Assembly (NCBI GenBank): GCA_027485045.1
Contig: JAIXRU010000030.1
Coordinates: 1 to 33,554, forward strand
DNA: 33,554 bases
Direction of reading: 5' to 3'
Origin: Opitutaceae bacterium
Lineage (GTDB): Bacteria > Verrucomicrobiota > Verrucomicrobiia > Opitutales > Opitutaceae
The notes beneath the pieces are model-generated. The model did not search any database, was not told where the DNA came from, and saw nothing but the letters and a program-made list of their open reading frames with translations. Shown in pieces: positions 1-33,554 of the stretch (position 1 is its first letter; each line of letters opens with the position of its first letter). The position numbers and the translations under genes were made by a program.

Positions 1-560
1 ACATCACCGCCGAGCGTTTGGCGCCCTACACGCCGCGAGGCACCGAGGTCGGCGTGGTGCTCGATCTCATGATCCACGATATCGGCATCGTGTTGGCGCT
101 GGTTAAGTCGCCGATTCGCAAAATCGACAGCGTCGGCGTGCACGTGCTTTCGAAAACCGAGGACATCGCCAACGCGCGCATCGAATTTGAAAACGGGTGC
201 GTCGCCAACCTGAGCGCCAGTCGCATGAGCCTGAAGAAAAACCGGGAAATCCGCATCTTTCAGGACGACGCCTACCTCTCGCTCGATTTCATGAACCAGA
301 AGGGCCATCTGGTGAAAAAGAGCGACGTGATCGCCTACGGTTTAAAGGTGAAGATCGGTTTGGCCAAAGCCGGCGACGCCAGCTCCATCCCCGTGCAGGA
401 TATTCCCATCGAAAAAGACGAGCCCCTGAAACTCGAATTACAGCATTTCACGGAAAGTGTGGCCGAGCTGAAGCAACCCAAGGTGGGCGCGGCGCTGGGC
501 AAAACCGCGCTCGAGGTCGCGATACAAATCACCGAACAAATCAAAGCGGCGAAGAAATGA
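1..560 (+). CDS. Gfo/Idh/MocA family oxidoreductase, C-terminal part (5' end outside window)
   Basis: Open frame continues to the window edge (ITAERLAPYTPRGTEVGVVLDLMIHDIGIVLAL...). 'LMIHDIGIVLAL' and the following beta-rich C-terminal domain are typical of Gfo/Idh/MocA proteins. The stop overlaps the lpxB start (ATGA). Confidence 0.8.
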   Translation, partial: ITAERLAPYTPRGTEVGVVLDLMIHDIGIVLALVKSPIRKIDSVGVHVLSKTEDIANARIEFENGCVANLSASRMSLKKNREIRIFQDDAYLSLDFMNQKGHLVKKSDVIAYGLKVKIGLAKAGDASSIPVQDIPIEKDEPLKLELQHFTESVAELKQPKVGAALGKTALEVAIQITEQIKAAKK

Positions 561-1705
561 GCGGTGCGGCCCTCCCCTTTCGACTCGCCCCGCCCGCCTC
601 CGGCCGGGTGGACCTGCTCGTGATCGCGGGCGAACACTCGGGCGACGAGCACGCCGCCCGCATGGTGGCGGACTTGCGCTTGCGCGTGCCCGGCACCGAG
701 GTGTGCGCGCTGGGCGGCCGGCATCTGGCCGCCAGCGGGGCGCACTTGCTGCACGACCTGACGGCGTCTTCCGTGGTCGGCCTGGTCGAGGTGTTGAAAA
801 ACTACTCGTTCTTCAAAGCGCTCTTTTACGAAACCTTGCGCTGGATCGAGGAACACCGGCCGCGCGCGGTCTGTTTTATCGATTACCCCGGTTTAAATCT
901 CCGTCTTGCCGCCGCGCTCAACGAACGCGGCTTGGCGGCCAAGGCAGGCGGCCCCGTCAAACTCCTGTTTTACATCTCGCCGCAAATCTGGGCTTGGAAA
1001 TCCGGGCGCCGCTTCACCATGGCCAAACATCTGGATGCGCTGGCCTGCATTTTCCCGTTCGAGGTGGCGTGTTATGCCGACACCGATTTACCGGTGGAGT
1101 TTGTCGGGCATCCTTTTCTGGCCGAGGACTATGTTGCACCGGTGAGCTTCAACCCGGCGGCACCGGTTTTGTTGCTGCCCGGCAGTCGCAAGCAGGCGGT
1201 GGCGCGAATCTGGCCGGTCTTGCGCGATGGTTATCTCGCCTATGGAAACCGGAGCGCGCGGGCGATTTATCCCAGTCCGGCGATCCGGGAAGTGATCGAA
1301 CGCGAAGGCGTGCCGCAGGGCGTGGAGCTGGTGCCCAATGGCGGCGTCGTCGAAGCCTCCGCCGTGCTGACCTCCAGTGGCACGATGTCGCTGCATTGCG
1401 CGCTGGCCGGATTGCCCGGTGCGATTGCTTACCGTGCGAACCCGATCACCTACCTGCTCGGCCGCTGGCTGGTGAAAATCCCTTACCTCGGGATCAACAA
1501 TCTGCTCCTGCGCGAGGCCATGTATCCGGAGTTTATTCAAGGCGCCGCCACCCCGCAGGCGCTCGCCGCCGAGTTGCGCGAGTGTGTGGAAAGCCCGGCT
1601 CGCCTCGCCTCGACCCAGCAGCAGGTCGAACGCTTGCGCACCCACTTGCGCCAGCCAGTCGGTGGCACGGTCGTCGATTGGCTGCTGCGCCGCGGGCTGG
1701 GTTAA
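557..1705 (+). CDS. lpxB: Lipid-A-disaccharide synthase
   Basis: Protein MSGAALPFRL..VDLLVIAGEHSGDEHAARMV..GLVEVLKNY..FIDYPGLNLRLA..YISPQIWAWKSGR..FPFE..FVGHPF..LLLPGSRKQ..SGTMSLHCALAGLP..YLGINNLL, the classic LpxB motifs. Start set at the ATG at 557, which overlaps the upstream TGA. Confidence 0.95.
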   Translation: MSGAALPFRLAPPASGRVDLLVIAGEHSGDEHAARMVADLRLRVPGTEVCALGGRHLAASGAHLLHDLTASSVVGLVEVLKNYSFFKALFYETLRWIEEHRPRAVCFIDYPGLNLRLAAALNERGLAAKAGGPVKLLFYISPQIWAWKSGRRFTMAKHLDALACIFPFEVACYADTDLPVEFVGHPFLAEDYVAPVSFNPAAPVLLLPGSRKQAVARIWPVLRDGYLAYGNRSARAIYPSPAIREVIEREGVPQGVELVPNGGVVEASAVLTSSGTMSLHCALAGLPGAIAYRANPITYLLGRWLVKIPYLGINNLLLREAMYPEFIQGAATPQALAAELRECVESPARLASTQQQVERLRTHLRQPVGGTVVDWLLRRGLG

Positions 1706-1799
1706 ACTGAAAACGAGTCACGCCCGCGCTGCGTTCCGGCATGATAAACCGGCTGCACACTTGCGGATGCCCGCTGATGACTAATGCTGACGATCTTAC

Positions 1800-3902
1800 A
1801 TGAGTTCTGATTCTCCCTCTGCCGTCTCGAATCCCTTCCTTGATGATACGTTTCTTATTCGCTGGGTCGACCATCGGCCTGAATTGATTGCGCCGGCCAT
1901 CACGATTGCCCTGAGCGAGGGCCAGGCCGCCCTGGAAGCCATCGCCGCACGGGCGGAGAGCGGAGACGCCACTTTTGAAAACACGTTTGTCGCGCTGGAA
2001 ACCGCTACCGAGCGTTTGAACTACGCTTGGTCCAAGGTGACGCACTTGCAGTCAGTGGCCGACTCGCCCGCGCTGCGGGAGGCGCACAATGCCATGCTCC
2101 CGCAAGTTTCGGCCTTTAACGCCGCCATACCCTTGAACCCGCGCCTTTGGGCCGCACTGCAAGCCGGTGCCGCTTCGCCCTCGGGCCGCGACGCGACCGG
2201 CGCTTGGGCGCGGCTGCGCGAAGAGACGCTGGCGAATTTCCGCGAGGCCGGTGCCAACCTGCCGGCGACGGCGCGCGCGCGGCTGGAAGCGATCGAGTCG
2301 GAACTGGCCCAGCTCACTCAAAAATACTCGGAGAACACCCTCGATTCAACCAACGCCTGGCAACTGGTGGTCGAGGATCCGAAACGTTTGCTCGGCTTGC
2401 CTCCCCATGCGGTAGCCGGCGCCAGGGACTCGGCGCGCAAGAAAGGCCTCGGCACCGATGCAGCACCCGTCTGGCGCTTTACCCTGCACGGCCCATCGCA
2501 GGAACCGGTGATGCTTTACGCCGAGGACGAGTCTTTGCGCCGCGAGCTCTGGGCCGCCTCGGTCGCGGTGGCAGCCGAAGCCGAAGGCGGAAAGTGGGAC
2601 AACGGCCCCTTGGTGCAGAAAATACTCGCCCTGCGCGCGGAGAAGGCCGCGGTGCTGGGCCGGGACAATTTCGCCGATCTGGTGCTGTCCCGCCGCATGG
2701 CGAAAAACGGCGCAAAAGCGCTGGAGTTTGTGACCGACTTCGAAGCCCGCTGCCGGCCGGCTTTCACCCGCGAGATCGAGGAGTTGGAGCGCTTCAAGGC
2801 GGAGGCCACCGCGAGCCCGGTCGCCCGCCTGAAAGCTTGGGAAGTTTCTTTCTGGGCCGAGCGGCTTCGCCTGGCCCGCCATGCGTTCGACGAGGAGGCG
2901 CTGCGTCCGTATTTCGAGGTAACGAAAGTCCAGTCCGGGTTGTTCGAGCTGGCCACGCGCATCTTCGGCCTGCGCATCGCCGAGGTGACCATACCGCTTG
3001 AGGCCAAATGGTGCGAAGAGGTGAAGTATTATGAAATCCACGACGAGAACGGCCGCCACCTCGGTTCGTTCTACGCCGATTGGCATCCCCGCGAGTCCAA
3101 ACGCGGCGGCGCCTGGATGGGCTATCTGGTGACGGGAGGGCATCGCGCAGAGGCGGCGGGGGGCGCGCGGGAGCCCCATCTCGGCTACATTTGCGGCAAT
3201 ATGTCGCCGCCCACGCCCGGTCAGCCGGCGCTCCTCACCCATCGCGAAGTGGAGACGATTTTCCATGAATTCGGGCACCTCTTGCATCACCTGCTGGGCG
3301 AGGTGCCGGTGAAGTCCCTGAACGGCGTCAATGTCGCGTGGGACTTCGTCGAGCTGCCTTCCCAAATCATGGAAAACTGGTGCTGGGAACGGGCCTCGCT
3401 CGACCTCTTCGCCCGCCATCATGAGACGGGTGCCCCGATACCGGAGGACTTGTTCAACAAGATGGTCGGCGCACGGAATTTTCGCTCGGCCTGCGCCGCC
3501 ATGCGCCAGACTCAATTCGCCAAGATGGATCTGTTGTTGCACCTGCGCGCCCAAGATTTTGTGACCGGCGACCTGGAGGCCAAGACCAGGGCCTTGATCG
3601 CGGATTGCATGCTGCCGACCGAGCCCCCCGCCCGGACTATCGTGCGGCGCTTCGGGCACCTGTTCTCCGATCCGGTGGGCTATGCGGCGGGCTACTATTC
3701 TTACAAATGGGCGGAGGTGCTGGAGGCGGATGCCTTCACCCGTTGGAAACAGGAAGACGTGTTTTCCCGTGCCGTGGGGGCGGAATTCGTCGAGCACATC
3801 TTGAGCAAGGGCAACAGCGAGGATGCCGAGGTGCTGTTCCGACGCTTTATGGGCCGCGATGCGGACCCGGCTGCTTTGCTGCAGCGCAGTGGTTTGGCTT
3901 AA
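1800..3902 (+). CDS. M3 family metallopeptidase (oligopeptidase A / PrlC-like)
   Basis: 700 aa ORF with the HEFGHLLHHLL zinc motif and M3 C-terminal signatures (GYAAGYYSYKWAEVLEADAF). Confidence 0.93.
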   Translation: MSSDSPSAVSNPFLDDTFLIRWVDHRPELIAPAITIALSEGQAALEAIAARAESGDATFENTFVALETATERLNYAWSKVTHLQSVADSPALREAHNAMLPQVSAFNAAIPLNPRLWAALQAGAASPSGRDATGAWARLREETLANFREAGANLPATARARLEAIESELAQLTQKYSENTLDSTNAWQLVVEDPKRLLGLPPHAVAGARDSARKKGLGTDAAPVWRFTLHGPSQEPVMLYAEDESLRRELWAASVAVAAEAEGGKWDNGPLVQKILALRAEKAAVLGRDNFADLVLSRRMAKNGAKALEFVTDFEARCRPAFTREIEELERFKAEATASPVARLKAWEVSFWAERLRLARHAFDEEALRPYFEVTKVQSGLFELATRIFGLRIAEVTIPLEAKWCEEVKYYEIHDENGRHLGSFYADWHPRESKRGGAWMGYLVTGGHRAEAAGGAREPHLGYICGNMSPPTPGQPALLTHREVETIFHEFGHLLHHLLGEVPVKSLNGVNVAWDFVELPSQIMENWCWERASLDLFARHHETGAPIPEDLFNKMVGARNFRSACAAMRQTQFAKMDLLLHLRAQDFVTGDLEAKTRALIADCMLPTEPPARTIVRRFGHLFSDPVGYAAGYYSYKWAEVLEADAFTRWKQEDVFSRAVGAEFVEHILSKGNSEDAEVLFRRFMGRDADPAALLQRSGLA

Positions 3903-3950
3903 CTAAATGGGTTCTGCGCGGTTTTGAGTGGGTGCAAAGACCGGGAAAGA

Positions 3951-4179
3951 ACCGCTAATGCGGCGAGCCAAAGTCCGCCGCCGAGATTTCACCTGCCGAC
4001 CAAGTCGGCCGACGCGGTCGATTCCTCGGCCAATTGCCTCGCTGGTAAAATGGCTAATTGCTTCTTTAAGCTATCTTTACTCTATGTCGAGGCCATTGGC
4101 CGTAACGTCGAACACGGCCGTTTCGCAACGCGAAGCCACTCGCTCTCTGCCGCGCTCATTGAGCCGCGGCATTAGCGGT
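3951..4179. repeat. Imperfect palindromic element with 11-bp perfect terminal inverted repeats (ACCGCTAATGC / GCATTAGCGGT)
   Basis: Terminal arms 3951-3961 and 4169-4179 are exact reverse complements. Internal arms CGGCCAATTGCCTCG (4027-4041) and CGAGGCCATTGGCCG (4088-4102) pair at 14/15 positions. CGGCCG at 4006-4011 and 4115-4120 lies in the matching nested order. Confidence 0.7.
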
Positions 4180-4314
4180 CAAACCAAAGCTACCCACTGA
4201 AAACAGTGAGGAACCACTAAATGGATATAGCTTAGGACAAAACCGCTCCGTCGCGGCCAAGGTCGGGGAATGGGATCGCGCCCCTGCTTCGATATGGAGT
4301 AGGCAAGAGACGCT

Positions 4315-4779
4315 ATGATTATCGCTGATCTTGCCAAAATCCCGGGCGGGACCTTCCCCGCGCAACGTTGGGGCCGTGGTCTCGTGGGCCAGGCCTCCCA
4401 ACCAATCCAAGCCAAGGGTTTTTCCATGGGCTTCTCCGTGCTTGCGCCCAAGGGCGGGCAGGTGCCCTGGCACAACCAGGAGCAGGAGGAGGTCTATTTT
4501 ATCACGCAAGGCGAAGGCCAGATCTGCGTCGATAACGAATGCTCCCCGATCAAGGCCGGCCAGGCGGTCTACATGCCGCCGGGTAAATTTCACCAATTGA
4601 CCAATACCGGTGACGAGCCGATGCACATGATCTATGTGTATTGCCCCGGCGGTGACGTGGCCCACTGGCGGCAGGAGCTCAACGGCACCCTGCCGGTCGC
4701 CGGTGTCGGCGAGATTCCGCCGCTGCCCCCCGGCGCTGAAGCGCAATGGACCAAGGTCGAGCCCAAGCCCCTCGGCTAA
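4315..4779 (+). CDS. Cupin domain-containing protein
   Basis: 154 aa with PWHNQEQEEVYFITQGEGQICVDNE...GQAVYMPPGKFHQLTNTGDEPMHMIYVY, typical cupin motifs 1 and 2. Confidence 0.85.
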   Translation: MIIADLAKIPGGTFPAQRWGRGLVGQASQPIQAKGFSMGFSVLAPKGGQVPWHNQEQEEVYFITQGEGQICVDNECSPIKAGQAVYMPPGKFHQLTNTGDEPMHMIYVYCPGGDVAHWRQELNGTLPVAGVGEIPPLPPGAEAQWTKVEPKPLG

Positions 4780-4812
4780 AGACGGTCCAAGCCCGGGCTG
4801 CTTTCCACGGCC

Positions 4813-5646
4813 TCACTGCCTGCGCCATGCGCTGGGGGTGAGGCCGGTTTGTTTACGGAACCAGCGGGAGAAATAGTTGGGGTCGTCGAAACCGGCCTTG
4901 GCGGCGGCGGCGCCTATGCCCGCGTCTTCGCGCAGGGCGGTTTGCGCCGCTTGCAGGCGTTCTTGATCGCGCAGACCGCGTAAACTCAGGCCGTGTTCAC
5001 GTTTTAGGCGGCGGCTCAGGGCGTCCCGCACGTAACCGCTTTCCCGGGCGATTTCATTAAACGGCTTGGCGGTGCGTAAACTTTCGCGCACGCGCACCAC
5101 CAAGGGGGACGCGGTCACCGGCAGGGGGGAGTCGTCGGATTTAGGCGGCTCCAGCAGGCGGGCGACGACGGATAAAATGGCGGGGTAGTCGGAGAGTTGC
5201 AGGCGGCCCTTGGTCGGCACGCGGGCCAGCAGGGCGTGCAGCTCGTTCAAGGCGCTTTGCGGCAGATGCCGGTGCTGGATGCGGGTGCCCGGGCGGTTTT
5301 CATATTCCAACACCAGGCAGAGCGGGCGGCTGTTGCCGGCCATGGCGAAACCATGGCTAACGCCGGGCGGAATCATAAACAAATCACCGGCCCGGGCCTC
5401 GACCCGACGATCGCGCAGGATCTGCACGCCTTCGCCGGACAGGTAGAGAATCAGTTGGTGGTAGCTGTGGGAATGGGAGGCGACCTCCGCCTCGCGATGC
5501 CGGTTAAGCTGCAGTTTGCGCAGCACGAAACCGAGGGCGTGGATTTCGATTTTCTGTACCAAAAGGGGACTCCAGGCGAGCATGGCAGTGGGCAAGGGGG
5601 GTAAACGGGTGCGTGCTAGCAAGTGTCGGCATTGTTCTAACTGCAA
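4813..5646 (-). CDS. AraC family transcriptional regulator with N-terminal cupin-like sensor domain
   Basis: N-terminal SHSHSYHQLILYLSGEGVQILRD and C-terminal AraC HTH (AGIGAAAAKAGFDDPNYFSRWFRKQTGLTPSAWRR). An internal start MLAWSPLLVQ is possible. Confidence 0.88.
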   Translation of the reverse strand: MQLEQCRHLLARTRLPPLPTAMLAWSPLLVQKIEIHALGFVLRKLQLNRHREAEVASHSHSYHQLILYLSGEGVQILRDRRVEARAGDLFMIPPGVSHGFAMAGNSRPLCLVLEYENRPGTRIQHRHLPQSALNELHALLARVPTKGRLQLSDYPAILSVVARLLEPPKSDDSPLPVTASPLVVRVRESLRTAKPFNEIARESGYVRDALSRRLKREHGLSLRGLRDQERLQAAQTALREDAGIGAAAAKAGFDDPNYFSRWFRKQTGLTPSAWRRQ

Positions 5647-5717
5647 GTCAGGTCTTCAGGTATAGTAAAGTTGAGACGATTAAAACCCTCATCACCCCAA
5701 ACTAAAATTCCGAAACC

Positions 5718-6863
5718 ATGACCACGCACAAAGTCGGCATCATTATGAACGGCGTCACCGGACGCATGGGAACGAACCAGCATCTGATTCGTTCCATCAA
5801 AGCCATCATCGATCAAGGCGGCGTTCGCTTGAACGACTCCGAAGTCATCATGCCTGATCCGATTCTAATCGGACGCAGCGAGTCCAAGCTCGCCGCGCTG
5901 GCCGCCCGCGTGGGCGTGAAGCGCTACTCCACCGATCTTGATGCGGCCCTGGCCGATGCCGGCAACCAAATCTACTTCGACTCCACCCTTACCGGCCAGC
6001 GCCCCACGGGCGTGCGCAAGGCCATCGCCGCCAAGAAACATATTTACTGCGAAAAACCCACCGCCACGACCTCCAAGGAAGCGCTCGCGCTTTATGACGA
6101 AGTGACCGCCGCCGGTCTGAAAAACGGCGTGGTGCAGGACAAGCTCTGGCTCCCCGGCTTGGTTAAGTTGAAGTGGCTGATCGACCAGGGCTTCTTCGGC
6201 AAAATCCTCAGCGTGCGTGGCGAGTTCGGCTACTGGGTATTCACCGGCGAACATGAGAAGTTGCAGCGCCCCTCCTGGAACTACCGCAAGGAAGAGGATG
6301 GCGGCATCATCGTGGATATGATCTGCCACTGGCAGTATGTGATCCAGAACCTGTTCGGTGACATCAAGAGCCTCACCTGTTTGGGTGCCACCCACATCCC
6401 CACGCGCTGGGATGAGGCGGGCAAGCCCTACAAGTGTACCGCCGACGATGCCGCTTACGCCACCTTCGAGCTCAAGAACGGCACCATCCTGCATTTTAAC
6501 TCTTCCTGGGCCACCCGGGTTGACCGCGACGATCTGCTGACCCTGCACGTCGACGGCACGCACGGCACTGCGGTCGCCGGGCTGCGCGATTGCAAGGCTC
6601 AGGCCATGGCCGCCACCCCTCGTTGTGTTTGGAATCCGGATATCGATAGCCCGATCAAGTATCGCGACGGCTGGACCCGCGTGCCCGACCAAGGCGTTTA
6701 CGACAACGCGTTCAAAGTTCAGTGGGAACTCTTCCTGCGCCACGTGGTGAAGAACGAACCGTTCCCCTGGAGCCTCAAAGAGGGTGCGAAGGGTGTGCAG
6801 CTCGCGGAGCTGAGTCTCGCCAGTTGGGCGGAGCGCAAGTGGGTCGACGTGCCCTCGCTCTAA
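5718..6863 (+). CDS. Gfo/Idh/MocA family oxidoreductase
   Basis: 381 aa; MTTHKVGIIMNGVTGRMGTNQHLIRSI..KHIYCEKPTATTSKEALALYDE..GGIIVDMICHWQYV. Confidence 0.88.
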   Translation: MTTHKVGIIMNGVTGRMGTNQHLIRSIKAIIDQGGVRLNDSEVIMPDPILIGRSESKLAALAARVGVKRYSTDLDAALADAGNQIYFDSTLTGQRPTGVRKAIAAKKHIYCEKPTATTSKEALALYDEVTAAGLKNGVVQDKLWLPGLVKLKWLIDQGFFGKILSVRGEFGYWVFTGEHEKLQRPSWNYRKEEDGGIIVDMICHWQYVIQNLFGDIKSLTCLGATHIPTRWDEAGKPYKCTADDAAYATFELKNGTILHFNSSWATRVDRDDLLTLHVDGTHGTAVAGLRDCKAQAMAATPRCVWNPDIDSPIKYRDGWTRVPDQGVYDNAFKVQWELFLRHVVKNEPFPWSLKEGAKGVQLAELSLASWAERKWVDVPSL

Positions 6864-6942
6864 ACCCGCGTTTATTTTTCCGCGTCGGCGTGTGGTGCGT
6901 TCGGTGCGGATTCAACCCCTGACCAAAAGCCAGGGAGTGGTG

Positions 6943-6975
6943 AGCCGGTGCGGTTACAAATCGCACCGGCTTTTT
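6943..6975 (+). terminator. Intrinsic terminator downstream of the Gfo/Idh gene
   Basis: 10-bp perfect stem AGCCGGTGCG (6943-6952) / CGCACCGGCT (6962-6971), 9-nt loop, then TTTT. Confidence 0.85.
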
Positions 6976-7048
6976 CATGCACGGCCACTTCCACTTGCAA
7001 AGCGTCAAAAGGCGTACCTTTTACGCCGTAATCTAACCCAATCTAACC

Positions 7049-7738
7049 ATGACTATCTGGATACTACTCATTATCGTTCCCATGCTCTTCGGCTTCTATG
7101 CCCAAATGAAGATCCGCAGTGCCTATCAGAAAAACGCGCAGGTCGGCTCGCGCAGCCGCATCACCGGACGTGAGGCGGCCGAAGCGGTCATTCGTTCCGC
7201 CGGCATCACGGATGTGAAGATCATCGAAGTTCCCGGCGAACTTACCGACCATTACAACCCGATGACCAAGGAGCTCGCGCTCTCCGAGCATAATTACCAC
7301 GGCTCCAGCCTCGCCGCCCTCGGCGTCGCGGCCCACGAGGCCGGTCACGCCATCCAGCACAAGGTAGGCTACTCCATGATGACGGTTCGCCAGACCCTCG
7401 CGCCCGCGACCCAAATCGCCGCCAGCGTTTCCAACTTCGTCATGATCGCGGGCATTTTCCTGCTGAGCACCGCGATTGGCGGCAAGCTGCTGGTGGTCGG
7501 CGCGATCGCCCTCGCGGTGATCTGTCTCTTCCAGTTCGTGACCTTGCCGGTGGAGTTTGATGCCAGCCGCCGGGCCAAGGAACAGTTGGTCGGGCTCGGT
7601 ATTCTTGACCGTGACGAAATGTCCGGCGTGAACGAGACCCTGAACGCCGCCGCTCTGACCTACGTGGCTGCCTTCGTCGCCGCCCTGGGCTCGCTCCTGC
7701 ACATCCTGCTCATGCTCTCGGGTCGCCGGGAGGAGTAA
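7049..7738 (+). CDS. YugP-like zinc metallopeptidase, membrane protein
   Basis: MTIWILLIIVPMLFGFYAQMKIRSAYQK..LTDHYNPMTKELALSEHNYHGSSLAALGVAAHEAGHAIQHK; HEXXH motif and YugP-family layout. Confidence 0.88.
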   Translation: MTIWILLIIVPMLFGFYAQMKIRSAYQKNAQVGSRSRITGREAAEAVIRSAGITDVKIIEVPGELTDHYNPMTKELALSEHNYHGSSLAALGVAAHEAGHAIQHKVGYSMMTVRQTLAPATQIAASVSNFVMIAGIFLLSTAIGGKLLVVGAIALAVICLFQFVTLPVEFDASRRAKEQLVGLGILDRDEMSGVNETLNAAALTYVAAFVAALGSLLHILLMLSGRREE

Positions 7739-7768
7739 GCGGTTTCAACAGCGCAACGCTGCGACCGA

Positions 7769-7807
7769 CGCGGTGTCCCGATGACCGGGCACCGCGTTTT
7801 TGTTTTT
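7769..7807 (+). terminator. Intrinsic terminator downstream of the zinc metallopeptidase
   Basis: CGCGGTG-T-CCCG / CGGG-CACCGCG stem followed by TTTTTGTTTTT. Confidence 0.85.
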
Positions 7808-7851
7808 CGTGTATTGTCAGAACGCTGCGGGGACGCGATAGGTGGCCGCCC

Positions 7852-8955
7852 ATGAAAGTCCCTTTTCTTGATCTTTCGCTTCAGCACCGCGCCCTTCGCG
7901 AGCAGGCCCTGGCCGCGTTGACGGCCACCTACGATGCCACGCGCTTCTGCCTCGGGAAGGACGTCGAGGATTTTGAAAACGCGTTTGCCACCACTCTCGG
8001 TTACCCGGCCGCGCTGGCCTTGAACAGCGGCACCTCTCCCTTGCATCTGGCGGCTGCGCTTGCCGGTTGGGGACCGGGCGACGAAGTGATCGCACCGCCC
8101 TTCACGTTTATCTCGACCGTATGGGGCATCAGCTACGTGGGCGCCACGCCCGTGTTTGTCGACGTGGAGCAGGACACGTTTAATCTGGACCCGGCCAAGA
8201 TCGAGGCCGCGATCACGCCGCGCACCAAGGGCATCATCGCGGTTCATCTTTTCGGCCAGCCGGCGCGCATGCAGGAGATCATGACCATCGCACGCAAACA
8301 CGGCCTATTTGTAGTCGAGGATTGCGCCCAGGCGGCGGGAGCCACCTATCAGGGCACACCGGTCGGACTGCTGGGCGATGCGGGTACCTTTAGTTTTTAT
8401 CCAACGAAAAACCTCGGCGGCTGCGGCGAGGGCGGGGCCTTTGTTTCGCGTCGCGACGATCTCTTTGCCAAGGCCAAACTACTGCGGGTGCATGGCTCGG
8501 GCCGGCGTTATTTCCACGATCACGTGGGGTTCAATTTCCGCATGGATGGTTTCCAAGGTGCCTTGCTGGGTGTAAAACTACCCCACTTGGCGGGCTGGAC
8601 GGCGCGACGCCGCGAGATCGCCACGCGTTACCGCGCGGGCATCAAGCTGGCGAATACCCTTTTGCCGGTCTCGGGGTGTTCCGAAGGCGAAAGCGTGTGG
8701 CATCAGTTTACCCTGCGTCACCCCAAGCGGGAAGCGTTGCGCGCCCATTTGGCCACCAGCGATGTGGGCACGGATCTCATCTACCCAGTGCCCTTGCACC
8801 GCCAGGCCTGCTACGCGCAGCTTGGCTACGCGGAGGGTGCCTTGCCGGTCGCGGAGCAAGCCTGCGCCACCGTGCTCAGCCTGCCGATCTTCCCGGAGCT
8901 CACCAATGAACAGGTCGATCACGTGATCGCCTCGGTAAATGCGTTTCCCGGTTAA
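7852..8955 (+). CDS. DegT/DnrJ/EryC1/StrS family aminotransferase
   Basis: ALNSGTSPLHLAAALAGWGPGDEVIAPPFTFISTVWGISYVGATPVFVDVE..VVEDCAQAAGATYQG..GTFSFYPTKNLGGCGEGGAF (PLP lysine region). Confidence 0.94.
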   Translation: MKVPFLDLSLQHRALREQALAALTATYDATRFCLGKDVEDFENAFATTLGYPAALALNSGTSPLHLAAALAGWGPGDEVIAPPFTFISTVWGISYVGATPVFVDVEQDTFNLDPAKIEAAITPRTKGIIAVHLFGQPARMQEIMTIARKHGLFVVEDCAQAAGATYQGTPVGLLGDAGTFSFYPTKNLGGCGEGGAFVSRRDDLFAKAKLLRVHGSGRRYFHDHVGFNFRMDGFQGALLGVKLPHLAGWTARRREIATRYRAGIKLANTLLPVSGCSEGESVWHQFTLRHPKREALRAHLATSDVGTDLIYPVPLHRQACYAQLGYAEGALPVAEQACATVLSLPIFPELTNEQVDHVIASVNAFPG

Positions 8956-8958
8956 GTA

Positions 8959-9894
8959 ATGATGCATTCAGCGGAAACGGTGAAACGTCATCTGGTGGTT
9001 TTTGGCGCGGGCTATGTCGGCGGGGCGCTGGCGCGCAGAGCCCTGGCGGAGGGCTGGCGCGTGACCGCTCTTACGCGCAACCCGACGAAGGCCGAGGAAC
9101 TGAAGGCGGCGGGGTGTGCGGTGGTGACGGCCGAGCTGGCTTCGCAAGCTTGGTGGGACGCCCCGGAACTTCGCGCCGGGGCGGAGCGGGTGGCGGTTAC
9201 GGTGGCGAGCGGCGGTGGCGGCGTTGCGGGGTATAGGCGCAGTTATGTTGAGGGCCTGGCCAGTGTGGTGGCGTGGGGGCGGCGATTGGTGAAGCGGGGC
9301 GCGGACGGCGGGGAAAAGGGGATTTGCGGGCATTTGATTTATACGAGCAGCACCTCGGTGTATCCGCAGGATGGGGGCGGGCTTGTCACGGAATCGGCCG
9401 AGGTGGGAGGGGAGGCGGAGACGACCCAGGCTTTGGTTGAAGCGGAGCAGATTGCCGCGACCTGGCCGGGGCGGGCGGCGACGGTATTGCGCCTGGCGGG
9501 GATTTACGGGCCAGAGCGCACTTATTTAGTCGATCAAGTGCGTGGCGGTGAAGTGGCGGGGCGGGCGGATTTCCACCTAAACCTGATCCACCGGGACGAC
9601 ATTTTAAGCGGCATGGAAGCCGTGTGGTCGGCTGGGGAACCGGGCGGGGCAGGGGTGTTTAACCTGGCCGATGACGGAGCGGCGACCAAGGGCGAGGTGG
9701 TGGCGTGGCTGGCGGCGAGGCTCGGCGTGACGGCACCGCGCTTTACCGGTGCGCCGGCCGGGGGGCGGCGCATGGTGACGCCGGATCGCATCATCGATGC
9801 GGGGCGGGCGAAGGCGTTTTTGGGGTGGCGGCCGACGCACCCGAGCTACCGGGAAGGCTACGCGCAGATAATGAAGACTGCGATCCAAGCTTGA
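8959..9894 (+). CDS. NAD-dependent epimerase/dehydratase family (SDR) protein
   Basis: HLVVFGAGYVGGALARRALAEGWRVTALTRNP Rossmann start; HLIYTSSTSVYPQDGG; VLRLAGIYGPER; LNLIHRDD. Confidence 0.85.
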   Translation: MMHSAETVKRHLVVFGAGYVGGALARRALAEGWRVTALTRNPTKAEELKAAGCAVVTAELASQAWWDAPELRAGAERVAVTVASGGGGVAGYRRSYVEGLASVVAWGRRLVKRGADGGEKGICGHLIYTSSTSVYPQDGGGLVTESAEVGGEAETTQALVEAEQIAATWPGRAATVLRLAGIYGPERTYLVDQVRGGEVAGRADFHLNLIHRDDILSGMEAVWSAGEPGGAGVFNLADDGAATKGEVVAWLAARLGVTAPRFTGAPAGGRRMVTPDRIIDAGRAKAFLGWRPTHPSYREGYAQIMKTAIQA

Positions 9895-9968
9895 AAGCGG
9901 GGCGCGCTTGCGCGGCACTCGCGGGCTGTTCAATTCCTTCTATCTAACCCTTAAACCCAAACATCACC

Positions 9969-10277
9969 ATGGCCGGCGTCGGAAAACTTCTTAAACAAGC
10001 TCAGAAAATGCAGCGCTCCATCGAGGGCCTCCAAAGCCAGCTCGCGGCCAAGGAGCTCGACTTCTCGCGCGGCGGCGGCGCGGTGCAGGTCAAGATCAAC
10101 GGCGCGGGCCAGTTCATGGCGCTGAAGCTCGATGCGGAATTCCTGAAGGAAGACGCCGCGACCGTGGCGGGCGAGATCCTCGCCGCCGTGCAGGAGGCCG
10201 CCGCCGCCGCGAAAAAGTGCAACGAGGAAGAAATGGCGAAGGTGACCTCGGCCTTCCAGATGCCGGGCATGTTCTAA
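9969..10277 (+). CDS. ybaB: YbaB/EbfC family nucleoid-associated protein
   Basis: MAGVGKLLKQAQKMQRSIEGLQSQLAAKELDFSRGGGAVQVKINGAGQFMALKLDAEFL; immediately upstream of recR (conserved synteny). Confidence 0.93.
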   Translation: MAGVGKLLKQAQKMQRSIEGLQSQLAAKELDFSRGGGAVQVKINGAGQFMALKLDAEFLKEDAATVAGEILAAVQEAAAAAKKCNEEEMAKVTSAFQMPGMF

Positions 10278-10291
10278 GGCGGTCGCGCATC

Positions 10292-10894
10292 GTGACGCCC
10301 GCCTTCGAGAAATTACAGCAGGCGCTCAAAGGGCTGCCCGGCGTCGGTTTCCGTTCGGCCGAGCGCATGGCCTTGCACCTCCTGGTGGAGAAGCCGGAGC
10401 GCCGCATCGCTTTGGTCGCTGCGCTGGAAGCGGCGGCCCGGGCGGTGCGGCGGTGCGAGCGCTGTGGAAATCTAGCCGAGGGCGAGCGGTGCGCGGTGTG
10501 CGCCGATTCCCGGCGCGATGAGGGCGTGGTGTGTGTGGTGGAGCATGTGCCCGACCTGGTGGCGATGGAGCGCTCGGGAGCGTATCGCGGGGTTTATCAC
10601 GTGCTCTACGGTCGGCTGTCGCCGATCAACGGGGTTGGGCCGGGCGAGCTGAATTGGGAGTCGTTGCGCACGCGTCTGGAATCGGGCGCGGTGCGTGAAC
10701 TTATTTTGGCGCTGGGCAACGATGTGGAGGGCGAGGCGACCTGCCACTTTATCACCCAGCACCTGGGCACGGTTCACGATGCGGCGGTGAAGGTGTCGCG
10801 CATCGGCTTCGGACTGCCGAGCGGCGGCGGGGTTTTGTATGCGGACGCGGTTACGCTGAAGAGTGCGCTCGATGGACGGCGTGACTACGTGTGA
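10292..10894 (+). CDS. recR: Recombination mediator protein RecR (GTG start proposed)
   Basis: VTPAFEKLQQALKGLPGVGFRSAERMALHLL; zinc-finger CERCGNLAEGERCAVCAD; Toprim VVCVVEHVPDLVAMERSGAYRGVYHVLYGRLSPINGVGPGEL. Confidence 0.95.
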   Translation: MTPAFEKLQQALKGLPGVGFRSAERMALHLLVEKPERRIALVAALEAAARAVRRCERCGNLAEGERCAVCADSRRDEGVVCVVEHVPDLVAMERSGAYRGVYHVLYGRLSPINGVGPGELNWESLRTRLESGAVRELILALGNDVEGEATCHFITQHLGTVHDAAVKVSRIGFGLPSGGGVLYADAVTLKSALDGRRDYV

Positions 10895-10963
10895 GTGAGC
10901 CGGGTGGCGATGAGGGCGAGGGGATTGCGTCGTGCGGCTGGGTAAGGATGCTGCGGTGAAGAC

Positions 10964-12613
10964 ATGGTGAACATCGTGCAGTTTTGGCGGGCAGAGTCGG
11001 TGTCGGGTGCGACGCGCGTTGCGGTGCTGGCCGCCGTGCTGGTGGCGGGCGGTTTGCTGGCGTGGGCGGCCTGTTTGTGGCCGGCGTGGAGGGAGAACCC
11101 GGATTTGTCGCATGGGTTTCTGGCCTTGCCGGTCTTGGCGATGCTCTGGAAACGGGCACGGGAAGATAGTGCCTCGGGGCGAGCGCAGAAGCAGGAGTGG
11201 TTGAGCGACGGGTGGGTCGGGCTTGGCGTGGGGCTGGGCTTGGTGGGGCTGGCGGTGGCGACTTTGTTTACGACGGTGTATGCGGTGGCCTTGGGCTGGG
11301 GAGCCACGCCGACGCTCTTTTTCTTGAGCGTGGTGGTGGCAAGCGCGCTGGGGATGGCGACGATCCTGGCGACGGGGCAAGGCGTGCGTTGGGTGCGGCC
11401 GGGCTGGCCCTTGGTGGTGATGGTTGCGGTGGTGCTTTTAAGCGCGCCGCTGCCCCCTGGAAGCTATGCGCGGCTGACGGCGGGTTTGCAGGAGATGGTT
11501 ACGATCGGAGTGGTGGATACGTTGCGGCTGTTTGGGGTGCCGGCCTTGCGCGCGGGGAACATTATCCAGCTCGGTTCGACAGCGGTGGGCGTGGAGGAGG
11601 CGTGCAGCGGGGTGCGCAGTCTGGTGTCGTGCGTGCTCGGCGGCCTTGTATTGTCGGCGCTGTGGTTGAGCTCGCCCTGGCGTCGGTTCTGGCTGGTGGG
11701 GCTGGCCGCGCCTCTGGCCTTGGCGGCGAATTTCGGGCGTTCGCTGACACTGACCTTAATGGCCAGAAGCGGGGTGGATATCGCGGGGGTGTGGCATGAT
11801 GCGCTCGGCTACGCGGTGCTGGTGCTCACGATGGGCTTGCTGGCGGCCTTGGCGTGTTGGCTGGAGGAGAAGCCGCCGGGCGTGGCTAGGGTGGAGCGGA
11901 GTCCTATGACTACGAAGGGGGTGGAGTGGAGCGGGGTGGTGGCGGTGGCGGCCTTGGTGTTGGCGGCGGGATGGTTTGGTTTTATGGGACTGCGGACGCA
12001 GTCGAATGGCGGGGTGTCGGTGGCCGCGCCTGATTTGGAGCGTTTGGTTCCGGCGGTGGCGCCGGCGGGTTGGCGGGTGGAGACGCGGAGGGATTTGGGG
12101 CGTTTCGCGGGGATTTTGCAGACGAATTATTTGCTGGAGCGCACGTATTCGAGAGTCACGGACGCGGGTGAGACCTGGCAGGTGACGGTTTATGTGGCGT
12201 GGTGGCCGGCGGGCGGGGCCTCGGTGAGCACGGTGGCGGCGCATACGCCGGAGGCCTGTTGGCCGGGCGCGGGTTGGCAGGCGGTGCCGGGCGCGGAACA
12301 GCGAGGCGAGTTGGCGTTGGGCCAGGGGGTGAGGGTGGGGGACGCGGAGAAACGGGCCTTTATCAGTCGGGATTACCCGCAGAACGTGTGGTTCTGGCAT
12401 CTGGTGGACGGACGGCCGATGCGGGCGTTTGATCCGCGTTCGTGGCGCGAGCAGTTGGCGGTATTTTGGCAGCGCGGAGTGCGGAGGGAGGAGGCGCAGG
12501 CCTTTGTGCGTATATCGAGCAACGTGGAGTGGGAACACCTGGCGACGGACCCGCTGCTGGCCGAGGTGGTCGCAGGGGTGGCCGAGCTAGGCGTGCCGGT
12601 GACGGGACGTTGA
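10964..12613 (+). CDS. Exosortase/archaeosortase with C-terminal EpsI-type domain
   Basis: Multi-TM N-terminal half with Cys/Arg/His catalytic context (VEEACSGVRSL, ANFGRSL, WHDALGY). C-terminal half has HTPEACWPGAGWQ, typical of EpsI domains. Confidence 0.9.
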   Translation: MVNIVQFWRAESVSGATRVAVLAAVLVAGGLLAWAACLWPAWRENPDLSHGFLALPVLAMLWKRAREDSASGRAQKQEWLSDGWVGLGVGLGLVGLAVATLFTTVYAVALGWGATPTLFFLSVVVASALGMATILATGQGVRWVRPGWPLVVMVAVVLLSAPLPPGSYARLTAGLQEMVTIGVVDTLRLFGVPALRAGNIIQLGSTAVGVEEACSGVRSLVSCVLGGLVLSALWLSSPWRRFWLVGLAAPLALAANFGRSLTLTLMARSGVDIAGVWHDALGYAVLVLTMGLLAALACWLEEKPPGVARVERSPMTTKGVEWSGVVAVAALVLAAGWFGFMGLRTQSNGGVSVAAPDLERLVPAVAPAGWRVETRRDLGRFAGILQTNYLLERTYSRVTDAGETWQVTVYVAWWPAGGASVSTVAAHTPEACWPGAGWQAVPGAEQRGELALGQGVRVGDAEKRAFISRDYPQNVWFWHLVDGRPMRAFDPRSWREQLAVFWQRGVRREEAQAFVRISSNVEWEHLATDPLLAEVVAGVAELGVPVTGR

Positions 12614-12711
12614 GTCGTGCGCGGAGGTGGAAAGACATGTTTTGCTCAACGGGGAGCAAATGGATGTTGCGCGACACGGGCGCGGAGCTAGGTCTTTGCG
12701 CTAGTTGAGTC

Positions 12712-12786
12712 GCGGGCATAGTATACCGGCTATTATGTGTGCTTCCCAAGCATGAGAAGAGGGTTCGACTCCCTCTGCCCGCACCA
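12712..12786 (+). tRNA. tRNA-Gly (anticodon CCC), CCA encoded
   Basis: Acceptor GCGGGCA/TGCCCGC, anticodon stem-loop TGTGC-TTCCCAA-GCATG, T-arm GAGGG-TTCGACT-CCCTC, 3' ACCA. Confidence 0.9.
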
Positions 12787-12792
12787 ACTTTT
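12762..12792 (+). repeat. Left copy of att-like direct repeat (3' part of tRNA-Gly)
   Basis: GGTTCGACTCCCTCTGCCCGCACCAACTTTT; 26 of 31 positions match 19740-19770 without gaps. Confidence 0.55.
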
Positions 12793-12960
12793 ACCTCTTG
12801 GCAAGTATCGTTCCGGTCTTGCCCCCGGCGCGATGCAAGGACCGCCATTCACGCGCGTTTTAAGCCGTCGGCAAATTCGCCCGCGCGCCCCTTTCCTGCC
12901 TCCTGTCGTCAACGAATAGTTGCAGTCGCAAAGCCATAAACCACAACTTTAGCCCTATTT

Positions 12961-15891
12961 ATGGCGAAGAAGTCCAAGTATCCCCTCCCCACACCGTCAG
13001 ACTCTTCCGTCAAAGAAGTCGCCGCTTACGAATACTCCGCCAAACGCCGCAACAATCCCGAGGTCGGCCTCGTCACCCCCGACACCGATCCCGAGGCGGG
13101 CAAGACCACCTGGGCCTTCGATCCCCACCTCGCCCCGGAACTGAAATTCGACTCGCAGGGCATCCGCCAGCAGGTCGAGACGCTGATTGCGGAAATTCAG
13201 GCCGAGAGCGCCAGACTTGGCGAACTCGCCGTCCATGGGGCGGTAGATGACCTTCGCGCCACCCGCGCCCGGCTTGTCGCCGCCACGGAGAAACTCAAAA
13301 AACTTCAATCTCCCTTCCTCGCTTGGACGGGCAAAGCCGAGCGCACGTCCTTCGAGGTCGATACCGTCTCGCTCCACGTCCACGAGAAGATCGACCCCGC
13401 CCGCGTCGTGCAGACGCTCCGCTCCGAGGAGGCCAAGGCCGGCCCTGTGCAGGGCGATTTGTTTGACCACGCCTTCAAGCAGGAATCCCTGCGCGAGGCC
13501 GTCGATTTCTACAAACACGAGCGCGGCTGGGCCAACCGCCTCGTCGCCGGCGACTCCCTCCTCGTCATGAACTCCCTCCTCCGCAAAGAGGGCATGGCCG
13601 GGCAGGTGCAGATGTTTTATTTCGATCCGCCCTACGGCATCAAATACGGCTCCAACTTCCAGCCCTTCGTCAACAAGCGCGACGTCAAAGACCGCACCGA
13701 CTCCGACCTCACCCAGGAGCCGGAGATGATCAAAGCCTTCCGCGACACCTGGGAACTCGGCATCCACTCCTACCTCACCTACCTGCGCGACCGCCTGCTC
13801 TTGGCGCGGGAGTTGTTGAGCGAATCCGGTTCCGTCTTCGTCCAGATTTCCGATGAAAACGTCCACCTCGTCCGTAATCTCATGGATGAAATTTTCGGGG
13901 TGGAGAATTTCGTGAGCTTAATAACATTTGAGAAAACAAGCAGCGCTACATCTGGTCGTCTCTCTTCAATTTCGGACTATATTCTTTGGTATTCGAAATC
14001 CATAAACAGCCTGAAGTATTCGCAGCAGTATACGAAAAAGGTCCTGGGTGAGGACGGCACCACTCAATACGTTTGGTGTTACTCTCAATTAGGCGAAATC
14101 ACTCGGCTGAAGGATTCGGATTTATCTGATCCTGATTCGCTGAAAACCAAGGGCCGAATTTTCGCGGCGGACAACCTAACAAGTCAACGTCCAGCCCAAG
14201 GCACGGACGTCCTGAATTTCGAATATTTAGGTAAGCGTTTCACACCGGGAAAAGGAACATTCAAAACAGACGCCTGTGGGTTGAATCGGTTAGCGAAAGC
14301 GAATCGACTAAACCCCATCGGCAACTCGCTGATGTATCGCCGCTTTCTGGAGGATTTCCCTGTTAGCCCAATATCGAACCATTGGGCCGACACAAAAATG
14401 ACGGGCTTTTCAGAGGCGAAATCATACGTGGTGCAAACAGGTCAAAAAGTCATCGAGCGCTGCCTCCTAATGACCACCGATCCCAGCGATCTGGTCATGG
14501 ATATCACCTGCGGTTCTGGCACCACGGCCTTTGTCGCCGAAAAGTGGGGCCGCCGCTGGATCACCTGCGACACCTCCCGCGTCGCGCTCACCCTCGCCAA
14601 ACAACGGCTGATGACCGCGAGCTTCGACTACTACGCGCTGAAATACCCCAACGAGGGCGTGCGCTCCGGCTTCATCAACGAAACGGTGCCGCATGTTATG
14701 CTCGGGAAGATCGCCAACAATCCCGAAATCGACGAGATCCACGCCCGCCTGCATCCTGGCATCCTCGCCGCTCTCGAAAAACTTAAGACCGCGGCCAAGC
14801 AGCCCAAGTTGCAGGAGTGGGACGTGCCCTTCGCGTTTCCCGAGGATTGGCCCGAGGCCGCCCAAGCTCCGTTCGACGCGTTTCACAAGGCCCGCCAGAC
14901 CATGCAGGGGCAGATGGATGCCAGCATCGCCGCCCACTCCGACCGCGAGATTCTATATGACTGCCCGCAGGTAGATAAAAACAAGGTGCGCGTCACCGGC
15001 CCCTTCACCGTCGAGGCCACGCCCTTCCCCACCGTGCAATCGCTCGACGAGGCCCACCAGCCGCCCGACGCCACCACGGCCGTCGCCCGCAGCGGCGCCA
15101 CCTCGCGCCAACACCAGTGGCGCGACGAATTGGTTAAGACCGGCATACGCGGCAAGGGCGGCCAGAAAGTCCAGTTCGCCGACCTCGAACCGGTGCCGGG
15201 CACGCGTTACCTGCACGCCATCGGCTCCACCGTGGAGGGCCAGCCCGCCGCCATCTCCTTCGGCCCCGAACACGCGCCGCTGGAGCAACGCCAGGTCGCG
15301 CTCGCCTTGGAGGAGGCCAACAAGCTCGTGCCCAAGCCCAAGTTCGTCGTCTTCGCCTCCTTCGCCTTCGATTCCGAGGCGGCTAAGGACATCGACGAAA
15401 CCAACTGGCCGGGCGTCACCCTGCTCAAGGCGCAGATGAACCCCGACCTCTTGACGGAAGACCTCAAAAAAGGCCGGGCCAGCAACGAATCCTTCTGGCT
15501 GATGGGCCAGCCCGACGTGGTGGTGCGCCCCATCCGCTCCGGCGACGACAAGGGCAAGTGGGAAGTCGAGGTCAACGGCTTCGACTATTTCAACACCAAG
15601 ACGGGCGACCTGGAGAGCGGCGGCGCGGGCAACATCGCTATGTGGCTGCTCGACCCCGACTACGACGGCCGCGCAGTTTTCCCGCAGCAAATCTTTTTCC
15701 CGATGGCGGGCGAAAAGGAGGGTTGGTCACGCCTGTCGAAAGAACTCCGCGCCCAGCTCGACGAAGAAAAGCTGGAAGCGTTTCGAGGCACGAACTCGTT
15801 GCCTTTCGAGCCCGGCAAACATCGCCGCGTGGCGGTGAAAGTCATCGACGACCGAGGCATCGAATCGCTCAAGGTCATCAATCTCGAATAG
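12961..15891 (+). CDS. Type III-like site-specific DNA methyltransferase (Mod), beta-class order
   Basis: 976 aa; catalytic DPPY (FYFDPPYGIKYGSNFQPF) precedes the SAM-binding motif (DLVMDITCGSGTTAFVAEKWGRRWITCD). A variable region lies between them. Confidence 0.92.
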   Translation: MAKKSKYPLPTPSDSSVKEVAAYEYSAKRRNNPEVGLVTPDTDPEAGKTTWAFDPHLAPELKFDSQGIRQQVETLIAEIQAESARLGELAVHGAVDDLRATRARLVAATEKLKKLQSPFLAWTGKAERTSFEVDTVSLHVHEKIDPARVVQTLRSEEAKAGPVQGDLFDHAFKQESLREAVDFYKHERGWANRLVAGDSLLVMNSLLRKEGMAGQVQMFYFDPPYGIKYGSNFQPFVNKRDVKDRTDSDLTQEPEMIKAFRDTWELGIHSYLTYLRDRLLLARELLSESGSVFVQISDENVHLVRNLMDEIFGVENFVSLITFEKTSSATSGRLSSISDYILWYSKSINSLKYSQQYTKKVLGEDGTTQYVWCYSQLGEITRLKDSDLSDPDSLKTKGRIFAADNLTSQRPAQGTDVLNFEYLGKRFTPGKGTFKTDACGLNRLAKANRLNPIGNSLMYRRFLEDFPVSPISNHWADTKMTGFSEAKSYVVQTGQKVIERCLLMTTDPSDLVMDITCGSGTTAFVAEKWGRRWITCDTSRVALTLAKQRLMTASFDYYALKYPNEGVRSGFINETVPHVMLGKIANNPEIDEIHARLHPGILAALEKLKTAAKQPKLQEWDVPFAFPEDWPEAAQAPFDAFHKARQTMQGQMDASIAAHSDREILYDCPQVDKNKVRVTGPFTVEATPFPTVQSLDEAHQPPDATTAVARSGATSRQHQWRDELVKTGIRGKGGQKVQFADLEPVPGTRYLHAIGSTVEGQPAAISFGPEHAPLEQRQVALALEEANKLVPKPKFVVFASFAFDSEAAKDIDETNWPGVTLLKAQMNPDLLTEDLKKGRASNESFWLMGQPDVVVRPIRSGDDKGKWEVEVNGFDYFNTKTGDLESGGAGNIAMWLLDPDYDGRAVFPQQIFFPMAGEKEGWSRLSKELRAQLDEEKLEAFRGTNSLPFEPGKHRRVAVKVIDDRGIESLKVINLE

Positions 15892-15898
15892 GGCCGGG

Positions 15899-18685
15899 AT
15901 GAAATCGCTCATCATCAATTCCCCCTATGTCCGCCCCGGTCGGCATTGGGTGGAGACGCGCCCCAACACGCCGCTCGCGCTTAAAGAGGAGCGCCGACCG
16001 GCGGGCTACGAAATCTTCGATCCGCGCAGCCACACCAAGCGCACCGTCACGCTCGACCGCGTGAACGAAATCCGCGCCCGCCTCCAAGCGTGGCAGCAGT
16101 CCGGGCGGCCCGGCCTCACCAGCGTCAGCCGATCGCTAATCGAGCATTGGCACGATCGCACGGCGCGCACGCATCCGTTCTATTTTTGCCAACTAGAAGC
16201 CATCGAATCGCTTATGTGGTGGGTCGAGGCTCCGGCCGATTTTAAGCAGGGCGTCCACCTGCCCGGCGACGGCGGTGCGTGGGAGCGACTCTGCAACAAA
16301 ATGGCCACCGGCACCGGCAAGACTGCCGTCATGGCTATGATCGTGGCCTGGCAGTCGCTCAACGCGCTCACCTACCCGAAGCGGAAGGATTTTTCGTCGG
16401 CGATATTCATGGTCGCCCCCGGTCTCACCGTGCGCGAGCGCTTGCAGGTGCTAAAACCCGGCCACTCGGAGAACTACTACGACCAGTTTAACATCTGCCC
16501 CAACGAAAGTCTTCGCCAAAGACTCAATCAGGCCGAGATCCTCATCGAAAACTGGCACACCCTCATGCCGCAGGAGGAGCCAGAGCGCTCCGTGGTTAAA
16601 AAGGGTGCGGAGACCGACGAGGCTTTTACCCGCCGCGTGCTCGGCCCACTCGCCACGCGCAAGGACATCATCGTCATCAATGACGAAGCGCACCACGCCT
16701 ATCGCGTGCCGGCGGATATCAAGATCAGCCGCAAGCAGGCGGAGGAAGACGGCGTAAATCTGGAGGAGGCCACACGCTGGATCGAAGGCCTCGACCGCAT
16801 TCACAAAACGCGCCGGATCCAGCGTTGCTTCGATCTCTCAGCCACGCCCTTCGCGCCCACCGGCAAGCGCAACAGCGAGCAGGGTTTGTTCGACTGGATC
16901 ATTTCCGACTTCGGCCTCAACGACGCCATCGAAGGCGGCCTTGTGAAGACGCCGCGCGTCGTCGTGCGCGACAGCGCCCTGGCCGACGCCAAGACCTACC
17001 GCTCGAAACTCTACCACCTCTACAACAACCCCGAGGTGAGCGAGGATTTGAACCGGAAGGCCGAGCCGGAGGAGCCCTTGCCCGATCTCGTGCAGAAGGG
17101 TTACACGCTGCTGGCGGCGGATTGGCTGGAGGCCGCGCAGAGTTGGCAAAAAGCCGGGCACCCGTGCCCGCCGGTCATGCTCACGGTCTGCAACCGCACC
17201 GAGACGGCGGCGCGCGTGGAGCGGTTTTTCAATTCCGGCGATTGCCTGATCGAAGGCACCCGCGCCCCCGGCCGCACGCTGCGGGTGGATTCCAAGGTGC
17301 TCGAAAAGGCGGAGGTCGGCGAGAAGGCCACCACCGACAAGGATTACGAGGAGCGGCTGGCCGAGATCGTCCGCACCTCGGGCTTGCCCGAACAAAAGCA
17401 GGCAGAACTCGACGGCCTAAAAAAAGAGCAGTTGCTCCGCGAGATCGTGGACACGGTGGGCAAAGTCGGCCGCGCCGGCCAAGGCCTGCAAAACGTTATC
17501 TCGGTTGCGATGCTCTCCGAGGGCTGGGACGCGAAGAACGTGACGCACATCATGGGTCTGCGCGCCTTTACATCGCAGCTTCTGTGTGAGCAGGTCATCG
17601 GACGCGGCTTGCGGCGTGTGTCCTATGAGACCGACGCAGACGGCCTGTTTTTACCCGAATACGTGAACGTGTTCGGCGTGCCGCTTTCGATTTTCCAAGA
17701 CGTTGAGGACGGCGGCACGCCACCGCCTCCGCCAAAACCCTCCACACAAATCGAGGTCATAGCTGATCGTGTCGCCCATGAGATCACCTGGCCCAACATC
17801 GAGCGCATCGACAGCGTTCTCAAAGCAAAGCTCACCATTGATTGGGCCAAGGTGCCGCCCATCGAACTTGACCCGGCGAACAGCCCCATCTCCGCCGAAA
17901 TGGCGGCGGCGCTCGGCGGCCAGACCGACCTCGGCAAAGTCACCGAGATCGATCTACTGCGCTTCGAGAACCAGTTCCGCTTGCAGCGGCTCCTGTTTCT
18001 CGGGGCGCGCAAGGCCTTCGAGCAATTCGGGAAGGGCCGGTTCAAGAGCAACCCCGAGTTCCTGTTTCTCCAGTTGGTGAAGCTCGTCGAGGCCTTCTGG
18101 AAAACCAACAAGGTGCATATCCCCGACCTGTTCCATCAGGACGATCTGCGCCGCCGTGTGCTTTTCGCGCTCAACATCGACAAGACGGTGCAGCACCTCT
18201 TCCAGCACCTGCGGGAGCAAAACCTGAGCGAACTGGAGCCGATCTTTAACACCGACCGTCCCATCGCCTCGACGGGCGACATGATGACGTGGTTCACCAC
18301 CAAGCCCGCTTATCCCACGGTCAAATCGCACATCAGCCATTGCGTGTTCGATTCTACCTGGGAGGCCTGCGAAGCCTACGAAGTCGAGCGCAACGAACAC
18401 GTGGCCGCCTACGCCAAAAACGACCACCTCGGCTTTCATGTTTTTTACCTGTGGAACGGGTCGAAGCGGAAATACATCCCCGACTTCCTCATCCGGCTAA
18501 AGAACGGGAAAAACCTCATCCTTGAAGTGAAGGGTGAGGATTCGCAGCAGAACCAAGCCAAGCGGCAGGCACTAGGGGAGTGGATTCAAGCCGTGAACAA
18601 CAAGGGCGGGTTTGGGACGTGGGCGGCAGACGTGTCGTTCACGCCGTCCGATATCCCCGGCATCCTCAAGCGCCACAACGGGTAA
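15899..18685 (+). CDS. Type III-like restriction subunit: DEAD/DEAH helicase plus PD-(D/E)XK nuclease (BPTD_3080-like)
   Basis: Walker A MATGTGKTAVMAM, Walker B INDEAHHAYR, DLSATPFAPTG, SF2 motifs SVAMLSEGWDAKNVTHIMGLRAF and EQVIGRGLRR. C-terminal nuclease YIPDFLIRLKNGKNLILEVKG. Starts 8 nt after the mod stop. Confidence 0.9.
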   Translation: MKSLIINSPYVRPGRHWVETRPNTPLALKEERRPAGYEIFDPRSHTKRTVTLDRVNEIRARLQAWQQSGRPGLTSVSRSLIEHWHDRTARTHPFYFCQLEAIESLMWWVEAPADFKQGVHLPGDGGAWERLCNKMATGTGKTAVMAMIVAWQSLNALTYPKRKDFSSAIFMVAPGLTVRERLQVLKPGHSENYYDQFNICPNESLRQRLNQAEILIENWHTLMPQEEPERSVVKKGAETDEAFTRRVLGPLATRKDIIVINDEAHHAYRVPADIKISRKQAEEDGVNLEEATRWIEGLDRIHKTRRIQRCFDLSATPFAPTGKRNSEQGLFDWIISDFGLNDAIEGGLVKTPRVVVRDSALADAKTYRSKLYHLYNNPEVSEDLNRKAEPEEPLPDLVQKGYTLLAADWLEAAQSWQKAGHPCPPVMLTVCNRTETAARVERFFNSGDCLIEGTRAPGRTLRVDSKVLEKAEVGEKATTDKDYEERLAEIVRTSGLPEQKQAELDGLKKEQLLREIVDTVGKVGRAGQGLQNVISVAMLSEGWDAKNVTHIMGLRAFTSQLLCEQVIGRGLRRVSYETDADGLFLPEYVNVFGVPLSIFQDVEDGGTPPPPPKPSTQIEVIADRVAHEITWPNIERIDSVLKAKLTIDWAKVPPIELDPANSPISAEMAAALGGQTDLGKVTEIDLLRFENQFRLQRLLFLGARKAFEQFGKGRFKSNPEFLFLQLVKLVEAFWKTNKVHIPDLFHQDDLRRRVLFALNIDKTVQHLFQHLREQNLSELEPIFNTDRPIASTGDMMTWFTTKPAYPTVKSHISHCVFDSTWEACEAYEVERNEHVAAYAKNDHLGFHVFYLWNGSKRKYIPDFLIRLKNGKNLILEVKGEDSQQNQAKRQALGEWIQAVNNKGGFGTWAADVSFTPSDIPGILKRHNG

Positions 18686-18710
18686 ACCTCACTCATTGCC
18701 ATCGCCACCC

Positions 18711-19541
18711 ATGAGCCAGGAAATCACGCCGTTTGAAGCCATCCGCCGCACCAACGTGACGGGCAACGAATACTGGTCGAGTCGCGACTTCGCCAAGGTG
18801 CTCGGCTACGTCAATTACCGCCATTTTCAGGCGGTCATCGAGAAAGCCCGCACCGCCTGTTTCAACAGCGGCCAGCGCGTGGAAGACCATTTCGTCGGAT
18901 CCGACCAAATGGTCGAGATCGGCAGCGGCGCACAGCGTCTGCTGAAGACCGTGATGATGTCGCGCTACGCCTGTTACCTCGTCATCCAGAACGCAGACCC
19001 GTCCAAGGAAATCGTTGCCCAGGGGCAGACCTATTTCGCCATCCAGACCCGCCGCCAGGAGCTGTCTGACGAAGAGGTACAGGCCCAACGCCGACTTTCC
19101 ATCCGCTCCGAACTGCGCACCCACAACAGCCAGTTGGCCGACGCCGCCAAAGACGCCGGGGTGATCGAGCCCCGCGACTACGCCATCTTCCAAAACCACG
19201 GTTACATGGGCCTCTACGGTGGCCTCGGTGCTCAAGACATCCACCGCCGCAAAGAGCTGAAAAAAGGCGAACAGATCCTCGACCACATGGGCAGCACCGA
19301 GCTGGCCGCCAATCTCTTCCGGGCGACGCAGGCCGAGGAAAAACTCCGCCGCGAAAAGATCACCGGTAAGGACAAGGCCAACCAAGCCCACCGCGAAGTT
19401 GGAGCGAAAGTTCGCCAAACGATCAAAGAACTGGGCGGCACCATGCCCGAGCACCTCCCGGCGGCCGAGAGCATCAAGAAGCTGGAATCGAAGCAGCGGA
19501 AGGCATTGAAAGCGTCGCCGAAAAAGCTCCCTCCCGCATGA
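18711..19541 (+). CDS. DNA damage-inducible protein D-like (DinD, BRO-N-type N-terminus)
   Basis: MSQEITPFEAIRRTNVTGNEYWSSRDFAKVLGYVNYRHFQAVIEKARTACFNSG..DHFVGSDQMVEIGSGAQR..DVMMSRYACYLVIQNADPSKEIVAQGQTYFAIQTRRQEL-like layout; matches remembered DinD architecture. Start set at the ATG 25 nt after the res stop. Confidence 0.88.
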   Translation: MSQEITPFEAIRRTNVTGNEYWSSRDFAKVLGYVNYRHFQAVIEKARTACFNSGQRVEDHFVGSDQMVEIGSGAQRLLKTVMMSRYACYLVIQNADPSKEIVAQGQTYFAIQTRRQELSDEEVQAQRRLSIRSELRTHNSQLADAAKDAGVIEPRDYAIFQNHGYMGLYGGLGAQDIHRRKELKKGEQILDHMGSTELAANLFRATQAEEKLRREKITGKDKANQAHREVGAKVRQTIKELGGTMPEHLPAAESIKKLESKQRKALKASPKKLPPA

Positions 19542-19734
19542 AACCCCGCACCGCTACCTGGAACGAAGAGACTGAATGCTTGATGGCCCTGAGTGTGCGC
19601 CATGAGGTTGCCAAAAGTAGTGTCCAAGTTGCTGTTTTGCCTTCACTTCCCCGCATTTATAGACTTATTAATTATCCATAAAATTATAAATATTAATTGA
19701 TTACGCGTTAATTAAGACTTATCTAGCATTGGTG

Positions 19735-19771
19735 AAATCGGTTCGTCGCCCTCTGCTCGAACCAATTTTTT
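19735..19771 (+). terminator. Terminator-like hairpin overlapping the right att-like repeat
   Basis: AAAT-C-GGTTCG / CGAACC-A-ATTT (10 bp plus one mismatch), 12-nt loop, followed by a T run. Confidence 0.55.
19740..19770 (+). repeat. Right degenerate copy of att-like repeat
   Basis: GGTTCGTCGCCCTCTGCTCGAACCAATTTTT against the tRNA-Gly 3' end; 26/31 identical at constant offset 6978. Confidence 0.5.
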
Positions 19772-19863
19772 ATCAGGCAGGAAACTCACGGGCTTAAGTG
19801 AAAGAGCGACACCCGCAGGCTTGTAACGCCGAGGCGGGGCGGTGACGGTGGCGCGAAATTTTT

Positions 19864-21447
19864 ATGGGCAAAGCGCTGCGCAATATCGGTATCGTGTCGG
19901 GGCTGACCATGGTCTCGCGCGTGCTTGGGTTGGGGCGCGAGATGGCGATTGCAGCGGTGTTCGGGGCCACCGCTCTGGGGTCGGCTTTTGCCACCGCGTT
20001 TACTTTGCCAAATCTGTTCCGGCGTTTGCTGGGGGAGGGCGCGCTCACCGCCGCGTTGGTTCCCACTTTGCAGGAAGAGACGGCCCGGGGGGGCGAGGCG
20101 GCGGCCTTGCGCTTGGTCAGCGAGGTGGCGACGTGGACCTTGCTGGCGGCGGGCGTGATCACGGCGGCGGCGATGGTTCTGCTGGGCGCGCATGCGTGGT
20201 GGGGGCCGCAGTTGCTGGCGTGGGGCTGGGAGGCGGATACGGTGGAGCGCTGGGAGCTGGGAGCGGAGCTGGGCGTGGTGCTTTTTCCCTATATGGTGAC
20301 GGTGTGTCTGGCGGCGGTATTTAGCGCGGCCTTACAGACGCGGGGGCGGTTTTTGGAGCCGGCGCTTAATCCGGTGTGGTTGAATTTGTGCATGGTCGGT
20401 CTTCTTGGTTACGGCGTGTGGAGCGCGCCGGGCGACGATGCGGTGCGCATGCGCTGGCTATGCGTTGGGGTGCTGGCGGGCGGAGTGTCGCAGATGGTGG
20501 GGCCGGCGTGGGCCTTGATGCGGCTGGGGTGGTCGCCGCGTTGGTCGCCGCAGGCGGGGCCGGGCGTGCGGCAGATCGCGCGGTTGATGGTGCCGACGCT
20601 TTTCGGCTCGGCCATTTACCTGGTGAACATGACGGTTTCGCGGTTGCTGGGACTTTCGCTGGATGACGCGGCGGCGACGGTGCTGAATCTTTCGACGCGG
20701 GTGATGGAGCTGCCGATCGGGGTGTTTGCGGTGGCGATCACGACGGTGGTTTTTCAACAAATCTCAAAGCATGCTGCGGAGGGGCGGCTGGATCTTCTGG
20801 CGGTGGATTACCGGAAGGGCATGCGACTAATTTTACTGGTTAATGTGCCGGCGGCGGTGGGGTTGGTGGTGTTGGCGGAGCCGATCACCCGGGTGCTTTT
20901 CGAGCGGGGGAAATTCACGGCGGAGAACACGTTGACCATGGCGCCGGTGCTGGCGGTCGGGGCGCTGGCGCTGCCCGCGCTGGCCTTCGTGGGGCTGGCT
21001 TTGCGGGCGTTTTATGCACGCAAGGATATGCGCACGCCGGTGCAGGCGGCGGGGTGGAGTTTTGTCATCAACGTGGTGGCGAGCGTGGCGCTGATGCAGT
21101 GGTTTAGCGTGACCGGGCTGGCGGCGGGCTCGACGGTGGCGGTGTTGTTTCAGGCCGGGTTTTTGCAGGCGAAACTCGCGCGTGTGCATGAGGGCTTGGG
21201 GGTCGCCCATCTGGCCGGACATCTGGGCAAAGTCGTCGCGGCCAGCGTGGTGATGGGTGGGGTTGTGGCCTTGGCGTGGTGGGGGTGGCGTGAGGCGGTG
21301 GGGACGGGCAGCGGGCGCGATCTGGCCGGGCTGGCGGTGAGCGTGGTGGCGGGGGTGGTGACCTTCGGCGCGGCGGCGTGGGGCTTGCGCCTGGAGGGGC
21401 GGGACGAGGTGCTGGCGATGATGAAGCGGAAGCTGAAACGCGGATAA
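19864..21447 (+). CDS. murJ: Lipid II flippase MurJ / MviN family
   Basis: MGKALRNIGIVSGLTMVSRVLGLGREMAIAAVFGATALGSAFATAFTLPNLFRRLLGEGALTAALVPTL, diagnostic MurJ N-terminus; 527 aa polytopic. Confidence 0.95.
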   Translation: MGKALRNIGIVSGLTMVSRVLGLGREMAIAAVFGATALGSAFATAFTLPNLFRRLLGEGALTAALVPTLQEETARGGEAAALRLVSEVATWTLLAAGVITAAAMVLLGAHAWWGPQLLAWGWEADTVERWELGAELGVVLFPYMVTVCLAAVFSAALQTRGRFLEPALNPVWLNLCMVGLLGYGVWSAPGDDAVRMRWLCVGVLAGGVSQMVGPAWALMRLGWSPRWSPQAGPGVRQIARLMVPTLFGSAIYLVNMTVSRLLGLSLDDAAATVLNLSTRVMELPIGVFAVAITTVVFQQISKHAAEGRLDLLAVDYRKGMRLILLVNVPAAVGLVVLAEPITRVLFERGKFTAENTLTMAPVLAVGALALPALAFVGLALRAFYARKDMRTPVQAAGWSFVINVVASVALMQWFSVTGLAAGSTVAVLFQAGFLQAKLARVHEGLGVAHLAGHLGKVVAASVVMGGVVALAWWGWREAVGTGSGRDLAGLAVSVVAGVVTFGAAAWGLRLEGRDEVLAMMKRKLKRG

Positions 21448-21523
21448 GGGGGCAGACGCGGCGGTTACAGTCGTGTGATATGAGGCGAAATTTTGGCGCG
21501 GCGGCAGGGATGGTTGTTTTTTT

Positions 21524-22984
21524 ATGGGAAACCGGAACGCGGTGTGCTGGCGGTTTTGGATGATGAATTCTCCGACCGCTAATGTTTGTGGAAATGGGGT
21601 GCCGAGGCGGCGGTTTTTGCAGAGTGGTTTGGCGGCGTTGATTGCAGGCTTGGGCGTTCCGGTGGGACTTCGGGCGCAGGACCGCCGGGGTGCGACGGGG
21701 CAGACGGAAGCGGCGGCGGGTTCGGTGCGCAATGTGGTGCTCTTCATCGCGGACGGGGTGGGCACGGCGCACTATGCTCTGGCCCGAGCTTACAAGGGAG
21801 CGCCGCTGGTCTTTGAAGCGGCGATCTGCGGTCTGGCGGCCACGGCGTCGGCGGATTCGTTTATCACGGACAGCGCGGCGGCGGGCACGGCGATCGCGAC
21901 GGGGTATCGCACCCGTAATGGCTCGGTGGGGGTGGACGCAGACGGGCGGGAACGGCGCACGATTTTGGAGGCGGCGCGTGCCTCCGGCCGGGCGACCGGG
22001 CTGGTGGTTACGGGGAGTTTTACCACGGCTACCGCGGCGGTGTTTGCGGCGCATACGAAAGCGCGGGGTGAGACCTTGCAGATTGCCCGTCAACTGGTGG
22101 AAGCGGATCTGACGGTGATGTTGGGGGGTGGCAGAAAGCTGTTGACGCAGCCTATGGCCGGGGAGGGCGGGCCTACCTTGGAGCAGACTTTGCGGGAGCG
22201 CGGTTACGCCTTGCCGAAGACGGCGGCGGAGCTGGAGGCCACGCCGGCGGGGCGGGTGTTTGGGTTGTTTGCGGAGGACGCCTTGTTTCCGGTGATCGAC
22301 CGGGCGAAGCTTGGGCCTACCCAACCGATGTTGCCGGCGATGACCAGGCACGCGTTGCAAACCTTGGATCAAAACGAGAAGGGCTTTTTTGTGATGGTGG
22401 AAGGCACGCAGACGGACTGGGCCGGGCATCAGAACGACCCGGTGATGCTGGTGCACGAGTTGCTGGAATTTGATGCGGCGGTGGCGGAGGCGATGCGGTT
22501 CGCGGCGGGGCGTTCCGATACGTTAGTGATCGTGGTTTCGGACCATGCTTGCGGAGGGCTGGCGCTGGGTAACAGCCGGGCCCAGGCGGCGAGCAAGCGG
22601 GGTCTAAGCCAGGACGAAGTGCTGGCACCGTTGCGCGCGGCAAAGGCCAGTGCGACGGCACTTTGGGAGGCTTACGGCATAGCCCAAAAGCCCGATGCGG
22701 AGACGATCCGGCGAGTGGTCGCGGAGCATTGGGGGGTGCAGTTTAACGAGGCTCAAGTCGCCGAGGTGTCGGCGGCGGCGGCCGATCCGAAACGGGACGA
22801 AGACTATGATGGGCTGGGGCGGGTCTTTAGCCGCGACTTTACTTATCTGGATTGGACCACGCATGAACATACGGCGGAGGACGTGCCGTTGTATGCTACG
22901 GGGCCGGGTGCGCCCAGGGGTGCGATGCATTTGACCGAGCTGGCTGGCGTGATGGCGCGGGCGCTCGGGGTGACGCTGGAATAG
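21524..22984 (+). CDS. Alkaline phosphatase, probable Tat-exported (start could be 21560)
   Basis: PRRRFLQSGLAALIAGLG twin-arginine signal; VVLFIADGVGTAHYALARAY; SADSFITDSAAAGTAIATGYRTRNGSVGVD; TQTDWAGHQND; VSDHACGGL. Confidence 0.92.
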   Translation: MGNRNAVCWRFWMMNSPTANVCGNGVPRRRFLQSGLAALIAGLGVPVGLRAQDRRGATGQTEAAAGSVRNVVLFIADGVGTAHYALARAYKGAPLVFEAAICGLAATASADSFITDSAAAGTAIATGYRTRNGSVGVDADGRERRTILEAARASGRATGLVVTGSFTTATAAVFAAHTKARGETLQIARQLVEADLTVMLGGGRKLLTQPMAGEGGPTLEQTLRERGYALPKTAAELEATPAGRVFGLFAEDALFPVIDRAKLGPTQPMLPAMTRHALQTLDQNEKGFFVMVEGTQTDWAGHQNDPVMLVHELLEFDAAVAEAMRFAAGRSDTLVIVVSDHACGGLALGNSRAQAASKRGLSQDEVLAPLRAAKASATALWEAYGIAQKPDAETIRRVVAEHWGVQFNEAQVAEVSAAAADPKRDEDYDGLGRVFSRDFTYLDWTTHEHTAEDVPLYATGPGAPRGAMHLTELAGVMARALGVTLE

Positions 22985-23021
22985 TTCGCGTAGCTTTTCT
23001 CAGCCGCGCCGTTTTTTCTCT

Positions 23022-24323
23022 CTAAGTGGCGACCACAAAAGCGTGATAGGGGGCTTGTTGGCTGGGCGGGATACGCACCTTTAAGAAGACGCCTTCGTCG
23101 CGTTGTTCCTCGAATTGCACGTGGCCGATTTGGTGGGTGCGGGCGATGAGGTCGTAGCGGGCGTGGGGGATAAGTAGAGTTAGCTGGCCGAAGGCGTCGG
23201 CGATGAGCTCCAGGCATTGATCAACCAGGCGGGGCAGGCCTTCGCCTGAACGCGCGCTGAGGAAGATGCCGTCAGGGGCCAGGGCGCGGGCGCGGAGGAG
23301 GTGGGCTTCGTCGGCGGCGTCCACTTTGTTAAAGACGGTGATCATGCGTTTGGTGTCGGCCCCGAGCTCGCCGAGCACGCCGAGGGTGGTGGCGTGGTGG
23401 GCGGCGACGTTGGGGGCGGTGACGTCGAGCACGTGTATTAGGAAATCGGCGACAATGGCTTCCTCAAGGGTGGCTTTGAAGGCTTCGACGAGGCCGTGAG
23501 GCAGGCGGCGGATGAAGCCCACGGTGTCGGTGATCAGCAGCTTTTGGTTGCCGCGCAGGAGGAGCTGGCGGGTGGTGGGGTCGAGGGTGGCGAAGAGTTT
23601 GTCCTCGGCCAGGACGCTGGCGCCGGTGAGGGCGTTGAGCAGGGAGGATTTGCCGGCGTTGGTGTAACCTACGATGGCGGCGGTGGGGACGGGGACGCGC
23701 TGGCGTTTCTGGCGTTGCACGCTGCGTTGTTTTCGCACGTCGCCCAGTTCGCGTTTGAGGCGCACGATACGGTCGTTGACCAGGCGGCGATCTTGTTCGA
23801 GCTGGGTTTCGCCTTCACCGCCCATTGCGCCGCCGCCGCCTCCGCCGCCGCGCTGGCGGGAGAGGTGGGTCCAGGCGCGGGTGAGGCGGGGCAGGGAGTA
23901 TTCCATGCGGGCCAAGGCGACCTGAAGGACGGCTTCGCGGGTGCTGGCGCGGTCGGCGAAGATGTCGAGAATCACCTCTTCACGGTCGATGACCGCGAGT
24001 TCGGAGAGTTTTTCCCAGTTGCGCTGCTGGGCGGGGGAGAGGGATTCGTCGATCACGATGAGATCGGCGTTGAGGGCCTTGGCGGCGGCGATGATTTCCT
24101 CGGTTTTGCCGCTGCCGAGGAGGGTGGCGGGGGTGGGTTGGCGTAGGTTAACCAGTTCGGTGGCGACGACTTCGATGCGCAGGTTTTGCACCAGTTCGTC
24201 CAACTCGGCCAGCAGCTCGGCGGCCTCGCCTGGGGCCATATCGTGGGTCTGGATGCCCACGAGAAAGGCGCGTTGGCAGCGTTTGGATTCGGTGGAGGGA
24301 ACCTGATCGAGAAAATCGGCCAT
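23022..24323 (-). CDS. hflX: Ribosome-associated GTPase HflX
   Basis: [100 protein letters not shown]. Start at [10 protein letters not shown] (24323). Confidence 0.95.
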
Positions 24324-24333
24324 GGAAAAGAAA

Positions 24334-24396
24334 CGTGGAGCTGGGGGCTTGGAGCAGGGAGCGGGGAGTTGGGGGCGCGGAGTCGGGGCGCGGGCG
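24334..24396 (-). repeat. Degenerate 7-bp tandem repeat (CTCCNNG on minus strand; CNNGGAG on plus), about 8-9 units, in the hflX leader
   Basis: Plus strand: CGTGGAG CTGGGGG CTTGGAG CAGGGAG CGGGGAG TTGGGGG CGCGGAG TCGGGGC GCGGGCG, unbroken 7-nt periodicity. Confidence 0.75.
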
Positions 24397-24442
24397 GCAA
24401 AGTAACCAGATAGGTTACTTGAGGCTTTAGGGGGCCGGAAGG

Positions 24443-25048
24443 TTAGCGACGGCTGATTACGCGGACGACTTGCATGCCGGCGGCGAGGGCGGCGCGCACG
24501 CCGGGTTCGGCGTCTTCGAAGACCAGGCACTGGGCGGGAAGCACGCCGATGCGGCGGGCAGCCTCGAGGAACATGTCCGGGTGGGGTTTACCGCGACCGG
24601 GGGCGACATCGTGCGGGGTGACGACGATGGAGAAAAGGTTACTCAATCCTGCTGCCGCCAGTGCGGGCAGGGCGACGTCGGGGGTGCCGCCGGTGGCGAT
24701 AGCGATAGGGTGGGTGCGGGCGATGCGGCGGGCGAAATCCACCACCGGAGCGATGGTGTTGATTTGCACCTCGGTGAGCAGGGCGAGGAAAATTTGTTCC
24801 TTGCGCTCGGCCACGTGGGCGGCGTTTTCGATTTCGAGCCCATGTTTGAGGGCCAGCAGTTCTGCAACGTGCACCGAAGGCACGCCACCGAGGGCATAGA
24901 AGGCATCTTCGTCGAGGTTACCGGCAAGGCCCTCGTGCCGAAGGGCGGACTGCCAGGCACGGTAATGCACGGGCATGGTGTCAATCAGGGTGCCGTCTAA
25001 ATCGAATATATACCCGGCGAAGTCGCCGGCGGGAATGTCGAGCTGCAT
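24443..25048 (-). CDS. HAD family hydrolase, beta-phosphoglucomutase-like
   Basis: GYIFDLDGTLIDTMPVHYRAWQSAL..AIATGGTPDVALPAL..KPHPDMFLEAARRIGVLPAQCLVFEDAEPGVRAALAAGMQVV. Confidence 0.93.
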   Translation of the reverse strand: MQLDIPAGDFAGYIFDLDGTLIDTMPVHYRAWQSALRHEGLAGNLDEDAFYALGGVPSVHVAELLALKHGLEIENAAHVAERKEQIFLALLTEVQINTIAPVVDFARRIARTHPIAIATGGTPDVALPALAAAGLSNLFSIVVTPHDVAPGRGKPHPDMFLEAARRIGVLPAQCLVFEDAEPGVRAALAAGMQVVRVISRR

Positions 25049-25204
25049 GGAAGGGGAGCAACCTCAGCGAGTGGCGCGTTGCGCGCAATCGAAACCTCGG
25101 TTGTCCACGATCTAGGCGCACAAAACTCCGTCCACAATGTAACCCAACCGCGAACACCCGCGCGGGGCGCGCCCTCTCAGAAAAGTAACTTAGAGTAAAT
25201 TAAC

Positions 25205-26110
25205 TCAGCCGACGCCCGCAGTGTTGGTCACGTTTATCGGGGTGAGAACCAGGCCGCTTTGTTCGCAGAGCTCTTTCGTAGCAGCGGAGACCACCTCGCT
25301 GAGGTGGAAAAGGTCTAGATTATCCACGCCGGCGTGCCCAAAGGTGGTTTCGGAAATAGGCCAGGCATCATTGGTAACGCCCAGGCCGTAATCAGTCGTG
25401 GCTACCAAGGTGGCGGTGAGGTGAAGGAGCGCGGACCAGCGGCGTACTTCAGGATCGGTAATCTGATCGAGTTCGCGTTGCTGACCGATGACCTTGCTGA
25501 AAATCGGATTCATACCCCAGAAGTTGAATACAAAAGCCCCGATCTCGGTGTAGGTGTAGCCAAAGGTAACCCGCTCCCATTGCATAACGGTCTGGATATC
25601 AGGAAGGTCGCCCGCCCCTTTGGGTACCTTAAGCTCCTTGGAAACGCGCTGAAGCACGATGCGTCCGAGATTATGGAGCAGTCCGATAGTGTAGCCTGTT
25701 TTCGGATCAAGGTCGGTTTGTTTAGCCAGCACTTCCATGCCGACGGCCATGGCAATGGAGTTGGCGAGTAGCTTTTCCGCCGAGATGCGATAAACAGTGA
25801 GGTGCTCTTCGCAGAGCTGAGCAGAGACGGTGAGACAAGCGACGCGGTAGGCTTGAAAGGTACCCAACCAAGAAAGGGCCTGATCGATACTTGTAGCGGT
25901 TTCGCCGCGGGAATAGGATGCGCTATTCGCCATGCGCAGCATCCGGGTGGTCACCGCTATGTCCATGGACATGAGACGGATAACATGATCGATATCGATA
26001 TCGGGCTGTTTAATGGCGCGGTAAAGGGCGTCGATCAGCTTGACCGAAGAAGGCAAACGAGCGGCGGCGGCTTTGAGCCATTTGGGTTCCACTTTAATGG
26101 GTGTGTTCAT
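25205..26110 (-). CDS. HDOD domain-containing protein
   Basis: LPSSVKLIDALYRAIKQPDIDIDHVIRLMSMDIAVTTRMLRMANSASYSR..IDQALSWLGTFQAYRVACLTV..TGYTIGLLHNLGRIVL. Start at MNTPIKVEPKW. Confidence 0.88.
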   Translation of the reverse strand: MNTPIKVEPKWLKAAAARLPSSVKLIDALYRAIKQPDIDIDHVIRLMSMDIAVTTRMLRMANSASYSRGETATSIDQALSWLGTFQAYRVACLTVSAQLCEEHLTVYRISAEKLLANSIAMAVGMEVLAKQTDLDPKTGYTIGLLHNLGRIVLQRVSKELKVPKGAGDLPDIQTVMQWERVTFGYTYTEIGAFVFNFWGMNPIFSKVIGQQRELDQITDPEVRRWSALLHLTATLVATTDYGLGVTNDAWPISETTFGHAGVDNLDLFHLSEVVSAATKELCEQSGLVLTPINVTNTAGVG

Positions 26111-26120
26111 AAGGGGCGGG

Positions 26121-27002
26121 TTAATGGAGGCTATTCCGGGCCTGATTGAGCGCACCCCGGGTGATTTCTTGGAGCTGAATGGATTTGATGCCAAGGGCGC
26201 TTAAACGATCTCTGTGCAAAATGGAGTCGTTTTGTTTAGCGTGGAAAGTGGCCCGGTTGGTTTGGGCCAGGCTTTCGGCAGTTTGGAGAATGAGTGACAG
26301 CGGGGCTTCGTTGACGCAGGCGAGCTGGTCGGTGGATTTTTCGATACAATCGCTGATTGCGGCGGGAAAGCCCCACTTTCGGGTAATAAAACTAGAGACT
26401 TCGATGTGATTCACTCCGAAGTGGTGGTGTTCCCAACTCAGAAGTGAAGTGGAGTCGTTCCAGCTCAATTGGTCGACATTTGGGATTTGTTGTTCGGCCC
26501 ATTTATTCAAAACGAGTATGCCGAGCGGACGCATTAGACCGGACAGATAGGCTACGTTTTGATCCATCTTTACTTCATGGGCGATGAACTGACTGGCAGC
26601 GGCCTGAAACAGTGCACTCTTGTTGAATTGTTCTCCGCTAATTCCGTAGGCACGCAGGTTTGTCGGAGCCATGCCTTGCATGGTGGCGGTCGAGACCAGG
26701 CGGGCGATTTCGCGCATGCCTACCCGGTTCAGCGCATCTTCGATCGTTTTGCAGGCTTGGCTGGTTCTGAAGAAAAAGGCTGAATTAGCTATCCGGATGA
26801 TGCGGGCCGAGAGCATCACATCACGACGCAGTATCTCGGCGATATCAGCTATACTGGTTCGTGGATTGCTAATCGATGCATTGAGAAGTCCCAGTATTTG
26901 CCCCGAGGCATGGAGGGAATCCGTGATGGCCAAAAGGCATTCACGGTCATTCGTTAAGCGTTTGGATGGGTCGTGGGAATGAGGACTTTCGGTGCTATGC
27001 AT
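26121..27002 (-). CDS. HDOD domain-containing protein
   Basis: ISNPRTSIADIAEILRRDVMLSARIIRIANSAFFFR..IEDALNRVGMREIARLVSTATMQGM..AYLSGLMRPLGILVL; tandem with the preceding HDOD gene. Confidence 0.87.
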   Translation of the reverse strand: MHSTESPHSHDPSKRLTNDRECLLAITDSLHASGQILGLLNASISNPRTSIADIAEILRRDVMLSARIIRIANSAFFFRTSQACKTIEDALNRVGMREIARLVSTATMQGMAPTNLRAYGISGEQFNKSALFQAAASQFIAHEVKMDQNVAYLSGLMRPLGILVLNKWAEQQIPNVDQLSWNDSTSLLSWEHHHFGVNHIEVSSFITRKWGFPAAISDCIEKSTDQLACVNEAPLSLILQTAESLAQTNRATFHAKQNDSILHRDRLSALGIKSIQLQEITRGALNQARNSLH

Positions 27003-27262
27003 GTTTTTAAAATATGACCGATAACGCTAATCGGTGTATTTTGTTAAAACTTTAGCTTTAATTTTATTTTTTATGCGTCTTTTGCGATAAATTCCAGATA
27101 ATCAAGGGTATAAACCGGCAAAATAACTGCATTTAGAATCTGGAAAGGGTTTAAAATATGCCGCTATAGGGTATGTCGCGTGTAGCAATCGACGCGATGA
27201 GAACTATCTAGCACCGCATAACCGCTCCCCTTTCCCATTTGGGTGAGCTTGCGTGGCTAATC

Positions 27263-27718
27263 TTAGGGCGCGATTGGCTCTATCGGCAGAGGGTCCTTTT
27301 CGGAGCCCAAGCCTACGCGTTCCATTCTGGCCTGGGCTTTTTGGCGGAATTTCTCGCGTTGTTCCGGGCTTAGCTGACGCGATATATCGAGAAAGCCAGC
27401 ACGGGCGATTTGGCGCAGTTCGTCGCGGGTTTGTGCGCGCACGGCTTTGAGTTTGGTGGTGGTGACATCGAGACTTTGGCGAACTGCCGAAGACTGAGCG
27501 GGGTCAAGTTTGAGTTCAGCAACGAGGGTGGAGTGCAGACGATCCGCGCCCCGATCAATGAAAGCACCCTGGCCGCTGGAGGCGGCTTCGATGGTTTTCC
27601 GTACGATACGACCGGCGATGGCAACCGTGACTACCAGACCGACGGCGAGTCCGGAAAAGAAAAGGGCGGCGGCGGCGGCCCAGATTTTCCAACGCGGGGT
27701 GGGGTTAGATGGGTTCAC
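27263..27718 (-). CDS. Membrane-anchored periplasmic protein, CnrX/CpxP-like (GTG start proposed)
   Basis: VNPSNPTPRWKIWAAAAALFFSGLAVGLVVTVAIAG, one N-terminal TM helix. Helical C-terminal part ends in RQLSPEQREKFRQKAQARME. GTG start overlaps the stop of the upstream gene (GTGA). Confidence 0.65.
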   Translation of the reverse strand: MNPSNPTPRWKIWAAAAALFFSGLAVGLVVTVAIAGRIVRKTIEAASSGQGAFIDRGADRLHSTLVAELKLDPAQSSAVRQSLDVTTTKLKAVRAQTRDELRQIARAGFLDISRQLSPEQREKFRQKAQARMERVGLGSEKDPLPIEPIAP

Positions 27719-28035
27719 GTTGCGACCTCCCATACTTGGCCGGCCAAGTCGAGTAACGCGGTCAGATCTCGGAGCTGAGTCGTTAGTTCGAGAGTGGTGA
27801 AAGTTGTCAGCCCCAGGGTGAATACAGTGCAGAGTGCGAGGGCACGGGGGGTGCCGAAGAGTGCAGCGAACTGGTCGGGCCAGCGCGAGGTGGCGAGGTT
27901 TTGTTCGGTGGCGTAGGCGAGGCGGGCGGCGAGGAGCTGTGGCCCGGGATCGGCAAGCGCGGGGGCGTCGTTTCTCGCGGCGGCAAGATTCGACCCAGAG
28001 AAGGTGAGCGGGGATACGGATGGTTCGGTTTTCAT
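27715..28035 (-). CDS. Small single-TM protein, candidate anti-sigma factor
   Basis: 106 aa with one hydrophobic segment (RALALCTVFTLGLTTF). Sits directly after an ECF sigma gene with a 4-nt ATGA overlap. Confidence 0.6.
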   Translation of the reverse strand: MKTEPSVSPLTFSGSNLAAARNDAPALADPGPQLLAARLAYATEQNLATSRWPDQFAALFGTPRALALCTVFTLGLTTFTTLELTTQLRDLTALLDLAGQVWEVAT

Positions 28036-28658
28036 AGTGAAAATGGATTTTCGAAAAGGGTTCGAAGGCGTCGGCGGGCACGAAAAGCGCGAAGCCGGGT
28101 GAGTGCGGCGGGCCAGCCGAGGTGTTCACCGATGGTGGCGAAGTCCCAGCCTTCCAAGTGGTGCAGGGTGAGCAGGGTGCGTTCGTCGGGTGGCAGTAGA
28201 TCGAGGGCGCTTTTGATTTCACTGGCGGCAGCCCTGGCGGCGGGATCAGGAGCGGGGTCGGCGGCGTAGTGGCCCGGGGCGTTTAGGGCGTCAGGATCTG
28301 TCGTGGCTGCCTCGGGGTGTGGGGGCTCGGCGGTCCAGCGGCGGCGCGTGATTTCACGTCTGTAGTGGTCACGGCCTACATTAACCGCAACCCGGCGCAG
28401 CCAGTGGATAAAGGGCTGGCTGGGTTGCCAGCGGGGCAGGGCCCGAAGCACGCGCAGGTAGGTCTCTTGCACGAGGTCGTCCAACTCCGTGGGTTGGCGG
28501 GCGAAGCGCCAGAGCAAGCGCGCCAGCTCGGGGTGGTGTCGGCGTAAGAGGCGGTCGAGGGCGAACCCATGACCGGCCTGGGCGGAGGCGATCAGGGATT
28601 CATCCGAGGGCTCATCCGGACCCGTGGCCGGGGATGCCAAGGTTGTCTTATCCTCCAT
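28032..28658 (-). CDS. ECF subfamily RNA polymerase sigma factor
   Basis: ALDRLLRRHHPELARLLWRFARQPTELDDLVQETYLRVLRALPRW (sigma-2) and LLPPDERTLLTLHHLEGWDFATIGEHLGWPAALTRLRAFRARRRLR (sigma-4). Confidence 0.9.
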   Translation of the reverse strand: MEDKTTLASPATGPDEPSDESLIASAQAGHGFALDRLLRRHHPELARLLWRFARQPTELDDLVQETYLRVLRALPRWQPSQPFIHWLRRVAVNVGRDHYRREITRRRWTAEPPHPEAATTDPDALNAPGHYAADPAPDPAARAAASEIKSALDLLPPDERTLLTLHHLEGWDFATIGEHLGWPAALTRLRAFRARRRLRTLFENPFSL

Positions 28659-28731
28659 TGCAGTCGGCGCTTTGGAGGATGAAGGGCAAAGGAACGCGGG
28701 CCGCAGCCGAGGGTTGCGAGCGTGCTTCTAG

Positions 28732-29364
28732 CTACTTGGCGGCGGGCGGCGTCTTGGTGACCGTGCGCTCGGCGGTGTAGCCGGTTTCCGTTTTGGTGAT
28801 ATCGGTTTGGGCGGTGGCGGTGCCACCCTGGGGGCCGGTGCGAACGGCGGTGCGGCTCGCGCCGGTGTCGGTCTTGGAGGTGGTGATTGCGGAAGAGGCC
28901 GTTTTGCCATCCGAAGTGGTGGCGGAGCGTTCCGTGGTGCGGCCGGTGTCGGTCTTGGTGGTGGCTCCGGTGTAGGTGCCGGTGGTGCCGTTGGGGCGGG
29001 TAAAGGTGCCGGCTGCGGTGCCTGAGCCAGGTGCGGTCTTGGTAAGGGTGCCTTCGCGGCCGAAGGTATTGCCATTGGGCCGGGTGGTGGAGGAGGAGAC
29101 GGTACCGGTGCCCGTGGATTGATCCCAAGTGCGGTCAAAGCTGTGTTGACCCACTCCACCTGCGGGGTTGGTCCAGGTGGCGTCGCGTTCCACGTTACCG
29201 CGGTCGCGCTTGGTGCGGGTTTCGGCGGAGCCGCCGCGGTCACCTTGGCGGGAGCGGGAGCGCTCGCCGGCGGATGCTTCCGGGATGAGCGTGAGGGTGA
29301 GGGCGGAGAAGGCGAGGAGGGTGAAAAACGAGGTGGCAGTGCGTTGGGCGCGGATGGTTTTCAT
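28732..29364 (-). CDS. Secreted Thr/Gly-rich protein with internal ~27-aa repeats, function unknown
   Basis: Signal-peptide-like start MKTIRAQRTATSFFTLLAFSALTLTLIPEASAGE, then repeats TRPNGNTFGREGTLTKTAPGSGTAAGTF / TRPNGTTGTYTGATTKTDTGRTTERSAT / TSDGKTASSAITTSKTDTGASRTAVR / TGPQGGTATAQTDITKTETGYTAERTV. Confidence 0.75.
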   Translation of the reverse strand: MKTIRAQRTATSFFTLLAFSALTLTLIPEASAGERSRSRQGDRGGSAETRTKRDRGNVERDATWTNPAGGVGQHSFDRTWDQSTGTGTVSSSTTRPNGNTFGREGTLTKTAPGSGTAAGTFTRPNGTTGTYTGATTKTDTGRTTERSATTSDGKTASSAITTSKTDTGASRTAVRTGPQGGTATAQTDITKTETGYTAERTVTKTPPAAK

Positions 29365-29439
29365 GATGTAGAGATTTTTGGGTTACTTCTTATCAAACGG
29401 ACGGGCCGGAAAGATGTTTCAGCGATTTTTAAAAAAATC

Positions 29440-30423
29440 CTATAAATCGAAATGGCAGGCAACTTGGTGGTCGGGGCGCTTGGTGTCGGGTGTGCGCAGG
29501 GCGGGGGCCTCGACCCGGCAGCGGGCTTGGGCGTGGGGGCAGCGGGGGTGGAAGGGGCATCCGGCCGGTGGGTGGATGGGAGAGGGCACGTCGCCTTGGA
29601 GGACGATGCGCTGGGAGCGGCGGCGGGGCTCGGCCACAGGTATGGCCGAAAGCAAGGCACGGGTGTAGGGGTGCGCCGGATGGCGGTAGATGCGGTCGGC
29701 GTCGGCAAGTTCCACGATGCGTCCGAGATACATGACGGCGATGCGATCGGAGACGTGTTTTACCACCGCTAGGTCGTGGGCGATAAAGAGGTAGGCGAGG
29801 CCGAGTTCACGTTGCAGGTCGAGCAGGAGGTTGAGCACCTGGCCTTGCACGGACACGTCGAGCGCGGAGACCGGTTCGTCACAGATAATCAGCTTGGGGT
29901 TGAGCGCGAGGGCACGGGCGATGCCGATGCGTTGGCGCTGTCCGCCGGAAAACTCGAAGGGGAAGCGGTCGGCGGAGGAAGCGGGCAGGCCGACGCGGTC
30001 GAGCAGGGCGGTGACGCGCGCGGCACGGTCGGCGGCGGTGCCGACGCCATGGATAAGGAAGGGCTCGGCGAGGATTTCGCCGACGGAGTGGCGGGCGTTG
30101 AGCGAGGCGGCGGGGTCCTGGAAAACCATCTGGAGCTCGCGGCGGTGGGGTTTCAGGGCGCGGGCGGAGAGCGGGGCGAGGTCGGTGCCGTTGAAGTGGA
30201 TGGAGCCGGCGGTGGGGGTGTTGAGCCGGACGATGGTCTTGCCGAGGGTGGATTTTCCGCAGCCGGATTCACCGACCAGCCCGAGGGTTTCGCCGGCGCT
30301 CAGGGTTATGGAAACGCCGTCCACGGCGCGGCACCACGCTTGGGCACGACGCAGGACTCCGCCGCGCACAGGGAAGTGCATCCGGAGGTCGCGGACGTCG
30401 AGCAGGGGAGGGTTTTCAGGCAT
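29440..30423 (-). CDS. Oligopeptide/dipeptide ABC transporter ATP-binding protein (OppF/DppF-like)
   Basis: [82 protein letters not shown]-terminal [14 protein letters not shown]. Start at [13 protein letters not shown]. Confidence 0.94.
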
Positions 30424-31408
30424 GAGGAGAGGGAGGGAGGAAGCTACGCCAGTGATGGCAGGCGACGGTGTGGTCGGGCTGGACGGTTTCGAGCGCGGGT
30501 TGGATCGCGCAGGCGGGGGTGGCGTGGGCGCAGCGGTTTTGGAAGCGGCAGCCGGCGGGCATTTGGGCCAGGCCGGGGACTTGGCCGGGGATGGTGGCGA
30601 GGCGGCTTTTGCGCTCGGCGTCGAGGCGGGGAATGGCGCGGAGCAGGCCTTGGGTGTAAGGGTGTTTGGGGGCGTGAAAGAGTTCTGCGACCGGAGCATA
30701 TTCGGCGACGCGGCCGCCGTATATAACCAGCACGTCGTCGCACATTTCGGCCACGACGCCGAGATCGTGGGTGATGAGGATGAGGGCCATGCCGAGCTCG
30801 CGTTGGAGGCTGCGGATGAGGTCGAGGATTTGGGCCTGGATGGTGACGTCGAGTGCGGTGGTGGGTTCGTCGGCGACGAGCAGGGCGGGGCGGCAGGCGA
30901 GGGCCATGGCGATGACCACGCGCTGACGCATGCCGCCGGAGAGTTGGTGCGGGTATTCGAGGGCACGAATCTCGGGTGAGGGGATGCCGACTTTGGCGAG
31001 CATCTCCACGGCAAGGCGGTGGGCTTCGACTTTGTCCTTGGTGCGATGCAGGAGAAACACCTCGGCGAGTTGCCGGCCGATGCGGTGGACCGGGTTGAGG
31101 GCGGTCATCGGTTCCTGGAAAACCATGCCGATGCGAGCGCCGCGCAGGGCGTGTAGTTGTTCAGGGGTGGCGCGGGCGATGTCGATCCCGTCGAAGGCAA
31201 TGGAACCGCCGAGAATACGACCTGAAGGCTGGGGCAGGAGCCGGAGGAGGGAGAGGGCGGTGACGGATTTGCCGCAGCCGGATTCGCCGACGATGCCGAG
31301 GGTGCGGCCGGCGGAAACGCTGAAGCTCACCCCGTCGACGGCGCGCAGGAGCCCGGCATCGGTGGCGAAACCGACGGCGAGGTCGCGAACTTCGAGGAGG
31401 GGGGGCAT
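30416..31408 (-). CDS. Oligopeptide/dipeptide ABC transporter ATP-binding protein (OppD/DppD-like)
   Basis: [84 protein letters not shown]. 8-nt overlap with the downstream OppF-like gene. Confidence 0.94.
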
Positions 31409-31413
31409 GGGAG

Positions 31414-31434
31414 CGAGGAGCGGGGAGCTAGGAG
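31414..31434 (-). repeat. Degenerate 7-bp tandem repeat (CTCCNNG on minus strand), 3 exact-period units plus flanking partial units
   Basis: Plus strand: CGAGGAG CGGGGAG CTAGGAG (31414-31434), flanked by TGGGAG and TGGAG; sits directly upstream of the oppD-like start. Confidence 0.65.
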
Positions 31435-31453
31435 TGGAGCGAGACTGAAGGTG

Positions 31454-33493
31454 TCAGTCTTTGGGTTTCCATTGGTCGTAGACTTTTACGGACGCAGGGA
31501 AGGTTTTGGTTTCGTCGCGGAGGGCGGCGAGGGTCTCGGTTTTTTTGGAGTCATCCAGCCAATAGGTGCCGGCTTCGTAGGCGGTGTCAGAGAAACGGTA
31601 AGCGTAGCCAGGGGGGAAGTTAACCCAGCGCCAATTGGCAGAGCGGAAGAACGGCATGGCAAAGCCGGGCGAGAAGGAGGCGTTGGCATAGAGCAGCTCC
31701 TCCATGCGGTGGGCCATGACGCGCATGGCGTCGAGGCTGTCGGATTTGTCGTAGCGGGTGATGAGTTCGTCGAGCTCGGGCAGCGCGATGCTTTCGAGGT
31801 TGTTGGTCTGGACCTTCGGCTTGCGAGCGGGGTTGGGGGTGAGGCCGTCGGCGGCGTAGGGCTGGTCGTAGGCGTTGGCCGAGTGGTGAGTTTCCCAGTA
31901 ACGGGGGTACAGCTCCACGCCGATGCCGAAGGCGGAGAAGGTGATTTGGTGGTTTTTCTCCTGCACTTTTTTCCAGGAGGCGGAGGCGTCGAGGATCTCG
32001 ATTTGAAAATCGAGCCCGGACTTGCGGGCCTCTTGTTGGAGGATGGTGAGGACGGGTGCAAGGGCTTCGTAGCCGGAGGTGATGGTGACGGCGAGGCGGG
32101 CGCCGTCGGGCTTGCGCAGGATGCCGTCGGGACCGGCTTGGGTGTAACCGGCCCGTGCGAAGTGCTCACGGGCTTTGGTGACATCGAAGGGGCGTCCACG
32201 GAGGGTGGGATGGCTCATGTCGCCATAGCCCTGGTTGGAGGTGTGAAGGCGGGCGTAGTCGCCGCGGAAATACTGATCAATGACGAGTTGCCAGTTGGTG
32301 GCGAACTGGATGCCGAGGCGCACGTCCTGGTTGTCGAGCGGGGTCTTGGCGGTGTTCATCCAGAGTCCGTAGTTGGGGCGGGGGACGTCGTTGTAGAAAG
32401 TGGCTTTCTGGATGAGTCCGCGTTGGACGAGCGGGTGAGTGTCGGGCAGGCGTTCGTAGTTGTATTCGGCGAGGTTCATGCCGAAGGCGTCCAGTTCGCC
32501 GAGGAGGAAGGCCTCCCAGGCTTTGGTGGTCTCGCGAATGACGCGCAGGTTTAGGGCGGCGGGGTTAAAGCGGTAGCGGAACTGGCGTTTGTCGTTGGCC
32601 CACCAGTTATCTAGGCGGTTGAGGGTGATGTAATTGCGGGCGGTGGCAGTCCGTTTAAGCTCTGCATCGGTTATCACCCATGGCCCGGTGGTGGGTTCGA
32701 AACGCCAGTTGTAGCGGGTCACGTAGTCGTCGCCCAGTTCGCGGTAGAAGTGGGCGGGTTTGGGGCTGAGGCCAAGCACGCGGCTAAGCAGGTCGGGACG
32801 GGCCTGCGCCAGCGTTACGGCGAAGGTGTGGTCGTCGTAACGGGTGATACGGGTGTAAGTTTCCCCGATGCCGAAATAGTTGTTATACCAAGGGGCCTGG
32901 ATGTATTTGCCCTGGAAAAACCAGAAGCTGAAGAGGAAGTCGGCGGTAGTAACGGGCGGGCCGTCGCTCCAGCGGGCGGCGGGGTCGAGGCGGACGTAAA
33001 CGGTCTTGGCGGGCAGATCGACTGCCCAGGAGGTGGCTAGGCCGGGGAAGAAGCGATGCGGACCGGGAACGTCGGGATGGAGCTGGCCAAGGCTGAGGGC
33101 GTTTTCATCGAGGATGAATCCACGAAAGCCGCTGTTGGAATCGGGGCCGACGGGACGGAGCGTGCGGGGGAAATCCTGGATACGGCCTTGGAAAGTCCCG
33201 CCGCGTTTGCGTTCGGGTGAGCCGAGCTCGGGCAGGTCGGAGCCGTCTTCCCATGTGAGGTTGGCGGGGAGGTCGGCGGGGGTTTTGAAAACGAAGAAAT
33301 CGGGATGGGCGGCGTAGTAGGCCTGGATCTCGACGGAGTTGTCGCGGGTGTTGGCGGGGTCGGCTGAATTGGCGGCGGGAGGAGTGCCTGGGGCGGAGGG
33401 GCTGGAAGAGTCGGGGGTTTTCGAGCCGGAGCAGGCGGCGAGGCCGAGGGCGAGAGCGGCGAGGATGAAGGTGCGGAGCGGGCGGGTGTTCAT
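31454..33493 (-). CDS. Peptide ABC transporter substrate-binding lipoprotein (SBP family 5, OppA-like)
   Basis: Lipobox LALGLAACSGS. SBP_bac_5 features such as YVRLDPAARWSDGPPVTTADFLFSFWFFQ, FEPTTGPWVITDAELKRT and LTPNPARKPKVQTNNLESIALPELDELITRYDKS. Confidence 0.9.
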   Translation of the reverse strand: MNTRPLRTFILAALALGLAACSGSKTPDSSSPSAPGTPPAANSADPANTRDNSVEIQAYYAAHPDFFVFKTPADLPANLTWEDGSDLPELGSPERKRGGTFQGRIQDFPRTLRPVGPDSNSGFRGFILDENALSLGQLHPDVPGPHRFFPGLATSWAVDLPAKTVYVRLDPAARWSDGPPVTTADFLFSFWFFQGKYIQAPWYNNYFGIGETYTRITRYDDHTFAVTLAQARPDLLSRVLGLSPKPAHFYRELGDDYVTRYNWRFEPTTGPWVITDAELKRTATARNYITLNRLDNWWANDKRQFRYRFNPAALNLRVIRETTKAWEAFLLGELDAFGMNLAEYNYERLPDTHPLVQRGLIQKATFYNDVPRPNYGLWMNTAKTPLDNQDVRLGIQFATNWQLVIDQYFRGDYARLHTSNQGYGDMSHPTLRGRPFDVTKAREHFARAGYTQAGPDGILRKPDGARLAVTITSGYEALAPVLTILQQEARKSGLDFQIEILDASASWKKVQEKNHQITFSAFGIGVELYPRYWETHHSANAYDQPYAADGLTPNPARKPKVQTNNLESIALPELDELITRYDKSDSLDAMRVMAHRMEELLYANASFSPGFAMPFFRSANWRWVNFPPGYAYRFSDTAYEAGTYWLDDSKKTETLAALRDETKTFPASVKVYDQWKPKD

Positions 33494-33554
33494 TGGTAAG
33501 TGGTAAAAGTGCGGGGATCGAAGGCCTCGCGGATGGCTTCGCCGACGAACGTGA
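33490..33554 (-). CDS. ABC transporter permease C-terminus (OppC-like), continues beyond window
   Basis: Reverse strand reads FVGEAIREAFDPRTFTTYQ*, the usual OppC/DppC C-terminal 'G..LRDALDPR' pattern. Its stop overlaps the OppA-like start. Confidence 0.75.
   Translation of the reverse strand, partial: TFVGEAIREAFDPRTFTTYQ

Follow-up and report, generated by a model that had tools for sequence, protein, structure and literature searches.

An ISL3-related MITE has been described in Methanosarcina acetivorans, where it is 179 bp long and related to ISMac21 (PMC3852290). Other non-autonomous miniature elements include the Tn3-derived TIMEs (PMC4133298), and REP sequences, BIMEs and REPINs represent bacterial intergenic hairpin repeats (PMC8266576, PMC3116915). 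The locus analyzed here lies in the window, that is, the entire 33,554-nucleotide stretch of an Opitutaceae genome, in which a sequence-only reading had pointed out an imperfect palindrome at positions 3951 to 4179. With a probability of roughly 0.88, this palindrome forms the center of a non-autonomous transposon of 306 bp, namely a MITE whose ends are of the ISL3-family type and enclose a pair of ∼95-nt repeats. The MITE itself is ordinary; the new part of the finding is the covarying repeat family.

The 306-bp element and its ends

The components of the palindrome listed in the sequence-only reading are all present: the 11-bp repeats ACCGCTAATGC and GCATTAGCGGT occupy 3951 to 3961 and 4169 to 4179, CGGCCG occurs at 4006 to 4011 and at 4115 to 4120, and both members of the pair CGGCCAATTGCCTCG/CGAGGCCATTGGCCG were recovered where they had been placed. 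An inverted-repeat search paired 3951 to 3986 with 4144 to 4179 (36 nt, 75% complementary). Stability relative to shuffled sequence had been proposed as a check, and a 249-nt stretch folds at −104.6 kcal/mol, compared with −79.0 ± 4.9 kcal/mol for dinucleotide shuffles, none of which (0 of 200) was as good; being 5.2 standard deviations better than the shuffles (z = −5.2), the fold shows that the palindrome is real and beyond chance. A promoter scan found none, the single terminator-like match falls outside the element, and an Rfam search returned nothing above chance.

The 11-bp repeats had been taken for the termini of an element, but positions 3951 and 4179 are internal. Matches in the window's own genome (3.45 Mb in 334 contigs, an 84% complete draft) extend past both ends of the palindrome, and when the copies are aligned with their flanks, similarity begins at GGTTCTTCGCTGTTTT... 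and ends at ...AAAACAGCGAGGAACC, which correspond to 3910 and 4215 in the window. The flanks of the copies are unrelated, similarity being lost at GGTTCTTC... and ...GAGGAACC. The complete element thus spans 3910 to 4215 on the plus strand, as delimited by the multicopy alignment (copies with unrelated flanks end at the same two points), the target-site duplications and the empty orthologous sites. Its terminal inverted repeats are imperfect and 24 bp long (GGTTCTTCGCTGTTTTGAGTGGGT): the left one, GGTTCTGCGCGGTTTTGAGTGGGT, lies at 3910 to 3933 on the plus strand and the right one, which reads GGTTCCTCACTGTTTTCAGTGGGT on the minus strand and was placed from the sequence and the alignment of copies, at 4192 to 4215; in the window copy, the two pair at 19 of 24 bases. 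The sequence-only reading saw no target-site duplication; a perfect 8-bp one, ACTAAATG, lies outside the coordinates examined there, at 3902 to 3909 and 4216 to 4223, and was identified in the sequence and by a script run over all copies.

The comparison with the rest of the genome that this reading had proposed gave six complete MITE copies in the own genome, with 88 to 96% identity, and several truncated or contig-end copies. Among the 95 genomes searched, the only other carriers are the congeners G003 and G005. The 8-bp duplications, mostly AT-rich, are perfect in 6 of 12 complete elements and match at 6 or 7 of 8 positions in 3 more; L033 has a perfect duplication if its right end is set one base earlier, and no duplication is present in 2 of the 12 (L040 and L066). 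A second MITE subfamily, which is older, is known from one insertion that G000:C135 and G005:C53 have in common, where the flanks are related and the duplications read AAGTTATG/AATTTATG; its core is an inverted unit pair in G005, and part of the left unit is lost in G000.

The window element is flanked by genes for a Peptidase_M3 protein (1800 to 3902) and a Cupin_2 protein (4315 to 4779). The peptidase stop codon is intact, and its final base is also the first base of the left ACTAAATG. The empty site that had been suggested as a test was seen in three congeners (G009, G011 and G014), where a short spacer without insert separates the orthologous peptidase and cupin genes. G003 also lacks the MITE in this spacer and has a different palindrome there, TTGGCCGGGGACGGCCAAC...GTTGGCCGTCCCCGGCCAA (L185, G003:C6). 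The element contains no transposase gene, the region having only small overlapping ORFs of 83 to 90 amino acids. All the features by which a MITE is recognized were therefore found (short length with terminal inverted repeats, multiple copies at unrelated sites, target-site duplications or empty sites, and lack of a transposase gene), bearing out the earlier suggestion of a MITE-like non-autonomous element.

Target duplications of 8 bp are typical of the ISL3 family. In the same bacterial family, the PF01610 elements of G019 and G021 have GGTTCTTC or GGTTCTCC ends and exact 8-bp duplications. The MITE ends are similar to these in the outer bases GGTTCTTC and, more loosely, in the inner part, the likeness falling short of the full 24 bp. 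Because the MITE has both the duplication length and the type of outer end of the local PF01610 elements, the sequence comparison makes the ISL3 family the likely source of its ends. The PF01610 (ISL3) transposase was not found in the window's own genome, an absence that carries little weight in such a draft, or in G003 or G005, the other MITE carriers; elsewhere in the genus, there is one fragment, in G007. Given that the own draft genome yielded no ISL3 transposase, the best reading of the element is that of an ISL3-type MITE mobilized in trans. It inserted at the stop codon of the M3 peptidase gene and duplicated ACTAAATG; a trans-acting ISL3-type transposase would have recognized the 24-bp ends and moved it. 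A 2-kb version in G005:C20 was considered as an autonomous partner and rejected, being a MITE copy split by an unrelated IS with ATTAG duplicated. That IS (L121, 1407 to 3144) has CCTAAAAACGGCGAT ends and a 5-bp duplication, and its transposase-like frame is interrupted by TGA. In G045, from another genus of the family, repeats (L036, L045, L051 and L057) share 24 to 28 bp with the right end of the MITE and may belong to a different MITE family whose ends are related.

A covarying repeat unit in both arms

Shorter, diverged matches without ISL3 ends also occur in the window's own genome, and their alignment defines a ∼95-nt unit that consists of two covarying hairpins and a fixed GGCCATTGGCC palindrome. 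The layout is GAGGCCATTGGCCG...TCG...hairpin 1 (GTTTCGC-nnn-GCGAAAC)...hairpin 2 (GCGGCGCTCATTGAGCCGCCGC), followed by ATTAGCGGTT. The covariance model R1, built from 21 units outside MITEs, matches both arms of the window element: the right arm at 4086 to 4185 on the plus strand (94.8 bits) and the left arm at 3945 to 4043 on the minus strand (60.7 bits). Because both arms are recognized by R1, the palindrome is an inverted pair of units around a 42-bp spacer. This spacer, at 4044 to 4085, is AT-rich, forms the tip of the palindrome and, in the alignment of copies, varies more than any other part of the element. Thus, the palindrome itself is not IS-derived, and the earlier idea of a repeat-derived hairpin was correct in a sense hidden from a reader of this locus, both arms being copies of a separate repeat family.

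Covariation, for which the sequence-only reading had suggested looking in relatives, was found in the helices of the unit. In the alignment of 21 units, 98.3% of the cells are paired and there are 18 double changes, compared with 2.3 in shuffles. Across 87 distinct units, double changes occur at 17 of 20 pairs (235 cells in all), and the covariation score is 0.409, compared with 0.132 for shuffled alignments and at most 0.096 with partners slid; the 87-unit alignment (A3) was fitted to the model, which biases its pair counts towards the model, but the 21-unit alignment, fitted to no model, agrees with it. The covariation in both alignments argues that hairpin formation by the unit is conserved, as RNA or as single-stranded DNA.

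Units are present in 6 of 15 genomes of the genus, with 9 to 31 matches in each when MITE arms are counted in. Outside MITEs, the unit occurs singly or in pairs in six genus genomes, and G002, G012 and G013 have units although no MITE was found in them. Alternating inverted pairs were seen at G012:C40, G012:C229 and G013:C100. There is no strong match elsewhere in the family or order, with weak hits only in G018 and G055, and when 84,980 genomes were scanned for an exact pattern, only three Verrucomicrobiota MAGs matched. On gene calls made with a simple codon-score method, almost every free-standing unit falls between genes; read as ACCGCTAATG..., the unit lies 3' of a stop codon at about 10 of 16 independent loci, usually 3 to 45 nt away, and no free-standing unit was found between divergent genes.

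Eleven unit loci are common to two or three species. At shared loci, the median identity is 91% for units, 88% for aligned flanking DNA and 75% for the 60 bp beside the unit; the difference between the units and the adjoining 60 bp suggests constraint on the units, and gene conversion between copies could contribute to their identity. At the one locus that was compared, intergenic DNA is too diverged between species for the boundaries of a unit insertion to be read.

Two other repeats were noted. A high-copy repeat of ∼39 bp (GTAGGGCGGGGTCGCCGCACCCCGCC type) sometimes lies beside units (L261, 3543 to 3581), with copies at G000:C208:13788-13825, C136:8931-8969, C87, C268 and elsewhere, and often forms inverted pairs separated by anything from a few to tens of bases. 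A repeat of ∼32 bp in L251 (1212 to 1243 and 2600 to 2631; G003:C12) was found many times in genomes of the genus, including ones without the ∼95-nt units.

Origin of the element and role of the free-standing unit

In a tree of units, left arms and right arms mostly group apart from each other, each group beside free-standing units; the tree is built on 100 columns, so its resolution is low and many forks are unresolved. The separate arm groups make it more likely that ISL3-type ends enclosed two units that were already distinct than that a single unit simply inverted itself or that all units descend from the MITE. In the most likely order of events, a unit pair became enclosed by ISL3-type ends and so gave rise to the MITE. 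The free-standing unit probably acts as a hairpin at mRNA 3' ends or between genes, as REP/BIME repeats do. A bolder proposal, which we put forward only tentatively, is that in this genus the ∼95-nt unit functions as a new type of 3'-UTR element, a double-hairpin RNA selected just after stop codons, and that an ISL3-type MITE which acquired an inverted pair of units is now carrying complete 3' hairpins to further genes.

The reverse derivation, in which free-standing units descend from the MITE by decay, with one arm lost and the ISL3 ends eroded to leave ∼95-nt relics, would explain why both share one unit and finds some backing in the truncated copies (such as L125 and L126) and in the units of G003:C12 (L251), which cluster with MITE right arms on the tree. 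It appears improbable, because units occur in the three genomes where no MITE was found, most free-standing units fall outside the MITE-arm groups, their ends are uniform and their positions after stop codons preferred, and a unit identity of ∼91% between orthologs, against ∼75% for neighboring intergenic DNA, is not the mark of decay. The suggestion that the element is a structured RNA in the leader of the cupin gene, acting in cis, draws on its position upstream of that gene and on its strong fold; with orthologous cupin genes that lack the insert in G009, G011 and G014, other copies in unrelated flanks and no Rfam match, it is scarcely tenable.

A mobile unit of the REPIN/BIME type, moved by a RAYT (Y1/HuH) transposase, with the MITE as a secondary carrier, is a further proposal that on balance we find doubtful. 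The units are intergenic hairpin repeats that are single or in alternating inverted pairs and absent between divergent genes, and Y1_Tnp proteins are encoded in most of these genomes. Yet unit alignment A1 shows no GTAG-type tetranucleotide 5' of the hairpin, Y1_Tnp genes are also present in congeners without units and none was found in the unit-bearing G002, a scan of eight Y1_Tnp loci from genomes with units revealed no unit, and the many positions common to several species give no evidence of recent movement.

On the reading favored here, enclosure of two distinct units by ISL3-type ends, the body of the MITE is a host-type, regulatory-looking repeat and not the remains of an IS, so that genes could acquire structured 3' ends through transposition. 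The repeat family covaries strongly, lacks an Rfam match and belongs to uncultured freshwater Verrucomicrobiota. In practical terms, the element and its units account for hairpins between genes in these assemblies, and for some of the breaks between contigs.

Comparison with known systems

In its intergenic location and its occurrence singly or in alternating inverted pairs of hairpin repeats, the unit resembles REP sequences, BIMEs and REPINs (PMC8266576, PMC3116915), but it is ∼95 nt long, combines two covarying hairpins with the GGCCATTGGCC palindrome and is present in tens rather than hundreds of copies. Lacking both the tag and an association with RAYT (TnpA-REP), whose distribution differs from its own, the unit is not classed as a REP despite the similar layout. 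The MITE as a whole resembles the ISMac21-related element in being short and multicopy, in having IS-like terminal inverted repeats and direct repeats of similar length and in having no transposase gene (PMC3852290); in contrast to that element, its core is an inverted pair of host hairpin repeats, not a shrunken IS, and no autonomous partner was found in the genome. TIMEs likewise are miniature and non-autonomous, have terminal inverted repeats and are flanked by target duplications rich in AT, but their ends are of the Tn3 type and 38 bp long, and the duplications measure 5 to 6 bp (PMC4133298). Finally, the ISL3 elements of the same bacterial family (L087 in G019; L088, L101 and L103 in G021) share with the MITE the GGTTCTTC outer ends and exact 8-bp duplications, whereas they are 1.3 kb long, encode the PF01610 transposase and differ in the inner parts of their ends.
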